Source: Planctomycetota bacterium
GTDB lineage: Bacteria; Planctomycetota; Planctomycetia; Planctomycetales; Planctomycetaceae
Direction of reading: 5' to 3'
DNA length: 64,000 bases
Assembly: GCA_003671275.1 (NCBI GenBank)
Contig: QWPB01000077.1
Location: forward strand, 62,001-126,000
The translations under genes were made by a program, and so were the position numbers. A model generated the notes under the pieces. The model was not told where the DNA came from. It made no database searches and saw only the letters and a list, made by a program, of their open reading frames with translations. This document shows, in pieces, positions 1 through 64,000 of this stretch (position 1 is its first letter; the number at the start of each line of letters is the position of its first letter).

Positions 1-1
1 C

Positions 2-790
2 GGCCCATTCCCGGCGATGGGGGTTGATGGGATTGTGGGGGGAACGGTCATCGCCCGAATCGGGGGCGGGCTGTTAACGCTGGCCTTCCTGTTTCGCGGC
101 TTTGACGGGCTGAAGTTGCGGGTTCGCGAGTTGCGGCTGAATGGTCCGCATGTGGCCCGGATGACGCGAATCGCGATTCCCGCCCTGATTGACGGGCTGA
201 TTGCCTGGTCGGCTCATTTCACCTTTGTCGGGGTCATTTCCCAGCTGGGAGATACGGCCTTTGCGGCGCACTATATCGGTGTTGATTTCGAAGCCATCAC
301 CTACCTGCCCGCGACGGCGTGGGGCGCGGCGGCGGCGACCGCCATCGGTCAGTCACTGGGCGCGGGAGACCGCGAACGGGCCATGCGATGTGGCCATGCC
401 GCCGCCCTGCAGTGTCTGCCCGTAGGGATCATTGGCACGCTGGTCTTCGGACTGGCAGGCGGCTGGGTGTTTCAGGTGATGACCTCCTCCCCGCAGATTC
501 GCGAAGTCGGAACGTCCGCGATGGGGGTGCTGGCGTGCTGTCAGATCCCGCTGGTAATCGGCATTGTCTATATCCACGGACTTCGTGGAGCCGGCGAAAC
601 CCGGCTGCCGTTGATTCTGGCGATTGTGTCGACGGCTGGGCTGCGAGTTCCGATTGCCTGGTTGTTCGGAATTGCCTGGAGCGGGGGATTAGCCGGAGCT
701 TGGTTGGGGATGCTGGCCGATGTTACAGTGCGCGGCGTTCTGGGGGCGGGTCTATACTCGTGGGCCCGTTGGACCAAACTGAAGATCTGA
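2..790 (+). CDS. MATE-family efflux transporter, C-terminal part
   Basis: The reading frame is open from the window edge, so the gene starts upstream; about 262 residues of the C-terminal half are visible. It reads as a polytopic membrane protein with hydrophobic segments alternating with short charged loops, and a mid-region rich in Gly, Ala and aromatic residues (ITYLPATAWGAAAATAIGQ) typical of the second half of MATE (MatE) multidrug/cation antiporters. Members export cationic or aromatic compounds in exchange for Na+ or H+ at the cytoplasmic membrane. The next gene begins 5 bp after its stop, so the two may be cotranscribed. The family call rests on overall pattern; substrate cannot be told. 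Confidence 0.8.
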   Translation, partial: GPFPAMGVDGIVGGTVIARIGGGLLTLAFLFRGFDGLKLRVRELRLNGPHVARMTRIAIPALIDGLIAWSAHFTFVGVISQLGDTAFAAHYIGVDFEAITYLPATAWGAAAATAIGQSLGAGDRERAMRCGHAAALQCLPVGIIGTLVFGLAGGWVFQVMTSSPQIREVGTSAMGVLACCQIPLVIGIVYIHGLRGAGETRLPLILAIVSTAGLRVPIAWLFGIAWSGGLAGAWLGMLADVTVRGVLGAGLYSWARWTKLKI

Positions 791-795
791 GGTGC

Positions 796-3186
796 ATGAT
801 GCCGCACGGAATCGCTGGCATTCGGTGGTTGATCGTGATGCTTACGACCGGGATCGGAAGCTTGTATTACGTCTCGCCGATTCATGCCGTGGAAGACGAT
901 GTCCTGCGAGACCGGGTCAAGGCCGCCATCGAACGCGGACAACGGGCACTCACATCCTCACAGGCGGGCGATGGCTCCTTTCCGACGCAGCACTTGAACT
1001 ACGCCATCGGCAGCAACAGCCTGGTGGGCCTGGCACTGTTGAACTCGGGTATGCCCCCCAAAGATCCCTCCATTCAAGGGGCGTTGCGGCATGTGCGCTC
1101 GCTTCCCCCGCCGAATGCGACCTACGACCTCGGTCTGGGAATCATGTTCCTTGCGGCTGTGGGCGAGCCGCGCGACAAGCCGCGGATCCAGCAGTGGGCA
1201 CAACAGCTGATCGACGGCCAGCTCGACAACGGAGCCTGGGGCTATGGCAACGGCGGTCAGGGTGAAGGTTGGTGGGACAACAGTAATACCCAGTTCGCCA
1301 TCCTCGGTCTGCGCGAAGCGGCGTTCACCACCGGCATGCCGATTAGCCCCAAGGTCTGGGAAAAGGCCCGTAACCATTGGATCAGTTGTCAGTCGGGCCC
1401 CGTGAATGCCGCACTGGGTTCCGGTTGGGGCTATGCCACGGACGGCGGGGGCGATGTGCGAGGCAGCATGTCGGTCGCCGGAGTGGCAGCTCTGGAGATC
1501 ACGAACTCATTTCTGATCCAGGACCGGCTGGACGCCCGCGGTCAACTGGAGTGTTGCGGTCAGGAGGTCAACCCCGCGGCAGAGGCCGTCGATGCGGGCG
1601 TTCGCTGGCTGAATAACAACGTACGGATCGCCACCAATCCGGGCGTCGGACGGGGGGCCGGACATCTGCTTTACTATCTCTATGGAATGGAACGGGCAGG
1701 CAAATTCAGCGGACAGCGATTCTTTGGCCAGGTCGACTGGTACCGCGAAGGGGCCGCCTTTCTGGTCGAGCAGCAGTCCGCGATTGATGGCACTTGGTCC
1801 GGAGATGAGAACAAAATTGTCGGGACCAGCCTCTCGCTGCTGTTCCTCTCGAAGGGGCTCAGTCCGGTGCTGATCAACAAGCTCCAATATGGTCCCCGCC
1901 GTCCGAATGGCAACGAGATCGATCGCCCGGATTGGAACTCGCATCGGCACGATGTCTCGAATCTCGTGGACCACATCTCTTCCCGCGAGCTGTGGCCCAA
2001 GTACCTGAGCTGGCAGACACTCGATCTCCAGGCCGCCGTCAAACGCGAAGGCGTCTCGGCCTTGCAGCAGGCCCCCATCTGCTACCTGTCCGGAGCGCAG
2101 AACCTCGACACCATCGGAGACGACGAAGTCGGGCTGTTGCGGGATTACATCGTGCAGGGCGGATTTCTATTCGCGGTCCAGAACTGCGAAAGCCCCGCTT
2201 TCGATCAGGGATTCCGCCAACTCGTCACCCGGATGTTCCCCGATGGTGATTACCAGCTGCGAAAACTGGAGACGACACACGACATCTACCGCAGCGAGAC
2301 GGTCTTTACCGACAATCCCCCGGAGTTGTGGGGCGTCGATTTTGGATGCCGCACAGCCATCGTGTATGCCCCCTATGACCACGCCTGCCGCTGGGACAAA
2401 TGGATCAAACACGACACCCGGACCAACCCAGACATCAAGCTGCAAATTGGCAAGTCGATGCAGCTGGGAGTCAACGTCGTGGCCTATGCAACGGGCCGTG
2501 AATTGCGTGACAAACTGCAGCGTCCCGAAGAGGTAAAGATCGACGAACTGAACGACGAACGCGGTCAGCTGCGGATCGGTCGCCTCAAGCATAAGGGGGG
2601 CTGGGACACCGCATCGAATGCCGTCCGCCACTTGCAAACGGCGCTGAATAAGGTGCAGGTCAAATCGTCCCAGGACTCGCCGATCATTGCCGCGAATGAT
2701 CCCGCGTTGTTCACCTGCCCCCTGCTCTACATGCATGGTCGAAAGAATTTCATGATTGCCCCCGAGGAAGCGGCTCCGCTCAAGTCATACTTCGAAAACG
2801 GAGGATTCCTGATGGCGGATGCCTGCTGCGGTTCCAAACCGTTCGACGACAGCTTTCGCAGGATGATAAAACAAATATTCAGTGAAGACCTGAAGCCAAT
2901 CCCTGTCGATCATCCGATGTTCAACACTCCGCTGGGGTACAACGTCACTCGCGTCAGGCGGCGCATACCGGCCCCCGGTCAGACCTCGGCTCTGCATGCC
3001 GAAGAATCGGTTGGCGAGCCGTTGTTCGAGGGGATCGAAATCAACGGGCGGTTCGTCGTGGTCTACAGCAAGTACGACCTGAGCTGCGCCCTGGAACGGC
3101 AACAGACCGTGGCCTGCGCGGGATACCTCAATGAGGATGCCGTGAAGCTCGCCGTGAATATCGTGCTGTATTCGCTGTACCAGTAA
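796..3186 (+). CDS. Secreted terpenoid-cyclase-fold protein with C-terminal DUF4159
   Basis: A 796-residue protein. I start it at the ATG at 796 because a signal-peptide-like stretch follows at once (IRWLIVMLTTGIGSLYY, then a polar region); the longer open frame upstream overlaps the MATE gene. Residues ~35-330 show the repeated Gln-x-x-x-Gly-Ser/Ala-Trp pattern of alpha/alpha-toroid squalene-cyclase/prenyltransferase-like domains (for example GDGSFPT, DNGAWGYGNGGQGEGWWDNSNTQF). The C-terminal ~250 residues match DUF4159, ending in a segment with FENGGFLMADACCG and VVYSKYDLSCALE. A similar, more diverged block (YIVQGGFLFAVQNCESPAFD) sits in the middle, so DUF4159 may be present twice. Such proteins are common in planctomycetes and of unknown function; probably periplasmic. 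Confidence 0.8.
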   Translation: MMPHGIAGIRWLIVMLTTGIGSLYYVSPIHAVEDDVLRDRVKAAIERGQRALTSSQAGDGSFPTQHLNYAIGSNSLVGLALLNSGMPPKDPSIQGALRHVRSLPPPNATYDLGLGIMFLAAVGEPRDKPRIQQWAQQLIDGQLDNGAWGYGNGGQGEGWWDNSNTQFAILGLREAAFTTGMPISPKVWEKARNHWISCQSGPVNAALGSGWGYATDGGGDVRGSMSVAGVAALEITNSFLIQDRLDARGQLECCGQEVNPAAEAVDAGVRWLNNNVRIATNPGVGRGAGHLLYYLYGMERAGKFSGQRFFGQVDWYREGAAFLVEQQSAIDGTWSGDENKIVGTSLSLLFLSKGLSPVLINKLQYGPRRPNGNEIDRPDWNSHRHDVSNLVDHISSRELWPKYLSWQTLDLQAAVKREGVSALQQAPICYLSGAQNLDTIGDDEVGLLRDYIVQGGFLFAVQNCESPAFDQGFRQLVTRMFPDGDYQLRKLETTHDIYRSETVFTDNPPELWGVDFGCRTAIVYAPYDHACRWDKWIKHDTRTNPDIKLQIGKSMQLGVNVVAYATGRELRDKLQRPEEVKIDELNDERGQLRIGRLKHKGGWDTASNAVRHLQTALNKVQVKSSQDSPIIAANDPALFTCPLLYMHGRKNFMIAPEEAAPLKSYFENGGFLMADACCGSKPFDDSFRRMIKQIFSEDLKPIPVDHPMFNTPLGYNVTRVRRRIPAPGQTSALHAEESVGEPLFEGIEINGRFVVVYSKYDLSCALERQQTVACAGYLNEDAVKLAVNIVLYSLYQ

Positions 3187-3233
3187 CGGCTCCCTCTGTT
3201 TTGTTCCTGTGCCACGGAAGGAATGCTCGGCTC

Positions 3234-3629
3234 ATGTGGACGGTCCTGCTGCTGATTGCCTCCAACGTCTTCATGACGTTTGCCTGGTACGGGCATCTCA
3301 AGTTCAAAGAATCCGCTTTGCCCATCGCGATCCTCGTCAGTTGGGGGATTGCGTTCTTTGAATACTGCCTGCAGGTTCCCGCGAACCGCTGGGGCCATGG
3401 GCAATTCACCGCCCCCCAACTGAAGATCCTGCAGGAGGTCATCACACTGGTCGTGTTCGGAATTTTCTCCGTGTTCTTTCTGAAAGAACGACTGCGCTGG
3501 AATGAGCTGGCGGGATTCGTCCTGATTCTGGCAGCGGTGGGTGTGGTTTTCGGATTTCGTAGTGACCCATCGGGGAATACGCACGATGCGGGGCAGGCAC
3601 ACGCCCCCGGGACAGAGACCGAAAAGTAG
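3234..3629 (+). CDS. DMT-superfamily small membrane protein (DUF486 type)
   Basis: A 131-residue protein with four predicted membrane helices: MWTVLLLIASNVFMTFAWY at the N-terminus, ALPIAILVSWGIAFFEYCL, a helix around VITLVVFGIFSVFFL, and FVLILAAVGVVFGF. The GHLKF and YCLQVPANRWG motifs are typical of DUF486/DMT family proteins. I place the start at 3234, where a GGAAGGAA purine stretch lies about 10 bp upstream, rather than at 3201. Transport substrate is unknown for the family. It converges with the DUF1592 gene, with only 23 bp between the two ends. Confidence 0.85.
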   Translation: MWTVLLLIASNVFMTFAWYGHLKFKESALPIAILVSWGIAFFEYCLQVPANRWGHGQFTAPQLKILQEVITLVVFGIFSVFFLKERLRWNELAGFVLILAAVGVVFGFRSDPSGNTHDAGQAHAPGTETEK

Positions 3630-3652
3630 TCGGGGAATCGCGTCAGCAGTCG

Positions 3653-5941
3653 CTATTCCGGCATTGCGGAGTGGCCACGCTGCCGGAAGGCGGGCGAATT
3701 CACGATGGCCAGAATGAAGGCCGACGCCTGATCACCGTGGGCCTTGCCGGACTCGGCAATCTGTCGGACCGCACACTCATCGAAATACTCCAGTCCCCGC
3801 CCCAGCGAATAGGTCAGCAACCGCTCGGCAAAGCATCGCCGGAAGTCATCCGCTCTTTCCAGCAGAATCGTCCGCAGTTCTCGCGGACCGTTGAATTTGC
3901 GGCCATCGGGTAAATCGCCCGTGGAGTCGACATCGGCATTCCCGTCGTTCGTCCGCCAGACGCCCGTGGCATCGTAGTTCTCCAGTCCAAAGCCCAGTGG
4001 GTCCATCAACTGATGACAAGCCGCACAGGCCGGATCGGAACGATGCAGCGCCATCCGCTCCTTCAGTGACAACTCAATGGGGGCCTGACGAGTCGACTCT
4101 TTCAGCGGCGGAACATTGGCTGGGGCAGGCGGCGGAGGCGCAGCCAGCAGGTTTTCCAGAATCCACTTGCCACGCTTTACGGGAGAGGTTCGTGTCGGGT
4201 TCGACGTGACCGTCAGAATACTGGCCTGTCCCAGGAGACCACCCCGCTGATCCGCGTTCACGCTCACCCGACGAAACTCATCGCCAATGACTCCCTCGAT
4301 CCCGTAATGCTCGGCCAGCCGCTGATTCACAAAGGTGTAATCCGCAGACAGAAACTCAAGCACACTGCGATCCTCACGCAGGATCGTGTCAAAGAACATC
4401 TCGGTTTCCCGCCGCATGTCCGCCCGCAACTCTTTCGTGAACTTCGGGAACCGGCGCGGATTCGGACTGACGTTTGCCAAACTTCGTAGCTGGAGCCACT
4501 GCGATGCGAAATTGTCCACGATCGCGCTCGACCGGGGATCGGCCAGCATTCGCCGCGTCTGACGCTCCAGTTCGGTGGGCTGGGTGAGTTGGCCAGCGGC
4601 AGCAACTGCCAACAGCGTTTCGTCGGGTGTACTGCTCCAGAGGAAGTACGACAATCGCGTTGCGAGTTCGTAGTTGTCCAGATCGCGAACGGGATTGGGC
4701 CCACCGGTGGGGTCCTGCTCCAGCCGGAACAGGAAACGAGGCGACACCAGAACGGCCTGCACGGCGGTCTGGATCCCCCGTTCAAAGCTGCCGCCATCGC
4801 TGATCACACTCTGCACAAGCGTGACCAGGCGATCAATTTCGGCATCTTCCACGGGCCGTCGCCAGGCGAGCGGAACCAGCCGCTTCAAAATCGTCTTGGC
4901 GGATGCCGCGAAATCACTCGGTCCGGATGGAGTCGCAATCATCAGTCGGCGGTGCGACTCGGGCATTTCTCCCGCCAGCTTGCCAATCGGCCCCGCGACA
5001 GCAATCGACACGATGTGAAGATTCCGATCTTCAGCGCCTTTGTCCAAGGGCTTGAAATAGTCGTTCAGAAACGCTGCCCCGACCTTTCGCTTGCCCGCCG
5101 AGATGGAAATCCGTTTCTCAATGACTTCGGACTCGTTCGCACGGACAGCCTTAACTTCATACTGGTCGAGTTCCTGTCCATCCAGACGTAATGCCATCTT
5201 GGCCAGTTCATCGCCCGCCTGGTCCGCAAATGTCCGGATGCGGAGCAGGTATTCCCCTTCGACGGGAAACTCGAATTCATGGGCCACTTCATCCGTGGAG
5301 CCCAGCACTCGTCCGTCGCGAACCGTCTCTGTAATAAAGTCTTCATCTCCCGCCCGAATCGCCCGCCGAGACACCTGCTCCGCAGCTTCCAGGTACCTCT
5401 CTAAAAGTACGGGGGGCAATGTCAGCACATCGCCAATGTTGTCGAATCCGTAACCGGTATCATCCGCAGGAAAGTCGGAAGCCGGCTGAAAATCGATCCC
5501 GAACAGATCGCGTATCGTGTTGTTGTACTCGGCCCGGTTCAGACGCCGTACCGTGACGCGACCGGGATACGTGGAGCCTTCGCATGGTACCGTGATCGCT
5601 CTGGCGTTTATCCACGCCACGATCTTCGCCCGCTCCTCATCGGTCGGCTGAGCTTCATCCACCGGGGGCATGATTCTGTTTGCCAGCTGGACGTGGATTT
5701 TCTTCCACTGATTGCGATCCAATGTTCCAGCCCGATTTTCGGGGAGCAGATCAAAGGCGATCCCCGCCTGCCCCTGGTCCCCTTGATGACACTCGCCGCA
5801 ATACTTGTTAAGCAGCGGGAGCACCTCGCGTCCGTAGTCGAGTTGCCCACCGGGATCCGGCTGAGGATCAACCGCCCAGAGCGGACTTGCAACAGCCAAA
5901 AACCACAGGCACGACAGCGCAGAGCGGAGCATCAATATCAT
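3653..5941 (-). CDS. DUF1592/DUF1588/DUF1585-family secreted cytochrome-like protein
   Basis: About 762 residues. A signal peptide (MLRSALSCLWFLAVASPLWA) points to a start near 5941 or 5932; the longer open frame to 6052 lacks support. After the signal comes a planctomycete cytochrome-c-like domain with a CxxCH haem motif (CGECH), then the DUF1587-DUF1595-DUF1592-DUF1588-DUF1585 series, with LNRAEYNNTIRDLFGI, SYFLWSSTPDE, RGKWILENLLAAPPPPAP and a second CxxCH (CAACHQLMDPLGFGLENYD). These proteins are periplasmic or surface exposed and are expanded in planctomycetes, often beside DUF1552 genes; here the nearest DUF1552 gene is 14 kb away. Redox or polysaccharide-related roles are proposed for the family but unproven. 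Confidence 0.9.
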   Translation of the reverse strand: MILMLRSALSCLWFLAVASPLWAVDPQPDPGGQLDYGREVLPLLNKYCGECHQGDQGQAGIAFDLLPENRAGTLDRNQWKKIHVQLANRIMPPVDEAQPTDEERAKIVAWINARAITVPCEGSTYPGRVTVRRLNRAEYNNTIRDLFGIDFQPASDFPADDTGYGFDNIGDVLTLPPVLLERYLEAAEQVSRRAIRAGDEDFITETVRDGRVLGSTDEVAHEFEFPVEGEYLLRIRTFADQAGDELAKMALRLDGQELDQYEVKAVRANESEVIEKRISISAGKRKVGAAFLNDYFKPLDKGAEDRNLHIVSIAVAGPIGKLAGEMPESHRRLMIATPSGPSDFAASAKTILKRLVPLAWRRPVEDAEIDRLVTLVQSVISDGGSFERGIQTAVQAVLVSPRFLFRLEQDPTGGPNPVRDLDNYELATRLSYFLWSSTPDETLLAVAAAGQLTQPTELERQTRRMLADPRSSAIVDNFASQWLQLRSLANVSPNPRRFPKFTKELRADMRRETEMFFDTILREDRSVLEFLSADYTFVNQRLAEHYGIEGVIGDEFRRVSVNADQRGGLLGQASILTVTSNPTRTSPVKRGKWILENLLAAPPPPAPANVPPLKESTRQAPIELSLKERMALHRSDPACAACHQLMDPLGFGLENYDATGVWRTNDGNADVDSTGDLPDGRKFNGPRELRTILLERADDFRRCFAERLLTYSLGRGLEYFDECAVRQIAESGKAHGDQASAFILAIVNSPAFRQRGHSAMPE

Positions 5942-6052
5942 CCACAGGCAGGAAGTCTGGCAGGCACCGGGACCGCGCGTCCCTGAATCAGGCAGGATCT
6001 CCAGTATAGACATCCGAATGGATGAATGAGAATTGATCCTCATCAAAAGCAA

Positions 6053-6084
6053 ACGGCGGGTGTGAACGAAGTCACACCCGCCGT
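6053..6084 (-). terminator. Rho-independent terminator of the microcompartment operon
   Basis: A perfect 13-bp inverted repeat (6053-6065 with 6072-6084) around a 6-nt loop. Read on the minus strand it lies just after the aldolase stop and is followed by TTTGCTTTT, so it should end transcription of the whole operon. Confidence 0.8.
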
Positions 6085-6112
6085 CGGCTTAATCGAATGG
6101 AATTCAGTGACC

Positions 6113-6997
6113 CTACTTGAGAGCCGCCATGACCTGCTCAGTAATCATCTTGACGAGCGTTTCCATGTCGACGTTCCCCGCCCCGCCTTTGCCGCTCTCA
6201 TAGGCGGGCTTTTGCAGGTAGCCGGGGAACTGCGGCGGGGCTTCAAAGGCGGAGACCTTGGGAGCGTCCCCTTCCTTGTAGCCATCGCGGAACGCCGTGT
6301 TGCTGCACAGGTCGCAGTTCTCATCGTGGAACCGCGGATCGTCGAACCCGAGCCGCTTCTTCAAGTCGAGCAGCTCGCGGGACTTCTTCTCGTTCAGGTA
6401 GGTGATCCCGCCCAGCTGTTGCGAGAGGATCAGGATGCGGCAGTAGGCATCGAGGATCTCGGTCTTCCAGTACGCCTCTTCCAGGTCCTTACCGAAGCTG
6501 ACCGTCCCGTGATTGGCGAGGATGATCGTGTTCGACGACTTGAGGAACGGGACGACCGTGTCGGCGAAGCCCTGAGCGCCCGGGGTCTCGTAGGGAGCCA
6601 GCGGAACTTCTCCCATGAAGACCTCGATCTCCGGCAGCACGCACTGCGGAATCGCCTCACGGCAGACCGCGAACGCCGTAGCGTGAGGGGGGTGGCAGTG
6701 AACCACAGCCTTCACGTCCGGACGATGCTTCATGATGGTCAGGTGCAGCAGGATTTCGCTGGTCCGCTTCCGCTTGCCAGCGAGCTGGTTCCCGTCCAGG
6801 TCGACCATGCAAATATCATCCGGGGTCATGAACCCCTTGCAGATGTAGGTCGGGGAACAGATGACTTCGTTCTCGCCGACGCGGTACGAGATGTTCCCGT
6901 CGTTGGCGGCTGCGAAGCCTTTGTTGTAGACCCGGCGACCGATCTCGCAGATCTGTTCTTTGATTCGCGGGTTGTTGAAGAGTGGGTGGTAGGACAT
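6113..6997 (-). CDS. Class II aldolase (fuculose/rhamnulose-phosphate type), BMC cargo
   Basis: A 294-residue class II aldolase/adducin-family protein. The start at 6997 is chosen because homology begins at MSYHPLFNNPRIKEQI; upstream codons look non-coding. Zinc-ligand motifs are present: H100 and H102 in VVHCHPPHA, a third His (H163) in ANHGTVSFG, and a catalytic-type Glu in SEILLH (E81). In the PVM microcompartment the aldolase cleaves fuculose- or rhamnulose-1-phosphate to DHAP and L-lactaldehyde. After a Gly/Pro-rich linker the C-terminus ends in an amphipathic helix (METLVKMITEQVMAALK), the usual form of a C-terminal encapsulation peptide. It is the last gene of the operon, followed by a terminator. 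Confidence 0.9.
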   Translation of the reverse strand: MSYHPLFNNPRIKEQICEIGRRVYNKGFAAANDGNISYRVGENEVICSPTYICKGFMTPDDICMVDLDGNQLAGKRKRTSEILLHLTIMKHRPDVKAVVHCHPPHATAFAVCREAIPQCVLPEIEVFMGEVPLAPYETPGAQGFADTVVPFLKSSNTIILANHGTVSFGKDLEEAYWKTEILDAYCRILILSQQLGGITYLNEKKSRELLDLKKRLGFDDPRFHDENCDLCSNTAFRDGYKEGDAPKVSAFEAPPQFPGYLQKPAYESGKGGAGNVDMETLVKMITEQVMAALK

Positions 6998-7088
6998 GGC
7001 GTGTTCTTGTCTGCTGTGAAAATGTGAGAAGTGTGTGGGTTGCGAGTTGTGGTTCGTTGAGACTTTGATCGGCAGAGGGCAGGGGAAA

Positions 7089-7385
7089 CTAAGAGCTTTC
7101 CCGTTCCTCCAGATTGATGGAATCGAGGATCGCCGCATTATACGCATCAACCGGCTTCGTGTCGGGATGAAACGGAGCGGCCGCTTCTGCCGACTCGCTC
7201 AGCGCCACGAAGCTCCCTTCTCCGGCCCCCAGTGAGTCAAACATTGCGAGGGGTTCGCCCCGGCCCGCCTCGTCGCCTTGCAGCCCTTCGCGGGTCAGTG
7301 GAACGACCAGCTTGTACGACGCCCCCTTCAACGAAGGATGACTCCGCACCAGCGTCACTTTGCCAATCACTTGGGCGATTCGCAT
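7089..7385 (-). CDS. BMC-P shell vertex protein (EutN/CcmL family)
   Basis: A 98-residue EutN/CcmL (Pfam EutN_CcmL) protein that forms pentamers capping the vertices of the microcompartment shell. The start MRIAQVIGKVTLVRSHPSLKG matches the family's N-terminal beta-strand motif, and SLGAGEGSFVALSESAEA matches the conserved D-x-x-G-A-G-x-G-x-x-V turn. The tail DAYNAAILDSINL carries the usual ILDS-type end of strand. It starts 2 bp after the stop of the preceding gene, so translation is likely coupled. It is one of three BMC-P paralogues in this operon. Confidence 0.93.
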   Translation of the reverse strand: MRIAQVIGKVTLVRSHPSLKGASYKLVVPLTREGLQGDEAGRGEPLAMFDSLGAGEGSFVALSESAEAAAPFHPDTKPVDAYNAAILDSINLEERESS

Positions 7386-7387
7386 GG

Positions 7388-8107
7388 CTATTTCGCCCCC
7401 GTAAAAGAGCTGATGGTGTTCTTGAGTTCGAAGTAGCTCCGCCCCGTCGGGTCGATGGCAATGCAGTTGAGCCGCAGCTGTTCGCGGGAGGACTGCACAT
7501 CGGCGGGGTTCGAGACGGGGACCGCACGCACCTTGTCGTGACGGTTGGCCCGGCAGGCGGCGCGGAAGTGCTGTTTGGCGAGAATGACCACGCCGGCCGA
7601 TTCGCCGCGACAGATCGCGCTGATCGCCAGCGTGGCCGCATCATCGGGACAGCCGAGAATCTCGCGGCTCCAACTGGTCCCGAGTTCGCTCGTCAGCCGC
7701 GACACAGCGGGCGAACTGGTCACGGTGATCAGCTTCCAGGAAGTGATCCCCGGAGCACCTGGACTGGGCGAGGCTTTCGGTCCGGCAGCACTGGCTCGAA
7801 TCAACTGGGCCTTGCTGGCCTTGAGAAAGTCATGTGCCGTCGGAGTGAGGATCGCTTTATCGGGCACAACGATCTGCGTGGCCCCGACGGCTTTCTCGGC
7901 GAGCAGGTCGCCGGTGATGACGCGGTCGGAGAGATGAGAGACGAGAGGTGAGGGATGAGTGATCGGAGGTTGAGCCACCGACTGACGCTGCTCATTCACT
8001 AACCTCTCACCACTCACCACTAACCCCTTCGGCGCAGCCGCAATCGTCGCACTGAGTTGCCTCAGCACGTTAGCGACGATCTGGTCGACGGCGGTCGAAT
8101 CGAGCAT
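7388..8107 (-). CDS. BMC-locus cargo-like protein; EutT-like motif and RpiB-like C-terminal domain
   Basis: A 239-residue protein with no certain family. Residues 1-20 (LDSTAVDQIVANVLRQLSA) form an amphipathic helix like the encapsulation peptides of the aldehyde dehydrogenase and PduL here, so it is probably lumenal. Residues ~28-60 are low complexity and are encoded by an inverted heptad-repeat element. Residues ~63-104 (VITGDLL, then ILTPTAHDFLKASKAQLIR) resemble the N-terminal motif of EutT-type BMC proteins. Residues ~155-225 follow the RpiB/LacAB isomerase pattern: PDDAATLAISAICRGE, GVVILAK, RANRHDKVRAVPVSNPADV, REQLRLNCIAI. The usual catalytic Cys-Gly-Thr-Gly-type loop is not kept. Function is not known. 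Confidence 0.75.
   Translation of the reverse strand: MLDSTAVDQIVANVLRQLSATIAAAPKGLVVSGERLVNEQRQSVAQPPITHPSPLVSHLSDRVITGDLLAEKAVGATQIVVPDKAILTPTAHDFLKASKAQLIRASAAGPKASPSPGAPGITSWKLITVTSSPAVSRLTSELGTSWSREILGCPDDAATLAISAICRGESAGVVILAKQHFRAACRANRHDKVRAVPVSNPADVQSSREQLRLNCIAIDPTGRSYFELKNTISSFTGAK
7929..8027. repeat. Inverted heptad-repeat element inside a coding linker
   Basis: The left arm (about 7929-7963) and right arm (about 7994-8027) are imperfect inverted copies of tandem 7-bp units of the form CTCACCN/CTAACCN. They surround a ~30-bp centre. The element is translated in frame as residues ~28-60 of the BMC cargo-like protein. The same heptads occur in the gaps at 8108-8140 and 10015-10045. 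Confidence 0.6.
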
Positions 8108-8184
8108 GGGAGAATGGTGAGTGGTTAGAGGTGAGTGAGGGCTTGCTGGCTGATTGCTGAAAGCTGATGACTGATTGCTATGAC
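8108..8184. repeat. Intergenic heptad repeats (two sub-repeat types)
   Basis: This 77-bp gap between two operon genes is almost wholly built from 7-bp tandem units. On the minus strand the order is a block of nnnTCAG units, then a block of CTCACCN/CTAACCN units running up to the next ATG. There is no clear purine-rich ribosome binding site before that ATG. Confidence 0.5.
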
Positions 8185-8439
8185 TCAGTCCTTGATCCCG
8201 ATTACCGCGAATCGCACCGGAGTGTCAACGCGGCCCATGAAGTCGCGGATGGCTGCTCCATCGGCCGTAATCATCACCTTGTCCCCCATGGAACTGCCCA
8301 GATGGTCGATCGCGATCTGCGGGTCGCCGTCATCCCCTCCGGCCAGGTCGAGCGGCTGCACGATCAACAGCTTCCAACCGTTTAAGGCCGGATGCTTGAT
8401 CGTGGAGTTCGTTCGACCGATGACAGAGGCGAGTTGCAT
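8185..8439 (-). CDS. BMC-P shell vertex protein (EutN/CcmL family)
   Basis: An 84-residue EutN/CcmL protein, the shortest of the three BMC-P copies. MQLASVIGRTNSTIKHPALNGWKLLIVQPL is the family's N-terminal pattern, DHLGSSMGDKVMITADGAAIRDFMG the central loop, and PVRFAVIGIKD the final strand. It should form pentameric vertices of the shell. Neighbours are the cargo-like protein on one side and the aldehyde dehydrogenase on the other, with a large inverted repeat in the gap upstream (8461-8527). The three copies differ enough in sequence to suggest distinct vertex positions or partners, as inferred for other PVM loci. Confidence 0.92.
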   Translation of the reverse strand: MQLASVIGRTNSTIKHPALNGWKLLIVQPLDLAGGDDGDPQIAIDHLGSSMGDKVMITADGAAIRDFMGRVDTPVRFAVIGIKD

Positions 8440-8460
8440 GACTGTTGTTCACGGGAAATA

Positions 8461-8527
8461 GCGAGCGGCAGACGTTAGTCTGCCGTGATTAGCGAGGTTT
8501 CACGGCAGACTAACGTCTGCCGCTCGC
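8461..8527. repeat. Perfect 27-bp inverted repeat between two BMC genes
   Basis: Positions 8461-8487 and 8501-8527 are exact reverse complements around a 13-nt loop. Each arm holds a nested near-palindrome (GGCAGACGTTAGTCTGCC). The right arm ends 3 bp from the aldehyde dehydrogenase stop codon. It could form a very stable RNA hairpin or be a miniature inverted-repeat element. No T-run follows, so simple termination is not obvious. Confidence 0.8.
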
Positions 8528-8529
8528 TG

Positions 8530-10011
8530 CTAGACGATCCGAAGATCATCCACCATGCAGCACCGCCGCACGCGGGTGAACGTCAGGGGGTTGGTGACCC
8601 CTTCACCGGTCGGCGTGGCGATGCTGAACGACAGGTAGCCTTCTCCACCCAGTCCCAGACCTGCGGGCGAGGCCCCGTTCTTGATGAAGAGCGTGGTGTC
8701 CATCGCGTGAGCCATGATGCTCATGTTCCGCACATTGCGGGAGTGAATGATCGCGGTGTGGCGGAAGCCGTGTTCGAACTCGACGGCCAGATCGACGGCG
8801 TGCTGGAAGTTCTTCGCTCGCACGAACGGGACGAAGGGCATCATCTGCTCTTCGGGGACAAACGGGTTGTTCGTGTCGGTCTCGCCGTAGAGCAACTGGG
8901 TTCCGGCGGGGACGCGGAGGCCGATCTTCTCGGCCAGCACCGCGGGGTCTTTGCCGACCAGATCGCGGTTCAGTACCCAGTGATCGCCGGGCTTCGGCGG
9001 GGGCGAGAAGGCCACCTTGGTCAGGGCTTCGACCTGCTGAGCATTCAGCCGGTAAGCCCCGTGACGGGCCATTGCTTCCATCAGGGAATCGAAGATCGGC
9101 TGCACGGCGAAGACTTCCTTCTCGCCGATGCACAGCAGGTTATTGTCGAACGCTGCTCCCGAGATGATCGACTTGGCCGCGTTATCGATATCCGCTGTCT
9201 CGTCGACGACGACGGGCGGGTTGCCGGGTCCAGCGACGACCGCCTTCTTGCGGCTGGCCATCGCAGCGCGGGCGACAGCGGGTCCACCAGTGACACAGAG
9301 CATCTTAATGCCGCGATGCTGGAAGATCGCATCGGCGGTTTCCAGCGTCGGCTTCTCGATGATCGTGACGATGTTCTCGATGCCGATCGCGTCCGCGAAG
9401 AGCTTGTTGAACCGCCGCACCCCTTCACAGGCGATCCGCGCCCCATTCGGGTGCGGGTTCACGACCATCGTGTTGCCGCCCGCCACCATGTTAATGATGT
9501 TCCCCGCCAGCGTCGGCAGCGAGTGCGTGACCGGCGTGATGGCCCCGATGACACCGAACGGAGCGTACTCCTCGACCGTCAACCCGTGGTCGCCGCTGAA
9601 GACGTTCGACTTCATGTACTCCGTGCCGGGGACCAGCTTGATGATCTTCAGCTTCTCAATCTTGTGATCGAGCCGACCGACCTTGGTCTCTTCGAATTCG
9701 GCTCGCCCGAGTTCTTCGGCCTGCTGCTCGCACATCGTCTTCACGATGCGGCAGACCTCGGTACGGGCGGCCATGCCCTTCTTGGTCAGTTGAGCGAAGG
9801 CTTCCGTGGCGGCTGCGACGGCTTCGTCGACCGTCTGAAACACGCCCCAGTTCCCGCTGCCGCCGGGGCGATAGCTGTTGGTATTCGAGGCCGAGACGAC
9901 GGGGATGCCGTTCGTCTTAGGGGCTGGAGCCGAACCGGGAGCGGGCCGCTTGCCGAGTTGGGCGAGGACCTGTTCGACGACGGAACGGATGGCGGTTTCG
10001 TTGGTTTGCAT
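8530..10011 (-). CDS. CoA-acylating aldehyde dehydrogenase (PduP/EutE-like), BMC cargo
   Basis: A 493-residue aldehyde dehydrogenase of the CoA-acylating BMC class. The N-terminal helix ([16 protein letters not shown]) followed by a Pro/Ala linker is an encapsulation peptide. The nucleophile is Cys294 in [10 protein letters not shown], and [15 protein letters not shown] is the usual preceding motif. In PVM compartments it oxidises L-lactaldehyde (or a related C3 aldehyde) to the acyl-CoA using NAD+ and CoA, passing it to PduL. Length is usual for the family. The gene start is preceded by heptad repeats rather than an obvious purine-rich site. Confidence 0.93.
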
Positions 10012-10061
10012 GGGAAGGTGAGTGGTAAGAGGTGAGTGGTGAGAGAAGGGATCAGGGGTGC
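10012..10061. repeat. Intergenic CTCACCN heptad block
   Basis: On the minus strand about four tandem 7-bp units (CTCACCA, CTCACCT, CTTACCA, CTCACCT) fill positions ~10016-10043 and run up to TTCCC before the aldehyde dehydrogenase ATG. Only one arm of the inverted pair seen elsewhere is present. Confidence 0.5.
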
Positions 10062-10562
10062 CTAGCCCACGGGTCGCTCATCCTCGTGAGCCCCGTTCTC
10101 GTCGAGCCATTGCTCGATTCGCATCTTCGATGGGATGTGGTTCAGCATCAGACCGACTAGAAACACCGCGATGGCCAGTGACCACCAGTGGTGTTCCGTC
10201 ATGATGGTGAAGATCACGAATAGAGTGGCTCCTTCGAGCAGGGCCACGGCGATGATCGTCTTCGTCATGTAGGCTTGCAGGAACGTCGGGCGGTCGCCGT
10301 TCGCGTTGCGGGTCGCGGCCTGGGCCACGATCGGCGGAATCACGAACGACAGCAGCGTGTTCGTGAGGGCCATCCCCGCTGCCATCAAGCTCAACTGCAT
10401 CTCCTTGGCGGGCTTATTGAAGGCCCCCGTGAAGACGACGAACGCTCCAAACATGACGCAGCCCATCACCAACGCAGCGACGATAATCGTCAGTAGCGTC
10501 GCCACCTTCCCGGGATCGGTCGGCTTTGGCTGGTTCTGATTTTGCGGGATGATGGGGAACAT
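10062..10562 (-). CDS. Four-helix membrane protein of the microcompartment operon, unknown function
   Basis: A 166-residue protein that I do not recognise. Four hydrophobic segments are clear: ~18-45 ([19 protein letters not shown]), ~58-80 ([19 protein letters not shown]), ~97-115 ([19 protein letters not shown]) and ~120-140 ([15 protein letters not shown]). The N-terminus is Pro/Gln-rich and the C-terminus acidic, both probably cytoplasmic. The start at 10562 is set by a good ribosome binding site, AAGGAGG about 7 bp upstream on the minus strand; the frame to 10607 lacks one. Its place inside a BMC operon suggests a role in substrate entry or product exit, but that is inference. Confidence 0.75.
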
Positions 10563-10612
10563 GCGGGGCCTCCTTTCTCGGAACGCCCACGGGGGGCTTA
10601 GGCTCACTCTTC

Positions 10613-10650
10613 ACTGATGACTGACCACTGAAGACTGACTACTTCCCTCA
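10613..10650. repeat. ACTGANN heptad block at a stop codon
   Basis: Four clean 7-bp units (ACTGATG, ACTGACC, ACTGAAG, ACTGACT) are followed by ACTTCCC and then the stop codon of the upstream BMC-P gene (minus strand). The same arrangement, stop codon then GGGAAGT then TCAGTNN units, occurs at 14711-14748. Confidence 0.6.
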
Positions 10651-10959
10651 CTCGTGATTCTTGAAGATCGTCGTATCCCCGACCGTCACCGTGTCGACGA
10701 TTCCGATGATCGTGCAGTCGACCGGCAGCTTCTTGGTCTCGTCCGTGAACCGGGCACTAGACCCCTGAACGATCAACACCACCTCGCCCTCTCCCGCCCC
10801 GACGACATCGACGCTGATGAAGGAGCGACCGGTCCCAACGAGTTCCCCCTTGGTCTTCTCGTTGACGCGGAGTGGTTCCACGACGACCAGCTTCTGGCCG
10901 ATCATGGAGTCGACTTTGGTCGAGGCGACGACCGAGCCAGTGATTCTTGCGAGGAACAT
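10648..10959 (-). CDS. BMC-P shell vertex protein (EutN/CcmL family)
   Basis: A 103-residue EutN/CcmL protein: MFLARITGSVVASTKVDSMIGQKLVVVEPL at the N-terminus and DVVGAGEGEVVLIVQGSSAR as the conserved glycine loop, ending VDCTIIGIVDTVTV. I set the start at 10959. The longer frame to 11004 is rejected because its extra residues (SPCLRASVV) are only the translation of the CACGGAGG inverted repeat next to it. A 17-residue tail after the last strand is unlike the other two copies. It lies downstream of acetate kinase and the inserted GxxExxY cassette. Confidence 0.92.
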   Translation of the reverse strand: MFLARITGSVVASTKVDSMIGQKLVVVEPLRVNEKTKGELVGTGRSFISVDVVGAGEGEVVLIVQGSSARFTDETKKLPVDCTIIGIVDTVTVGDTTIFKNHE

Positions 10960-10965
10960 GAGATT

Positions 10966-11410
10966 GACCACGGAGGCACGGAGGCACGGAGAAGAAAGGG
11001 TCACAGGACTCGTCTGTGAATTCCGTCTTTGAGTGTCTCGCAGTTGAAGTTGATGAGCAGTCCGACTTTGATCTGACTGATGCGGAGGTAAGTCAGGAGT
11101 TGAGCTTCGTGGACGGGGTTGATGGCTTCAATGGCCTTGAGTTCCAGTAGCACGCAAGCTTCGACGAGAAGGTCAGCCCGGTAACCACAGTCGAGTCGAA
11201 TTCGTTTGTAACGAACCGGAAGTTCCAGCTGCCGCTGAAACTTCAACCCCGCTTGACTCAACTCGTAGCACAGGCATTCCTCGTAAGCATTCTCCAGTAG
11301 CCCCGGCCCCAGTTCCCGATGAACTTCGATCGCTGCTCCAATGATCCTCGAAGTGATGTCGGCATGAATCAGACTCCCTTCCATCTCCGTGCCTCCGTGC
11401 CTCCGTGGTC
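10966..11410. mobile_element. Putative cassette: GxxExxY gene bounded by perfect 26-bp inverted repeats
   Basis: Positions 10966-10991 and 11385-11410 are exact reverse complements. Each arm is a run of 8-bp CACGGAGG units after a GACCA cap. Between them lies just one gene, whose ATG follows the right arm with no spacing and whose stop is 10 bp from the left arm. The 445-bp unit sits between the acetate kinase stop and a BMC-P start, breaking no operon gene. No transposase is present, and I see no clear target duplication. Confidence 0.7.
11001..11384 (-). CDS. GxxExxY family protein (PDDEXK-like nuclease fold)
   Basis: A 127-residue member of the GxxExxY family (TIGR04256; PDDEXK_3-like). 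The hallmark motif is in GPGLLENAYEECLCYEL; the conserved HRELGPG, LDCGYRADLLVEACVLLELKAIEAI (matching the D-x-E-x-K core of the nuclease fold), HEAQLLTYLR and VGLLINFN follow in order. Length is full for the family. Members are scattered in planctomycete and verrucomicrobial genomes and have no proven function. The ATG directly abuts a CACGGAG repeat arm, whose GGAG is too close for a normal ribosome binding site. It interrupts an otherwise metabolic operon, so it is probably an insertion. Confidence 0.85.
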   Translation of the reverse strand: MEGSLIHADITSRIIGAAIEVHRELGPGLLENAYEECLCYELSQAGLKFQRQLELPVRYKRIRLDCGYRADLLVEACVLLELKAIEAINPVHEAQLLTYLRISQIKVGLLINFNCETLKDGIHRRVL

Positions 11411-11433
11411 CACTTCCCCCTTTTGACCGTCAC

Positions 11434-12624
11434 TCAACATCCCCTGACCGCTTCCACGCTCTGGCGAGCAACCACGATCTCTTCATTGGTCGGCAACGTC
11501 CAAATTTGCGTCCGGCTGTCCGCCGTGCTCAGCTTAGCCTCACCCTTGGCGGTCTTGTTCAGCGACTCATCCAGCTTGATCCCGGCGAAGTCGAGGTTCT
11601 TCGTGGCGTGAGTTCGAACCCACTGGCTGTTCTCGCCGATGCCGCCGGTGAAGACGATCGCGTCGGCTCCGTTCAGCACGGTCAGGTAGGCCCCGATGTA
11701 CTGGCGGATGCTGGCGGCGAAGACGTTCATCGCGAGAGCGGCCCGAGCGTGGCCCTTCGCAGCTGCTTCTTCCAGGTCGCGGCAATCGGCGGACAATCCA
11801 CTGATGCCGAGGAGCCCGCTCTTGGACGAGAGGTCTTCCAGCACTTGCGGAAAGGTCTTGCCGGTCGCTCGCATGATGACCGGGATCGAGAAGGGGTCGA
11901 AGTCGCCCACGCGGTTGTTATGAGGCAACCCCGTCTGCGGCGTCATCCCCATCGAGGCCGATTGCGACACGCCGCCGACCATCGCACAGATCGAGTTGCT
12001 ACCGCCCAGGTGGCACGAAATGACCTTGAGGTCGCTACGTCCCAGAATCTGAGCGATCCGCGTCCCGATGTACCGATGGCTGGCCCCGTGATATCCCCAG
12101 CGGAGAATCCCGAGGTTCTCGGTCCACTCGTGAGGCACCGCATACGTTCGGTATTCCGCAGGCACCGTCTCGTGGAACCCTGTCTCCAGGGCCGCCACCA
12201 GTGGCATCTTCGGAAAGGCGGCGCGCAGTTGGCGCATCGCCCGGGCATACGGCGGGTTGTGAGCGGGGGCGACATCGGCCAGGGCCTCCATCGCATCCAG
12301 CAGTTCGTCGTTGACGATCCGCACTCCGCTCAGCTTGCCGGCGAAGACCGCCTTGAACCCGATGGCCGACACCTCTTCCACCGATTTGATGCAGCCGGTT
12401 TCGGGGTGGGTCAGCTGTTCGAGGCAGATCCGGACCGCTTCGGCGTGATCGGCGATCCGGCGGGAAACTTGCTCCCGCTTTCCGGCGATCTCAACAAAGC
12501 AGGTTCCCTCAGCATCCTGTCCGATCCGCTCGATGCCCCCGCGAGCCAGTTGGCTCTCGGTGGTCATGTCGTAGAGTCGGTACTTGAAGCTGGTGGAGCC
12601 GAGATTGGCAACAAGAACGAACAT
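11434..12624 (-). CDS. ackA: Acetate/propionate kinase of the microcompartment locus
   Basis: A 396-residue acetokinase-family enzyme that converts acyl-phosphate plus ADP to the carboxylate plus ATP. The N-terminal phosphate-binding motif is [38 protein letters not shown] and [13 protein letters not shown] are the other family signatures in the right order. In this locus it would take lactyl- or acetyl-phosphate made by PduL and recover ATP. There is no encapsulation peptide at either end. The start codon lies 2 bp from the end of the four-helix-bundle element upstream, so its translation signal may come from that element. Confidence 0.92.
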
Positions 12625-13061
12625 GGAAGTTCTCAGTGGTCAGTTTTCAGTCGTCAGTCTTTGTTTTCTGAACGCGTTGCATGAGTGCCGAAAGCATCCG
12701 CTTGATCTCGTGGACATCCTGAATCAGAGTCTGACTTTCATCCACCGAGAGGTAACCCAGATCAGTGGCTAGAATCAGGTGGTACTCTGTTTCGGAGGCG
12801 GAGCCTGCGGCGATCTGCAAGAAGCGACCAAAGTTGCCAGATGAGTGACCTCACCCCTCGGCGATGTTCGTCGGAACCGACGAACTGCTTCGTCGAATCT
12901 GACTCACCAGTCCATACAACTCGTCGCGTGGAAACGCAGCAGTTGTACGATAGATCGCGAGTGTCAGGGCGTGTGACTTCTTCCAGACCTGAAGTGAGCG
13001 AAAGTCTTGCATTCACTCACCTCTCAGACTGACTACTGACAACTGAGGACTGAAAACTTCA
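12625..13061. mobile_element. Putative cassette: four-helix-bundle pseudogene bounded by inverted TCAGTNN heptads
   Basis: The arms 12626-12660 and 13026-13060 are inverted copies, 30 of 35 positions matching, each made of GAAGTT plus four TCAGTNN units. The element fills the gap exactly: the BMC-H stop codon is at 13062-13064 and the acetate kinase ATG at 12624. It holds one four-helix-bundle gene, now broken, and its stop codon lies inside the left arm. Confidence 0.65.
12647..13012 (-). pseudogene. Four-helix-bundle (S23/IVS-type) protein gene with one in-frame TGA
   Basis: Translating 13012 to 12647 gives 121 codons of a four-helix-bundle protein (TIGR02436 type): MQDFRSLQVWKKSHALTLAI, DELYGLVSQIRRSSSSVPTNIAEG, then a TGA (12851-12853, codon 54), then FGRFLQIAAGSASETEYHL and LGYLSVDESQTLIQDVHEIKRMLSAL to a normal stop. 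The family usually has Cys or Ser at the TGA position (IAEGCG or IAEGSG), either one base from TGA. Everything after the TGA is intact, so the break is recent or read through. Such genes are known from intervening sequences of 23S rRNA genes and as scattered single genes; function is unknown. Confidence 0.85.
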
Positions 13062-13328
13062 CTAGATGAAGTTCTTCATCAAGCCGGCTTCCGGGCGAGG
13101 GATCACGTGCGAGGAGATCAGCTCGCCGACCTTGGCCGCGGCGGCGGCTCCGGCATCAACGGCGGCGCGGACGGAGCCGACATCGCCCTTGATGACGGTG
13201 GTGATGTACGCACCGCCGATGGGGATCTGCTTGACGAGGGTGACGTTCGCAGCTTTGAGCATGGCGTCGGCAGCTTCGATCTGCGCGATCATGCCCTTGG
13301 TTTCAACGAGACCGATGGCATCGTTCAT
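13062..13328 (-). CDS. BMC-H shell hexamer protein
   Basis: An 88-residue single BMC-domain protein (PduA/CcmK/EutM family) that tiles the shell facets as hexamers. The pattern is canonical: IGLVETKGMIAQIEAADAMLKAANV, GGAYITTVIKGDVGSVRAAVDAGAAAA and ISSHVIPRPEAGL. The pore loop falls around KQIPIGGAY. It pairs with the adjacent BMC-H gene upstream, the usual two-BMC-H arrangement of PVM loci, and no BMC-T gene is seen. Its stop codon directly borders the inverted-repeat cassette that separates it from acetate kinase. Confidence 0.95.
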   Translation of the reverse strand: MNDAIGLVETKGMIAQIEAADAMLKAANVTLVKQIPIGGAYITTVIKGDVGSVRAAVDAGAAAAAKVGELISSHVIPRPEAGLMKNFI

Positions 13329-13431
13329 GAGGTGGCCTTTGGCGAATGGCTGATGGCAAATGGCCAGCAGCGCTGTGAAAGGGATGTTAGCCGTCGAGCT
13401 CGCTCGACGTGCCAGCGAAACGAAGGATCAA

Positions 13432-13740
13432 CTAAGCCGGTGACTTGGCGGGAGCCGAGACTTTCGACTTCGGAATGACCGAGGCGAGTTCATCGTGCGG
13501 GCGAGGAATCACCTGCACGCTGACGACATCGCCGACCTTACCAGCCGCGCTGGCACCGGCGTCCACTGCGGCCTTGACCGCGGCGACGTCACCGACAAAG
13601 AAGCCGGTGACCAGACCGCTGCCGATCTTGTCCCAGCTGAGCATTTGGACGTTCGCGGCCTTGAGGGCAGCGTCCGACGCTTCGATGAGGGCGATGAGAC
13701 CTTTGGTCTCGATCATGCCCAGGGCTTCCATTTTGGCCAT
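13432..13740 (-). CDS. BMC-H shell hexamer protein with extended C-terminus
   Basis: A 102-residue BMC-domain protein: [54 protein letters not shown] and [19 protein letters not shown]. The pore loop (SWDKIGSGL) differs from the second BMC-H, so the two hexamers should have different pores. The start at 13740 has GGAGATAA upstream; the frame to 13812 is rejected because its added residues translate the CACGGAG repeat. The Ser/Ala/Lys/Pro tail of about 15 residues is absent from the partner. It is the first shell gene after PduL. Confidence 0.95.
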
Positions 13741-13767
13741 TGGGTTATCTCCAGGGGGGGGGATTTT

Positions 13768-13913
13768 CACCACGGAGGCACGGAGACACGGAGGTGAGTC
13801 CGAAGTCTTCATTCATTCGTGGAACAGGGGTGGTGTCCGCATGGGTCAAGGGAGGGAGGAACGAGGCGGAACCGTCTCTCATTTCCTCTCCGTGTCTCTG
13901 TGTCTCCGTGGTG
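13768..13913. mobile_element. MITE-like non-coding element with CACGGAG inverted ends
   Basis: Arms 13768-13793 and 13888-13913 are inverted copies with two mismatches, made of the same CACGGAG(G) 8-bp units as the GxxExxY cassette. The ~94 bp between them has no gene. It lies between BMC-H and PduL, with its right end 2 bp from the PduL stop codon. It looks like a gene-less relative of the 10966-11410 cassette. Confidence 0.65.
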
Positions 13914-13915
13914 AA

Positions 13916-14614
13916 TCAATGCTTGTGACAAGCACAATCCACGGCTTTGAGCAGCTCGACTTTCGTCGCGTGTTCGAGGTCCACCGCGTTGCCTTCATCC
14001 GTGTCGAGGTGAACTTCCAGCTTGATCTTGTCGTCACCGCCGCGAACCTTCAGGTTCTCCAGAACCGTCGTGCAGCTCGGGGACTCGATGCGGAGGTGCA
14101 TCGCGTCACCGTTCTTCACGCCGTAGAAGGCCATCTCGGCGGGGTTCATGTGAACGTGACGCATCGCGCGGATCACGCCTTGGCTCAGTTCCAAGCTGCC
14201 CACCGGACCGACGAGGAGGGCCGCTGCGGAGCCCTTCACATCGCCGCTGATCCGCACGGGGAGATCGAGTCCCAGCGAGATCGAATCGGTGAAGGCGAGT
14301 TCGACTTGCGAGTCACCACGACACGGGCCGAGGACGCGGACCTCGGGCAGCATCCGGCGACGCGGGCCGACGATCGCAACCGTCTCTTCGGCGGCGAAGT
14401 AGCCCTCTTGGTAAAGCCACTTCTTGGGGGTCAGCTGGTGCCCCTTGCCAAAGAGGATCTCGACATGCTCCTGGGTCAGGTGGCAATGCCGAGCCGAGAT
14501 GTTCACGACGAGCGGATTCGGCTTGGTGGCCGGAACCACAGAGCCATTGCCGCCCATCTGAACCATCAGAACATCGCGAACGATGCGTTCGACATCTGTG
14601 CGGGTGATGGACAT
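13916..14614 (-). CDS. pduL: PduL-type phosphotransacylase, BMC cargo
   Basis: A 232-residue PduL (Pfam PTAC) protein, the BMC-specific phosphotransacylase unrelated to Pta. It transfers the acyl group from CoA to phosphate, regenerating CoA inside the compartment. Zinc-ligand histidines are in SARHCHLT (H43, H45) and MRHVHMNP (H153, H155), the positions expected in the family. Residues 1-20 ([19 protein letters not shown]) form the N-terminal encapsulation peptide, followed by a Gly/Pro linker. The tail DCACHKH adds extra Cys and His, which may bind metal. It is the first structural gene after the regulator. Confidence 0.94.
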
Positions 14615-14748
14615 GTGTCGAGAATCTCTCCGTTGTGAGTTTTCTGTTGTCAGCGAGAAGTGCTCAGCTCTCAGTCATCAGTTTTCAGCCAGAAAAGCAC
14701 TGCATCTCTGACTGAAAACGGATGACTAACCACTGACAACTTCCCTCA
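14615..14748. repeat. Gene-less inverted TCAGTNN heptad element
   Basis: Heptads at ~14664-14690 face an inverted set at ~14710-14742, separated by about 20 bp. The right end reads, on the minus strand, stop codon of the DeoR gene, GGGAAGT, then TCAGTNN units, as at 10613-10650. About 24 of 32 arm positions match. Confidence 0.55.
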
Positions 14749-15498
14749 CTCGGCGATCACCAGCTCGATCCCGTTCTTTCGAACGATATCTCGCCAGCGG
14801 TCGCTCAATCCGCTGTCGACCACCAATTTGTGAACCCGGTTGAGCGGACACAACGGGACCAGTTCGGAGTGGCCGAACTTGCTGCTGTCGGTGGCCAGGA
14901 TCACTTCATCGGCAGCATCGAGCATCTGCTTCTGGGTTTCGACGAGGAGCGAGTTCTGATTGAACAGCCCTTCTTCCGTGATTCCTCCAACGCCGATGAT
15001 CAGCCGCCGCACCTTCAGAGATTTGAGAGCGGCCTCCGTCAGCGGACCAAGGACCACTCCGGTTCGCGGATAGAGAAACCCCCCCAGCACCACCAACTCG
15101 ACCCCCGGCACCGACATCAGATGGTTCATAATCGGCACCGAATTGGTGACGACCTGAACCCCTTTGCCAGCCAGATGTTTCGCCACGTGGAGAGTTGTCG
15201 TTCCGCCATCCAGAAGGATCGTCTCGCCCGTTTGGATCAGCTCAGCCACCCTCTTCCCGACCCGTTGCTTCTCGTTAAGGGCCTGGTTTTGCCGGTCATC
15301 GAAGGCCGGTAAGGCCTCGCCGACGCCTGCAGCACCGCCGCGAGTGCGCCGAATCTGTCCAGTTCGATCAAGATACTCCAAATCCCGCCGAACAGTGCTT
15401 TCACTGACTCCCACAGACTCAGCGATCTCGTGAAGGCTGACGAAACCCTTGTTTTCTATGAATTCCCGAATGTTGCCACGTCGTTGGTCGAGCAACAT
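14746..15498 (-). CDS. DeoR-family transcriptional regulator of the microcompartment operon
   Basis: A 250-residue DeoR regulator. The N-terminal winged HTH is clear: LLDQRRGNIREFIENKGFVSLHEIAESVGVSESTVRRDLEYLDRTGQIRRTRGGA. The C-terminal DeoRC sugar-phosphate sensor domain follows, with ILLDGGTTTLHVAKHL, VVTNSVPIMNHL, GGFLYPRTGVVLGPL, GVGGI and VILATDSSKFG. I set the start at 15498 (MLLDQRRG), not 15546, to match the family. As first gene of the operon it probably represses the locus and is released by a sugar-phosphate intermediate. A 17-bp palindrome at 15591-15607 is a candidate operator. Confidence 0.9.
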   Translation of the reverse strand: MLLDQRRGNIREFIENKGFVSLHEIAESVGVSESTVRRDLEYLDRTGQIRRTRGGAAGVGEALPAFDDRQNQALNEKQRVGKRVAELIQTGETILLDGGTTTLHVAKHLAGKGVQVVTNSVPIMNHLMSVPGVELVVLGGFLYPRTGVVLGPLTEAALKSLKVRRLIIGVGGITEEGLFNQNSLLVETQKQMLDAADEVILATDSSKFGHSELVPLCPLNRVHKLVVDSGLSDRWRDIVRKNGIELVIAE

Positions 15499-15952
15499 GA
15501 ATGGGTCTCCAAGATCCACAACGTCTGAGTAGACTTCCCAGTCCACCCAATCATCTCTCGCAATGCATGAGCATCAAGTGGAATTCAGTCACATTCTGTC
15601 AGAATGTCCCAGAATCGCAACCCAATCAGCCATCCGATCGACAGCGGGGCCTCTCTTGCATCGGCACGCCAGTCAAAGATGTTCGGCGAAGCCCATGGTG
15701 GCAAAGTCAAATCGTAAATTGACGCCCCGTAGAACGTTCTTCAAAGACCACGCAGGTTACGACGATCGGCGAACACGGGTAGTTTGTGAGTTGTCGGCAA
15801 CTTGTCCGGCTCAGCTGTCCCCGCCTCGGTCGCCCAGGAAGCCACCATTCCCTTGCATCGAGAGTAGGGCAAGGTCACATTGCCAAGCTGGGACGCTCCG
15901 CGTGAGCGTCCGTAATTCCGCCCTGCACTGCCTCCTCCGGAGTCTTCCCGCC
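15499..15952. other. 454-bp divergent intergenic region
   Basis: This gap separates the DeoR/BMC operon (minus) from the Fae-like gene (plus), so it should hold both promoters. Apart from the palindrome at 15591-15607 I see no repeat element, RNA gene or plausible coding sequence here. Confidence 0.5.
15591..15607. promoter_or_regulatory. 17-bp perfect palindrome, candidate operator
   Basis: ACATTCTGTCAGAATGT is a perfect 8+1+8 palindrome, 93 bp upstream of the DeoR start. Position and symmetry suit a dimeric regulator. Binding by the DeoR protein is inference; I found no second copy in the operon. Confidence 0.4.
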
Positions 15953-16516
15953 ATGACTACCCCCGCCACTGGTCGTATCGTTCTGCGTTCCGGCGAAGCC
16001 CTCGTCGAAGTTGAAGGTGGCCCGGCCTACCTGGCCTGCGAACCGGAAGTGGTCATCGGCGAGCTGGACGGACCGGTGGGCTACTCGATCGCCCAGATGA
16101 TTGGAAATCAGGTCAAAGGCCACTCCAAGGTGTTTGCCATCCTGAACTGTGATGTCCAGGTCCGTCCCACCACCGTCATGGTCAGCAAGGTCACGGTCGA
16201 TTCGACGGCCTACACCAACGTGCTCATGGGAACCGTCCAGGCAGGCATTGCGAACGGAGTTCTGGACGCCGTGCGGGCCGGGGACATTCCCAAAGAAAAG
16301 GCCAACGATCTGGGCATTATCGTCTCGGTCTGGCTCGATCCGTCGGTGGTCGAGGAGAAAGTCGATCATCAGCAGCTGTTCGACGTCAATCGCCAGGCCA
16401 CGGCAAAGGCAATTCGCAAGGCGATGCGATGCGAGCCGACGATCGACTGGCTGCTGGAAAACCAGGACAAAATCACCCACTGCTTCCACGAAATGGGGCT
16501 GAACGGCCAGCTGTAA
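15953..16516 (+). CDS. Fae-like protein (formaldehyde-activating enzyme paralogue)
   Basis: A 187-residue Fae-family protein. GEALVEVEGGPAYLACEPEVVIGELDGPVGYSIAQMI, VRPTTVMVSKVTV, VQAGIANGVLDAVRAGDIPKEKANDLGIIVSVWLDP and NRQATAKAIRKAM line up along the whole length of the canonical Fae at 63361-63858. Canonical Fae condenses formaldehyde with tetrahydromethanopterin and uses a His in the AHIDLLIG segment; here the matching segment (ACEPEVVIG) has no His. So the normal reaction is doubtful. The start at 15953 is where homology begins; the frame further upstream is not supported. It is divergent from the BMC operon. Confidence 0.82.
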   Translation: MTTPATGRIVLRSGEALVEVEGGPAYLACEPEVVIGELDGPVGYSIAQMIGNQVKGHSKVFAILNCDVQVRPTTVMVSKVTVDSTAYTNVLMGTVQAGIANGVLDAVRAGDIPKEKANDLGIIVSVWLDPSVVEEKVDHQQLFDVNRQATAKAIRKAMRCEPTIDWLLENQDKITHCFHEMGLNGQL

Positions 16517-16639
16517 CCGCCGAGCCCTCCAGCAAGATCGCGGAGCAGCAGCTTTCCGGCATGACGGCGACTCGCAGTTCAGCCACTCCAATCGATATGC
16601 TGTGGATATTGTCACACTCGCTTTTCTCTGGACCCGCTG

Positions 16640-17554
16640 ATGGCCTCGAACTCTGAACTTGTCGAACAACTCCGCTGGCACAAGTTTTCCGTGCTGAACG
16701 ATGGGTTCATCTGTCTCGTGGATTGCATGGGCGATGACTCCGCTGTCGTTCAGGCAGCTCGCGTCAGTTACGGCGAAGGGACCAAAAAAGTCTCCGATGA
16801 CCGGACCCTGATTCGTTACCTGATGCGGCATCGGCACACGACGCCGCTGGAAATGGCGGAGATTAAGCTTCTGGTCCGCGTGCCGATGGATTGCTGGCGG
16901 CAGTGGATTCGCCATCGGATGGCCAGCGTCAATGAGTACAGCACGCGATACTCGGTCGCCATCGATTCGATGCAGGCCACTCCTCCGAATGAGTGGCGAA
17001 TCCAGGCGACCAATAACCGTCAGGGCAGCGACGGTCATCTCTCACTCGACAAGGGGCAAACGCTCTCCAAATCAGAAGCGGCTTTCCAACACGCTGCGGA
17101 GAAGCTCTATCAGGAGCGGCTTGAAATGGGCGTCGCCCGTGAGCAGGCCCGTAAAGATCTGCCATTGTGTACCTATACCGAGGCTTACTGGAAAATCGAT
17201 CTGCACAATCTGTTGCACTTCCTCGCGCTGCGTATGGACTCACACGCTCAACTGGAAATTCGCCAGTACGCGACCACGATCGGAGAACAGATTGTGGCCA
17301 AGCTATTCCCCATGGTGTGGGAAGCATTTATCGACTATCGCCGGGATGCCAGCGCGTTGTCGCGTCTGGAGATCGGCGTGATCCAGAGGTTCGTCCAACT
17401 GGCCCGCGAACGCGGGGTCAACATGCCGGGCGATGAGGCCCTGTTCCTCGCCGCACAAGATCCCGCGTGGGTCTCGCTGGCTCGATCCCGCGAACGGGAT
17501 GAGTGCCGAGAGAAGCTCGAGCTGCTGGGCATGCTGGCTCCCACTGCGGAGTAG
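16640..17554 (+). CDS. thyX: FAD-dependent thymidylate synthase ThyX
   Basis: A 304-residue ThyX, which makes dTMP from dUMP with methylenetetrahydrofolate, NADPH and FAD. The diagnostic ThyX motif RHRMASVNEYSTRY is at residues 91-104. LMRHRHTTPLEMAEIKLLVRVPMDCWRQW precedes it, and LHNLLHFLALRMDSHAQLEIRQYA is the conserved C-terminal FAD/dUMP region. It is slightly longer than many bacterial ThyX (about 220-270) because of a C-terminal extension with a DECREKLELLG helix. A coding start at ATG 16640 fits the family. The gene stands between the Fae-like gene and an oxidoreductase. Confidence 0.96.
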   Translation: MASNSELVEQLRWHKFSVLNDGFICLVDCMGDDSAVVQAARVSYGEGTKKVSDDRTLIRYLMRHRHTTPLEMAEIKLLVRVPMDCWRQWIRHRMASVNEYSTRYSVAIDSMQATPPNEWRIQATNNRQGSDGHLSLDKGQTLSKSEAAFQHAAEKLYQERLEMGVAREQARKDLPLCTYTEAYWKIDLHNLLHFLALRMDSHAQLEIRQYATTIGEQIVAKLFPMVWEAFIDYRRDASALSRLEIGVIQRFVQLARERGVNMPGDEALFLAAQDPAWVSLARSRERDECREKLELLGMLAPTAE

Positions 17555-17620
17555 TTGCCGAGCCCCTGACACTGAATGTTCCACTTGTGATTCCGTAACG
17601 CCCTGGAGGGGAAGTTCACC

Positions 17621-18910
17621 ATGTCGCGTCCCATGTTGTCTTCACGTCGTGCGTTTCTCGGTCAAACGGCGGCGATCGCGGTGGGCTGGCATGTGGCCTC
17701 GGCCCGCCCTGCCTGGTCGGCTCCCACTCCGAACGAAAAGCTGAACATCGGCGTGATCGGTCCGGGCGGTCGTGGGTTTGATAACCTGCAGGGGGTTGCC
17801 GGAGAGAACATCGTCGCGATCTGCGATGCGGACCTGCGGCGGGCCAAGAATGCGTTTGAGAAGTTCCCCGGTGCCACGCAGTACCAGGATTTCAGGCGAA
17901 TGATCGAGAAGGAAAAGCTCGACGCCGTGGTCGTCAGCACACCGGACCACATGCATGCACCGGCCAGCTTGTGGGCGATGCGGCGTGGGCTGCACTGTTA
18001 TTGTGAGAAGCCGCTCGCGCATTCGGTCTGGGAAACCCGGATCATGGCCCAGACCGCCAAGGAACATCATCTGGCCACGCAGATGGGGACACAAATCCAT
18101 GCGACGGATAACTACCGCCGCGTCGTGGAAGTGATCCAGTCAGGAGCGATTGGCCCCGTAACAGAAGTTCAGGTGTGGGTCAATAAGGACTGGGGTGGTG
18201 GTGAGCGACCGACCGACACGCCCGAAGTGCCCAAGGATCTTGACTGGGAAGCCTGGCTCGGGCCCGCTCCGTTCCGTCCGTATCATTCGACGTATCTCCC
18301 CGCCGAATGGCGACGCTGGTGGGTGTTCGGAAACGGAACTCTGGGCGACATGGGCTGCCACTATATCGATCTGGTCTTCTGGGCTTTGGCTCTACGACAT
18401 CCCACAACGATCGAAGCCAGCGGACCCGCGGTGCATGCCGAGACATGTCCTCGCGGCATGAAAGTCACCTGGGAATTCCCGACTCGCGGCGAACTGCCGC
18501 CCGTGAAGGTCACCTGGACCGACGGGAACATGACCGAGAACAAGCACGATGGCCACGAGTTCCCCGGCGCGGGGATCTATTTCAAGGGTTCAAAGGGCTC
18601 GATGTTCGCCGACTACGGAGGATACCGACTCTTTCCTGAAGACCAGTACAAGGAATTCAAGGCCCCTGCCCCGACGATTGCCGCGTCCGTTGGTCATCAT
18701 CAAGAATGGATCAACGCCTGCAAGACCGGGTCGCCGACGCTGTGCAACTTCGACTACTCCGGGGCTCTGAGCGAGAGCGTTCTGCTGGGCATGGTCGCGT
18801 TCCGTGCGGGTCAGAAGCTGGCGTGGGACGGGGCCACCATGCAGGTCAAGAACAGTGACAAGGCGCAAGGACTGCTCAAACGCGAGTACCGAACGGGATG
18901 GGAGATGTGA
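17621..18910 (+). CDS. Gfo/Idh/MocA-family oxidoreductase with Tat signal
   Basis: A 429-residue secreted oxidoreductase. The N-terminus carries a twin-arginine signal (SSRRAFLGQTAAIAVGWHVA). The Rossmann domain begins at LNIGVIGPGGRGFDNL, and the family motif CEKPLAHSVWETR (with the EKP Lys) follows. WRRWWVFGNGTLGDMGCHYIDLVFWALALRHP is typical of the large planctomycete subfamily with a probable periplasmic NAD(P)-linked sugar dehydrogenase or dehydratase role. Substrate is unknown. Its stop overlaps the start of bioD by 13 bp, so the two are probably cotranscribed although functionally unrelated. Confidence 0.93.
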   Translation: MSRPMLSSRRAFLGQTAAIAVGWHVASARPAWSAPTPNEKLNIGVIGPGGRGFDNLQGVAGENIVAICDADLRRAKNAFEKFPGATQYQDFRRMIEKEKLDAVVVSTPDHMHAPASLWAMRRGLHCYCEKPLAHSVWETRIMAQTAKEHHLATQMGTQIHATDNYRRVVEVIQSGAIGPVTEVQVWVNKDWGGGERPTDTPEVPKDLDWEAWLGPAPFRPYHSTYLPAEWRRWWVFGNGTLGDMGCHYIDLVFWALALRHPTTIEASGPAVHAETCPRGMKVTWEFPTRGELPPVKVTWTDGNMTENKHDGHEFPGAGIYFKGSKGSMFADYGGYRLFPEDQYKEFKAPAPTIAASVGHHQEWINACKTGSPTLCNFDYSGALSESVLLGMVAFRAGQKLAWDGATMQVKNSDKAQGLLKREYRTGWEM

Positions 18911-19611
18911 ACGCCCGGGGCTACTTCATTACCGGCACCGATACGGGCGTTGGCAAAACTGTATTCACCTCCCAGTTGGCTCGATTCCTGACAGCGAATC
19001 CAAGAGCGGCGGAATCGGTGGCCGCTTACAAGCCTGCCTGCTCGGGAGCCGAATGCCGTACAGGAGAGCCTCCCGCGTGGGCCGATGTCGAAGCCCTCTT
19101 CGCTGCCACAGGGGAAGCGTTTCCTCGGAACCGTATTTGTCCCCAGACATTCCTTGCTCCGCTCAGTCCGCCGACAGCTGCGGCGCTGGAAGGCCGCAAG
19201 GTGGACGAGGGGCTCCTGGTGGAGGGGTACCTCTGGCTGGCTGAGCGGGCGGAGATCGTACTTGTCGAGGGGGCTGGCGGGTTCTATTCGCCGATCTCCA
19301 CAAACTGGCTGAATGCCGATCTGGCCCAGCGAATCGGCTTGCCGGTGATGATCGTCGCCCCCCATCGACTAGGAACGATTAACCAGACGCTTCTAACCAT
19401 CGAAGCCATCCGCCATCGCGGACTGAAAATCGCCGGCGTGGTACTCAATCAGCTCAGCCCCACACCCGACCCATCCCTCGCCTCGAACGCAGAGGAGATC
19501 TGTCAGCGGGGTAATATTCGATTGTGGGGGACGCTGGCCTATGGGGGCGGATGGTCCGGGAATCACCAATCGATCTGGCATTCGATTCAAGCGGAAGTCA
19601 GAATGCACTAA
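18898..19611 (+). CDS. bioD: Dethiobiotin synthetase
   Basis: A 237-residue BioD, the ATP-dependent carboxylase that closes the ureido ring of dethiobiotin in biotin synthesis. The P-loop is GYFITGTDTGVGKTVFTSQLA; YKPACSG and LVEGAGGFYSPI (the GAGG motif) are the other signatures. PQTFLAPLSPPTAAALEG is the substrate-contacting region. Length is usual. The start overlaps the preceding oxidoreductase by 13 bp; the GTG at 18907 would give a 4-bp overlap and is an alternative. No other bio gene is nearby. Confidence 0.92.
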   Translation: MGDVNARGYFITGTDTGVGKTVFTSQLARFLTANPRAAESVAAYKPACSGAECRTGEPPAWADVEALFAATGEAFPRNRICPQTFLAPLSPPTAAALEGRKVDEGLLVEGYLWLAERAEIVLVEGAGGFYSPISTNWLNADLAQRIGLPVMIVAPHRLGTINQTLLTIEAIRHRGLKIAGVVLNQLSPTPDPSLASNAEEICQRGNIRLWGTLAYGGGWSGNHQSIWHSIQAEVRMH

Positions 19612-19656
19612 GATCAATGCTCACTGTTGCGTTCGCTGTCATGCAGGAGTCGACCA

Positions 19657-20961
19657 ATGTCTCACCACTTCTCCCGCCGTACTTTCCTGCGTGGCTTGGG
19701 CGTTTCCATGGCGCTCCCCTGGATGGAGTCGCTCCCCGTCTGGGGGGATGAGATCACCTCCACAGCCCAGCATGCCAGCGAGGCCCCCGTCCGCGTGGCG
19801 GTCCTCTTCTCCGGCAACGGCTATCACAGCCGTGAGTTCTGGGCCAAGGGCGAAGGCGCCGCGATGGAGTTGGGGCAGGTTCTGGCCCCGCTGCATGATT
19901 TCCGCGAGAAGCTGCTCTTTGTGCAGGGGCTGTATAACGTCGAAGCCACCAAGGGGAACATCCACAGCTCCCAGACCGGCAACATCCTGTCGGGAGCTCC
20001 GCTGGCCTCGGGCGGAGAGATCAAGTCGGGGACCAGCTTCGATCAGCTTCTAGCCCAGACCTATGGCCGGTCAACGAAGGTGCCCAGCCTGGTCTTGGGA
20101 TGCGAGGCGGCCAACCCCTCGGTCCACAAAAATTACTCGATGCTCTACAGCTCGCACATCTCGTGGTCGTCTCCCACGACGCCGACGCCACTGGAGCTAT
20201 ACCCAGCCCTTGCGTTTGACCGGCTGTTCAAGGATGGGGCGCAGAAGGGAGACAAGAGTGTCCTCGATGCGGTGCTGGAGGATGCGGGAGATATCCGCCG
20301 CCAGATCAGCACTAGCGATCAGCGTAAGCTGGACGAGTACCTGGACTCGGTCCGCGATGTCGAACAGCGGATTGACCAGGCGGGGAAGAAGGGCGAACTG
20401 CAAGGCTGGCGGCCCACCCTCGACAAGCCGAACATCGAGCGCCCGGCAGACGGCATCCCGCAGAACATCGCCGACCATATGCGGTTGATGTGCGACATTC
20501 TGGTGCTGGGGTTCCAGACCGATACGACGCGGATCGGCACGCTGAAGCTCAACAACGACCACTCCTCGCTACGATTCCCGCACCTGGGTGTGGACTACAT
20601 GATCCACCACTTGCTGTCGCACTCCGACACGGCCGACTGGCTGAAAGTCAATCAGTTCTTCTTCGAACAGCTGGGCTACATCGCCCGCAAACTCGATGGA
20701 ATTCAGGAAGGGGACCGCACGCTGCTGGACAACTCAATGCTGATGATGTGTTCCAGTATGATGACCGGCGGCCACAACAACGATCAGCTGCCCGTGGTCG
20801 TCCTCGGCAAAGGCGGCGGCCGCATCCAGACTGGCCGGTCCGTGAACTATCGGGACCAGCCGAACCGCCAGATGTGCCGCTTGTACATGTCGATGATGGA
20901 CAAGATGAACGTCCGCCCGAAGACGTTTGGGGATGCGACGGAAATGCTGAATGAGGTGTGA
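19657..20961 (+). CDS. DUF1552 protein with Tat signal
   Basis: A 434-residue protein with a twin-arginine signal right at the start (SHHFSRRTFLRGLGVSMALPWMES), which fixes the start at 19657 rather than 19627. It matches DUF1552 along its length: FSGNGYHSREFWAKGEG, HSSQTGNILSG, GTSFDQLLAQ, LDEYLDSVRDVEQRI, HHLLSHSDTADWLKVNQFF, and MMTGGHNNDQLPVVVLGKGGGRIQTGR. The family resembles sulfatase/DUF1501-type secreted enzymes and is expanded in planctomycetes, usually beside a DUF1592-type cytochrome gene. Here the only such gene is at 3653-5941, so the usual pair is split. Confidence 0.92.
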   Translation: MSHHFSRRTFLRGLGVSMALPWMESLPVWGDEITSTAQHASEAPVRVAVLFSGNGYHSREFWAKGEGAAMELGQVLAPLHDFREKLLFVQGLYNVEATKGNIHSSQTGNILSGAPLASGGEIKSGTSFDQLLAQTYGRSTKVPSLVLGCEAANPSVHKNYSMLYSSHISWSSPTTPTPLELYPALAFDRLFKDGAQKGDKSVLDAVLEDAGDIRRQISTSDQRKLDEYLDSVRDVEQRIDQAGKKGELQGWRPTLDKPNIERPADGIPQNIADHMRLMCDILVLGFQTDTTRIGTLKLNNDHSSLRFPHLGVDYMIHHLLSHSDTADWLKVNQFFFEQLGYIARKLDGIQEGDRTLLDNSMLMMCSSMMTGGHNNDQLPVVVLGKGGGRIQTGRSVNYRDQPNRQMCRLYMSMMDKMNVRPKTFGDATEMLNEV

Positions 20962-21347
20962 CGGACCTCAGGGCGTGATGCCCAGGCATGGCGTTGGGAC
21001 ACTTGGGTGACGCAGGAACGAGAGGAATCGAAAGGCGAGCGTCTCCTTCGTGGCCTCTTGTTGTTGCACAACCCAGACGCTCAAAGCAGCGTCCGGGCCA
21101 CCCCGCGGATCATACCGGCAAAGAGTTCACATCCGCCCGTTGCAGAACAGGTTGCGTCATGAGGTCGATCCAACTCCGCGTCGCGTTTGTATCCATAGAT
21201 TACATAGAATTCAACAGAATACGATAGGTCAGGCTTTGCCTGAGCGTCTGTGTGATGTGAGTTGGGTAATGGGCCGATGTTTCTCGGCAGGCTGACGCCG
21301 TGCCGCTCTTGGGGGATTCAGGACGGGCAGGTGTGCCCGCCCTACGG
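20962..21347. other. 386-bp intergenic region with short hairpins
   Basis: No gene is visible. It holds a small hairpin at 21229-21243 (TCAGGC, TTT, GCCTGA) and a hairpin-plus-CTAC repeat at 21323-21346. The latter lies right after the miaB stop on the minus strand and may help end that transcript. Confidence 0.5.
21323..21346. repeat. Short hairpin repeat with CTAC tail
   Basis: GGGCA, GGTG, TGCCC form a hairpin, followed by GCCCTACGG. It shares its layout (hairpin, 2-4 bases, CTAC) with repeats at 26941-26963 and 28950-28973. Confidence 0.45.
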
Positions 21348-22979
21348 TCACACGAGAATCGGCAGGCCGGGGAAGGAGCCGTGCTGGACTTCCTGGGTGA
21401 CGATTTCGCCGAGCAGAGTGGTCTGCGTGCAGTCGGTGACTTCGATCTTGGCGAACGTCCCGGCGAGGCGCGGGTTGCCTTCGAAGACGACGATCCGGTC
21501 GCAGGTCGTGCGGCCCACGAGTTGGATGGGGCCGGAAGAGGGGCCTAGGGAAGAGGGGCTAGAGCCTAGGGCCAGAGGGGGGGAGTCCAACTGGACGAGC
21601 GAGTCCGTGTTGCACGAACCACAATCGTCATGGTCATGATCGTGCGAATGCTCGGTGTTTGGCTCTAGACCGCTCTCCACCACTCCTGGCATCGGGTAAG
21701 CCAGATTCGCATCCTCCGCAGCTCGTCCGTCATTGCGACTCGCCTTGGCGGTCCACTTACTGGGGCCTTCGACCAGGATCTCGACGCGGCGGCCGATGAA
21801 CTCGGCGTTGGTCTCTTCACAGATAGCTGTCTGAATCGCCAGCAGTTCATTATTACGGCGGCGTTTCACATCCTCGGGGATGTCATCCTTCCAGAGATCG
21901 TCCGCCTTGGTGCCGGGGCGGGCGCTGTATTTGAAGATGAAGCTGTTCTTGAAGCGGAACTCGCGGACGGCATCGCAGCAGGTTTGGAACTGCTCTTCGG
22001 TTTCACCGCAGAAGCCGACAATGAAGTCGCTCGACACCGAACAATCGGGCAGCGTGGCCCAGATGCGGTGCATCATGTCGCGGTACTCTTCGACCGTGTA
22101 GCCGCGCTTCATTCGTTTGAGGATCTCGTTGTCACCGTGCTGCAGCGGCACATGCAGATACCGCGAGACCTTCGGCAGGTCGCGCATCGCCTGCAACAGA
22201 TCATCCGTCATGTCCTTCGGGAAGTTCGTCACGAACTTGATCCGCTGAATCCCCGGCGTGTCGTGGATCGCAGCCAGCAAGTCAGCCATCCGCGACAGCT
22301 TGCCATCGGCGGTGTGCTTGTAGCTGTTGACGGTTTGGCCGAGGAGGGTGACTTCGCGGACCCCTTGCGATGCGAGTGATTCGACCTCGCGCTTGATGTC
22401 AGCGATGGGGCGCGACTGCTCCGGCCCGCGAGTCATTGGCACCACGCAATAGGTGCAGAACTTGTCGCACCCGAACATGATCCGGGTGTAGGCCTGCCAC
22501 GGGCTGGGACGCATCTCGGGATCGCGGAGCGGGTCGTAGCTCTCGAACGACTGGGCCACCTCGGAGCGCGAGCCTTCCTTGCGGTCGAGGCTGATGGCCA
22601 CGGTCTTCTTGCGAGTCGCCCGGGCCTCGTCGACAAGGCGTGGAATCTCGCCCAGCTGTCCGGTGCCGACGATGATGTCGACATGCGGGGCCCGCTGGAA
22701 AATCTTCTCCTGGTCCTTCTGGGCCATACAGCCAATGACGCCGATGACCTGCTCCGGGCGGCTGCGTTTGGAGTACTTGATCCGGCCCAGCGACGAATAT
22801 ATCTTCTGCTCGGCGTGTTCGCGGACCGAGCAGGTGTTGAAGAGGACCGTGTCGGCCTCGCCGATCTGATCGGTCAGGGTGTACCCCTGATTCCGCAGGG
22901 CGGCGACAACCAGCTCGCTATCGAGCACGTTCATCTGGCAGCCGACGGTTTCGATGAACAGTTTTCCGTTGTGCGGCAT
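21348..22979 (-). CDS. miaB: tRNA-2-methylthio-N6-dimethylallyladenosine synthase with inserted TRAM domain
   Basis: A 543-residue radical-SAM methylthiotransferase that adds the 2-methylthio group to i6A37 of tRNAs reading UNN codons. The N-terminal UPF0004 domain has ETVGCQMN, FNTCSVREHAEQK and GCMAQ. The radical-SAM cluster motif is CDKFCTYC. VNSYKH, FPKDMTDDLL and HVPLQHGDNEILKRMKRGYTVEEY are typical. The family is usually ~440-480 residues; the excess comes from ~75 residues (about 410-484) inside the C-terminal TRAM domain, between VEILVEG and LVGRTTCDRIVVF. The insert is low complexity, with HSHDHDHDDCGSC, and is probably a surface loop. Confidence 0.93.
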   Translation of the reverse strand: MPHNGKLFIETVGCQMNVLDSELVVAALRNQGYTLTDQIGEADTVLFNTCSVREHAEQKIYSSLGRIKYSKRSRPEQVIGVIGCMAQKDQEKIFQRAPHVDIIVGTGQLGEIPRLVDEARATRKKTVAISLDRKEGSRSEVAQSFESYDPLRDPEMRPSPWQAYTRIMFGCDKFCTYCVVPMTRGPEQSRPIADIKREVESLASQGVREVTLLGQTVNSYKHTADGKLSRMADLLAAIHDTPGIQRIKFVTNFPKDMTDDLLQAMRDLPKVSRYLHVPLQHGDNEILKRMKRGYTVEEYRDMMHRIWATLPDCSVSSDFIVGFCGETEEQFQTCCDAVREFRFKNSFIFKYSARPGTKADDLWKDDIPEDVKRRRNNELLAIQTAICEETNAEFIGRRVEILVEGPSKWTAKASRNDGRAAEDANLAYPMPGVVESGLEPNTEHSHDHDHDDCGSCNTDSLVQLDSPPLALGSSPSSLGPSSGPIQLVGRTTCDRIVVFEGNPRLAGTFAKIEVTDCTQTTLLGEIVTQEVQHGSFPGLPILV

Positions 22980-23317
22980 GGGAGCGTTCAGAGACTCAGG
23001 CGGGTACGAGATTGACCGGACATGCCTCCGGCCATGGGCGGGACGAGTCCTTGACGCAGTATAGCGGCCAATCCCCGCTCTGAAGAGCGGACCATGATGC
23101 CCAGGGAGGCCGATTCGCAGATGCTGCCCCTTGGCCTCTCCATACAGAGCGAGGCAGCTGCGCCAACCGATGAACCCGGGTCCATGTAATTATCTCAGCG
23201 GCGAAGGAAAACGAGGGAAACCGGAGCAGTCTCGCCAGTGAGTGAGATTTCAACATATACTCGAACTGTTTCCATCTGCCTGAATTCTGCTGGCCCCCGG
23301 CAAAAGGTCTCCCTGCA
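22980..23317. other. 338-bp divergent intergenic region
   Basis: Between miaB (minus) and the acyltransferase fusion (plus), so both promoters should be here. I see only a small hairpin near 23075-23092 (CCGCTCT, GAA, GAGCGG) and no gene. Confidence 0.45.
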
Positions 23318-26300
23318 ATGTCAGAGTCCGCTCATGCGTCCGTCGATCCGTCCAGCGATGAACGTGGATTGTGGAGCACTGGCTTTGTTGGCGTCCTGTT
23401 GACGCAGTTTCTGGGCTCGTTTAACGACAACCTGCTCCGCTGGCTGTCGGTGAACCTGGGAGCCCAGATCGGCACGCTCGCCACGCAGATGTCTGCCGCT
23501 GAACAGAAGGAATGGAAAACGCTCATCCTCACCCTGGGCGGGGTCGCATTCACTCTGCCCTATCTGTTTCTGATGCCGCTGGCGGGTTCACTGGCTGACC
23601 GGTACAGCAAACGCAACGTGATGGTCGTGATGAAGGTTCTGGAGATCGTCATCATGCTGTTTGCCGTAACGGTCATGACCCAGGGGCACATCTGGCTGAT
23701 GATGACCGCCGTAGGATTGATGGGCGCACAAAGCGCTCTGTTCGGCCCCTCGCGGTTTGGATCGATGCCCGAGATCCTGCCACATCGACACTTGTCGACT
23801 GGGAACGGGTTCGTGGGACTGGCGACGGTCGTGGCCTGTGCGCTGGGAGCCGCTGCGGGGTATGCACTCTATACCCAAGTCGAGCACGGAGTGAGTGCAT
23901 CGGGAGTGACGGTTGCAGCTTTCTGGCCAGCGATTCTGGCACTGGTCGGGATTGCGATCGTCGGGACTCTGACGAGCCTGCTGATCCCGAGTCTCACTCC
24001 GGGCAGTCCCGATTCATCACTCCGATTAAACCCTGTGACGAACACGATCCCCGCCTTGCAGATCCTCTGGAAGGATGTACGCATCGTGCGGACGACATTC
24101 GGGATTGCCTTTTTCTGGTTCCTGGCGTCCCTGGCTCAAGCAAATGCCGATCCGCTGGGCGAAGAAGTGATGCGGCTGAGCAAGTCAGAAATCGGTTTGC
24201 TGCTGGCGGTCATCGTGGCAGGACTCGGCTCGGGCAGTGTCCTGGCGGGCTACCTGTCCGAAGGGAAGGTGGAGCTGGGGCTGGTGCCGTTTGGGGCATT
24301 TGGCATCACGATCAGTGCCTTTCTGGTCTATTTCACGGGATCGATGATCGACCCGCAGGTCGTGTCGACACAGCAAGTCTGGTTCTACCTGTGTTGCAGC
24401 AGTCTGTTCCTGCTGGGGGCTTCTGCGGGGATGTTCAACATCCCGCTGGAAACGTATCTGCAATATCGCAGCCCCCCCGCAGAACGCGGGATCGTGCTGG
24501 CCGGATGTAACTTTGTGACATTTCTGTTCATCCTGCTGTCACTGGGACTGTTCTATGTACTGCGAGGAGTATTTCATCTTACCCCCACGGCAATCTACGC
24601 CATCGCCGGGGTTGGAACGATTCCAGTACTGGTTTATGTGCTCCGCCTGATGCCGGACCTGACGTTTCGGTTTTTCCTGTATCTGGTGACACACACGATT
24701 TACCGGCTGAAGGTTCATGGTCGCGAGAACGTTCCCGTGAAGGGCGGTGCTCTGATCGTGGCCAATCACGTGTCGTTCATGGACGGCGCGCTGATGATGG
24801 GGACCTGTTCGCGGCTGGTGCGATTTATTGTCTATGCTGACTTTACCCGGATGCCTCTGTTACGCCCGTTCTCGGAGATCATGAAGGTCATCCCGATTAA
24901 AGTCAGTGAAGGCCCTCGGGCACTGGTGAACTCCCTGAAAACTGCCAAGGAAGCCCTGCAAAACGGTGAACTGGTCTGCATCTTTGCCGAAGGCCAGATC
25001 ACGCGCACAGGACAGCTGCAACCGTTTCAACGGGGGCTGATGAAGATCGTGGAGGGGACCGACTGTCCGGTGATTCCCGCATATCTGCATGGCTTGTGGG
25101 GGAGTTTTTTCAGCTTTCGTGGCGGCAAGTTGTTTGGCAATCTGCCCAAACAATGGGGCTATCCGGTCTCTGTCCACTTTGGAAAGCCGCTGAAGAATCC
25201 GGATGATGTGCATGCCGTGCGGCAAGCCGTGCAACAACTGGGAGTGGAGGCCGTCGAGATGGACAAGTCGCGTGAATTGATCCCCGTTCAGCAGTTCATT
25301 CGCCGGTGCCAGTCGGACCGCTCGGTCCCCAAGGTCGCCGACTCACTGGGCACCGAATTGACCGCCGGCAAGACGTTAATCAGTTCGCTGGCGATGCGGC
25401 GATATCTGGAACGCGAAGTTCTGAACGCTGACGAGAAAATGGTCGGGTTGTTGATCCCGCCCTCGGTGGGAGGCTTTCTGGCGAATATGGCGGTGGCATT
25501 GGCCGGGCGAACCACCGTCAATTTGAACTACACCCTGTCAGAAGAAGTGCTGAACTATTGCGTCAAGTCGGCGGGGCTGAAGCATGTCCTGACCACCAGG
25601 AGCTTTCTGGAGAAGAAACCGATCAATCTGGTGGGAGCCGAATGGGTCTTCCTTGACGAGATGAAGCACAAATTGACCGGGGCGGACAAGGCGATTGCCG
25701 CAGTCCAGTCCTATCTGCCAGCGGGAATCCTGGAACGGCTCCTGGGCCTGACCCGGATCAAGCCGGACGACCTCTTGTCGATCATCTTCACCAGCGGTTC
25801 GACCGGCGAGCCCAAGGGAGTCATGCTGACACAGCACAACATCGGTTCCAACATCGATGCCATCAACCAGCTGCTGAATCTGGAGACCACGGATGTCATG
25901 ATGGGAGTGCTGCCGTTCTTCCATTCCTTTGGATACACGGGCACGATGTGGCTGCCCGCGTGCTTCGCCCCCATGGGTGTGTACCACTTCAACCCACTCG
26001 ACGCCAAGATCATCGGAAAATTGTCAGAGAAGCATAAGGCCACGATCCTGATGGCGACGCCGACATTCCTCAAAACCTACCTGAAGCGGATCGAGAAGGA
26101 GCAGTTTGCACACTTGGACCTCGTCGTGGTGGGGGCCGAAAAGATGCCGCTCGATCTGGCGGAAGAGTTCTTTCAGAAGTTCGGCGTGCGACCTTCCGAA
26201 GGGTATGGAACCACCGAACTATCCCCCGTGGCTGCGGTCAATATCCCGGATCACCGCACCGCAGGCACCCACCAGAAGGGAACCAAACTGGGGACCGTCG

Positions 26301-26881
26301 GACGCCCCTTGCCGGGTGTCGCAGCCAAGGTGGTCCATCCCGAGACGGGAGAAGACTTGGGGATCGGCAAGGAAGGACTGTTAATGATCAAGGGCCCCAA
26401 CGTGATGCTCGGGTACCTGGGGCATCCCGAGAAAACCGCCCAAATGATTCACGACGGCTGGTACAACACGGGCGACTATGGACGGATCGACGATGAGGGA
26501 TTCGTCGAAATCACCGGACGCCAGAGCCGGTTCTCAAAGATCGGTGGCGAGATGGTGCCCCACATCCTGATTGAAGAGCACCTGACACGCATCATCGAGC
26601 CCGCCGACTCGGACGACACCGAAATCAAGCTGGCGGTGACTTCCGTTCCGGATGCGTCACGGGGCGAACGCCTGATCGTCCTGCATACCGCCTTGAGCAA
26701 AACCCCGACGGAAATTCTCAAGGAACTCAAGGATAAGGGGCTTCCCAATCTGTGGCTGCCATCCGCTGACAGCTTTGCGCAAGTCGAGCAGATCCCCATT
26801 CTGGGCACCGGCAAACTCGACCTCAAGGGGATCAAACAGACTGCCCTGGAGAAGTTTGGGGAGAAACCTGCGGGGGCGTAG
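23318..26881 (+). CDS. MFS transporter/1-acyltransferase/acyl-ACP ligase fusion (LplT-PlsC-Aas like)
   Basis: A 1187-residue three-part protein. Residues ~20-440 are a 12-helix MFS domain resembling the lysophospholipid flippase LplT (FLGSFNDNLLRWLSV, DRYSKRNVMV). Residues ~450-640 are a PlsC acyltransferase with the NHVSFMD motif (H-x4-D) and FAEGQITRTG. Residues ~665-1187 are an AMP-forming ligase with IIFTSGSTGEPKGVMLTQHN, GYGTTELSP and DGWYNTGDYG. In enterobacteria LplT brings lysophospholipid in and Aas reacylates it; here all three steps are in one chain, implying membrane phospholipid repair or fatty-acid recycling. Domain order matches similar fusions in other bacteria. Confidence 0.93.
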   Translation: MSESAHASVDPSSDERGLWSTGFVGVLLTQFLGSFNDNLLRWLSVNLGAQIGTLATQMSAAEQKEWKTLILTLGGVAFTLPYLFLMPLAGSLADRYSKRNVMVVMKVLEIVIMLFAVTVMTQGHIWLMMTAVGLMGAQSALFGPSRFGSMPEILPHRHLSTGNGFVGLATVVACALGAAAGYALYTQVEHGVSASGVTVAAFWPAILALVGIAIVGTLTSLLIPSLTPGSPDSSLRLNPVTNTIPALQILWKDVRIVRTTFGIAFFWFLASLAQANADPLGEEVMRLSKSEIGLLLAVIVAGLGSGSVLAGYLSEGKVELGLVPFGAFGITISAFLVYFTGSMIDPQVVSTQQVWFYLCCSSLFLLGASAGMFNIPLETYLQYRSPPAERGIVLAGCNFVTFLFILLSLGLFYVLRGVFHLTPTAIYAIAGVGTIPVLVYVLRLMPDLTFRFFLYLVTHTIYRLKVHGRENVPVKGGALIVANHVSFMDGALMMGTCSRLVRFIVYADFTRMPLLRPFSEIMKVIPIKVSEGPRALVNSLKTAKEALQNGELVCIFAEGQITRTGQLQPFQRGLMKIVEGTDCPVIPAYLHGLWGSFFSFRGGKLFGNLPKQWGYPVSVHFGKPLKNPDDVHAVRQAVQQLGVEAVEMDKSRELIPVQQFIRRCQSDRSVPKVADSLGTELTAGKTLISSLAMRRYLEREVLNADEKMVGLLIPPSVGGFLANMAVALAGRTTVNLNYTLSEEVLNYCVKSAGLKHVLTTRSFLEKKPINLVGAEWVFLDEMKHKLTGADKAIAAVQSYLPAGILERLLGLTRIKPDDLLSIIFTSGSTGEPKGVMLTQHNIGSNIDAINQLLNLETTDVMMGVLPFFHSFGYTGTMWLPACFAPMGVYHFNPLDAKIIGKLSEKHKATILMATPTFLKTYLKRIEKEQFAHLDLVVVGAEKMPLDLAEEFFQKFGVRPSEGYGTTELSPVAAVNIPDHRTAGTHQKGTKLGTVGRPLPGVAAKVVHPETGEDLGIGKEGLLMIKGPNVMLGYLGHPEKTAQMIHDGWYNTGDYGRIDDEGFVEITGRQSRFSKIGGEMVPHILIEEHLTRIIEPADSDDTEIKLAVTSVPDASRGERLIVLHTALSKTPTEILKELKDKGLPNLWLPSADSFAQVEQIPILGTGKLDLKGIKQTALEKFGEKPAGA

Positions 26882-26940
26882 CAGCCTGTTAAGAACGCCG
26901 GGGGATAGACTTCCCGTCTGCCAATCTCTTCAGAATATCG

Positions 26941-26963
26941 ACAGGCTGGAAGCCTATCCTACG
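26941..26963. repeat. Short hairpin repeat with CTAC tail
   Basis: AGGCT, GGA, AGCCT followed by ATCCTACG, in the 195-bp gap between two convergent genes. Same layout as the copies at 21323 and 28950. Confidence 0.45.
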
Positions 26964-27076
26964 TTTTTCAACGGACTGGCATGCGGATCTTCCGAATGGC
27001 AAACACAATCCGCATCTGCCAACGACCGTCTATCAACAACACGGTCCACGCGGAGGATCGCCCCTCCGTGTGAGAC

Positions 27077-27628
27077 TCAATCTCCGTGCAGCTGGCGCAG
27101 CCGGGACGAGGTCCGCAGCATCCACTGAATTCGTTCGAACTCGTCGAGCCAGTCTCGCATTACGCTCCGAGTGAGGTCATCACCGATGGCAATCCCCGTT
27201 GAGCAGGCCGCTCCGGCTCCGACGAGGGAGCGATATTTGGAAAGCGTGCGGTCCCCATAGCGGCCGCATACGTGGTAGTCCTCGCTCAGGAACACCACCG
27301 AAGGAACACGGGCCCCGCCGCAGATGGACATCTCGTTCTGAAGATCCGCGTTCGCATCCCGGTCAAAGTAACGGATGTCGATCAGTGGACAGGCCTGCGA
27401 AAAATGTTCGAACATCGGGCACTGGTTCACGCAGTCACCGCACCACGTTCCGGCCATCACAATCACGCGCATCTGGCGAGTGAATGAACCGATCAGTTCC
27501 TTCTGGGCAGCGTCGAGAGCCACGCATTGATAGAAGTCATCCCACCGACGGCGCTGGTCGGGCGAAGCGTACCGATCCAGAAATGCGGAGTAGGGCAAAC
27601 CTTCGGAAAACTTTGCAGCCCAATTCAT
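27077..27628 (-). CDS. Thioredoxin-fold protein with CGDC motif
   Basis: About 183 residues, counting from the Met at 27628. The thioredoxin core is RVIVMAGTWCGDCVNQCPMFEHF, with a redox pair Cys63-Gly-Asp-Cys66 and the cis-Pro motif ARVPSVVFLSED. There is no signal peptide, so it should be cytoplasmic. The N-terminal helix-rich part and the C-terminal helix (LTRSVMRDWLDEFERIQWML) match a thioredoxin subfamily common in planctomycetes. It begins 2 bp after the stop of the aminotransferase gene (or overlaps it if the Met at 27643 is used), so the pair is an operon. Its partner protein is unknown. Confidence 0.87.
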   Translation of the reverse strand: MNWAAKFSEGLPYSAFLDRYASPDQRRRWDDFYQCVALDAAQKELIGSFTRQMRVIVMAGTWCGDCVNQCPMFEHFSQACPLIDIRYFDRDANADLQNEMSICGGARVPSVVFLSEDYHVCGRYGDRTLSKYRSLVGAGAACSTGIAIGDDLTRSVMRDWLDEFERIQWMLRTSSRLRQLHGD

Positions 27629-27630
27629 TA

Positions 27631-28812
27631 TCAAGTCCCACAAAGATCGTCTGGCTGTGCATCACGCAGCATTGTTGCGTACGTACGAATCTTATCAACG
27701 GCCTGCCTCAGCTCAATCCCCGGACCTGGACCACTTCGAAGAATCGGATGGTGCAACATCACCACCGAAGCACAAGCCCGAGTGGCTTGCGGCAGGCCTC
27801 CGACTGCGCGAAATCGGCGACGAGCATGCGTCTGATGGAGTCCGGCGAACCCCGAATCCAAGGGGATTCCTTCAGCCCGCAGGGCCTGGCAGAATCGTTC
27901 CCGCGACAACCCCGCATATTCTGCGGCAGAGTACCAGAATCCGACTTTGTAATAAGCGGGCTGGAAATCCACCGCAAGATCCAGGCCGACCGACCGGGGA
28001 GCCGACATGAACAGCGTCATCCCTGGGAGCCCCCGCATCTCGATCACCGCTGCGGACCGCTCCTGATTCGCGACGTCGAGTTGTTGCCACTGAGGCAGCA
28101 GGATTGCCGCCTGCATCTCTGACAACGGCGAGGCTTCATTCCCACGCTGGTTGTAGACCCGCATCCGCTGGGCCACCTCGGGCCGGTGGGTTAGCACGGC
28201 CCCGCCCCGTCCCGCCGTAACCAGTTTGGAACCGCCGAAGCTCAGCGTGGCCACATCGCCCCAGGCTCCTGCGGGACGACCATCGACTATAGCCCCGGGG
28301 GCTTGGCAGACATCTTCAATGATCGCGATGCCGCGCTGATCGGCCAGCTCTCGCAAGGCCGCCATGGCCACCAGTCCACCTTGCAAGTGGGAGGCAATAA
28401 TCGCCTTTGTCTTGTCGGTGACCGCGACGGACACCTGGTCGACATCCAGTTGGGCATCGTCGGACCGGCAATCGACGAGGACCGGCAACGCCCCGAGCAG
28501 GACGACATTGGTGAAGTTGGCCTTGAAGTCATAGGCCGAGAGAATGACCTCATCCCCCGGCCCGACCGACACGCCTCGTAAGGCCAGTTCCACCGCTGCC
28601 GTTCCGCTGGCACACAACTGAACATGTTCCGTTCCGTGCGACTCGGCCAGGGCCGCCATCAGGGCGGCGCCATGCGGACCGTGATACCGTCCCCAGTCGC
28701 CAGTCGCTACGAGTTGGGCAAAGACGGAGGCCACCGAAGAGGACCATTGTGGCCAGGTCGGTGGACCTTGCGGGCGAACCGGCGGGCCACCGAGAAGTGC
28801 GGGAAGCGTCAT
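27631..28812 (-). CDS. DegT/DnrJ/EryC1/StrS-family PLP aminotransferase
   Basis: A 393-residue sugar aminotransferase-fold protein. The PLP lysine is K196 in SFGGSKLVTAGRGG; EDVCQAPGA (Asp and Gln contacts to PLP), ASGTAAVELALRGVSVGPGDEVILSAYDF and RVYNQRGNEASPLSEMQAAI are family motifs. Members transaminate nucleotide-linked keto sugars or act as dehydratases, often for surface glycans or antibiotics. No other sugar-nucleotide gene is adjacent, only the coupled thioredoxin gene, so the substrate is unclear. The sequence is full length. Confidence 0.92.
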   Translation of the reverse strand: MTLPALLGGPPVRPQGPPTWPQWSSSVASVFAQLVATGDWGRYHGPHGAALMAALAESHGTEHVQLCASGTAAVELALRGVSVGPGDEVILSAYDFKANFTNVVLLGALPVLVDCRSDDAQLDVDQVSVAVTDKTKAIIASHLQGGLVAMAALRELADQRGIAIIEDVCQAPGAIVDGRPAGAWGDVATLSFGGSKLVTAGRGGAVLTHRPEVAQRMRVYNQRGNEASPLSEMQAAILLPQWQQLDVANQERSAAVIEMRGLPGMTLFMSAPRSVGLDLAVDFQPAYYKVGFWYSAAEYAGLSRERFCQALRAEGIPLDSGFAGLHQTHARRRFRAVGGLPQATRACASVVMLHHPILRSGPGPGIELRQAVDKIRTYATMLRDAQPDDLCGT

Positions 28813-29103
28813 CGATGAAGCCTTGGCAGAGACCCGCGAGGGGACGTTAGGCAGGCGGTCGAAAATAATCTCCCCGTAAGGCGGCCTTTCCAGGCTGTCT
28901 CAGCCGGAAAAAACGCTCTCAGAGCAGCAGCATGAGCCTTCAAAACACACAGACAGGGATGTCTGTGCTACAGCCCATGGGGCAGGCATTCCTGCCTGCC
29001 GGGACTGTCAATCGATGCTGAAACGGCTCTGAACGGTCTGAAAAGGCCGTTCTACAGGGAAGGGGCTTCCGAATTCCGTTGGAGGCTCGCTCGGCTGGGA
29101 TGC
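28813..29103. repeat. Intergenic cluster of short hairpin repeats
   Basis: Two hairpins are evident. One is at 28950-28973 (CAGACA, GGGA, TGTCTG, then TGCTACAG). The other is at ~28981-29000 (GGCAGG, CATT, CCTGCC). A related GGCCGTTCTACAG follows near 29047. No coding sequence is visible. Confidence 0.5.
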
Positions 29104-29898
29104 TTACTTCAGCACCTTGATTTCGACCTTCCGAAAGTCGATCGGATGGCTCTCCGACTGAAGCGAGATGGTTCCTTTTTCCAGCTTCAATCCGCCGTTG
29201 GTTTTCGCCAGTTCCTTCACGATCTTCTCCCGATCATCCAGTTGGGGTTCGGAGTATTCGAGGACGACTTCGCCGTTGATCTTATGCCGCATGAATCCAT
29301 GACCGTTCACCTCGGTCTCAGTGACGATCCACTGATCTCCGTGGTAAGTCTCGGACTTGGAATTCACACAGTGCGGCAGGAACAGTTTCCCATCCCGAAC
29401 GACGTTCGTGTACGGCGTACAGAGGTTCATCGTGGTCCGCTTGTCCTTTCCATTGCCGCCAAGAATCTGGACCTCGATCGAGGCCGGGAAGTCCTGGTCT
29501 TTGCTCATCGATTCCGGCGTCTGACCGTGCAGCATCATCCCACTGTTGCGAGTGGCCCAGCCGGGTCCACCCTGGCACTGCTCCCCGACGAAGCGGTACT
29601 CCACTCGCAGGACGTAGTGCGAGAACTCTTTCTCGTGGAACAGGTGCCCGAACGTCTCTTTGAACCCCTCTTCGTATCCGCCGTCATAGCGGACTTTCAG
29701 GAGTCCATCCTCAACGCGGAACGTGTTGGCGTAGTTTTCCCCGTACTCATGAAAGCGGATCTTCGGCTTCCACCCGGTCAGGTCTTTGCCATTGAACAGC
29801 GGAATCCACTCGCCCTCGGCGGCCGCGGGTTTCGCGTCCTCGGCATGAACTACCAGCGGACAGAGCAGCAGCAGACCACAGAACAGACGACGCAACAT
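29104..29898 (-). CDS. Secreted DUF1080 (3-keto-disaccharide hydrolase-like) protein
   Basis: A 264-residue protein with a signal peptide (MLRRLFCGLLLLCPLVVHAEDA), which sets the start at 29898; the frame to 30123 is not supported. The DUF1080 jelly-roll domain is clear: WIPLFNGKDLTGWKPK, VEDGLLKVRYDGG, SHYVLRVEYRFVGEQ, NSGMMLHGQ, SIEVQILGG and ISLQSESHPIDFRKVEIK. DUF1080 proteins are concanavalin-like lectin/hydrolase folds, some shown to cleave 3-keto-glucosides, and they often work with Gfo/Idh/MocA oxidoreductases. One of those is at 17621-18910, but not adjacent. Confidence 0.92.
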   Translation of the reverse strand: MLRRLFCGLLLLCPLVVHAEDAKPAAAEGEWIPLFNGKDLTGWKPKIRFHEYGENYANTFRVEDGLLKVRYDGGYEEGFKETFGHLFHEKEFSHYVLRVEYRFVGEQCQGGPGWATRNSGMMLHGQTPESMSKDQDFPASIEVQILGGNGKDKRTTMNLCTPYTNVVRDGKLFLPHCVNSKSETYHGDQWIVTETEVNGHGFMRHKINGEVVLEYSEPQLDDREKIVKELAKTNGGLKLEKGTISLQSESHPIDFRKVEIKVLK

Positions 29899-29958
29899 GA
29901 GGGGGACTTTCTTTGAGGCGGGACACCATGAGTTGGTGGCCATACGGGTCATTGGAAT

Positions 29959-29980
29959 GCACGGGCTGGCAGCCCGTGCC
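29959..29980. repeat. Short perfect inverted repeat
   Basis: GCACGGGCT and AGCCCGTGC around GGC, followed by CACGG. It lies between the DUF1080 gene and the coiled-coil gene. Confidence 0.5.
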
Positions 29981-30004
29981 ACGGACGTTCTCAACCGGTG
30001 GCTG

Positions 30005-31234
30005 TTACGCCTGGCCTTCGCGGGCAAACCGGGCCAGGGTTTCCTGGAACCGCTTCTTGCCGTCTTCGACAACGCGGCGAATCTCCTTGGCGTTCTGCTC
30101 GCTCTCTTTGCGGAGGTCGGCAATCATGGTGAGCGATTCCACCTGGAAGCTGCTGATCGCATCGACCAGCTTCTGAACGGACTCGGGGTTGACGGTCGAG
30201 CCGTACCCCGCCTTGAGGGCCGCCTTTTCCAGTTCCTTGCCGAGGACCGCCACATCCTCCAGGCTCTTGTTCACGCCCTTCTTCATCGCTTCGGTCGCCT
30301 GCGTCACTTCGTGCAGGCCATGCTGGGACGTGTAGACCGTCCCGAGAATCGTGAAGACATGTTCGTTGGTCGTGAAGAACGTCACCGCCCGGCGATAGAC
30401 CCGGTCCTTCACATCATGCGTCTGCTTCAGCTTGGCGATCAGCGTCTCGCCGACATCGTAGCCGACCGACAGATTCTCCGAGATATCCTTGAGCAGTTGG
30501 TACGTGCGGTCCTCATCTTCAAAGGCCTCACGAGCCTCGTCCCGCTTGAGTTCGAGCCGGGATTTGTCGCTTTCACTGCTGCCCCCGGCATCGACGGCGG
30601 CCTGGGCATCGGCCAGTCCCTGCTTCTTTCCGTCAAGGACGGGAACCTCCAGATCGAGCAGCTCGCGGGCCACGACTTCCGCTTCCTTCAAGGCGAACCG
30701 AAAATCGATATAGGCATCCATAATCAGTTCTTCCTTCTTGAGCTGATCGCGGGTGTCACCGCACACATCCTGGTAGGTCTCGACGATCTTCTCGAAGCGG
30801 GCTGAGGGCGTTCCCCGCCGCATCTGCATCCACAAGTTTTGAGCCTTCTCCAGCGGACCGATCTTGCCATCATCGAGCTGGGAGATCAGTGTCTTGGAGT
30901 CCTCGCGGACGGAGTCGAACATCTGCGTGATTTCGAGGTAGCGGTTGCCCACGCTGATGTTTTCGACATTGTCGCGCACGAGAGCGTTGAAGGTACTCAT
31001 GTGGCGAATCGTGTTGGAGATAGCCAGCACGCGGGCCTCGTCCAAGTGGCGGACCCCTTCGAGGAGCGAAATCAGCTCCTGCGGCACATCGGTGCGGGCC
31101 GTGATCCCCAACTGCTGCAAGACCCCCAGTGCCCGGTCGAGATACTTTTGCATGCCGCCCGTACCACCGACAGCCGGCCCCGAAGCAGAGGGCTGGGTAT
31201 CAGCTGCGGACAACGCATTCTTCTGGCTGGCCAT
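30005..31234 (-). CDS. Coiled-coil cytoplasmic protein, possibly TelA-like
   Basis: A 409-residue, highly charged, mostly helical protein with no signal peptide or membrane helix. Long heptad-like stretches (for example LELKRDEAREAFEDEDRTYQLLKDI and the C-terminal LRKESEQNAKEIRRVVEDGKKRFQETL) point to coiled coils. The central VTQATEAMKKGVNKSLEDVAVLGKELEKAA and the overall layout remind me of the toxic-anion-resistance family TelA, but I cannot confirm it and planctomycete proteins of this kind are often annotated only as hypothetical. The N-terminal 25 residues are Ser/Gly-rich. Neighbours give no functional clue. Confidence 0.6.
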   Translation of the reverse strand: MASQKNALSAADTQPSASGPAVGGTGGMQKYLDRALGVLQQLGITARTDVPQELISLLEGVRHLDEARVLAISNTIRHMSTFNALVRDNVENISVGNRYLEITQMFDSVREDSKTLISQLDDGKIGPLEKAQNLWMQMRRGTPSARFEKIVETYQDVCGDTRDQLKKEELIMDAYIDFRFALKEAEVVARELLDLEVPVLDGKKQGLADAQAAVDAGGSSESDKSRLELKRDEAREAFEDEDRTYQLLKDISENLSVGYDVGETLIAKLKQTHDVKDRVYRRAVTFFTTNEHVFTILGTVYTSQHGLHEVTQATEAMKKGVNKSLEDVAVLGKELEKAALKAGYGSTVNPESVQKLVDAISSFQVESLTMIADLRKESEQNAKEIRRVVEDGKKRFQETLARFAREGQA

Positions 31235-31563
31235 CAGAGCATCTCCGAGAGGAAACAGGGCCGAACGTCACTACCCTATCACGAAGACGGGCGGGCTTCC
31301 ATTGTGCTCTCCGCTCCCGGCAAGATGGCACCATCATCAATGTTCCCACATCCCGCTCCAACTCCCCGAGGGACATAGACCCGACAACCGGTCGCTGGAG
31401 ACTTTGGGGAAGTGAAGGCACCTGCATTCCTGGCCCTGGCATATCGTGTCCCAAGGGCCGAAAAACAGCCCCCACGCCCCGCTTGCATCCCCCGTGAAAT
31501 GCAGGAAGATGCCTTGCGTTGTCACTTGCCCGCCATGAATCGGTCCGGTCCAAAGGTTCTCCC
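31235..31563. other. 329-bp divergent gap, nothing recognised
   Basis: Between the coiled-coil gene (minus) and the SET gene (plus). I see no repeat, RNA gene or convincing small gene; promoters for both flanking genes are expected. Confidence 0.4.
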
Positions 31564-31941
31564 ATGAGTCTGTCTCAGTCTGAGTATCTTGAAGTTCGCA
31601 GAATTCCCGGCAAGGGGCGTGGCGTATTTGCCAAAATCGCCATTCCCAAGGGAACCGTCTTCGAAACCGTTCCGGTACTCGTCTGCAAGCAGGATGACAT
31701 CATCGGATCGAATCTGATGGACTATGTTTACGCTTGGACGAGCTCGTCCGTCGCATTGGCGCTCGGTTATGGATCGCTCTACAACCACAGCTACAAGCCC
31801 AATGCCCGCTACGATGATCTGGCTCAGCAGCGAAAGTCGTATACGGCCTTGCGCGATATCGCAGCGGGAGACGAGATTACGATCAACTACAACGGCGACC
31901 CAAAAAGTCGAAAAAACGTCGGATTCGACGTATTGGAGTAA
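31564..31941 (+). CDS. SET-domain protein (putative protein lysine methyltransferase)
   Basis: A 125-residue protein made almost wholly of a minimal SET domain. The SAM-binding motif is IPGKGRGVFAKIAIPKGTVF, the NHS motif is YNHSYKPNA, and the catalytic tyrosine lies in ITINYNGDP. AGDEITINYN is the knot-forming end. The start at 31564 directly precedes homology, whereas the frame to 31519 adds an unsupported leader. Bacterial SET proteins of this size methylate lysines in unknown targets; none is predicted by the neighbours. Insert and post-SET regions are absent, as is usual for the small bacterial form. Confidence 0.9.
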   Translation: MSLSQSEYLEVRRIPGKGRGVFAKIAIPKGTVFETVPVLVCKQDDIIGSNLMDYVYAWTSSSVALALGYGSLYNHSYKPNARYDDLAQQRKSYTALRDIAAGDEITINYNGDPKSRKNVGFDVLE

Positions 31942-32142
31942 GGCTGGCCGACATCCCGATCCGCCCGCTTGCACGGATCGCAATCGCTTCGGCACGGCAG
32001 CCTTACGACTGGTGTCACTCTGAATTGCTGGCATTAGTCGACGTTCCATTCCCGACCGCCCGGTCACAGGATTCGGAGCATCGGGTTGCATCCTTGCCGA
32101 AACTCCGGAGAATGCGGGGTCCGGATTCTTCAGAGGTGCGTG

Positions 32143-33498
32143 ATGCCAGTTCCTAAAGTCGTGATTGTCGGGCGACCAAACGTCGGTAAAAGCTCGATCC
32201 TGAACTGGCAGGCGGGCCGACTCGTCTCGGTGGTCGATCCGACCGCAGGGGTGACTCGCGACCGGGTGGGCCATCTGATGCAAGCGGGCGACCGCTATTT
32301 CGAGCTGATGGACACGGGCGGGATCGGAATCGTTGACTCCGATGATCTCTCGGAGGATGTGGAAAAGCAGATTCAGATTGCCATCGACGAGGCCACCATC
32401 ATCCTCTTCGTTGTGGATGGAATGACCGGTGTTGTCCCGCTGGATCGGCACGTATCCGACCGCCTGCGCAAGGTGCAGAAGCCCAAGCTGATCGTCATTA
32501 ACAAATGTGATTCGACGAAGACGGATGCTGAGATTCACGAGTTTTACGGCCTGGCCGATGCCGAGATTCTCCAGACCAGCGTGAAGGCCAACCGGGGCCG
32601 GGACGCCCTGATGAAGGCGATTCTGGGACTTTTGCCACCGCCCACGGAGACCGAAGGCGAAGAAGGGCAAGCCCTCGCCGAAGAGCCCGAGCTGAAGATC
32701 GCCATCGTCGGGCGAAGGAACGTCGGGAAGAGTACCTTCATCAACGCGCTGGCCGAAACCGAGCGAATGATCGTCAGCGAGATCGCCGGGACGACCCGCG
32801 ACAGCGTGGACGTGCGATTTGAACTGGATGGCAAGGCATTCGTCGCGATCGACACGCCGGGGGTCCGCAAACGCAAGAGTCTGGCCAACGACATCGAGTT
32901 CTACGGCTTGGTGCGGGCTCAGAAAAGTATCCGTCGGGCCGATGTCGTACTCATGTTTTTCGACGCCACGCAGACCGTTTCACAGGTCGACAAGAAACTG
33001 ATGGAGGAGATTCAAGACCACGCCAAGCCGTGCATATTCGTCGTCAACAAGTGGGACCTGGGCCTCGAAAAACTGATGAGCGTGGATCGCTGGGGCAAGT
33101 ATCTGGAAACTAGCTTCAAGAGCATGCGGCACGTGCCGATTGCCTTCATCACGGCCAAAGATTCCCAGAACATCAAGCAACTGATTAATCTGTCTCAGTC
33201 GATTTTCAAACAGGCCCGCGAACGCGTCACCACCGGCCAGCTGAACCGCGTATTACAGGAAGCAGTCAAGGCGAATCCGCCGCACGTCGCCAAGAATCGG
33301 ACTCCCAAGCTGTTCTTCGCGACCCAGGTCGCCACTCAGCCCCCGACCATCGTGGTCAAAGTGAACGACCCCGAACTGTTCAGCCCGGCGTGGGAGCGGT
33401 ATCTGCTGGGTAAGTTCCGCGAGGAGCTGCCGTTCAAGGAAGTGCCCATCCGGTTGTACTTGCGCGGGAAGACCAAGGAAGACGGCGACGAGAAGTAA
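32143..33498 (+). CDS. der: Ribosome-assembly GTPase Der (EngA)
   Basis: A 451-residue double-GTPase needed for 50S subunit assembly. The first G domain has GRPNVGKSS (P-loop), DTGG and NKCD; the second has [13 protein letters not shown] and NKWD. The C-terminal KH-like domain ends in [16 protein letters not shown]. An acidic linker ([16 protein letters not shown]) joins the G domains. The start at 32143 ([13 protein letters not shown]) is set by homology; the open frame to 32086 is not. A hairpin follows the stop, before pyrF. Confidence 0.96.
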
Positions 33499-33539
33499 TC
33501 CGCCGGACCGCTGGCAGGACGGTTTCTCCGGCGGTTTTG
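33499..33539 (+). terminator. Hairpin with T-run after der
   Basis: TCCGCCGGA (33499-33507) can pair with TCCGGCGG (33527-33534), with a second smaller stem inside, followed by TTTT. It is likely a weak terminator or attenuator between der and pyrF. Confidence 0.55.
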
Positions 33540-33554
33540 AGGGACGTGGAAGAC

Positions 33555-34499
33555 ATGGCGACCTACATCGAACGACTGAATGCCGCCATCCGGGCGAAGC
33601 GGACCCCCGCGCTGGTGGGGCTTGATCCCCGGTTTGACCAGCTCCCCGCCGATGTTCTGGAGCGTGCGCGGCAGGTCTCCTCCGACCGGCGGCAGCAGAT
33701 GGCTGTGGCCTATGAAGAGTTTTGCGTTCGCATCATCGATGTCGTCGCCCCGCTCGTCCCGGCTGTCAAACCACAGGTCGCCTTCTTTGAAGAGTGCGGC
33801 GCAGCGGGTCTGGAAGTTCTCGAAACGATCATGCGGCACGCGAGAAAGCGGGGACTGATCGTCATCGCCGATGCCAAACGCGGCGACATCGGGTCCACTG
33901 CCGAAGGCTATGCCGCCGCTTGGCTGGCGGGGGAAGACCCGGACGCGGCGGCTTGGCCCGCCGATGCGTTGACGATCAACCCGTTTCTGGGGCGTGACAC
34001 GCTTGATCCGTTCGTGAAGACGGCCATCGAGCGTCAAGCGGGACTCTATGTGCTGGTGAAGACCAGCAACCCCGGCTCGGGTGTGTTCCAGGACCGGCTG
34101 ACCGATGGAGCCAGTGTTAGTGATTGCGTGGCCGATGCCGTCGAGGGCCTGGCCCGTACGACCCTCTGTCCCGCCGAGCATGCGGGCAGCGTCGGGGCCG
34201 TGGTCGGGGCCACGCATCCCGAGCAGTTGGCGCAGTTGCGAGCGCGGATGCCGCATGTGCCCCTGCTGATTCCCGGCTATGGGAGCCAGGGGGGCACCTC
34301 GACCGATGTCGCGGCGGCCTTCCGGGCGGATGGTACGGGGGCCGTCATCAATAGCTCCCGCGGCATCATCTTTGCTTCCAATCGCAATGAGTACCGCGAT
34401 CGCTTCCTGGCCAAGGAGTGGGAACAAGCCGTGGAACAGGCCACTCGCGACATGATCGCCGACTTGGCTCAACACACCCCCGCAGGGGCCTTGGGGTAG
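33555..34499 (+). CDS. pyrF: Orotidine 5'-phosphate decarboxylase (long type)
   Basis: A 314-residue OMP decarboxylase of the longer bacterial type 2 group, making UMP from OMP. The catalytic signature is [11 protein letters not shown] at residues ~105-115, with VGLDPRF at the N-terminus and [32 protein letters not shown] and VGATHPEQL in the expected order. The start at 33555 matches the family. It is followed 48 bp later by kdsA, with an inverted repeat (34504-34510 with 34525-34531, CCCCGGA type) in the gap. Confidence 0.95.
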
Positions 34500-34547
34500 G
34501 CATCCCCGGAGCGGACCTCTACATTCCGGGGTGAAAGGATTCTCCCG

Positions 34548-35381
34548 ATGCCCAACCTTCCTGTTCGTGTTGATCGCTATCTGTGCGGACCCGGTCAGCC
34601 GCTGCTGTTCATTATCGGTCCCTGCGTAATCGAGAACGAAGAACTCATCCGCCGGGTGAGTGGTGAATTGGCCGATCTGGCCGCCCAGGACGGTCTGCAA
34701 ATCGTGTTCAAGGCCAGCTTCGACAAGGCCAACCGGACCAGCATCGACAGCTTTCGCGGCCCCGGCTTGGAGAAGGGGCTGGAGATTCTGGCCCGCGTCA
34801 GCGAGGCCACCGGCTTCCCGGTCACCAGCGACGTGCATACGCCCGATCAAGCGGCCCCGGTGGCCAAGGTCTGCCGCATCTTGCAGGTCCCCGCATTTCT
34901 CGCCCGGCAGACTGACCTGGTCACTGCCATCGCCGAGGCCGCCGCCCGCGAAAAGTGCGTCGTCAACATCAAGAAACCGCAATTCGTCGCCCCTGAGGAT
35001 ATGCAACACGCTGTCCGCAAATGTGAAGAGTCGGGTTGCTCCGATCTGATCCTGACCGAACGCGGGACGATGTTCGGCTACGGTCGGCTGGTTAACGACA
35101 TGCAGTCGATTCCGATCATGCACTCGCTGGACGTGCCAGTCTGCTTTGATGCCACGCACAGCGTGCAGCGTCCGGGCGGAAGCACAACGGGCGGAAACCG
35201 GGAGATGGTTCCGTGGCTGGCGCGTGCGGCGGTGGCCTGTGGAGCGGATGCGGTGTTCCTGGAGACGCACCCCGATCCCGACAAGGCCCTGAGCGATGGT
35301 CCGAACCAAGTCCGCCTGGCCGATGCTCCGCGTTTGATTCGTCAGTTGGTGCAGCTGCGCCAGTTGGTGAACGGGTTCTGA
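34548..35381 (+). CDS. kdsA: 3-deoxy-D-manno-octulosonate 8-phosphate synthase
   Basis: A 277-residue KDO8P synthase, joining PEP and arabinose 5-phosphate to make the KDO precursor of lipopolysaccharide. Motifs: [75 protein letters not shown] and [15 protein letters not shown]. The Cys in GPCVIEN is at the position that marks the metal-dependent class (Asn in the metal-free class). Presence of the gene supports an LPS-bearing, diderm-like envelope. The next gene's GTG start lies 26 bp downstream. Confidence 0.96.
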
Positions 35382-35407
35382 ATGACGGGTCCGGGGAGCA
35401 CTGCACT

Positions 35408-37993
35408 GTGATTGATCGTGATGAACTGGCGGCACGCTACCTCGATCAGTTGCCGTACGCGCCCTACCCGGTGCAGGAAGAGGCCCTCCTCGCGTGGTTC
35501 ACCGATGAGCAGGGTGTCCTCGTCTGTGCTCCGACCGGCACCGGCAAGACCTTGATCGCGGAAGCCGCGCTGTTCGAGGCCCTGCACACCGGCAAGGTCG
35601 CCTACTACACGACCCCGCTGATTGCCCTCACCGAGCAGAAGTTCCGTGAGATGCAGGCGGCTGCGGTGCGGTGGGGGTTCTCGGCGGAGGATGTGGGGCT
35701 GGTCACGGGCAACCGGCGGGTCAACCCGGATGCTAAGGTGCTGGTCGTCGTCGCCGAGATTCTGCTCAACCGGCTACTCCATCCCGACACAGCCGACTTC
35801 GAGGATGTCTCGGGCGTGGTGATGGACGAGTTCCACTCGTTCAACGATCCCGAGCGCGGGGTGGTGTGGGAGTTGTCGCTGGCCTTGCTGCCGAAGCATG
35901 TGCGGTTGCTGTTGTTGTCGGCCACGGTCGGGAATACGACCGAGTTCCTGATCTGGCTTCAGGCCAAGCACGGGCGGCGACTGGAATTAGTGCAGGGGAC
36001 CGAACGCAAGGTTCCGCTGTCATTCAACTGGATCGGCGACATGCTGTTGCCAGACCAGATTGAGTTCATGGTCGAGCACGAGAAGACGCCAACCTTGCTG
36101 TTCTGTTTTAACCGCAACGAGTGCTGGGATGTGGCCGAGCAACTCAAAGGGAAGTCGCTCCTGGCCAGCGGGCAGCAGAAGCAACTCGGAGCCTACCTTG
36201 AGTCCCACGACTGGAAGGCCGGAGCCGGGCCACGCCTGAAACAACTCCTCTTTCGCGGGGTCGGCATCCACCACGCCGGGCTGCTACCGAAGTACCGGCG
36301 GCATGTCGAGGAGCTGTTCCAACAGAAACTGCTATCGGTCTGTGTCTGCACGGAGACGCTGGCAGCCGGGATCAATCTGCCCGCGCGGTCGGTCGTGATG
36401 ACCAGCCTGATGAAGGGACCGCCGGGGCGCAAGACGATCATCGACGCCAGCTCGGCGCACCAGATTTTCGGACGGGCCGGACGACCACAATTCGATACGC
36501 AGGGATATGTCTACTCACTGGCCCACGAGGATGATGTGCGTCTGGCCAAGTGGAAGGAGCGGTACGATCAGATCCCCGAAGACACCAAGGACTTCAACCT
36601 GATTCGCGCCAAGAAGGCCCTCAAGAAGAAGATGCCGACGCGGCGGCCCAACGAGCAATACTGGAACGACCAGCTGTTCCAGAAGCTGATCCTCGCTCCG
36701 CCGGGGAAGCTGGCGAGCAAGGGCCAGTTGCCGTGGCGGCTGTTGGCGTATCTGCTGAAGTTGTCGCCGGATGTCGGGCGGCTGGTGTCGTTCGTCAGGA
36801 AGCGGTTGCTCGATTCGGCATCGATGGAGCGGGCTGAAACGCGATTGCAGGAGATGCTGCTCACCCTCTGGGCCGGTGGGTTTCTCGCCCTCAATCCGCC
36901 ACCGCCCGCGACACTCAAGCACCTCATCATGTCACACCCCTGGGACGGGGAGTCGGCCACCGATGAGGATGACTTCGAGGAGCCCGCGAGCGGAGTGGCG
37001 TCAGCCCCTCGAGTTCAGCAGGCGTCATCCGCTGAAGACGAGTTCGGGGCTGGCCTGGAGGACGATCCCTCTTCCTCCCTCTCCCCCGCAAACGACGTTG
37101 TCTCGCCAATCGACACCAGTGCGGGGGAGAGGGAACCGGAGAGTCGATCGCCTGCGCTCGCGTTGACTTTCGGTCGAGCCGCCCCGCCACCTCCCGCCCC
37201 CGAGAAGAAGCCCAAGAAATCCCGCACCGCCGAACTCCTCGGCCTCAAAACTGTTGAGGCCGCCGCAGTCGAACTCGCTGCGGCCCCGCCGCCGTATGTC
37301 GCTGCCACTGCCACGCCGACAGCGGACCTCGACAAGTTGTTGGTGTTCCGTAGTGTAAACCCGATCTATGGGGCGTATCTGTTGCAGCATCTGGGGCTGG
37401 CGGATGCGTGCGAGCGGATTCAGATCCTGGAGAGCCTGCTGGAGATTCCGACCTCGATGATTCGACAGGTCCGCGTGCCTTGGCCGCAAGACCTCCCACC
37501 GGGACCACTGGGACTCGAACGCATTCATAACGAACTGATCTCGCGCGGGCTGGCCACGCTGCAAGAACTCAACCCCGCAGCCGCCCCGCCGCAAGATGAG
37601 GACATCCCCTTCGAAGAGCGCAAGTGGCCGATCCCGCTCGGCGACCAGATGCGAATGCTGTTCGACAGTGACTACCCCGGCATCCGCGAGACACCGATCC
37701 GGGCGGTGTGGATCATCGGTGACCTGCAGTTCTTCAACTACGATTTTCAGAAGTACATCACCAGCCGCGACCTGACCAAGCAGGAGGGGCTGATCTTCCG
37801 GCATCTGATGAAGATGATCCTGCTGTGCGGCGAGTTCTCTCAAGTCACCCCGCTCGAAATGGACGAAGCTGTCTGGCGGGACGAGCTGCGCGAGCTGGCG
37901 GAGAAGCTCACCGACTGCTGCCGCCAGATCGACCCGGAAAGCACCGACCAGATGCTGGAAATGTCCAAAGCCGCGGACGTACTGCTGGCCTGA
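35408..37993 (+). CDS. Ski2-like DEAD/DEAH-box helicase
   Basis: About 861 residues. I choose the GTG at 35408 because homology starts at IDRDELAARYLDQLPYAPYPVQEEALLAWF; ATG starts upstream lie in kdsA. Motif I is CAPTGTGKT, motif II DEFH (VVMDEFHSF), motif III SATV, and motif VI HQIFGRAGRPQFD; TETLAAGINLPARSVVM is the Ski2-type motif V. The C-terminal half is helicase-associated and ends with a long helical domain. Residues ~540-660 form a low-complexity Ser/Pro/Glu/Ala linker, part of which (~557-576) is encoded by a DNA inverted repeat. Role unknown, perhaps RNA processing or DNA repair. Confidence 0.9.
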   Translation: MIDRDELAARYLDQLPYAPYPVQEEALLAWFTDEQGVLVCAPTGTGKTLIAEAALFEALHTGKVAYYTTPLIALTEQKFREMQAAAVRWGFSAEDVGLVTGNRRVNPDAKVLVVVAEILLNRLLHPDTADFEDVSGVVMDEFHSFNDPERGVVWELSLALLPKHVRLLLLSATVGNTTEFLIWLQAKHGRRLELVQGTERKVPLSFNWIGDMLLPDQIEFMVEHEKTPTLLFCFNRNECWDVAEQLKGKSLLASGQQKQLGAYLESHDWKAGAGPRLKQLLFRGVGIHHAGLLPKYRRHVEELFQQKLLSVCVCTETLAAGINLPARSVVMTSLMKGPPGRKTIIDASSAHQIFGRAGRPQFDTQGYVYSLAHEDDVRLAKWKERYDQIPEDTKDFNLIRAKKALKKKMPTRRPNEQYWNDQLFQKLILAPPGKLASKGQLPWRLLAYLLKLSPDVGRLVSFVRKRLLDSASMERAETRLQEMLLTLWAGGFLALNPPPPATLKHLIMSHPWDGESATDEDDFEEPASGVASAPRVQQASSAEDEFGAGLEDDPSSSLSPANDVVSPIDTSAGEREPESRSPALALTFGRAAPPPPAPEKKPKKSRTAELLGLKTVEAAAVELAAAPPPYVAATATPTADLDKLLVFRSVNPIYGAYLLQHLGLADACERIQILESLLEIPTSMIRQVRVPWPQDLPPGPLGLERIHNELISRGLATLQELNPAAAPPQDEDIPFEERKWPIPLGDQMRMLFDSDYPGIRETPIRAVWIIGDLQFFNYDFQKYITSRDLTKQEGLIFRHLMKMILLCGEFSQVTPLEMDEAVWRDELRELAEKLTDCCRQIDPESTDQMLEMSKAADVLLA
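37077..37133. repeat. Inverted repeat inside the helicase linker
   Basis: Positions 37077-37090 and 37120-37133 are exact 14-bp reverse complements (CCCTCTCCCCCGCA type) with 29 bp between; similarity continues outward imperfectly. It is translated as about 20 residues of the low-complexity linker. Confidence 0.7.
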
Positions 37994-38007
37994 CTTCTCC
38001 CACCGGA

Positions 38008-38499
38008 CTATCCCCTCCGAACGGAGTCCTGCAGGGCCACCCGGAGCGGGTGCGACTCATGCGTCTGAGCAGCGACTAAATCTTGCAGCGTCGGCATATC
38101 GCGTACGAATAACGGCAGCCATATCTCGCTGGACAGAGATGAGCAGCGGATTCGCAAATAGCTCAGCCCCAATGCGGACACCGGACGCACCAGTGTCATC
38201 TCGTTCCAGGGCACCACCCGGCGCAATCCCCAGAAGTTGTAACAGGTCAGCCCCACCGGACCGACCTCGAACGTGTACCGCCGATTCAGGATCCAGACCG
38301 CAGCGGCGGATACCCCCCCCGTTACCAGAGGCAACCCCAGCCCCAGAAAGACACGATTCGTGATCCCCTGAGACAAGAACAACGTCACTCCGCACAGAAT
38401 GGTCAGTCCGAACACCATCCGAAACGGATCTTCGAACCGCATGTGAAACACCTGGGTCCGAAGGGAAATCCGAACATACTCTTCATCAATCAGGGCCAT
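38008..38499 (-). CDS. Small membrane protein with PH-like C-terminal part, unknown
   Basis: A 163-residue protein starting at MALIDEEYVRISLRTQ (38499). Two membrane helices are visible: MVFGLTILCGVTLFLSQGI and VFLGLGLPLVTGGVSAAAVWIL. After them YTFEVGPVGLTCYNFWGLRRVVPWNEMTLVRPV looks like the start of a bacterial PH (YdbS/DUF304-like) domain: a beta-rich segment in which a WG-x-x-x-V-V-P-W pattern is common. I do not recognise a specific family. It starts just after the WD40 gene's stop (8 bp apart) on the same strand, so the two may be cotranscribed. Confidence 0.65.
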   Translation of the reverse strand: MALIDEEYVRISLRTQVFHMRFEDPFRMVFGLTILCGVTLFLSQGITNRVFLGLGLPLVTGGVSAAAVWILNRRYTFEVGPVGLTCYNFWGLRRVVPWNEMTLVRPVSALGLSYLRIRCSSLSSEIWLPLFVRDMPTLQDLVAAQTHESHPLRVALQDSVRRG

Positions 38500-38506
38500 C
38501 GGTCGA

Positions 38507-41311
38507 CTACTTTCCCGCAATCGCGCCCTGCCGACGAATCTTCAGAAGGACGGGTCTTGTCGCCTGACCGCCTTCGACTCCGGTTTGCAGATGGAACAAC
38601 CGGTCCATATCGGGAACCCACTTGGCTGCCGTGATAAAGAACTCCCGCTCGGCCTGTTTCTCTAGAATCAGCAGACCATTTAGGCCAATGTTGTCCACAA
38701 TCAGCCCATGCGGCAGGTTGCGACCCGAGCCTTCATTTCCGAACGGAACGTTGCCCTCATATCCGTGGCGTCGGGCAAGCACCTTCAGCATGATCGTCTG
38801 GCCCGGAGCAATTTCCACCTCCAGGGGACGGCCATCGCCGTGATCCGTAACCTGGGCACCGCTCTCCGTTCCCACAATCTCCACCGTCAGTTTCGGAGCA
38901 TCCGCCCGCTTGAGTTCACCCAGATTATTGACATCGTGGACCACGTCCCGCCCCTGAATCGTGGCGGTCGCCGTGACCTTGGACAACTTGGCATTTTCGG
39001 GTGTGGGAGCCGGAGCATCGGCAGCTGCCATCAGTACCCCCAGAGCATCGTTCTGGCCCGCTTCGATGATGACCGGAGTGGTGGCCGTATAGCCCGGCGG
39101 CAGCCCCGTGATTTCCACGCGAATCGGCCCTTCGAAATCGTCCAGTCGGTTCGCGACAACCTTAAATTCCTTGGCACTGCCCGCATTGACGACCAGATCC
39201 CGAGTCGGCAGCGAGACCGTGAAGTCCGGCGTGCGAGGCCGGATCACCATCGTATACGCATGCTGGTTACTTTCGATTCCCCGGACATCGCGAATCCGCA
39301 CGAGGTATTCGCCATCCTGGGGAACCCTGAACGTCAGCTTCGAGTCTGAGCCCCATTGACGCCGGGCGTCGTCGTCATTCTGGTAGTTCAGCCGAAACAC
39401 CGGCAGGCCATTCGGCACAATCACGGTTCCGGGAGCATGCGGTTCGACGATGTAACATGGCTCCCCGAGCGCATGACTCAGGGGGGTCGTGTCAAAGTAA
39501 CCGTACCGTCGCCCCTCGCCGGGGTAGGTCGTAAAGCCTGAATCCGGACCGCGTGGGTAAAGCCACAGCTTGACGACCTCTCCGTTGGCGAAGAGGTATT
39601 CGTTGAGTTCCATCTCTTCCCAGTTAAAGACGCGGAAGTCACCCACCTGATCCCCGTCTTTACCCCGGAAGGTAAAATACGAGTCGCGGACCGCCTGCAG
39701 CAGTACCCGCTCAATGGGGTGCCCCTGGGAGTCGAGGATCTCGATGAACGAATCCAGCGGGGATTTCGCACGGGCGGCGTTGACCTCAAAGACCCACTCT
39801 TCCCCGGCCCTGGCGGCAAACTTGTACAAATCGCTGTCTGGCTGGTTGTGGGGGCGTCCCTGGATGATGCCCTTGAGCGTGGCGGGCAAGGTGATCGCCG
39901 TGGCTTCCTCCGGCATGTTGTTTGGCTCCACCTCGGCTGCCTCCCGCATGGGGGTTCCTGCCGCGACCACCGCTGCTGCAGTCGGCACAGCGAGCCCCTC
40001 CCCAGGACTCAGCACCGGGATTGTTGCCAGAATTTCCAGAGTCCCATCGGCTCGTCCCACCGCGAACCGCGCCCCCTCCGGACTGAAGGCCAGAGCCTGT
40101 ACGACCTCCGACTGCTGGCCATACTCCTTGATCTCCAGCAGAGTCTTCGCATCCCACAGCTTGACCGTTCGGTCTTCCGCTGCCGTGGCGATATAACGAC
40201 CATCGGGACTGAACCGCAACTGGGTGATGGGGGCTTCGTGAGCGAACCGGGCCACGATTTGCGGGTTGATCGCGGGAGCTTCACGCGAGATGAACTGCCA
40301 CTGTCGAATCCGGCTATCGGCACCCGTTGAGACGATGCTCTGCCCATCGGGAGTGAACGAAACGGAGTAGGCTTCCTTGAGCGGCTGACTCAATGTGTCG
40401 AGCCGTTCGCCAGTCGCGACCTGCCAGACCTTGCACGTATCGTCCGCACTGGCGCTGACCAAGGCGGTTCCATCGGGGCTGAACGCCAGATCATAGACGG
40501 ACCCGGTATGCCCGTCGAAGCTGCGAATCTGCTCGGCGGAATCCGCACTCCAGAGAATGATCTTACGGTCGTAGCTGGAGGTCGCGAGGAGTTTTCCATC
40601 GGGCGAAAGTTCGGCGTCATACAGAACATCGCGGTGGGCGCGAATCTCGCGGATCGGCTGCCGGGTGGTAAGGTTCCAGAGTATCGCCTGACCATAAAGT
40701 CCCGGCACTCCCGAAGCGGTCACCAGGCGATCTGGACCGGCGAAGTGAATCGCAGTCACCTTACCAGCAATGCCTTCCAGGGAATACGCGGGCTTCAGAT
40801 CTCCGGTGGCTCGGAGTTCGACCCGACCAAACTGGGCAGTAGCCAGCCATTTTCCATCCCCGGACCAGTCGAGGGCCGTGATTGGATCAGGCAATCCCCG
40901 ACTGGGGGTGACCGTCGGCACCTTGAGCATCGTGCGGGCGGGTTCCTGCCCCGAGGGCCCCTTCGCGCCCGCTTCAACCCAGGCCTTGATTCGGGCGACC
41001 TCTTCCGCAGTCGGCTGTGGCTTGTCGTCGGGGGGCATCTTCGGCTCAGCGGCCCCGGTGATCAACCGGATCATGCGGCTTGTACCCGGATCGCCAGCCA
41101 GGATCACCGCCCCGTGCTCGCCTCCTTTTTGAAGCTCGTCAAACGACTCGACGGAAAGGTCACCTTCACGTTCCATGCCGTTGTGACATCCGGCGCAGTA
41201 CTTCTGAAGCAAGGGGGCCACATCGCGGGAGAATTCCGGGGGAGCGTCCTTGGCCCAAACAGCCCCACCCATCCCCAGAACAAGAATCCACAGACCCATG
41301 ATGCGTTGCAT
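38507..41311 (-). CDS. Secreted cytochrome-c-like/WD40-repeat protein
   Basis: A 934-residue protein with a signal peptide (IMGLWILVLGMGGAVWAKDA). Next is a planctomycete-type cytochrome domain (PSCyt1) with CAGCH (CxxCH haem motif) and KMPPDDKPQPTAEEVARIKAWVEAG. WD40 repeats fill ~130-420, forming a probable seven-blade propeller; repeat units such as VYDLAFSPDGTALVSASADDTCKVWQV and ITQLRFSPDGRYIATAAEDRTVKLWDA are clear. The C-terminal half has beta-rich pre-peptidase-like domains (NNMPEEATAITLPATLKGII, DLYKFAARAGEEWVFEV). Such fusions are typical of planctomycetes and probably periplasmic; function unknown. Confidence 0.92.
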   Translation of the reverse strand: MQRIMGLWILVLGMGGAVWAKDAPPEFSRDVAPLLQKYCAGCHNGMEREGDLSVESFDELQKGGEHGAVILAGDPGTSRMIRLITGAAEPKMPPDDKPQPTAEEVARIKAWVEAGAKGPSGQEPARTMLKVPTVTPSRGLPDPITALDWSGDGKWLATAQFGRVELRATGDLKPAYSLEGIAGKVTAIHFAGPDRLVTASGVPGLYGQAILWNLTTRQPIREIRAHRDVLYDAELSPDGKLLATSSYDRKIILWSADSAEQIRSFDGHTGSVYDLAFSPDGTALVSASADDTCKVWQVATGERLDTLSQPLKEAYSVSFTPDGQSIVSTGADSRIRQWQFISREAPAINPQIVARFAHEAPITQLRFSPDGRYIATAAEDRTVKLWDAKTLLEIKEYGQQSEVVQALAFSPEGARFAVGRADGTLEILATIPVLSPGEGLAVPTAAAVVAAGTPMREAAEVEPNNMPEEATAITLPATLKGIIQGRPHNQPDSDLYKFAARAGEEWVFEVNAARAKSPLDSFIEILDSQGHPIERVLLQAVRDSYFTFRGKDGDQVGDFRVFNWEEMELNEYLFANGEVVKLWLYPRGPDSGFTTYPGEGRRYGYFDTTPLSHALGEPCYIVEPHAPGTVIVPNGLPVFRLNYQNDDDARRQWGSDSKLTFRVPQDGEYLVRIRDVRGIESNQHAYTMVIRPRTPDFTVSLPTRDLVVNAGSAKEFKVVANRLDDFEGPIRVEITGLPPGYTATTPVIIEAGQNDALGVLMAAADAPAPTPENAKLSKVTATATIQGRDVVHDVNNLGELKRADAPKLTVEIVGTESGAQVTDHGDGRPLEVEIAPGQTIMLKVLARRHGYEGNVPFGNEGSGRNLPHGLIVDNIGLNGLLILEKQAEREFFITAAKWVPDMDRLFHLQTGVEGGQATRPVLLKIRRQGAIAGK

Positions 41312-41684
41312 CAGCTCTCTCCCATTTCCCAGCTGCCACCGGGTCGCAACGGACCCATCAGCGAAGTCCGATCATCGTACCAATTGGCCACGCAAGCGGG
41401 AACGAACGGAGCCATAACACCTCGGTGAGGTGTGCGTCACGGGGACATCCCACTCATCGAGGTTGAACCTGAACACAGCGAGAGATGAAACCCCACTGTG
41501 ATCGATCATCCTGCGGCATACCGATGGCGGACAATTTGAATCATCTCTTTTCACCTTGCTACCCGACATTTTTTGAGACTCAACAAACACTTCCCAAATC
41601 AGGTGTTGCGAGAACCAACAATCGTCACCCGGCACTGCCCCGTCGTCCCCGACATTGACACGAGTGACTCCCCCGTTAGTCTAT
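41312..41684. other. Non-coding stretch upstream of the riboswitch
   Basis: The divergent promoter region for the WD40 gene (minus) and the riboswitch transcript (plus). A small hairpin at 41417-41433 (ACACCTC, GGT, GAGGTGT) is seen. TTGACA at 41655-41660 could be a -35 box for the riboswitch transcript, with only a poor -10 match 17 bp later. Confidence 0.4.
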
Positions 41685-41920
41685 CGTCTGTCTGGGTGCC
41701 CGGAGCGTGTGGCTGCCGGGAGAATAGGGAAGACGGTGTGAATCCGTCACGGTCCCGCCGCTGTATCCGGGGACGAACGTCACAAGCCAACAGGCCCCCA
41801 GCCTGTTGGAGACCACTGTGTGTGCCAGCTGCCACCGACAATGAGGTCGGTAACAGCCAATCGCACACGGGAAGGTGTGACGCGAGGACGATCCGGGAGT
41901 CAGAAGACCTGCCTAGACGG
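41685..41920 (+). ncRNA. Cobalamin (B12) riboswitch
   Basis: The conserved aptamer landmarks appear in order: GGTGCCCGGAGCGTGTGGC at the 5' side, GGGAAGACGGTGTGAATCC (the GGGAA...GGTG.AA...CC block), then TCACGGTCCCGCCGCTGTA (the CCCGC.(A/G)CTGTA block), ACAAGCC, and the B12 box near the 3' end (AGTCAGAAGACCTGCC, 41899-41913). It is on the plus strand and about 140 bp ahead of the DUF1559 gene. A further hairpin at 41982-41999 (TCTGATG, TGGA, CATCAGA) could be part of the expression platform. Confidence 0.9.
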
Positions 41921-42061
41921 TTACGAGTTCGGCCCTCGCGCGGAAACGTGCGCCGACCGCGTTATCTCTATCGCTGACGCTTCTGATGTGGACATCAGAG
42001 AGGTCGCAGAGATGTCGTGTCGGTGCTTTTGCGCCGGGCCAATCGACACGAGGTTTGTCAG

Positions 42062-42934
42062 ATGGTCATCTCTCTCCAAAGCCGCCAGCGCGGCTTCACC
42101 CTGATCGAACTGCTGGTTGTGATTGCGATTATCGCAATACTGATCGCCCTGCTGCTGCCCGCCGTGCAACAGGCCCGCGAAGCGGCCCGCCGGACCCAAT
42201 GCCGAAACCGCTTGAAGCAGCTTGTGCTGGCGGTTCATAACTACGCGGACAATCACCGGGAGCAGTTTGTTCCCTATGTGGTGGAAGACGCAGCCCGCAC
42301 GAACTACCTGCTGACCTACTCGGGGAATCAGGGACGGGCATCACACTGGTTCGGCGTTGTGAACTACGACGAGCCGGATACCACTAAGCGGCTGGATTTT
42401 GCGGCCGGTCCGCTGGCCCCGTTCATGGAGACCAGTTATGAGTCATTCCAGTGTCCGAATTTCGGTCCGGAGCAGATGGACCGAGTTCCGTTCGGCAAGC
42501 CCTCCACGGGGTATGGCTACAACGGAAACTTCCTCTCGCGATCCTCGGTGATCGATTACGCGCCGCCGACCTGGGCTCCGGGGCTTAGCAGCAAGCCCCT
42601 GGCTCGCCGGTTCCGGGATATCCAGCAGCTGACCACCACGATTGTATTCGCAGACAGTGCCGGGGTGTTCTGCACCGACTGGAGCTGTTCCGCCAGTGAA
42701 CTGAGGGAGAACTGGTTGCTGGAGCCTCCCAGCAACGATTTCCCGACGGTCCAGTTCCGGCACAGTGACACCGCGAACGTGGCCTTTGCGGATGGCCATG
42801 TCGAGACCAAGGCTCGCGGCTGGGTGGCGCCTGCGTTCGGCGATGTCCCCAAGATGGAAAAGCACCGTCTGGGCTATATCGGCGATCGACTCGACAACCC
42901 GCAGTACCGGGATGAATTCTACGATCTGGAGTAA
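42062..42934 (+). CDS. DUF1559 type II pseudopilin-like protein
   Basis: A 290-residue protein with a type IV pilin-type N-terminus right after the start: [34 protein letters not shown], cleaved after the Gly and N-methylated on Phe in pilins. [19 protein letters not shown] is the conserved DUF1559 segment, and [16 protein letters not shown] holds the H-x9-DG motif. Members are hugely expanded in planctomycetes and are probably surface or periplasmic fibre subunits. The start at 42062 directly precedes the pilin signal. The upstream cobalamin riboswitch suggests expression is lowered when B12 is plentiful. Confidence 0.93.
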
Positions 42935-43142
42935 CGAACGGGGCCATTCGAGGTTCGGGACGCTGCATGGTAAACTAGAGTGCAGTCAATGTTCTGAACT
43001 CAGGTTGCGTCAATCCGTCACGGCGGGCTCACTCCCCGCAGGAACCGGACGCAAGCGAATTCCGGCGGATTCGACGAACCCGAATACTGAACGGTGACGC
43101 AGTCCTCAGAGCCTCGATTCCCCCCTCGAAGGATACGGTGCG

Positions 43143-44378
43143 TTGTCTACGGAGATTCGACTGACATATGGCCGACGCGGGGCCTGCTCGCTGACGGTTT
43201 CGGATGAGCGGCTGGTGGGGCGGTTTGTACCGCCCCCCGCCATCGACGATGTCCGGGAACAGGTCGTCAGAGCGCTCGAAACGCCAACGGAGTACCCCCC
43301 GCTGCGCCAGGCCGTCGTGGCGGGAGACCAGGTCACGATCGTCGTTGATCGCCATACTCCCCAGGCCGATCAGCTAGTGCTGGGCGTGTGGCAAGTTCTG
43401 GAAGCCTGCGGAGTGAATGCCGCCGATGTGATCCTGCTGATACCGGCAACGCTCACCATGGCTCCCGTGGCTGATCCGCGGCGTTCCCTGCCAACAGCCG
43501 CTCGCGAAGCGATGCGGATGGTGTTGCATGATCCGACCGACGAGAAGGCGTTCGGTTACCTGGCAACGACGACCGGCGGCGAACGGGTCTACTTGAGCAA
43601 GACTCTGCTGGATGCCGATCTGATGCTGGTTATCGGGGATGTCGCATTCGATCCCCTGCTGGGATATCGCGGCGGGGGCAGCGTGCTGTACCCGGGCCTT
43701 TCGAATATCGAGGCGATGCGAAAAACTGTCGGGCAGGGCCACGATGAACTGGCCCCTGGCGATAGCCGTCCGCTCCGTCAGATCGTCGACGAGATCACTT
43801 GGCTGCTGGGTCTGCAATTCGCGGTGCAGGTGGTCCCCGCATCCGGAGACCGAGTCTCGCGAGTGATTGCCGGGCAGATCGATGCCGCCTTTCGGGAAGC
43901 GAGTGCTGACCTGTTGCAACACTGGTCCTACCAGGCGGATGTCCGGACTCCCGTGGTGGTCGTGGCGGTCGATCACGATGCCCGTGGTCATGACTGGACC
44001 CAGATCGGGGCCGCATTGGAAGTGGGCCGCGCACTGGTCTCGCGTGAGGGGCGGGTCATTGTCCTGTCGGAACTCCGGTCCGATCTGACTCCGGGGGTCC
44101 AGCTACTGCGGGAAGTTCGCAGCCCACGGGACGCCCTGAGGCCGCTCCGGAAGCTGCAGTCCGGCGACATGCAGGCCGCCACACAGATCGCCAGGGCCCT
44201 CGACTGGTCCGGCGTGTCACTGCTCAGTGGACTTCCCGGTGATCTCGTTGAAGAACTGGGAATGCTGCCGGTGGATGCCAACGAGGAGCTTGAGCGGCTG
44301 ATTGAATCGGAAGAAGCCCTCACGATCATTGCGTCGGCCCAGCATGTGTCTGTCATCCGACCGGACAAGGCGGAGTGA
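43143..44378 (+). CDS. LarA-like (DUF2088) lactate racemase-fold protein
   Basis: A 411-residue protein starting at a TTG. The N-terminal domain matches the LarA/DUF2088 fold: VAGDQVTIVVDRHTPQADQLVLGVWQVLEACGV, close to the conserved D-x-T-R-P region of LarA. The later part (LLDADLMLVIGDVAFDPLLGYRGGGSVLYPGLSNIEAMRKT) resembles LarA's substrate-binding segment. LarA racemises lactate with a nickel-pincer cofactor; the His and Lys residues needed for that are not obvious here, so another activity is possible. The next gene (hpt) starts 44 bp later. Confidence 0.75.
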   Translation: MSTEIRLTYGRRGACSLTVSDERLVGRFVPPPAIDDVREQVVRALETPTEYPPLRQAVVAGDQVTIVVDRHTPQADQLVLGVWQVLEACGVNAADVILLIPATLTMAPVADPRRSLPTAAREAMRMVLHDPTDEKAFGYLATTTGGERVYLSKTLLDADLMLVIGDVAFDPLLGYRGGGSVLYPGLSNIEAMRKTVGQGHDELAPGDSRPLRQIVDEITWLLGLQFAVQVVPASGDRVSRVIAGQIDAAFREASADLLQHWSYQADVRTPVVVVAVDHDARGHDWTQIGAALEVGRALVSREGRVIVLSELRSDLTPGVQLLREVRSPRDALRPLRKLQSGDMQAATQIARALDWSGVSLLSGLPGDLVEELGMLPVDANEELERLIESEEALTIIASAQHVSVIRPDKAE

Positions 44379-44422
44379 TGGGAACGACTTCACCCGTTCA
44401 GGGCATTCGGAAGTAATGGCTC

Positions 44423-44935
44423 ATGGTGCGAACACGGATCAGTACCGAGCAGATTGATGCCGCGGTCACCGCATTGGGACAGCGAATCACGGCAGAATAT
44501 GCCGGACGACCACTGACGATCCTGGGCGTGCTGACCGGCAGTGTGATGCTGGTTTGCGATCTGATGCGGCGGATTGAACTGCCACATCAACTCGGCATGA
44601 TCCAGGCGAGCAGCTACCGCGGAACGGCGACATCCCCCGGGGAGCTGATCCTGAATACGGAGTTCCTGCCCAATCTGCGAGGCCGGGATGTACTCCTTGT
44701 CGACGATATTTTTGACACTGGCCGTACGATGGCCGCCTTGCTCCATGTGATTCGTCAGAAAGAACCGGCCAGCGTGCGGTCGGTGACGTTGCTCTGGAAG
44801 CGGGTCCGGTCCCAGGTCGACTTTGCCCCGGACTACTACTGTTTTGAGATTCCGGATGAGTTCGTAGTCGGATATGGTCTCGACTTCAACGGCGAGTACC
44901 GGCACCTGCCGTACATCGGGGTGCTGGATGAGTAG
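44423..44935 (+). CDS. hpt: Hypoxanthine phosphoribosyltransferase
   Basis: A 170-residue purine salvage enzyme converting hypoxanthine (and often guanine) plus PRPP to IMP/GMP. The PRPP-binding loop VLLVDDIFDTGRT is at residues ~90-102, and ILGVLTGSVMLVCDLMRRI and SSYRGTAT are the other active-site segments. The C-terminal DFNGEYRHLPYIGVLDE, with Asp for purine binding (DFAPDYYCFEIPDEFVVGYGLD), fits the family. Length is usual. A TCAGC heptad inverted repeat follows the stop codon. Confidence 0.95.
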   Translation: MVRTRISTEQIDAAVTALGQRITAEYAGRPLTILGVLTGSVMLVCDLMRRIELPHQLGMIQASSYRGTATSPGELILNTEFLPNLRGRDVLLVDDIFDTGRTMAALLHVIRQKEPASVRSVTLLWKRVRSQVDFAPDYYCFEIPDEFVVGYGLDFNGEYRHLPYIGVLDE

Positions 44936-45014
44936 CTGTCAGCGATCAGCTTTCAGCCAGAGGGGAACAGTTGATGCTGGTTTTCCCCCTTCTAGTTGAC
45001 AGCTGATGGCTGAA
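44936..45014. repeat. Inverted TCAGCNN heptad element
   Basis: CTGTCAGCGATCAGCTTTCAGC (from 44936) faces an inverted TTGACAGCTGATGGCTGAA (about 44996-45014) across a ~35-bp centre. The left arm starts right after the hpt stop codon. Confidence 0.5.
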
Positions 45015-45038
45015 CACCACCCAAGGAGGCGGCCAAGG

Positions 45039-45575
45039 ATGGCCATGCGGCAAGGAAACATTCTGACGACGGCGTCATCCCAAATCTATCTGGGGATTGA
45101 TCCGGGATTGAACCGCACCGGCTACGCGATCCTGGAACGCTCCGCGAGGGGACCAATCCTTCGTGAGGGGGGCGTGATCCGCTCCACCGCCTCGCTGACC
45201 CTGGCAGAACGTGTCTTCGAAATCGGCTCTGGCCTCCGTGAAGTCATTGCCCAGTACCAACCGCAAGCAATGGCCATCGAACAAATCTTTTCGACAAGCA
45301 AGCACCCCAAGACCGCTATCCTGATGGCTCACGCCCGAGGAGCCATCCTCTTCGCAGCCGCCGATGCCCAGCTGCCGATCATGCACTATGCCGCCCGGCA
45401 GGTAAAGAAGCTGCTGACGGGAAGTGGCGCCGCGACCAAGGAACAGGTCCAGCGAGCCGTGCAGCGCGAGCTGCGACTGGAGAAGCTCCTGGAGCCGAAT
45501 GATGTCGCCGATGCGACCGGAATCGCTCTATGCCATTATTACTCGATCCCGGCAGTTAACGGCCTGTCCGCCTGA
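45039..45575 (+). CDS. ruvC: Holliday junction resolvase RuvC
   Basis: A 178-residue RuvC nuclease, which cuts Holliday junctions moved by RuvAB. The four acidic active-site residues are recognisable: Asp in YLGIDPGLNRTGYAI, Glu in AMAIEQIF, and two Asp in EPNDVADATGIALCH. FSTSKHPKTAILMAHARGAILFA is the conserved DNA-binding helix. I choose the ATG at 45039, preceded at 9 bp by AAGGAGG, because the ATG at 45006 lies inside a repeat arm and has no ribosome binding site. The ~10-residue N-terminal extension before the first strand is short and non-conserved. No ruvA/ruvB neighbours. Confidence 0.94.
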   Translation: MAMRQGNILTTASSQIYLGIDPGLNRTGYAILERSARGPILREGGVIRSTASLTLAERVFEIGSGLREVIAQYQPQAMAIEQIFSTSKHPKTAILMAHARGAILFAAADAQLPIMHYAARQVKKLLTGSGAATKEQVQRAVQRELRLEKLLEPNDVADATGIALCHYYSIPAVNGLSA

Positions 45576-45782
45576 CACCTGCTGGACACTGGAATCGTTC
45601 GCCCACGGACAGCGACACCGATCGCATCGCCTGTTCGAAATCCGCGGAATCGGCGGCGGGCTCTCCTGCCCGATGGCGCCCCATGGCAGACAGGAGCGGC
45701 CGGCTTGCGATAATCTGTCTCACCATGAGCCCGCGTCGACATGGCAAAGCGGTTCCATACCACTTGGGAGTTCAAGCACATC

Positions 45783-46526
45783 ATGCCCCCTCACCTGCTC
45801 AACCGCCGACAGGCGATCATGCTGTCAGCGATCGGGACACTGGCCTCGCTGGACCCCGCTCTGCTCGCCGCCGAAGACGAGTCCCCACGAGGGCAGCTGC
45901 AAGTCCGCAAAGTTCTGTTTCTGGGGAACAGCATCACGTTGCATGGTCCTGCACCTCAGATTGGCTGGACGGGGAATTGGGGGATGGCAGCCAGTCGTGA
46001 GGAACTGGATTATGCCCACCGACTGACACAACGAATCGGCCAGCATGCGTCCGGCGAACCGCAGGTGCTGGTCAAAAACATCGCCGACTTCGAGCGCGGG
46101 CTGGACACCTTTCCCATCACTGAAAAGCTGGCCCAGGAGTTGGGATACCAGGCCGACCTGGTCGTGCTGGCCATTGGCGAGAACGTGGCAGCCCTGAACT
46201 CTGACGAGCTTCAAGAGCGCTACGCGAAAGCGTTCGCCTCTCTCGTCGGAGAGATCCAGAAGCAGGGCCCCTCGACACTGCTGATCCGCAGCTGTTTCTG
46301 GGCCGACGCCGTCAAAGACAAGATCATGCGACGGATCTGCGAATCAGTCAGTGCGGTCTGGGTTGATATCAGCACACTGGGCCACCAGCCCGAGAACTCC
46401 GCCCGATCGGAGCGGACCATCGAACACGCCGGAGTCGCGGGACACCCGGGAGATCGCGGCATGCAGGCGATCGCTGACGCCTTGTGGATGGCGCTGACGA
46501 AACAGCGTTCATTGTGGAAGGAGTAA
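45783..46526 (+). CDS. SGNH/GDSL-type hydrolase with export signal
   Basis: A 247-residue protein. The N-terminus (MPPHLLNRRQAIMLSAIGTLASLDPALLAAE) is a twin-arginine-like signal, which sets the start at 45783. The SGNH block I is VLFLGNSITLHG, with the nucleophile Ser in GNS; VVLAIGENVAAL is a block III-like segment and HAGVAGHPGDRGMQAIADAL gives the catalytic Asp/His-like block V (H-P-G-D). SGNH enzymes are esterases or lipases with varied substrates, and this secreted form is common in planctomycetes. It lies alone between ruvC and a convergent gene. Confidence 0.87.
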   Translation: MPPHLLNRRQAIMLSAIGTLASLDPALLAAEDESPRGQLQVRKVLFLGNSITLHGPAPQIGWTGNWGMAASREELDYAHRLTQRIGQHASGEPQVLVKNIADFERGLDTFPITEKLAQELGYQADLVVLAIGENVAALNSDELQERYAKAFASLVGEIQKQGPSTLLIRSCFWADAVKDKIMRRICESVSAVWVDISTLGHQPENSARSERTIEHAGVAGHPGDRGMQAIADALWMALTKQRSLWKE

Positions 46527-46558
46527 TCGGCCTCGGTTCTGCCGTGAGTGCGGGTTCC

Positions 46559-47728
46559 TTACTTAATCAATTTGGCATCGGCCAGATCGAGCAGCCGACA
46601 CGGACCGGTCTTGCCGTCGCGGGAAGAGGTCACCAGTTCCAGCCGCCGGACATCATTCAAGTCCAGATCCACAGCCACGGGAGCCTGATCCCAGCGGAGT
46701 TCCTGATCGAACACGGACTTGCCATCGGCGAGTAGCTGGAGTCTGACGATGGGCTCAAAGTTCGCCCGGTCGGAAATCGTCTCATCGATCCCGACCAAGG
46801 TCCGCAGCCGCTTGTACTGACGGTTCAGGGTGAATTCAAGCTTTGTCTCCGGGTGAACAACCAGCCCGTCTGGATAGGTCTGCCCGCCAAGTTTCAGCGG
46901 GGCTTTCATTCCCGTGCTCGTCAGAATCTGAAAGTTCCGCACCTTGAGGTAAGCACTCTCACGAGCATAGCTTTCCCGCGTCAGGGCTTTCATCAGGGGA
47001 GTGATTCGCCCGAGTGCAAAGTCCAGTGATCGCAACGAGTCCACCGGGACCGAGAGACTCGCAGCGAAAGCTGTGGCGAAGGTGGCATTCCCCGACTCGA
47101 AGGCCACGGACTTCGCCCGTAACCGCGATCCATTGGCCAACTCCAGTTCGCACTGGGGGGCCCCGGGCACGCGGGGATGCGTGGCGTACACGACTCCAAA
47201 AACCTTGTCACGGGCCACTTTGACTTCGCGTCCACGGGCCAGCAGAGACACGGACATGGCGTCGATGGTCCCGATCGTCCCCGCCACAAAGTCCAAGGCA
47301 TCTCCCTTCCGAATGATCAACAGGTCGGACTGTGACACCTTCTCCTGCATCTCCTGCCATGCGGGCAACAGGACCGCCTCGGCAGACGCCAGTCGGATTG
47401 CATGCAGTTGTTCCGCGGAGACGGACTGTCCGTCAAGCGGGCCTCCCGTAAAGGTGAGCTGGCCCGCAGCGACCGCCACATTGGTGCTTTGCACGACGGA
47501 ACCTTCCACGAAGGTCACTGCCAACGGGTCCGTGGTGATCGACTCGCCGGGAATCCGCAAGGTCTGCAATTCCGCCAAAGGGATCAACACCGTCCCCGCG
47601 CTGGTCTCCAGTTCCAGTGCGGTCGTCGAGAGCGACTTTACGTCTCCGGTGGCCTGCGTTCCGTCCAGCCGCACGGCATCGCCGGTCAGGTTCCAGGAAA
47701 GCAACAATACCCAAGTGGTCCAAGCCAT
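46559..47728 (-). CDS. Secreted protein with C-terminal NPCBM domain
   Basis: A 389-residue protein. The signal peptide (MAWTTWVLLLSWNLTGDA) puts the start at 47728; the frame to 47905 is not supported. The C-terminal ~140 residues match an NPCBM/NEW2-type carbohydrate-binding domain: YPDGLVVHPETKLEFTLNRQYKRLRTLVGIDETI, VRLQLLADGKSVFDQEL and LDLNDVRRLELVTS. The N-terminal ~230 residues are beta-rich (VRLDGTQATGDVKSLSTTALELETSAG) and unassigned. Such proteins are periplasmic or surface proteins that may bind galactose-type glycans; the ligand here is unknown. It converges with the SGNH gene. Confidence 0.85.
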   Translation of the reverse strand: MAWTTWVLLLSWNLTGDAVRLDGTQATGDVKSLSTTALELETSAGTVLIPLAELQTLRIPGESITTDPLAVTFVEGSVVQSTNVAVAAGQLTFTGGPLDGQSVSAEQLHAIRLASAEAVLLPAWQEMQEKVSQSDLLIIRKGDALDFVAGTIGTIDAMSVSLLARGREVKVARDKVFGVVYATHPRVPGAPQCELELANGSRLRAKSVAFESGNATFATAFAASLSVPVDSLRSLDFALGRITPLMKALTRESYARESAYLKVRNFQILTSTGMKAPLKLGGQTYPDGLVVHPETKLEFTLNRQYKRLRTLVGIDETISDRANFEPIVRLQLLADGKSVFDQELRWDQAPVAVDLDLNDVRRLELVTSSRDGKTGPCRLLDLADAKLIK

Positions 47729-47927
47729 GACACAGCCCCCTCCATTGCCGGTGAAAGTCGCCCTCAGAGGCGACTTCTTGACCCCCATACTGTACGGCGG
47801 ATCGTTCCAGCGGTCGAATGTATCTTCCGGACGATCACGCGGATGGCCTTCCCTTCCCGCGATTCCTTCACCGGGATAAATTAGGGACTGATGATTTGAG
47901 ATCATCGTCCCCTCTCAGGAGTCCCGC

Positions 47928-48830
47928 ATGTTTGTCTCGCGTCGTCAATTTCTGCAGTCGGTGGCCGCCAGCGGAGCAGCATTGGCAATCTCTGACCCGA
48001 CCTCATCGCGGCTGTTCGCAGAGGATTGGGGCGGCTTCAAAATGGGCCTGCAGAGTTATACGCTCCGCGAGTACAACACCGCCGACGCGTTGAAAGCCAC
48101 CGCTAAGTTCGGCCTGAAATACTGGGAGTCATTCAGCAAACACGTCCCGATCGCGACGCTGCCCGCCACACTCGAAGGCTACAAGAAGCAGTTGTCGGAA
48201 GCCGGGGTGCAGATGATCGCCTATGGGGTGGTAGGCTTCGACGGAAATGAGACCAAGGCCCGCGAGATCTTCGATTTTGCGAAGGGAATGGGACTGATGT
48301 CGATCAGTGCTGACCCAAGCCAGGACGCGAAGACGTTCGATCTCCTCGACAAACTGGTGGCGGAATACGACATCGCGATCGGCATTCACAATCACGGACC
48401 AGGACACCGTTACGACAAGGTCGACGACGTCCTGAAGTGGGTAAAAGATCGACACCCCAAGATCGGTGGGTGCGTCGACACGGGACACTATCTCCGCAGT
48501 GATGAAAACATCGTGGAGGTGATCGAGAAACTCGGCAGCCGTGTCTTTGGCGTCCACTTCAAGGATGTCCGCACCATTCGTGATGCGGCGGAAACGGAAA
48601 AGCTGATGAAAGAACTGCCCAAACACCGCGCCGACGCCCTGAAGAAGGAAGGCAAAATCTTCACGATTCTGGGCGAAGGCGAACTGGACGTGGTGGGCTG
48701 CCTGAAGGCCCTCAAGAAGCTGAATTACCAATACGGCGTGTCACTGGAATACGAAGAGCATCCGGAGAATCCGATCTCGGACATCGAACAGTGCATGAAG
48801 ACCGTGAAGACCGCACTGACCAAAGTGTAG
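47928..48830 (+). CDS. Sugar phosphate isomerase/epimerase-like TIM-barrel protein with Tat signal
   Basis: A 300-residue protein with a twin-arginine signal (FVSRRQFLQSVAASGAALAIS) and an AP_endonuc_2 TIM-barrel domain. Metal-ligand-type residues are seen in IGIHNHGPGHRYDKVDDVL (His), GGCVDTGHYLRS (Asp/His) and VFGVHFKDVRT. Planctomycetes have many such secreted forms, probably acting on sugars released from polysaccharides together with Gfo/Idh/MocA and DUF1080 proteins. The start at 47928 directly precedes the Tat motif. A terminator hairpin at 48864-48895 follows the gene. Confidence 0.92.
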   Translation: MFVSRRQFLQSVAASGAALAISDPTSSRLFAEDWGGFKMGLQSYTLREYNTADALKATAKFGLKYWESFSKHVPIATLPATLEGYKKQLSEAGVQMIAYGVVGFDGNETKAREIFDFAKGMGLMSISADPSQDAKTFDLLDKLVAEYDIAIGIHNHGPGHRYDKVDDVLKWVKDRHPKIGGCVDTGHYLRSDENIVEVIEKLGSRVFGVHFKDVRTIRDAAETEKLMKELPKHRADALKKEGKIFTILGEGELDVVGCLKALKKLNYQYGVSLEYEEHPENPISDIEQCMKTVKTALTKV

Positions 48831-48863
48831 TCTGACCGGCTTCGTTTGCCTGAATACAGCCAA

Positions 48864-48895
48864 GACGGTTCTCGCCGGAGAACCGTCCTGATTTT
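48864..48895 (+). terminator. Rho-independent terminator between convergent genes
   Basis: GACGGTTCTC (48864-48873) and GAGAACCGTC (48878-48887) form a perfect 10-bp stem with a GCCG loop, followed by CTGATTTTC. Confidence 0.8.
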
Positions 48896-48917
48896 CAAGC
48901 AATGGACGACGACTGAT

Positions 48918-49499
48918 TCAGCGGTAGATCACCACCAGAAACATCACCGCCTCCGACTTGCCGAGATTGGCGATGCGGTGCGACACGTCCGCCGGGTAAC
49001 TGGCCGAGTCGCCTCGACTGAGTTCCACGCGGTCGGCTGCGGATTCAATGCTGACCCGGCCTTGCTGCACGGTGAGGAACTCGCGGGTGCCTGCGAAGTG
49101 CGGGGCGCTCTTGAGTTCGCCGCCGGGGGTCAGGGAGAGTTCGTAGAACTCGACATCCTTCTCGAGCTTGAGCGGCGACAGGGTGCGGATGGTGACGTGT
49201 TCATCCGAGCGGTAGTGGTGGGCCGGGTCGTCGTGGCGAATGACGTGGATCGCGGACCCGCGCTGTGTGGCCTCGCCGACCAGTTCGCCGATCGTCAGGC
49301 CGAACGCTGCGGCGATGCGGATCGCCACGCCGAGCGTGGGGTTCGCCTGCCCGCGCTCGATCTGGCTAAGCATCGACCGGCTGACATCGCACTGCTGGGC
49401 GAGCTGTTCCAGCGACCAGCCGCGTTCGGTACGCAGCTGCTTGAGCCGCTCGGGGAGAGTGCTGGGGATCTCGTCGGGTTTGTTGGAGGTGCGGGCCAT
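48918..49499 (-). CDS. XRE-family transcriptional regulator with cupin domain
   Basis: A 193-residue regulator. The N-terminal HTH is LKQLRTERGWSLEQLAQQCDVSRSMLSQIERGQANPTLGVAIRIAAAFGLTIGEL, a canonical HTH_3/XRE domain. The C-terminal cupin domain follows with FYELSLTPGGELKSAPHFAGTREFLTVQQGRV and LSRGDSASYPADVSHRIAN, a probable ligand sensor. The start at 49499 (MARTSNKPDE) is chosen over 49589, where the open frame has no coding look. It is divergent from tdh, with about 200 bp between them, and may regulate it; that link is inferred from position only. Confidence 0.9.
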   Translation of the reverse strand: MARTSNKPDEIPSTLPERLKQLRTERGWSLEQLAQQCDVSRSMLSQIERGQANPTLGVAIRIAAAFGLTIGELVGEATQRGSAIHVIRHDDPAHHYRSDEHVTIRTLSPLKLEKDVEFYELSLTPGGELKSAPHFAGTREFLTVQQGRVSIESAADRVELSRGDSASYPADVSHRIANLGKSEAVMFLVVIYR

Positions 49500-49588
49500 T
49501 GTTCGAAATCGTGGACAGTGCGTCTTGCATTGTGGAAAGTCGTATTCTAGTATATCGTCGCAGTCGTTCGGTAAACAGGAACGACGCA

Positions 49589-49690
49589 ATCAGCCGTCAG
49601 CTTTGAGCCAGTACGAGAGACAACGAGAAAGCCCATGCAGGATTGGCCCGTCGGCTATATCCTCTGGCTGATCGCTGAAAGCTGCCCCCA
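49589..49690. repeat. Inverted TCAGCNN heptad element upstream of tdh
   Basis: ATCAGCCGTCAGCTTTGAGCC (from ~49589) and an inverted GGCTGATCGCTGAAAGCTG (to ~49684) bracket ~50 bp. It lies between the XRE-cupin and tdh starts and may supply or block promoter sequence. Confidence 0.45.
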
Positions 49691-49704
49691 CAAGGATCCT
49701 CCTC

Positions 49705-50736
49705 ATGAAAGCCCTCGTCAAGAAGCACTCACAGGTCGGTCTCTGGCTGGAGGACGTTCCGATGCCGGAGGTCGGTCCGACCGATTGCCTAATCAAGGTC
49801 GACCGCACCGGAATCTGTGGGACCGATGTCCATATCTACAACTGGGACGCTTGGGCCCAGAAGACGATCCCGGTCCCGATGGTCGTCGGGCACGAATTCG
49901 TCGGCGAGATCGTCCAGGTCGGGGCGCAGGTGAAGGACTTCTTCCCCGGCGAGGTCGTCAGTGGGGAGGGGCATGTCGTCTGCGGACACTGCCGCAACTG
50001 TCTGGCCGGACGGCGGCACTTGTGTGCCCATACGGTCGGCGTCGGCGTCAACCGGCCCGGAGCCTTTGCCGAGTACGTCTCGATTCCGCAGACCAACGTC
50101 TGGCACCACGACCCGAAGATCGACCGCGACATTGCCTCGATCTTCGACCCCTTCGGCAACGCAGTTCACACAGCTCTCTCGTTCGACATGCTCGGCGAGG
50201 ATGTGCTGATCACCGGAGCTGGGCCGATCGGCTGCATGGCGACGGCGATTGCGCAGTACGCCGGGGCGCGGTATGTGGTCGTCACCGATGTGAACCCGTG
50301 GCGGTTGGACCTCGCCAAGAAGATGGGAGCCGACCGTGTCGTCGATGTGCGAACCGAGAAGCTGAGCGACGTGCAGAAGGAACTCGGCATGAAGGAGGGG
50401 TTCGATGTCGGCCTGGAAATGAGCGGTAACCCGAGTGCCTTCCGCGACATGATCGCCAGCATGGCCCACGGCGGAAAGATCGCGATGCTCGGCATTCCCG
50501 AGAAAGAAATGTCGATCGACTGGAACAGCGTCGTCTTCAACATGCTGACGATCAAGGGGATCTACGGCCGCGAGATGTACGAGACGTGGTACAAGATGAC
50601 CGTCATGCTGCAAGGCGGTCTCAAAATCGACCCCGTCATCACACACCGGTTCCACGCCAGCGAATTCGAACAAGGCTTCGCCGCCATGCGATCGGGCCAG
50701 TCGGGGAAGGTGATTCTGGATTGGAAGGGGTTTTGA
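49705..50736 (+). CDS. tdh: L-threonine 3-dehydrogenase
   Basis: A 343-residue zinc alcohol-dehydrogenase-family enzyme, NAD+-dependent, oxidising L-threonine to 2-amino-3-ketobutyrate. The catalytic zinc region is GICGTDVH with GHEFVGE; the structural zinc loop is [15 protein letters not shown]. The Rossmann motif is [55 protein letters not shown] and the C-terminal [13 protein letters not shown] are specific to threonine dehydrogenases. No kbl (AKB ligase) gene is adjacent, though the pair is usual. Confidence 0.95.
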
Positions 50737-51243
50737 GGGGGACGTGACCCGTCGCTATTCCGAACGCCCCAAAGGGGCAGCACAAATCAGCCCAAGGCAG
50801 AGCGAAACGGCGTCAGCCGCGCAGCGCCGCCCTGGGTCTGTAGCCGTATCGAGATTCCAAGCCCTGTAAGGGCGAAACAACAAGACGACGATTGTTTCGT
50901 CCATTCAGGGCTGAGACCCTCTCTATTTACACTTGTCCTGGGGCGACGCTGCGCTGTGCCCCAGGCTGACATGGGGCTGCCCCTGCGGGGCGTCGGAGGA
51001 CATTCGAAGTGCAGCGCAGCGATTGGCCCTGACAGGTTGGACGTAACCTGACCAACTCGCCTCTGGATACAGCCACCGGCTGGACAAGAATCGCGAACAC
51101 TATCGGCGGCTTTGTGCGACTCGCTCGTCACCAATCACCCGTTCGTTGACGGCAACAAACGGAGCGGTCATTCGGCGATGGAAACGTTTCTGATTCTCAA
51201 TGGATTCGAGCTGTGTTAAGCCCGACCCATCGGACGGACTTCC
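50737..51243. other. Repeat-rich 507-bp gap with a gene remnant
   Basis: Positions ~50757-51010 contain several short inverted motifs (for example CCAAAGGGGC, GCCCTGTAAGGGCG, GGGGCTGCCCCTGCGGGG) and look like degraded repeat DNA. From 51094 a Fic/Doc-type coding remnant is readable (separate entry). No intact gene is seen. Confidence 0.5.
51094..51219 (+). pseudogene. Fic/Doc-type toxin remnant
   Basis: In one frame the sequence reads [12 protein letters not shown], then [28 protein letters not shown], then a Cys and a stop at 51217. HPFVDGNKR is the Fic/Doc active-site motif (HPFx(D/E)GNxR). Only the C-terminal ~42 residues remain; the N-terminal two thirds of a normal Doc protein are missing, with no start codon and no antitoxin. 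It is too short to be active. Confidence 0.8.
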
Positions 51244-54200
51244 TCAGTCCACGGTGGCCTGGCGAACACTGGTGAGCATGAACACCAGCAGGCTGACGGC
51301 AAACACCAACTGGCTCATGACAGACAACGGAGCGGGCAGGAGCAAGTAACCGACGGCGCCCAGGCAAGCCAGGATCGCCAGCACTGGCCGGAACGATCCG
51401 CCGTGTGATGCGGACCAGACCCGTCGGGCCAGCCACAGGGCCAGCACGATCCAGGCAAGCGACCATACCCCCGTGAGGGACGTGGTCCACGCCTGTCGTG
51501 GGCGAAGCGACAATGTCAATTGTGGTGTCCCCCCCACTTTGGAGAAGACCGACTCCGTGCCCACCAGCGGCACGTGGATCGGCAGGGACAACCCGCCCGG
51601 CTGGGTCCAGTGGGGAACCGGGCCAGACGTCCCCGCCACGATGGTTTCAAATCGATCGCCACCGCTCACCATATCATCCATTCCCCCGCCCATCCCCCCA
51701 TAGGCCCCACCACCAAAGCTGACCGAATTCGACAGCTGGGGCAGCTGCTGAGACTGGTCGAATTGCTGGACCTGCTGGCGTGCATCAACTCCATTGATAT
51801 TCAGTTGAACCGCCCCACCGGCCCCGTTGGGAGCATCTGGCTGAGCTGCGGGTTTCGCCTGTAGCCCTTGTCCGGCGTTGGAATACGACTGTTCTTCCAA
51901 CTGCTTGCGGAGTGCTCCCCGGCCGTTATCCGCTTTGCCCGAACGACGGGCGAGCGACTCGCTCTTTTTCCCGGCAACTTCCTTGCCCTTAAACTCCAGA
52001 TTCATCTCCGGTTCCAGGGCAAACGCACTGTTGTTCGTGAAATTCAGTCCATTCTGACCGATAATGAAGTCTCGATTGTTGTCCACTTTCGCCAGCGATG
52101 TCACCGAGTTTGGGTCATCATTGGCGGGGGTCGATGGACAGTTCATGATCGCAGTGGCAATATCATTCCGAATCTGTTTATTGAACGACTGCAGCTTTGC
52201 GTTTCGGGCATAGGTTTCGCTGAGCCGGGAATCCCCCTGATAGCTCAGGAGGGCCAGATCAAGCTGCTTCAGGTTGCTCACGCACTGCGCCTGGCGAGCC
52301 TGATCTCCCTCGAAGTGCTTGATGACGCGGACCATTTCCTGATAGTCGGACTGCAAACGTTCCAGGCGGGCGGTCTCGGGGGAAACGAACGAGTCGTCGC
52401 CGCTCAGTTGATCGACGTTGGAACGACTGCGGTCATTGACCAGCGTGGCATCCAGTTTGTCCGGGGTGAGAACTTTCCACGACGTGTGAGCGACCGTCAG
52501 CCCGAAGTCGGGTGAGTCGTTACGGGTCACAACGCTCGGGGCGGGCAGTGACACTTCCTGCCTTGACGGGCTCCATCCATTCTTGAGAGGTGTCGCCAGT
52601 TGTCCGAACAGAGTGATCTGCACTTCGAAGCTCAGATCAACCATGCTGGTCTGGGGCAGTGGCACGAGATGAATCATCCGTTCCTGCAGTTGAGTCATGA
52701 CCGTTCGCGATGGACGCCCCTTGACAAAGACCGACATCAACCGCGCCCCGACGGGCAACTCCAGTCCGAGGAACTGCTGTCCCCGGTTGCGGACCGTGTA
52801 GATGGCTTGCGTCCGCCAGGTGCCGTCCCAATCAAGAGCTGTCACCAGATCGCTGCCGATGACCGTCGCCCGGCCCGATTCCTGGGTGTTTCCCCGGACC
52901 AGTTTCCACTGCGGATAGGCCATCGTGGGAGACAGCTCCGTGATGGCCAGTGCCTGATCCAGCAGGCTGCTCTCAACGACCAGTGGCAACTGATCTCGCG
53001 GAATTTTGCGGATCAGCTGCTCGTCGACAGACACTAGTTGGCTCTGCGAGCGGTTGACGACAATCGCCGCTTTTCTCTGGGATTCGAGTGGAACGTGCTT
53101 GCCAGCGACGTCCGGGCCAAGAAACGCAATGTTCGGGAGCCCCAGCAGGTCATTGGAAGCAGGAGGCAGCGTGACCACTCCGGTACAGAGAAACTGATTT
53201 CTGACGGGGTCGATCAGCTCAATGGTCCAGAGCAGTTCGCCCTCTGCAGTGCGTTCGGTGCTGATTTGCCGGACGTTGGGGACGGTTAACTCCAATCGTC
53301 CCTGGAACCAGGCGGGCGACGTAAACCGGAAGGTATCGGTTGCAGCCCGCGTGATCTTCCACCGGAACGTCAGACCATAATCGATGGAATCATCGGCCAC
53401 AGCCACCAGTGTGACCTGATCGCCACTGAGCTGTGCGACTTGCCGGGAGAGGTCAATCGAAGCCGCCGCACTGACGGGAGCCGTGGCCCGGAAGGCAAAT
53501 TTAATCGGCGAACTGCGCAGCTGTCGCAACTCCGGTGAAAGCTGGTCCGGAGGAGTGGACTTCCAGCCTTCCGCAGAACGGACAGTTGCGGAATAGAGAT
53601 CACTGACCCAGACAGCCAGCGTGGTGTTCAGCTTTTCGATGGCCAGCGGCTGGGGGGGCAGCAATTCGATGCCCACCGCTTCCGGTTTGCGGGGAGCCTG
53701 CCCCGTGAGGAGCAACTCCACCTGCCCCAGTCGCGGCTGGTCAAACTCGACCGTCAGCGTACGGTGTCCATTCTCGGACGGCGTGTCGTACCAGTCGTTA
53801 ATAAAATCGGCCCCGGCCACATCCATCAGGAGATAATCTGGGGGCAGATCAATCGACACGCTGGGCCGGGGAGCTCCCGTCAGATCGAAAACCAACCGAC
53901 TGGCCCATTCGGCCTTACGCGGAGCAATCTGCACACCGTGCTCTGCCACACAGCGTGTTTCGGGCTGACGACGGGAGAGGGAAATTGTCAGACGCACGGG
54001 ACGGGTGGCAAACCGGAATGCGGCCAAGGGGAGACCTTCGGGTCGATGAGGCGCAGCGACCGGCTGATACTTGTCCAGATCCACGCGGGCTGCTCCGGTC
54101 GTGTCGACGGGCCGCAGCACGAATTCGCTGGCGGCAAACAGTCCGATCTGGCCAATTTCACGAGTGGCCTCCATCGGAATGACTTCCGGCACGGGCAGTG

Positions 54201-57200
54201 TCTGCGTCTCGTGGGTGACCGGCAGCGGTGCGTAGAGGTCCAGTACGATCGCCGTCTGATCTTCGACCGTCCGTCGCAGGAACACCCGCAGCCTTCGGGT
54301 CATTCCCTGGGCTTCATCGAGCTGCCAGCCCCCGATGTCTGGACCAGACAGTTCGCGAATCGACAGGGCCGCCGGAACCTCGAAGGAAACCTCATTCAAG
54401 GCCCCTTGCCGTACGCGGTAGGCGAACTGGTGATTGAGCTGGAAGCCGACATCGTCAACGACGACAGCCGCTCCGGTGTCGACATGCACGATGGTGTTTC
54501 CCGCTCCGCGAACGGCGCGCGGCTGCCAGGAAATCGTGATCTCCCCGCCGCGATCGACGGCCGTTTCGAGCACCGGTCCGTCAGCGTTCTCGGAGAGGTG
54601 ATACAGCCCCGTTGACCCGTTCACACGCAGGTCACGATCCCCCATGATCTTGGGCAGTTGGACCGACAGCTTGGCGGCGGCGGTGGGATGAGTCTTGAGG
54701 GTGAACCGTCCCGCAGGCCCTTCCATGGGAGCCGATACGTCGAACTCGACATCCAGGATGTGCGTTCCTGGTTGGTCGAGCACAATCCGATAACCCGTTC
54801 CATCCGCCTGGAGAGCGGCGGGCTGACCATCCAGAACGGCACTCTTAAGAGCGACTTCGCGAATGGGCAGGGGCAGACTGACCTGCTTTTCAGGGAGGTT
54901 GATGACCACCATCCGGGATTTGACGTGAACGACGGAATCCTTGCCCGCATCCTCGAAGGTGGCAGCATGCAGGGCCTCGACGATTAGTCCATCGACTGGA
55001 CCGACGGGAGGAACAGCGGCTTCCGGATGGGCCTTACTCCACAGTTCGAGGAACAGCGGCTGCGGCAGGTAGACACGATCCGCGGTGCTGGGATCGTCTC
55101 CCGAATAGGGCAGCACGACATGCGGCATTGCGGGGGCGGGCTTCGGAGCCACCGGTTCTTCGGCCTGAACGGACGAGACAAAGCCCGCAGCAGCCAGCAG
55201 GAGCAACACCGATGTCATCGGGGAGGAGGTCGCGGGAACAACTCGGCGGCAACAGCGACCACAAATCCAACCTCCCAGTCGCATCAGAAGAGTCACTCCC
55301 AACACGGTTAGTCCTCCGAAGAACAGTCCATCGATCATTGGCTGCACCCCCGCAGGCAACAATGGAGCGATCCCCAAGGTGCCACAGACCAGCAGAAGAC
55401 TCCAGATAACCCGGATGGCCAATGATGTCCGACGGGTAAACCAGCCCGCAACCCACACGACGATCATCACAAACAAGCTGAAATCGCGTGAGCGATCCTC
55501 ACTGGTGAATCGCACAGTCAGGTCGGGGGCCGTGTCGCTGCGTCCGAGATACGTGAAGTCCCGCGAAGTGGAGTCGGCAGGGGTGACAAGCTGTAGCGCC
55601 AGTGACAGCAGTCCGCCAGGGGTATTTGGCAGGGCTGCCGCGAGGGCCGCCTGTTCAGCGGGAGCGGCCCCGCCGCTGCGGTCATTACCCGGAGCGGCCG
55701 TTCGGCCAAACCCCATCGGCTCCGCAGCCGAGGGAGGTTGATCAATAGCGAACGCATCGCTGGGGCCCGAACCCGCCTGACTGGCGGGATACGCAGGAGG
55801 AGCCGCTGACGTACCACGCAGGCCCCTCTGTCCATCTTGCATAGGGGCCTGAAGTACGCGTCCCGCAACTCCGGGCTGCTCACTGAAGAAATCGTCATTG
55901 GCTGGAGCCGCCCACGCCTTTTCATCATTCACGGTTTGTTCTTTCAAGAACTTCTCGCGCTGCGGAGTCTGCGACTCAATGCGATCTTTGGCCTCATCTT
56001 CGGAACCCGATAGAGCTTTATCACGGCCCCGGTTCATTCGTTTCTGTTCCGGGTTGATGGCACGGTAACCGAAACGAGTATCCGTCGGCGGTGTGGCTTC
56101 GGCATCGAATAACTGCACCGGAGCGGACTCGCTCACAATGCTCGGAGTTGACTGAATCGCATCCATTTCCACCGGAGAGCTGAACTCTTCGCCGGACATG
56201 GGGCGATCCCAGTTGTTCGCGGGAACAGCCATCGTGGGTACCGGTGTATGCAAGGCGGCGATGTCGTAGCGGGCGTTCCGCGACTGCTGCACTGCGGGCA
56301 GCAACAGGAACAGCACTCCAGCAAAGAGGCCGCACACGACACCAGCCGCGATCATTCGTTTCCATCCAAAGCGTTCCAATGACTTACGAATTCCCCAAGC
56401 CACCAGGAACAGAATGGCGAGCACGACAATCCCGTCCCGCACCCGCTGGGGGCTGGGAGCCTGCATCAGACTGCTGGCCCGGGCCAGCCAGCCATCTCGA
56501 TCGGGATCGATGGTCGGCTGGAACGCCCCCGGACTGTCGATCACCAGCCAGTCATTGGGATGATGCAGCTTCCAGCTCTGGCTGAGGATCTCCAGCGGCT
56601 GCTCAGCACCCTGGCCATCCAGAACACTGAACTTGGGAGGTGCCTGTGTCAGATCACTGGCCGGCGGGCCGGACAGCTGCGATCGATAGAAGAGGGTCAG
56701 TGTGTGCCGCTCGCTGGCGTTCCCCGACTGTGGGACGGCGACCAGCAGGCCATCGCCCTGCTGGCGGATCTGCTGTGGCTGTTGATTGACTTGAACGGCC
56801 CACAGATCCACCCCGGAGGGGAGCCGAACCTTAAGATTCTGAATCCCGATGGCGGTGAATGTCAGGTCGGATTGCTGCTGCAATTCCCCATTGCGACCAA
56901 GGACCGTCTGCAGGCTGAGCTGGTGGCCGATGGCTGTGGGGACTCCCGCGCGATCGAACCGTTGTTCGCCGACGAGCAGCGCCCAGCCCGGTCGTGAGTA
57001 GCGGAAGCCCGAGACGATCGGTTCTTTCGGCTGATAGAATGCTGCTGGAAAATCGATGGGATCCACTTTCGTCAGCGGTTGTCCGGCGGAGTCCGCTGCG
57101 ACCGGAGTCAGGAACTGTTCCTGCGAGGCCTCGACCGCCGCAAATCCCGTTTCACGTTCCGCCCCGACCACCGTCATAACCGGACAGGCAAAGGGCCCGG

Positions 57201-59373
57201 CCCCCGCCTTCACGGCCCGAATATTCACCGACAACAGCTGCGTACCGATCAGGTAGCGATCCAGCCGCAAAGTCCAACGACGGCGTCCGACCTCAACCGG
57301 ACCGGCGGTTTGTTCGACAATTTTGATTCCGGGAATCAGGATCAACTTGGGCGATCCCCCGGCTCCCTCGGCCAAGGCCACCAGTGAGGACAGCGTGAAG
57401 CGCAGATCGGTTCCCGCCGCTTCGGGTAGATCGATCATCAGCCGCCGCGTTCCGCCTCCTTCAATCGTCAGGGTCGATTCGATGTGGCTGTTCAACCGAT
57501 CGGCATCGACGCGAAAGAATGTCGAGGCGTGACTCGAGATGCGGGCGGGTTTTCGAGAAACATTCAGCACCCCCCGATAGCCGGTATCCTGCAGGCTGAA
57601 TCCCAGGCGGACAGACCGCCCATAAGCCGCGACCTTTTGGCCGAGCAGTGCCAGTTCGGACTGACTCGGAGAATCCAGTCCCACCAGTTCCGAAGGGACC
57701 ACTTCCAGTGCCTGCTCCGCAGTGATGCCGTACAGCCCTTCGACGATGCCTGCCTGTGGCAGTTGTAACCGGGGCAACCCGACCTGAACGGGATTGTCCT
57801 CGACGGGCCAGCCATCCGGCTCCAGCCCGGCATTGATCGTGAGCGTCACGGTTCCGTCGGCGGGGACCGGCGTGGGGAAGGTCACCCGCACCTGGTTTAC
57901 ACCGGCCTCCTGCGGAATGATCTGCCACGGCACCGGGTCGTTTCCGACAAACAAGCTGCGAATTTGCCATGAGGCGGGCAAGTTGATCTCGGCATCAAAG
58001 AGCGGAGCCTGTCGCGTTTGCAGATTGATGACGGACGTGAAATCGAGTCCGATGGGATTCAAGTCAAGCAGATTCGAGATGGCAGCCCGGACTTCCCGGG
58101 TCTTGGGCTCGGTGACGAACGGCAGTTGAAACCGGGGCTTCCAGATCTGGAAGTGCAGGAGTGCATCGCCATTCTCGGCGGTGGTCGTCTGATGCACGAT
58201 CGTGCGGACCCCGTCCAGTTCTCCCACTCGCAATCGCACGCCCGAGGGGTACCGGACGGTGGCGACGCCGACCTGTGACGTAATGTCATTGAAGTCGAGG
58301 GTCGGCACTTCCCAGGCGGTGTCGGTCGCTGCCTTCAAGACTCCGCGAAACTCGATCGAACGATTTCCGTCGAACGGCTGGCGATAGGCCAGCGTGATCG
58401 TCGTCCGGGTGGGATCGTCCGGAGTGTCGATCAGTTGCCATGAGTCGAGACCGGTAGAGTCGACGCCCGTAATCTCCAGCGACTGCGGAACCGTACAGAC
58501 CAGCTTGTCGATGGGGCGACCAATGACCTGCAATGCGGCCTGCGCAGCCCAGGCAACTTCGCCGGGAGCCACCGAGACCTGAATGGCTGTGCTCGCCAGA
58601 ATCAGCGAATCGGTGCGGGTCGTGGCCTGCCGATTGGTGATCTGAAGTGACGTACTTCGATGCCCCCCCAGGGCGATCCGGTACTCCGCAGGTTGGTCGG
58701 AAGGCCCACTGCGTGGCAGATTGTGTCCGCTCTCCGACAGAAACTTGCCGGCAGGCAGGGTGATGATCAGTTCTCCACTAGCTGCCGGAATCACTCCAAA
58801 CCCCGTGGACAGATCGCTGCCAATCGCGGCCAATCGGGCGGTGAGATCCAACGTCAATGTCCCCGCCCCCGACTGGGCCGTGAAGACTCGCAAAATGTTG
58901 GGATTCTCGCCGTGCCAACCCGCCAGAGCGGGCTGGCCATTGATCTGACACTTCTCAACCGACAGACCGTCCGTGGGGATCTGAATCTCAGTCCAGCCAC
59001 GTTCAAAGTTCATGAACCGAATCGTCGCGGTCAGTCGCAGCTGCTCCCCATCGATCTGACCGCGATAGTTGGCCGACGAGATCACCAGTCCCGAGGGTTG
59101 TGAGCCGGTTTTGGACTGGCGAGTGGCCTCGGCGACGAGGGCTTCGAACTCCTGTCGCTTCAGCAGAACCCCCTGCTTGTCGCGAGCCATGACCGCATCG
59201 AACTCTTCCAGCGGAACAAACAGATGCCGGATCGGCTGATCGAGCCAATCGTCGGCTCCCACCGAAGTCGCCCCCAGCAGACCGGCCAGCAATCCCAGCA
59301 GCAAGCAGCCCAGCCGGACTTTCCAGCTGACGCACAGGTCAAGGATCGATGATGTGTTTGACAATAAGTGCAT
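51244..59373 (-). CDS. Very large planctomycete-type envelope protein, apparently a two-gene fusion
   Basis: A 2709-residue protein I cannot assign. The N-terminal hydrophobic segment (VRLGCLLLGLLAGLLGATSVGA) is a signal or anchor. Residues ~40-970 are beta-rich and extracytoplasmic. Membrane helices lie at ~980-1028, then ~1298-1375. At M1386 a second signal-like stretch begins (MTSVLLLLAAAGFVSSVQAEEP), followed by another large beta-rich region (~1410-2630) and C-terminal helices (~2632-2700). The two halves look like repeats of one module also seen in the next gene (see findings). Residues ~2510-2570 are Gly/Gln-rich. With the gene 23 bp upstream it forms an operon. Function unknown; an intermembrane or surface role is inferred. 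Confidence 0.85.
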   Translation of the reverse strand: MHLLSNTSSILDLCVSWKVRLGCLLLGLLAGLLGATSVGADDWLDQPIRHLFVPLEEFDAVMARDKQGVLLKRQEFEALVAEATRQSKTGSQPSGLVISSANYRGQIDGEQLRLTATIRFMNFERGWTEIQIPTDGLSVEKCQINGQPALAGWHGENPNILRVFTAQSGAGTLTLDLTARLAAIGSDLSTGFGVIPAASGELIITLPAGKFLSESGHNLPRSGPSDQPAEYRIALGGHRSTSLQITNRQATTRTDSLILASTAIQVSVAPGEVAWAAQAALQVIGRPIDKLVCTVPQSLEITGVDSTGLDSWQLIDTPDDPTRTTITLAYRQPFDGNRSIEFRGVLKAATDTAWEVPTLDFNDITSQVGVATVRYPSGVRLRVGELDGVRTIVHQTTTAENGDALLHFQIWKPRFQLPFVTEPKTREVRAAISNLLDLNPIGLDFTSVINLQTRQAPLFDAEINLPASWQIRSLFVGNDPVPWQIIPQEAGVNQVRVTFPTPVPADGTVTLTINAGLEPDGWPVEDNPVQVGLPRLQLPQAGIVEGLYGITAEQALEVVPSELVGLDSPSQSELALLGQKVAAYGRSVRLGFSLQDTGYRGVLNVSRKPARISSHASTFFRVDADRLNSHIESTLTIEGGGTRRLMIDLPEAAGTDLRFTLSSLVALAEGAGGSPKLILIPGIKIVEQTAGPVEVGRRRWTLRLDRYLIGTQLLSVNIRAVKAGAGPFACPVMTVVGAERETGFAAVEASQEQFLTPVAADSAGQPLTKVDPIDFPAAFYQPKEPIVSGFRYSRPGWALLVGEQRFDRAGVPTAIGHQLSLQTVLGRNGELQQQSDLTFTAIGIQNLKVRLPSGVDLWAVQVNQQPQQIRQQGDGLLVAVPQSGNASERHTLTLFYRSQLSGPPASDLTQAPPKFSVLDGQGAEQPLEILSQSWKLHHPNDWLVIDSPGAFQPTIDPDRDGWLARASSLMQAPSPQRVRDGIVVLAILFLVAWGIRKSLERFGWKRMIAAGVVCGLFAGVLFLLLPAVQQSRNARYDIAALHTPVPTMAVPANNWDRPMSGEEFSSPVEMDAIQSTPSIVSESAPVQLFDAEATPPTDTRFGYRAINPEQKRMNRGRDKALSGSEDEAKDRIESQTPQREKFLKEQTVNDEKAWAAPANDDFFSEQPGVAGRVLQAPMQDGQRGLRGTSAAPPAYPASQAGSGPSDAFAIDQPPSAAEPMGFGRTAAPGNDRSGGAAPAEQAALAAALPNTPGGLLSLALQLVTPADSTSRDFTYLGRSDTAPDLTVRFTSEDRSRDFSLFVMIVVWVAGWFTRRTSLAIRVIWSLLLVCGTLGIAPLLPAGVQPMIDGLFFGGLTVLGVTLLMRLGGWICGRCCRRVVPATSSPMTSVLLLLAAAGFVSSVQAEEPVAPKPAPAMPHVVLPYSGDDPSTADRVYLPQPLFLELWSKAHPEAAVPPVGPVDGLIVEALHAATFEDAGKDSVVHVKSRMVVINLPEKQVSLPLPIREVALKSAVLDGQPAALQADGTGYRIVLDQPGTHILDVEFDVSAPMEGPAGRFTLKTHPTAAAKLSVQLPKIMGDRDLRVNGSTGLYHLSENADGPVLETAVDRGGEITISWQPRAVRGAGNTIVHVDTGAAVVVDDVGFQLNHQFAYRVRQGALNEVSFEVPAALSIRELSGPDIGGWQLDEAQGMTRRLRVFLRRTVEDQTAIVLDLYAPLPVTHETQTLPVPEVIPMEATREIGQIGLFAASEFVLRPVDTTGAARVDLDKYQPVAAPHRPEGLPLAAFRFATRPVRLTISLSRRQPETRCVAEHGVQIAPRKAEWASRLVFDLTGAPRPSVSIDLPPDYLLMDVAGADFINDWYDTPSENGHRTLTVEFDQPRLGQVELLLTGQAPRKPEAVGIELLPPQPLAIEKLNTTLAVWVSDLYSATVRSAEGWKSTPPDQLSPELRQLRSSPIKFAFRATAPVSAAASIDLSRQVAQLSGDQVTLVAVADDSIDYGLTFRWKITRAATDTFRFTSPAWFQGRLELTVPNVRQISTERTAEGELLWTIELIDPVRNQFLCTGVVTLPPASNDLLGLPNIAFLGPDVAGKHVPLESQRKAAIVVNRSQSQLVSVDEQLIRKIPRDQLPLVVESSLLDQALAITELSPTMAYPQWKLVRGNTQESGRATVIGSDLVTALDWDGTWRTQAIYTVRNRGQQFLGLELPVGARLMSVFVKGRPSRTVMTQLQERMIHLVPLPQTSMVDLSFEVQITLFGQLATPLKNGWSPSRQEVSLPAPSVVTRNDSPDFGLTVAHTSWKVLTPDKLDATLVNDRSRSNVDQLSGDDSFVSPETARLERLQSDYQEMVRVIKHFEGDQARQAQCVSNLKQLDLALLSYQGDSRLSETYARNAKLQSFNKQIRNDIATAIMNCPSTPANDDPNSVTSLAKVDNNRDFIIGQNGLNFTNNSAFALEPEMNLEFKGKEVAGKKSESLARRSGKADNGRGALRKQLEEQSYSNAGQGLQAKPAAQPDAPNGAGGAVQLNINGVDARQQVQQFDQSQQLPQLSNSVSFGGGAYGGMGGGMDDMVSGGDRFETIVAGTSGPVPHWTQPGGLSLPIHVPLVGTESVFSKVGGTPQLTLSLRPRQAWTTSLTGVWSLAWIVLALWLARRVWSASHGGSFRPVLAILACLGAVGYLLLPAPLSVMSQLVFAVSLLVFMLTSVRQATVD

Positions 59374-59396
59374 GACAATCCTCCCTTCCTGAGACT

Positions 59397-62300
59397 TTAG
59401 GACCGTGACTCATCAGATGACGAGGTCTCGGGCGGGGGAGGGGGGGGAGGATTCTCTGTCGGAGAAGCTGCCGAATCGTCGGTTGCCTCCGGCTCCTTGA
59501 GCGAGGTCGCGGTCTGTTCCGTGGATACCGGAACGGCTTCCGGAGACGTTGCCCCCGCAGGAGCGGTCGTCGTCACGGCTGCGGCAGCCACCAGCGTGGC
59601 AGCCATGGCTTTGCGGGCAAACACCGCCCGAATGATCCACAGGCCCAGCAAGAACGTCAGGCCATAGCGTACAGCCAGCAGTCCGGCGGCGAGGGATTGC
59701 GAATCTTTCAATCCATACAGCACAGCAGCGAATGCGGCGACCAGCAGCACACTCAGCTTATTTTCCACCGAAGTCGACAGCAGCAGCAGGGCCACCAAGG
59801 CAGCCGCACCGCTGAAGAGGAATGCCATCCGCACCCGGTTCCACCATGTCACCGCGATCTTGGGAGCCCCTCCGAGATTGGTGTACCCGTAAGCCACTCG
59901 CCCTTCGGTCGGCAACCGCACGCTGGTCCCAGCACTTGCGATCCGTCCGTGCTCACTGGTGGTGGCTCGCCGATCCCCGGAGAGCAGTACGTTCCACGGA
60001 TCCACACGGTCGATTTTCACGAATGATTCCGGATCGCCAACCAGCGAGAACTTCTCGGGCACATAAACGATGGCGGTCAGCAACTGCACCGGCACAGAGC
60101 CGCGGGCTCCGAGCACGGGCATCGGCAATTCCATCTGGCCGCGTCCATAGGAGCTGTCACCAAGCGACGGATTGACGCCCCATTGGAAATGCAGCGTGAT
60201 CACAAACTCCTGATCGCTGGCCGCATCCCGCGCGACGTTGATCCAGAACGATTCCCAAAGACCACCGCTGAGCTTCTGATCCTCGGCAATCTCCGCCCGC
60301 TCCAGATTCACTTCCCGGTCACCCACAAAGACATTCAGCACCTTGATGCCCTTGGGCAGATGCGCCAGCAAACGTTGCCGTTCGCTGGTCTTCAACTGGA
60401 GTTGGGCCAGGTAGGTGGCCTCTGCGGTTTCCCCGGTCACGATTTCAACACGGGCCTGAGAGACGACTGTTGCCACGACTTCTTCGATCTCGTATTTGGT
60501 CTGCGAAATCGCCAGGGTGATGGCCTTGTCCTCGGGCTGGGTGAAGTAGCGAAAGGCCTGCGTCCCGGATTGAGGCAGCAGGGACAACTCACGCACATCG
60601 ATCGGCTCGACATCGCCTCCGGTGGCCTGGGCACTGACCGCCAGGGAGTCATCCTTCGTAATGACCATCTCGCCTGTGATCTGTGACAGCGGCGTTTTCA
60701 CTTCACCCTTTTCGTACCCCAGCGGGCGAACCGCCTGCACATCCAGCTTCCGCAGTGAGAGCTTGTCCCCGGCAGCCGCCGCGGGCTTCAGGTCGTAAGA
60801 GATGAGAAACCGCTGAGTGCCCAACACCTCGCGCTGCATGATGATGGTCCAGGGAATCCATCCGTCCTGGGCTGCCCCTGGGGACTGCTGCTTGATCTCG
60901 GTGGAATTCCCTTGAACCGCCACGGCCTCAATCTGCACTCGCTCCGAGACTGCCGCCGGAACAAGAAACCGGAACGTGTCGACCCCCGCATACTGGACCA
61001 CAAAGTCCAGATGGCTCTTCACTTCGGCCAATTCGGGCTGCAAATGCACGGTCGTCGCGACCGAGGCTTCGATACTCGTGGGTTTGCGGACGGTTTTGAC
61101 TGGAATCGTTACGGGCCGCCGCGTGAAACTCCACGAGGACGTGGCCCGGGTATCCGCAATCGCCGAAGCGGCCACAACCGGCAATGGCTGGGCGGCAGAC
61201 AACCCGGCTTCGTTCGTCACGACTTCAATCGACTCTTTCGCGAACACATGAAGGCTGCCGATTTCCCGCTCGGTGCCCAGTGGTTCGAGGACGGGCAGCA
61301 CCAGTTCCGCCTGATCCTTGCCAGCGGTGTAGTCGCGATGCCCACGGACGGCAATCGTCAGATTGCCCATCCGTTTTTCATTGAGGCTGACCGTCAGAGT
61401 GCTGGAAACGGCATCGGCATTGAACTCTTTCATCCCGTCACAATTGACCTGGTCAATCGTCAGGCCATCGGGAACTTTGATCTGGACCTGAAAGAGCCCC
61501 GCCCGTTCGATGGTGTAATTCAGTGACGTATCGAGCCGCAGTTCATCGTCGGTGAACACCAGTTGGGAGGACTGGTCGACCAGCACGCGCGGCTGGACCG
61601 GTTTGATCGCTGTTTTCAGGGTAAACTTGGGAGCGAAATATTTGAACGACGTCACGCCATTTCCGCGCAGACGCTCGTGAAGGTCGGCCACGTCAATGCG
61701 AACCACTCCGGTTTGCTGCTCGACCGACAAAGCGAGATCGCCGCTGTGAAAAATGCCGATCTGCCCCGATTCTCGGACCACATCCAGTGCATGAATGCCG
61801 ACCGTCGCCGTGTCACTCATCCCCGCAATGTCGAAAGCCTCCTCGGGAATCTTCCGTTCCGTGTGCAGTTCGACATTGAATTTGCCGGTCTGGTTTCCCA
61901 GCAAATCGATGGTCACGACCTGGCGGCCTTCCTCCTCCTTGGCAATCCACCCTTTCAGACGGGACTCGGCGGATACGTCCAGAATCCGATGATCGCGGGG
62001 CACCGCAATCCGCAGCTGGGACACCTCACCGCGAAGCACTTCATAGACCAGCAGGGCGTCCGTGTGGACCAGCCCATCTTCGATCCCGACTCGCGTAAAA
62101 TTGTTGACACTCGCCAGCAGTTCCATCTCAGGCTTGCTGGTCGCCTTGGGCCGCCAACGAGCAGCGATCCGGGGCGTGGAGCCCAGATTCGCCTTGAACC
62201 GAGTCTGCTTTTCCGCAGCCTGCACCGGAAGCCCGATCAACCGGGGGGTGACTTCCACTGCCTGGTCAGCTTCGGGAATCACAATTTCAAACGTCGTGAT

Positions 62301-62906
62301 CCCCACGACCGGTACGTCAAACGCAAACTCGCGGCCTTCCGGGGAGGTGTGAATCTTGGCAGTCAATTCGATCGTCAGCTTCTGCTCCCCCGCTTCTCCA
62401 AACAGGAGGGCATAGTTGCCATCGCCGGTCCCCTTGAGGAGGATCTTTTCCCCGGCGATCAGTTGCCCGACAGCGGCGTCACCGAACCGAATGGGGACTT
62501 CCACCCATGGCTTCCCGAGAACATTGACGACCAGATCCACGCGAATGCGGGCGATGTCCTGCTCGACAGTCGCGACGTAAGCCGAACTGGAGATCACGGC
62601 GGGAACCTGAGCGGCCTCGATGGGTGGTTTTTCAGACGCGGTTTTCAGACGGCGATATTCCTCCAACGGGATCACCACACTGGCCCCCTGGGACTCAAAA
62701 ATCCCTTTCAGGAACTTGAACGGCAAGTAGACCTCACGAGGGCCAGCGACCGCAGCTGGAGCCACCGCCGGAGCGGCCCCGTCCATGGGGGTCACGGGAA
62801 CCACGACGGGCGGATTCGTCCCCGCAGCGGGCTCCTGACCGGGCGCCATGCGGGCCCATCCCATCCACAAAACCATCGAACACATTGCAGAAACGAGCAG
62901 GCGCAT
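59397..62906 (-). CDS. Large planctomycete-type envelope protein, partner of the giant protein
   Basis: A 1169-residue protein. The signal peptide is MRLLVSAMCSMVLWMGWARMAPGQ. A Pro/Ala/Val stretch (~25-55) follows, then the module start YLPFKFLKGIFESQGASVVIPLEEYRRL, ~900 residues of beta-rich sequence (for example IRVDLVVNVLGKPWVEVPIRFGD), and membrane helices at ~1030-1100 (FLFSGAAALVALLLLS, LSVLLVAAFAAVLYGL, YGLTFLLGLWIIRAVFA). The tail is low complexity (ENPPPPPPPETSSSDESRS). I do not recognise a named family. It is the upstream gene of an operon with the 2709-residue protein, separated by 23 bp, and shares its module. Confidence 0.88.
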   Translation of the reverse strand: MRLLVSAMCSMVLWMGWARMAPGQEPAAGTNPPVVVPVTPMDGAAPAVAPAAVAGPREVYLPFKFLKGIFESQGASVVIPLEEYRRLKTASEKPPIEAAQVPAVISSSAYVATVEQDIARIRVDLVVNVLGKPWVEVPIRFGDAAVGQLIAGEKILLKGTGDGNYALLFGEAGEQKLTIELTAKIHTSPEGREFAFDVPVVGITTFEIVIPEADQAVEVTPRLIGLPVQAAEKQTRFKANLGSTPRIAARWRPKATSKPEMELLASVNNFTRVGIEDGLVHTDALLVYEVLRGEVSQLRIAVPRDHRILDVSAESRLKGWIAKEEEGRQVVTIDLLGNQTGKFNVELHTERKIPEEAFDIAGMSDTATVGIHALDVVRESGQIGIFHSGDLALSVEQQTGVVRIDVADLHERLRGNGVTSFKYFAPKFTLKTAIKPVQPRVLVDQSSQLVFTDDELRLDTSLNYTIERAGLFQVQIKVPDGLTIDQVNCDGMKEFNADAVSSTLTVSLNEKRMGNLTIAVRGHRDYTAGKDQAELVLPVLEPLGTEREIGSLHVFAKESIEVVTNEAGLSAAQPLPVVAASAIADTRATSSWSFTRRPVTIPVKTVRKPTSIEASVATTVHLQPELAEVKSHLDFVVQYAGVDTFRFLVPAAVSERVQIEAVAVQGNSTEIKQQSPGAAQDGWIPWTIIMQREVLGTQRFLISYDLKPAAAAGDKLSLRKLDVQAVRPLGYEKGEVKTPLSQITGEMVITKDDSLAVSAQATGGDVEPIDVRELSLLPQSGTQAFRYFTQPEDKAITLAISQTKYEIEEVVATVVSQARVEIVTGETAEATYLAQLQLKTSERQRLLAHLPKGIKVLNVFVGDREVNLERAEIAEDQKLSGGLWESFWINVARDAASDQEFVITLHFQWGVNPSLGDSSYGRGQMELPMPVLGARGSVPVQLLTAIVYVPEKFSLVGDPESFVKIDRVDPWNVLLSGDRRATTSEHGRIASAGTSVRLPTEGRVAYGYTNLGGAPKIAVTWWNRVRMAFLFSGAAALVALLLLSTSVENKLSVLLVAAFAAVLYGLKDSQSLAAGLLAVRYGLTFLLGLWIIRAVFARKAMAATLVAAAAVTTTAPAGATSPEAVPVSTEQTATSLKEPEATDDSAASPTENPPPPPPPETSSSDESRS

Positions 62907-63360
62907 GGTCGCATCCTTGAACAGCTACCAACGAGGGACCTCGTCGACTGCTGCAGTCTAGGTTATTTGGCGATGCTTGGGCAGGTTGTGATGCCTGTAG
63001 CGATTGGCGAATCAATTCGGGGTACGGGAGTCTCTACTATGACGCACACTCGGGGGGCCGCATTGCAGAAAATTTGAAAGAGAGAGAGGTTTTGTGTCCT
63101 GTACGGGCCAACAAGTACGACGGAAACGATCCCTCGCGGCAGACCGACAGACTGAATCAACGAAAACAGCCTGATTCGGATCAACCGAAACAGGCTGCCA
63201 GTGATCTGGAGCCCCCCGAAGGGGGTCTCTATCCGTCAACGACACCTAGAAGATGAACTCGGTGAGTCCTCCCCCTCAAGAGCCCACAGGCCCGCCGTCC
63301 CCACAGGCTTGTGGGGCGGGTGCCTGTCACTCCCTGGGAAAATGTGCCGTTGAGGACGAA
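62907..63360. other. 454-bp gap between two minus-strand genes
   Basis: No gene is seen. It contains a short hairpin (63213-63225, CCCCC, GAA, GGGGG type) and a longer hairpin after fae (63286-63327). The promoter for the large-protein operon should be near its left end. Confidence 0.45.
63286..63327 (-). terminator. Hairpin downstream of fae
   Basis: ACAGGCCCGCCGTCCCCACA can pair with TGTGGGGCGGGTGCCTGT around GGCT, with small bulges. It is on the 3' side of fae but no T-run follows, so it may stabilise the mRNA end rather than terminate. Confidence 0.4.
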
Positions 63361-63858
63361 CTAAACACCCGAGAACGGATGCTTGGCGGTGTCCTTCTTG
63401 GCGAGCATTTCGCTGGCGCTGGGCTCGTTCTTCATCGCACGGGCGATCGCCAGCTTCGTTGCGTCGTAGTTGTACTGGAAGATCTTCTTGTCATCTTCCG
63501 CAGCCCAGTGAATGAACACGCCGCAGACGATGCACAGCGACTCCGCCTGGTCCTTGGCAATCACGCCCGCTTCAACGCTGTCGGCGACAGCCTTCGCCAC
63601 GGCGTACTGAGCGGGTCCGAACATCTGGACAGCCTGCTTGGCTCCCTTGATCGTGACCTTGGTGATCATGACGGTGGCGGGCTTCACGCCGAGATTCGGG
63701 GCCAGTACCGCCAACAGATTCGAGTGACCATGCGACTGGGTCGCGAGAGCATTGGCAAAAGCCACACCCACCGGACCGCTCTTGTCGCCGATCAGCAGAT
63801 CGATGTGTGCAATTTCGTTTCCATCACCGCAGAGGGCTTCGCCCACGTGGAACGACAT
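63361..63858 (-). CDS. fae: Formaldehyde-activating enzyme
   Basis: A 165-residue canonical Fae, which condenses formaldehyde with tetrahydromethanopterin (or its dephospho form) to methylene-H4MPT in C1 oxidation. VGEALCGDGNEIAHIDLLIGDKSGP holds the conserved His of the active site; FANALATQSHGHSNLLAVLAPN, KPATVMITKVTIKGAKQAVQMFGPAQYAVAKAV, VFIHWAAEDDKKI and YNYDATKLAIARAM are diagnostic. The start at 63858 is set by homology; the frame to 63927 is not supported. C1 transfer via H4MPT in planctomycetes is established. A diverged paralogue is at 15953-16516. Confidence 0.95.
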   Translation of the reverse strand: MSFHVGEALCGDGNEIAHIDLLIGDKSGPVGVAFANALATQSHGHSNLLAVLAPNLGVKPATVMITKVTIKGAKQAVQMFGPAQYAVAKAVADSVEAGVIAKDQAESLCIVCGVFIHWAAEDDKKIFQYNYDATKLAIARAMKNEPSASEMLAKKDTAKHPFSGV

Positions 63859-64000
63859 CGGAGAGTCTCCCGAGAATCCAAGTTGTCTGATGAGACCCCC
63901 CGCAGCCCGACACTGAGCGCGACGCAAGATCCATCCATCCGTCGAGATAGGTTACAGCCCGCCCGCCGAAATTCCAGTCCGACCCATCCTTCGGGGTGTT

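Follow-up and report, generated by a model that had tools for sequence, protein, structure and literature searches.

A palindromic element beside pduL in a Planctomycetota genome, with arms shared by GxxExxY genes of distant bacteria

Many bacterial genomes contain palindromic repeats. MITEs are short, non-coding, dispersed elements with inverted ends; Rickettsia palindromic elements are inserted in frame in protein genes; IVSs, the intervening elements of rRNA genes, include short ones that carry no open reading frame. The S23p protein of IVSs is presumably of the four-helix-bundle type, which corresponds to a TIGR02436 cassette in the DNA analysed here and not to its GxxExxY gene. The IVS of Coxiella 23S rRNA (PMC4990558) is an element of ~430 nt with a 28-bp terminal stem and an S23p open reading frame inside. 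REPINs combine conserved ends with a spacer that varies while keeping its length and pairing, and show compensatory changes (PMC3116915). REP repeats carry a GTAG or a CGTC tag at one end, and those with CGTC are said to be without a dedicated transposase (PMC3733652).

The subject of this analysis is a gene-less element in a window of 64 kb (the whole stretch of DNA that was analysed). It resembles MITEs in being short, non-coding, inverted-ended and dispersed, and differs from them in that the interior is not shared with a parent and there is no known transposase parent; no target duplication was seen by eye. IVSs are housed in rRNA genes and excised from the RNA, whereas this element is flanked by pduL and the gene for a BMC shell protein. 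With Rickettsia palindromic elements it shares the presence of palindromic repeats in frame inside protein genes, but the unit sequence and the companion gene are different. The likeness to REPIN/RAYT systems (PMC3116915, PMC3733652) extends to inverted conserved ends, a freer spacer, compensatory changes, a small companion gene within the same repeats, and the occurrence of singles as well as doublets in both orientations. The differences are that the arms here are tandem 8-bp units rather than GTAG/CGTC-tagged stem-loops, and that the companion is a protein of PD-(D/E)XK fold rather than the HUH/Y1 transposase that RAYT is; copy number in the genome of origin also appears low. The gene-less element is neither a member of the REP/RAYT family nor a classical MITE. 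The reading preferred here, at a probability of about 0.45, is that it belongs to a dispersed palindromic family whose arms would be recognised by GxxExxY, the protein that would also drive its mobilisation.

Anatomy and setting of the gene-less element

Table 1. Coordinates of the gene-less element, the GxxExxY cassette and neighbouring genes in the window
Feature	Position	Strand	Remark
Left arm of gene-less element	13766..13793	+	TTCAC + three 8-bp CACNGAG-type units
Interior of gene-less element	13794..13887	.	94 nt, non-coding
Right arm of gene-less element	13888..13915	-	inverted; touches pduL stop codon
pduL	13916..14614	-	phosphate propanoyltransferase; upstream neighbour in transcript
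BMC shell gene	13432..13740	-	lies downstream; start placed from homologues (MAKMEALG)
Left arm of GxxExxY cassette	10964..10991	+	2/28 differences vs left arm of gene-less element
GxxExxY gene	11001..11384	-	TIGR04256, PF13366 PDDEXK_3, 127 aa
Right arm of GxxExxY cassette	11385..11412	-	directly upstream of gene's ATG

The element (Table 1) occupies positions 13766-13915 of the window, ~150 bases, and is palindromic: its two arms of 28 nt, separated by 94 nt, are complementary at 26/28 positions, each with three units of the form CACNGAGN following TTCAC. Read as TTCACCACGGAG...CACGGAG, the arm has no GTAG/CGTC tag at its end. The first-pass annotation had recognised a gene-less CACGGAG element at 13768-13913; the element is real and its true span is 2 nt longer at each end. 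It had also been placed 2 bp from the pduL stop codon (TGA, minus strand, 13916-13918), and it does lie beside that codon, except that the full right arm directly abuts it. At the other end, the longer open frame of the BMC shell gene, reaching 13812, is arm-derived sequence. The gene-bearing relative, the GxxExxY cassette, spans 10964-11412 (449 bp) at a distance of 2.35 kb, close to the 2.4 kb first given, and its ends are indeed the same inverted 8-bp units. The two mismatches stated between the copies hold precisely in the left arms; between the right arms, 5/28 positions are different.

Pairs of 28-nt arms with at most two mismatches and at most 500 bp apart have only three centres in the window, those of the gene-less element and of the GxxExxY cassette and a third in a hairpin near 8494, and six first-order Markov random windows contained no comparable pair. 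Formally, the gene-less element has terminal inverted repeats; it is also a set of two conserved inverted repeats around a variable, pairing spacer. Within G000, the genome of origin, the interior has only chance-level matches, of 18-21 bases, and two congeners yield no match. Its derivation from a GxxExxY gene or from another repeat was rejected, as no match went beyond those 18-21 bases. As a possible remnant of the ancestral spacer, the interior aligns to the congeners' spacers with z of 1.7 and 1.6 at best, which 31 and 35 of 500 shuffles equalled.

As RNA, the element folds with -62.2 kcal/mol (z -5.8); Rfam matched nothing within 10500-15000. With so stable a fold the element may incidentally influence the microcompartment transcript, and one may suppose that it now works as a hairpin between cistrons, tuning the PduL:shell ratio through mRNA end protection or processing, and was retained for that, its origin being secondary. 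Its place between two same-strand genes of the microcompartment locus is consistent with that proposal, as is the frequency of TIGR02436 cassettes near pduL (9/67 matches within 6 kb, in 7 genomes, against 0.12 expected, with congeners not independent). Three observations make it improbable nonetheless: no T-run terminator was seen, by eye, 3' of the stem; sister copies exist elsewhere, also within genes; and the same gene pair in related bacteria is without the element. pduL is matched in 51/59 genomes, and in the 30 loci that were fetched, the one in the window included, the element is missing between pduL and the shell gene in 29/29 other genomes read; in two congeners the spacer measures 183 and 185 bp, as against 178 here.

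Dispersed copies, gains and losses

The genome of origin (G000; 5.03 Mb, 198 contigs) was searched with a two-unit arm pattern and with the reversed pattern as control, yielding 54 places against 20 at up to two mismatches. Besides the window element there are seven gene-less pairs of about 127-225 bp, and there is one CACGGAG cassette. Measured end to end between 17-mers, the cassette spans 443 bp and the window element 144 bp; the other gene-less spans are 193 (contig C8), 172 (C37), 130 (C178), 219 (C3), 135 (C58) and 194 bp (C79), with a weak pair of about 127 bp at C15. The bimodality that had been anticipated for these distances is thus present: gene-less spans of 130-219 bp, a gap, and the gene-bearing 443 bp, so that the two proposed size classes do exist. 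The contrary expectation, random spacing and mostly single arms, fails with respect to spacing and retains some force with respect to single arms, which are common: at 0-1 mismatch, 10/21 places are without a nearby partner (two of these arms, at C19 and C152, being close to contig ends). Two further GxxExxY genes in G000 have different borders: CACAAAG/CACGAAG arms at C72 and, around C163, CGCAGAG-like repeats in which no clean arm pair was scored. A repeat of ~200 bp with CACGGAG ends and a shared interior is also found at C79, C152, C19 and C80 (L145, L027, L023, L036), two of its copies running into contig ends.

A second genome of the same class, G051, offers a larger set. Seventeen of the 20 regions fetched are gene-less CACAGAG pairs of 76-122 bp, and one is a GxxExxY cassette of 457 bp with the same arms; two other GxxExxY regions of that genome gave no match to this arm pattern. 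The arms of the 17 copies have a mean identity of 95%, whereas their interiors are nearly unrelated (similarity 0.28 vs 0.21 when shuffled). Left and right arm variants agree within copies more often than expected (245 vs 232, p 0.0002), to which subfamily structure may contribute, and the inner flanks agree as well (p 0.009). The narrow size class of these gene-less pairs bears on a further proposal, in which the arms serve as an operator or a self-mark: GxxExxY would bind there to regulate or protect its own gene, and pairs lacking a gene would be decoys or what is left of lost genes. The location of one window-cassette arm immediately before the ATG is in line with this, as is the abundance of single arms in the genome of origin, but pairs that form a size class of their own and hold no trace of a gene render this very unlikely.

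The genome designated G031 has 145 pattern places at no more than one mismatch, and its congeners have 50 (G060), 9 (G061) and 1 (G059). No CACGGAG-armed GxxExxY was found at the 6 genes examined of the 7 in G031, nor at the single one (1/1) in G060; the elements of these two genomes may move without a matched gene, may use a cross-reacting one, or may have lost theirs. Some G031 copies constitute subfamilies with common interiors and outer flanks. Two orientations of paired arms are seen there (L305-L324, L406-L424): +/- CACGGAG pairs, mostly of 59-81 bp with one of 51 bp, and -/+ pairs of 49-55 bp. Some CACGGAG arms of G031 are embedded in larger repeated palindromes with conserved outer flanks. 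Elsewhere (L085, in G039) a GxxExxY gene sits among repeated arm-bounded units, which on one side are ~221 bp apart.

The flanks of 14 elements of G031 and 5 of G000 were sought in congeners. Fifteen G031 comparisons, representing 11 elements, could be aligned; 13 of these sites are without arms (L305, among them, is poorly aligned) and 2/15 keep them, both in G060. At one of the two, L313, the interior is unrelated; at the other, L321, it resembles, by eye, the reverse complement. In a 16th comparison, L321 in G061, the arms are absent. Of the G000 elements, C37 is absent in G001; C8 has its left arm in common with G001, where unrelated sequence then follows; in G002 the C8 site meets a contig end, and the C15 site is without arms and poorly aligned. 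No target-site duplication was seen by eye at the congener sites compared, where junctions are not clean. The GxxExxY cassette of the window is at the same place in congener G001, and the gene-less copy is absent from the spacers of both congeners; on this comparison of sequences the gene-bearing copy appears to be the older.

Some copies lie within genes. Contig C8 has two copies, one full and one a single arm, in a single frame of 1719 codons for an Lhr-type helicase: in the solved Lhr structure 7lhl, which we take to be the mycobacterial protein, residues 232-302 of the query are missing, and 27 aa stand opposite its residues 732-886 (155 aa). A full gene-less copy is in frame in an ABC ATPase, between the P-loop region and the later ABC motifs, and an ileS frame has a single arm where the solved IleRS sequences have a shorter stretch. 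The arm copies in lhr, the ABC ATPase gene and ileS are read as probably tolerated in-frame insertions.

The GxxExxY protein, its arms and the other cassettes

The window's GxxExxY protein scores 159.5 bits against TIGR04256 (curated cut-off 35) and 152.4 bits against PF13366 (cut-off 22); D71 and E81-x-K83 are conserved. An AF2 model built from an alignment of 66 sequences has a mean pLDDT of 94.5. Foldseek relates the model to lambda exonuclease and SSO0001 (best E 2.6e-3), and a second structure comparison relates it to SSO0001 (Z 9.5, rmsd 4.4, 100 residues aligned), BamHI (Z 8.0, rmsd 3.2, 111 aligned) and archaeal Hjc (Z 6.8, rmsd 3.2, 86 aligned). These matches, together with the conserved D71 and E81-x-K83, assign the modelled protein to the PD-(D/E)XK nuclease fold and make it a putative nuclease. 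The GxxExxY profile has no sequence match in the PDB at E up to 1; there is no defence-system match in PADLOC, and PHROGs return a single weak match (E 0.027). Matches occur in 0/50,697 phage records and in 8/72,556 plasmid records. Searches of the open-licence literature in PubMed Central yielded no description of GxxExxY repeats and no role for the family, which is named in passing in PMC8934634 and PMC12085832.

The association of arms with GxxExxY genes is not confined to the relatives of this genome. Among the best 80 of 580 named GxxExxY loci across phyla (78 after two with short flanks had been dropped), inverted arms with a score of at least 15 and no more than 220 bp from the gene accompany 49/78, against 1/251 control positions in the same loci; arms at this threshold were not found in the other 29/78. 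In loci of related genomes the proportions are 36/42 and 0/84, and arms are present in 89/120 GxxExxY loci tested. A chance likeness of purine-rich, low-complexity arms, for which nothing speaks beyond the simplicity of the 8-bp units themselves, is refuted by the 49/78 against 1/251 and by the random windows empty of comparable pairs; its probability is practically nil. The units vary among loci (CACGGAG, CACAGAG, CGCAGAG, CACGAAG, CGCCAAG), and GYGFLE-type proteins have longer ones, for example CACGGATGAAA. Arm 4-mer similarity tracks protein identity (Mantel rho 0.22, p 0.004, over the 89 armed loci), also when G+C is allowed for.

Among 59 related genomes, at least 20 pattern hits occur in 11/35 with GxxExxY and in 0/24 without (Fisher p 0.0015; rank test p 4e-5); the reversed control, too, is in slight excess where GxxExxY is present (p 0.02). 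In the 11 genomes, a CACNGAG-armed cassette is present in G000, G001, G003, G024, G025, G035 and G051; in G017 the cassette arms are CGCGGAG; G002, 66% complete, has no such cassette at its one GxxExxY gene; and in G004 the single GxxExxY locus is truncated. A strict cognate rule, by which an element-rich genome always has a matching cassette, is rejected on the genes examined, for example in G031 (6 of its 7). RAYT was likewise considered as mobiliser of CACNGAG arms and rejected: 0/30 Y1_Tnp/RAYT loci of G000, G051, G031 and G060 have CACNGAG runs.

GxxExxY is not the only gene to be framed in this manner. At 12634-13059 of the window a four-helix-bundle gene (TIGR02436) that contains a single in-frame TGA is enclosed by inverted arms of 7-bp CAGTNNT units; an apparent gene-less pair of CAGTNNT units is found at ~14664-14742, between pduL and a DeoR-type gene, and a single arm of this type at 10613-10637. 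The window also has a perfect 29-bp inverted repeat of GCAGACGTTAGTCTGCCG type at 8460-8528 and a third type of tandem-unit arm, TCACTAACC/CTCACCAC, at 7996-8138. In 18 of 23 TIGR02436 loci (30 taken, 7 dropped as truncated) inverted arms with a unit period of 7 bp surround the gene, against 0/46 controls. These cassettes look like relatives of IVSs outside rRNA, with a plan that they share with GxxExxY cassettes, and the microcompartment locus would seem to be a hot spot for both kinds. A broken GxxExxY gene lies 1 kb from pduL in G013.

The shared plan, with its different unit, means that the GxxExxY gene may be cargo: a mobile palindrome would be moved by other machinery, with GxxExxY and the four-helix-bundle protein as passengers between the arms. 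The many gene-less CACGGAG elements of G031 and G060, where none of the genes examined lies in a CACGGAG cassette, and the G031 subfamilies that have interiors and outer flanks in common, agree with this. That arm sequence follows GxxExxY sequence across phyla does not, and neither do the RAYT loci, which have REP-type arms of their own (15/25) and none of the CACNGAG runs. Passenger status for GxxExxY is on balance rather unlikely.

How the elements might spread

In the preferred reading, with GxxExxY as the agent, each end of an element is an inverted arm with some three CACNGAG units of 8 bp in tandem, and the gene-bearing members of the family enclose GxxExxY. The protein would bind the arms, probably on a fold-back strand or an extruded palindrome, and would nick or cut there; host repair would then generate a copy at a new site. 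The interior would go unrecognised, only its length and rough self-complementarity being kept; since GxxExxY would not read it, it would be free to vary. The gene would be dispensable in cis, GxxExxY being supplied in trans, and the copy in the pduL-BMC spacer would in addition be transcribed, as a strong intercistronic hairpin.

The idea that a full-size and a short copy with shared ends form an autonomous/non-autonomous pair, as the first-pass annotation proposed, survives in part. The shared ends, the bimodal spacing in G000 and G051, the dispersed copies, their presence and absence in relatives and the link of arms to GxxExxY all favour it; GxxExxY would be the autonomous partner. Against it, the short copy is no internally deleted version of the gene-bearing copy, the interiors being unrelated to the gene and to one another; inspection by eye showed no target duplication; and in G031 and G060, for all their CACGGAG elements, the genes examined include no matching cassette. 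The anatomy is better described as REPIN-like than as a full-size and short transposon pair.

A broader proposal can be entertained, tentatively and with some doubt: GxxExxY proteins would be RAYT-independent mobilisers of palindromes, each with its own arm code, which copy any interior and have seeded many phyla, and the S23p-like four-helix-bundle cassettes would be a further class. What the data describe is a widespread gene family, GxxExxY, whose members in many phyla are linked with particular repeat arms, the arm sequence following that of the protein. Arms shared with GxxExxY genes in distant bacteria point to a little-noticed family of small repeats, which may be spread by a nuclease. 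Such a family would explain arm-derived peptides in translated frames of this genome, such as TTEARRHG and PCLRAS, and the question of what spreads repeats of this kind could be put to the test with a single small protein and a short piece of DNA.

Follow-up and report, generated by a model that had tools for sequence, protein, structure and literature searches.

Two adjacent genes on the minus strand of the window (the 64,000-nucleotide stretch of DNA analyzed here, which comes from a planctomycete genome of 5.0 Mb; G000:C180) encode a 1169-residue protein, N, and a 2709-residue protein, AB, and both open reading frames reported in the first-pass annotation were confirmed. We define the halves of AB as A (residues 1-1385) and B (residues 1386-2709). 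Each of N, A and B contains five beta-sandwich domains followed by C-terminal membrane helices (Table 1). Planctomycetes have an unusual and poorly explained cell envelope and encode many giant proteins without annotation. Searches with whole N and AB identified no domain above cut-off in Pfam and none listed in NCBIfam, and sequence-profile searches of the PDB yielded sub-threshold matches only.

Table 1. Features of the N and AB genes, with positions in the window and residues of the encoded proteins. The slash marks the predicted signal peptidase cleavage position.
Feature	Position	Strand	Residues	Remarks
N, first gene of the pair	59397-62906	-	1-1169	1169-aa protein; signal sequence, beta domains, TM helices
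N module beta region	59841-62741	-	56-1022	Profile A3; AlphaFold2 pLDDT 82; homologous to A and B
N beta domains			about 101-960	Five domains
N C-terminal TM helices			1025-1092	Three helices
N/AB intergenic gap	59374-59396	-		23 bp; Shine-Dalgarno AGGAAGGGAGG immediately upstream of the AB ATG
AB	51244-59373	-	1-2709	2709-aa fused protein; nearly all relatives fused
A N-terminal signal peptide	59254-59373	-	1-40	...SVGA/DDW
A module beta region	56458-59235	-	47-972	Five domains, R1-R5; model pLDDT 87
A TM1-TM2 hairpin	56272-56445	-	977-1034	TM2 end DUF1559-like, match residues 1012-1034
A TM3-TM5	55258-55497	-	about 1293-1372
Buried signal-peptide-like segment	55162-55218	-	1386-1404	MTSVLLLLAAAGFVSSVQA/EEP; signal peptidase I predicted to cut after 1404
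B module beta region	52384-55122	-	1418-2330	Five domains
DUF1559-like second half-helix in B	52234-52302	-	2358-2380	QARQAQCVSNLKQLDLALLSYQG
B C-terminal TM6-TM8	51247-51495	-	about 2627-2709

The Shine-Dalgarno sequence ahead of AB is strong, and in several relatives N and AB are closely spaced or share a 4-bp stop/start overlap. Based on this overlap, the two genes are likely to form an operon. A gene upstream of N (63361-63927, minus strand) was judged by eye from its sequence to be Fae-like (formaldehyde-activating enzyme); it is not a conserved neighbor of the N-AB pair.

The first-pass annotation had proposed that both halves of AB and the neighboring N protein share a layout, with a start motif, a long beta-rich region and terminal membrane helices, and had named profile alignment, structure prediction and a search for split homologues as checks. 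Using single sequences, BLASTP aligned A to N (A 49-862 with N 57-861, E 7e-11) and B to N (B 33-952 with N 58-989, 6e-13), and gave a marginal match between A and B (0.016). Profile-profile alignments of the beta regions, with module profiles first built from 14-20 genomes, were collinear over about 850 columns and significant for each pair: 2.2e-58 for A-B (848 columns), 1.6e-57 for A-N and 9.5e-60 for B-N. Reversed or column-shuffled control profiles gave P-values of 0.01-0.9. With 25 matched genomes, the values for the three pairs were 4e-97, 2e-101 and 5e-107. N, A and B are homologous modules over their full length, and the shared layout is borne out, with five beta domains in each.

The domains are also related to one another within a module. 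R2, R3 and R4 resemble each other (P 1e-10 to 1e-22 for most pairs, about 1e-5 for the weakest), as do R1 and R5 in A and B (about 1e-6 to 1e-8). None of the 210 reversed controls did better than 5e-4. Across modules, R1, R4 and R5 each match their own counterparts best, which shows that duplication involved the whole five-domain module. The halves might instead be alike through convergence on a common fold, both being tandem beta-sandwich proteins, and Foldseek does pair the modules with integrin alpha and other unrelated beta-rod proteins. This explanation is refuted as regards sequence homology by the full-length collinear alignments with their clean controls and by the domain-specific matching across modules, and we give it virtually no chance. 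That the modules are homologous and the fusion ancient we regard as almost certain. The giant unannotated protein and its neighbor thus acquire an anatomy of 15 related beta domains in two genes and three paralogous modules.

Two elements of the proposed layout needed amendment. The start motif is present in all three modules but is bipartite, and the alignment of A (HLFVPLEEF...GVLLKRQEFEAL), B (HVVLPYSG...RVYLPQPLFLELW) and N (EVYLPFKFL...SVVIPLEEYRRL) matches the motif originally reported for B to the second part and not to the first. The terminal membrane helices are present, but those of A had been understated, as five predicted helices (981-1366) precede the buried signal. A sister relationship of A and B was not retained, the modules being equidistant with matched sampling (mean identities 0.175, 0.180 and 0.181); A and B are united solely by the pseudopilin relics described below. 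A duplication of the TM trio was likewise not retained, being suggestive only (hhalign P 4e-4, probability 34%).

The N-A-B trio is undescribed, recurs across Planctomycetota and mostly has A and B fused; our literature searches found nothing on the N-AB family, and those on structure comparison and on polyproteins gave nothing useful. In genomes with these genes the usual state is N followed by fused A-B and, leaving aside copies truncated at the end of a contig, nearly all of these genomes encode AB in one frame of about 2200-3000 aa. N is also present in the cultured relative Thalassoglobus neptunius, and the named relatives put the window's genome near Planctomycetaceae. The cassette was not found in genus g8 of the same family (G009 and G286) in searches with the N and B profiles. 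In a tree of 87 modules, N formed one clade, and A and B formed one clade each save for a single long-branch row (B_L148). Since N, A and B are separate orthologous groups across Planctomycetota, they diverged before the sampled lineages. The tandem duplication and subsequent gene fusion proposed in the first-pass annotation are thereby supported, the modules being in tandem and the fused form retaining the B signal peptide in mid-protein, with the qualification that the event was a triplication and is very old rather than recent.

A second, diverged cassette in the same genome (L127 / L151, G000:C103:7042-16643), consisting of a 1174-aa N' and a 2174-codon A'B' frame, has the same gene order and a buried signal, and also occurs in related genomes. 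Each of its modules scored best in hhalign against its own counterpart: N' to N 632 versus 489 and 483, A' to A 484 versus 342 and 314, and B' to B 405 versus 366 and 309. Thus, by parsimony, the triplication and the fusion predate the duplication of the cassette. The family thereby gains a relative date of origin in addition to a phylum-wide distribution.

The search for split homologues identified one case. In genome G047 (L116), separate genes for N, A and B lie side by side in this order, and B has its own ATG and signal peptide, MNRVIVRVCVLAACLAVVLRSAVRA/EESS (VRA/EES). Because the fusion predates the cassette duplication, this split is more likely a secondary fission than a preserved ancestral state, an argument from parsimony on an unrooted tree. 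For A and B to have been separate ancestrally, with G047 keeping that state, many independent fusions would be required. The clean separation of the three genes in G047 would fit such a history, as would the position of this genome, which the N and A trees leave open. However, the fusion, with the same order and buried signal, is common to the second cassette and the other sampled lineages, and we consider separate ancestral genes improbable. The only other apparent split, in G048, was rejected, as it is merely a single in-frame TAG (L115:13778-13780) that interrupts AB within TM5, the frame being continuous elsewhere; the TAG is attributable to sequencing error, mutation or readthrough.

The joint of the fused protein consists of a charged loop, a short hydrophobic stretch, a small-x-Ala motif and Q/E/D-type residues. 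The first-pass annotation had placed the start of a second signal sequence at the internal Met1386. The signal-like segment is indeed present, but the methionine was not conserved among the relatives and no Shine-Dalgarno sequence was found upstream of it. An internal translation start was therefore rejected, and the joint is best described as a buried signal peptide, in the same position as the signal peptide of the stand-alone B protein in G047. The motif reads VQA/EEP in the window and SLA/QSK, AQA/KGP, VMA/QEQ, AIA/QQP, VSA/APP, VHA/QRQ and ARA/DEV in relatives, and it is kept in the joints of the second cassette, such as GYA/QTS, LTA/QDT and SFA/QQP. Small-x-Ala occurs in 13/14 sequences at the joint, as frequently as at the true N-terminal signal (13/14), compared to 3-8/14 at the other eight helices.

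This conserved signal-like segment is the feature expected of a polyprotein with an internal signal peptide, and its small-x-Ala frequency leads us to propose that AB is processed by signal peptidase to supply proteins of an envelope complex. From the sequence pattern, we consider cleavage of AB at the joint somewhat probable, with the sharp prediction that it occurs after Ala1404. AB might also stay a single polypeptide in which the buried signal now acts as a plain membrane-spanning helix and the two rods are held together by the fusion. The retention of the fusion in both cassettes and in most of the phylum is consistent with this, and an uncleaved helix would give a consistent topology as well. 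However, the motif is conserved in 13/14 sequences despite poorly conserved surroundings, the ordinary helices of the same proteins differ in this respect, and G047 manages without the fusion. We take the single polypeptide seriously but hold it to be rather improbable, and continue with the processed form.

The linkers following the beta regions were searched with a profile of the N-terminal helices of the genome's own DUF1559 proteins. This profile matched A linkers in the membrane half (window, L150, L041 and L040) and B linkers in the second half (window QARQAQCVSNLKQLDLALLSYQG, L035 7e-9, L042 3e-8 and L150 8e-6). With the local profile the window relics are weak (B 8e-5, A 4.5e-4). No N linker was matched, and none of the reversed and beta-region controls was better than E 3.7. 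The Pfam family PF07596 (DUF1559) scored below its cut-off of 23.3 bits both on AB (16.3 bits, residues 2359-2380 only) and on the isolated linker (22.3). A contiguous DUF1559 N-terminal helix (LLPAVQxAREAA followed by xCxNNLKQ) was not found in the window protein, in which the halves are split between A and B, 1300 residues apart.

Pilin-related sequence also lies behind the beta region, at one and the same site, in the A modules of two distant relatives. In L036 (within 8766-10034), a DUF1559 domain is kept (Pfam 2e-19), and in L115 of G048 (within 12260-13462) there is a type IV pilin-like segment (PDB PilA 7e-6; NCBIfam PilA 3e-8, below the curated cut-off). The simplest reading of these sequences is that a pilin-like insert predates the parting of A and B, in which it later degenerated so that complementary halves are left. 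A current functional link with pseudopilins seems unlikely. PF07596 has about 60 matches in the window's own 5-Mb genome and 0 in 14 control genomes; the relics link the N-AB family to this DUF1559 expansion. The B linker of one relative contains a squalene-hopene cyclase C-terminal-like domain (E 2e-10, alignment A10).

No catalytic motif was found in N or AB, and Gly, Pro, Trp and Leu make up most of the invariant residues. The family has no conserved neighbors outside the N-AB pair, and genomic context therefore gives no function; the multi-locus neighbor clusters turned out to be largely antisense ORFs of the N-AB pair itself. In one distant group, an ECF sigma factor precedes the pair (L125 477-4324 and L124 13322-16560; also near L112-L114), and a zinc-finger/YfbK-type VWA membrane protein lies directly upstream of N in L124 and L125. 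These neighbors hint at envelope-stress control of the pair in the L124/L125 group; neither is a neighbor of N-AB in the window.

We consider the following overall explanation, from triplication and fusion to export, processing and scaffold, fairly probable. A single ancestral secreted membrane protein, with a signal peptide, five beta-sandwich domains and membrane helices at the C-terminal end, would have been triplicated in tandem to N-A-B early in planctomycete history, after which A and B would have been joined in one reading frame. N and AB would be translated from a shared mRNA and exported through Sec, and AB would thread the inner membrane with both beta rods in the periplasm, a topology predicted from hydropathy and charges only. 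Signal peptidase I would probably cut at the joint, giving A and B in equal amounts, both membrane-anchored, with A retaining the signal of B as its last helix. The three paralogous rods would then, most likely, combine in a fixed ratio into an envelope scaffold without enzymatic activity; that N, A and B form a hetero-oligomer of this kind is put forward tentatively. The ancestral pseudopilin-type insert suggests that the family arose close to a type II secretion or type IV pilus-like machine, or was once linked to one. A bolder version, in which a phylum-wide polyprotein releases two rods that form an envelope machine with N, and A and B rebuild a pseudopilin helix from their complementary halves, is in our judgment quite unlikely.

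AlphaFold2 models of the beta regions of N and A (mean pLDDT 82 and 87) are strings of beta-sandwiches, in agreement with the beta-rich region originally proposed. In Foldseek searches of the PDB, Ost1/ribophorin I chains accounted for all of the top five matches of the N model (E 2e-9 to 1e-8, with 440-474 columns aligned). The A model matched integrin alpha (9e-10) and Ost1 (1.5e-8). Both models also matched the fold of the LTA4 hydrolase N-terminal domain (E 2e-4 for N and 6e-5 for A, rmsd 5-8 Å), and the R3 region of the A profile matched LTA4H 20-110 weakly by sequence (E 0.027). Whole-chain TM-scores were low (at most 0.31; 0.14-0.31 against Ost1) because domain angles differ. Based on these models, we read the modules as sharing an M1-N/Ost1-like domain type and not as members of the Ost1, M1 or integrin families.

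The fold matches to Ost1 could suggest that the modules correspond in bacteria to Ost1/ribophorin I, assisting an oligosaccharyltransferase or a translocon-associated machine. Against this stand the low TM-scores, the equally good match of integrins to A, the absence of glycosylation genes among the neighboring ORFs read, and the lack of a sequence signal, as no Ost1/ribophorin I match was found in Pfam or among the PDB profile matches. Published profile searches likewise gave no promising bacterial Ost1 homologues (PMC4973528). We consider such a counterpart very improbable and retain the reading of a shared domain type.

Compared with known systems, the modules resemble Ost1/ribophorin I, the best fold match of N, in having tandem beta-sandwich domains anchored in the membrane by one or more C-terminal helices. 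They differ in having five domains instead of two and three TM helices, in being duplicated, fused and bacterial, in domain orientation (rmsd about 20 Å) and in showing no detected sequence similarity. The resemblance to integrin alpha is limited to the tandem beta-rod, with no Pfam match to the FG-GAP beta-propeller head. N and A share a fold with the N-terminal domain of M1 peptidases such as LTA4 hydrolase, but N and AB have no catalytic domain and neither HExxH nor GxMEN, and the HExxH zinc site is also absent from 13 AB relatives. With the planctomycete pseudopilin-like DUF1559 proteins, AB has in common the first half of the N-terminal helix in A and the second half in B; it differs from them in that these are small relics in a giant beta protein without prepilin leader or globular domain. 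Bradyrhizobium FbcH (cytochrome b/c1) is an example of a precursor that is cut at an internal signal peptide. As in AB, one open reading frame encodes two membrane proteins that are connected through a signal peptide; FbcH, however, joins unrelated subunits, whereas the products of AB would be paralogues.
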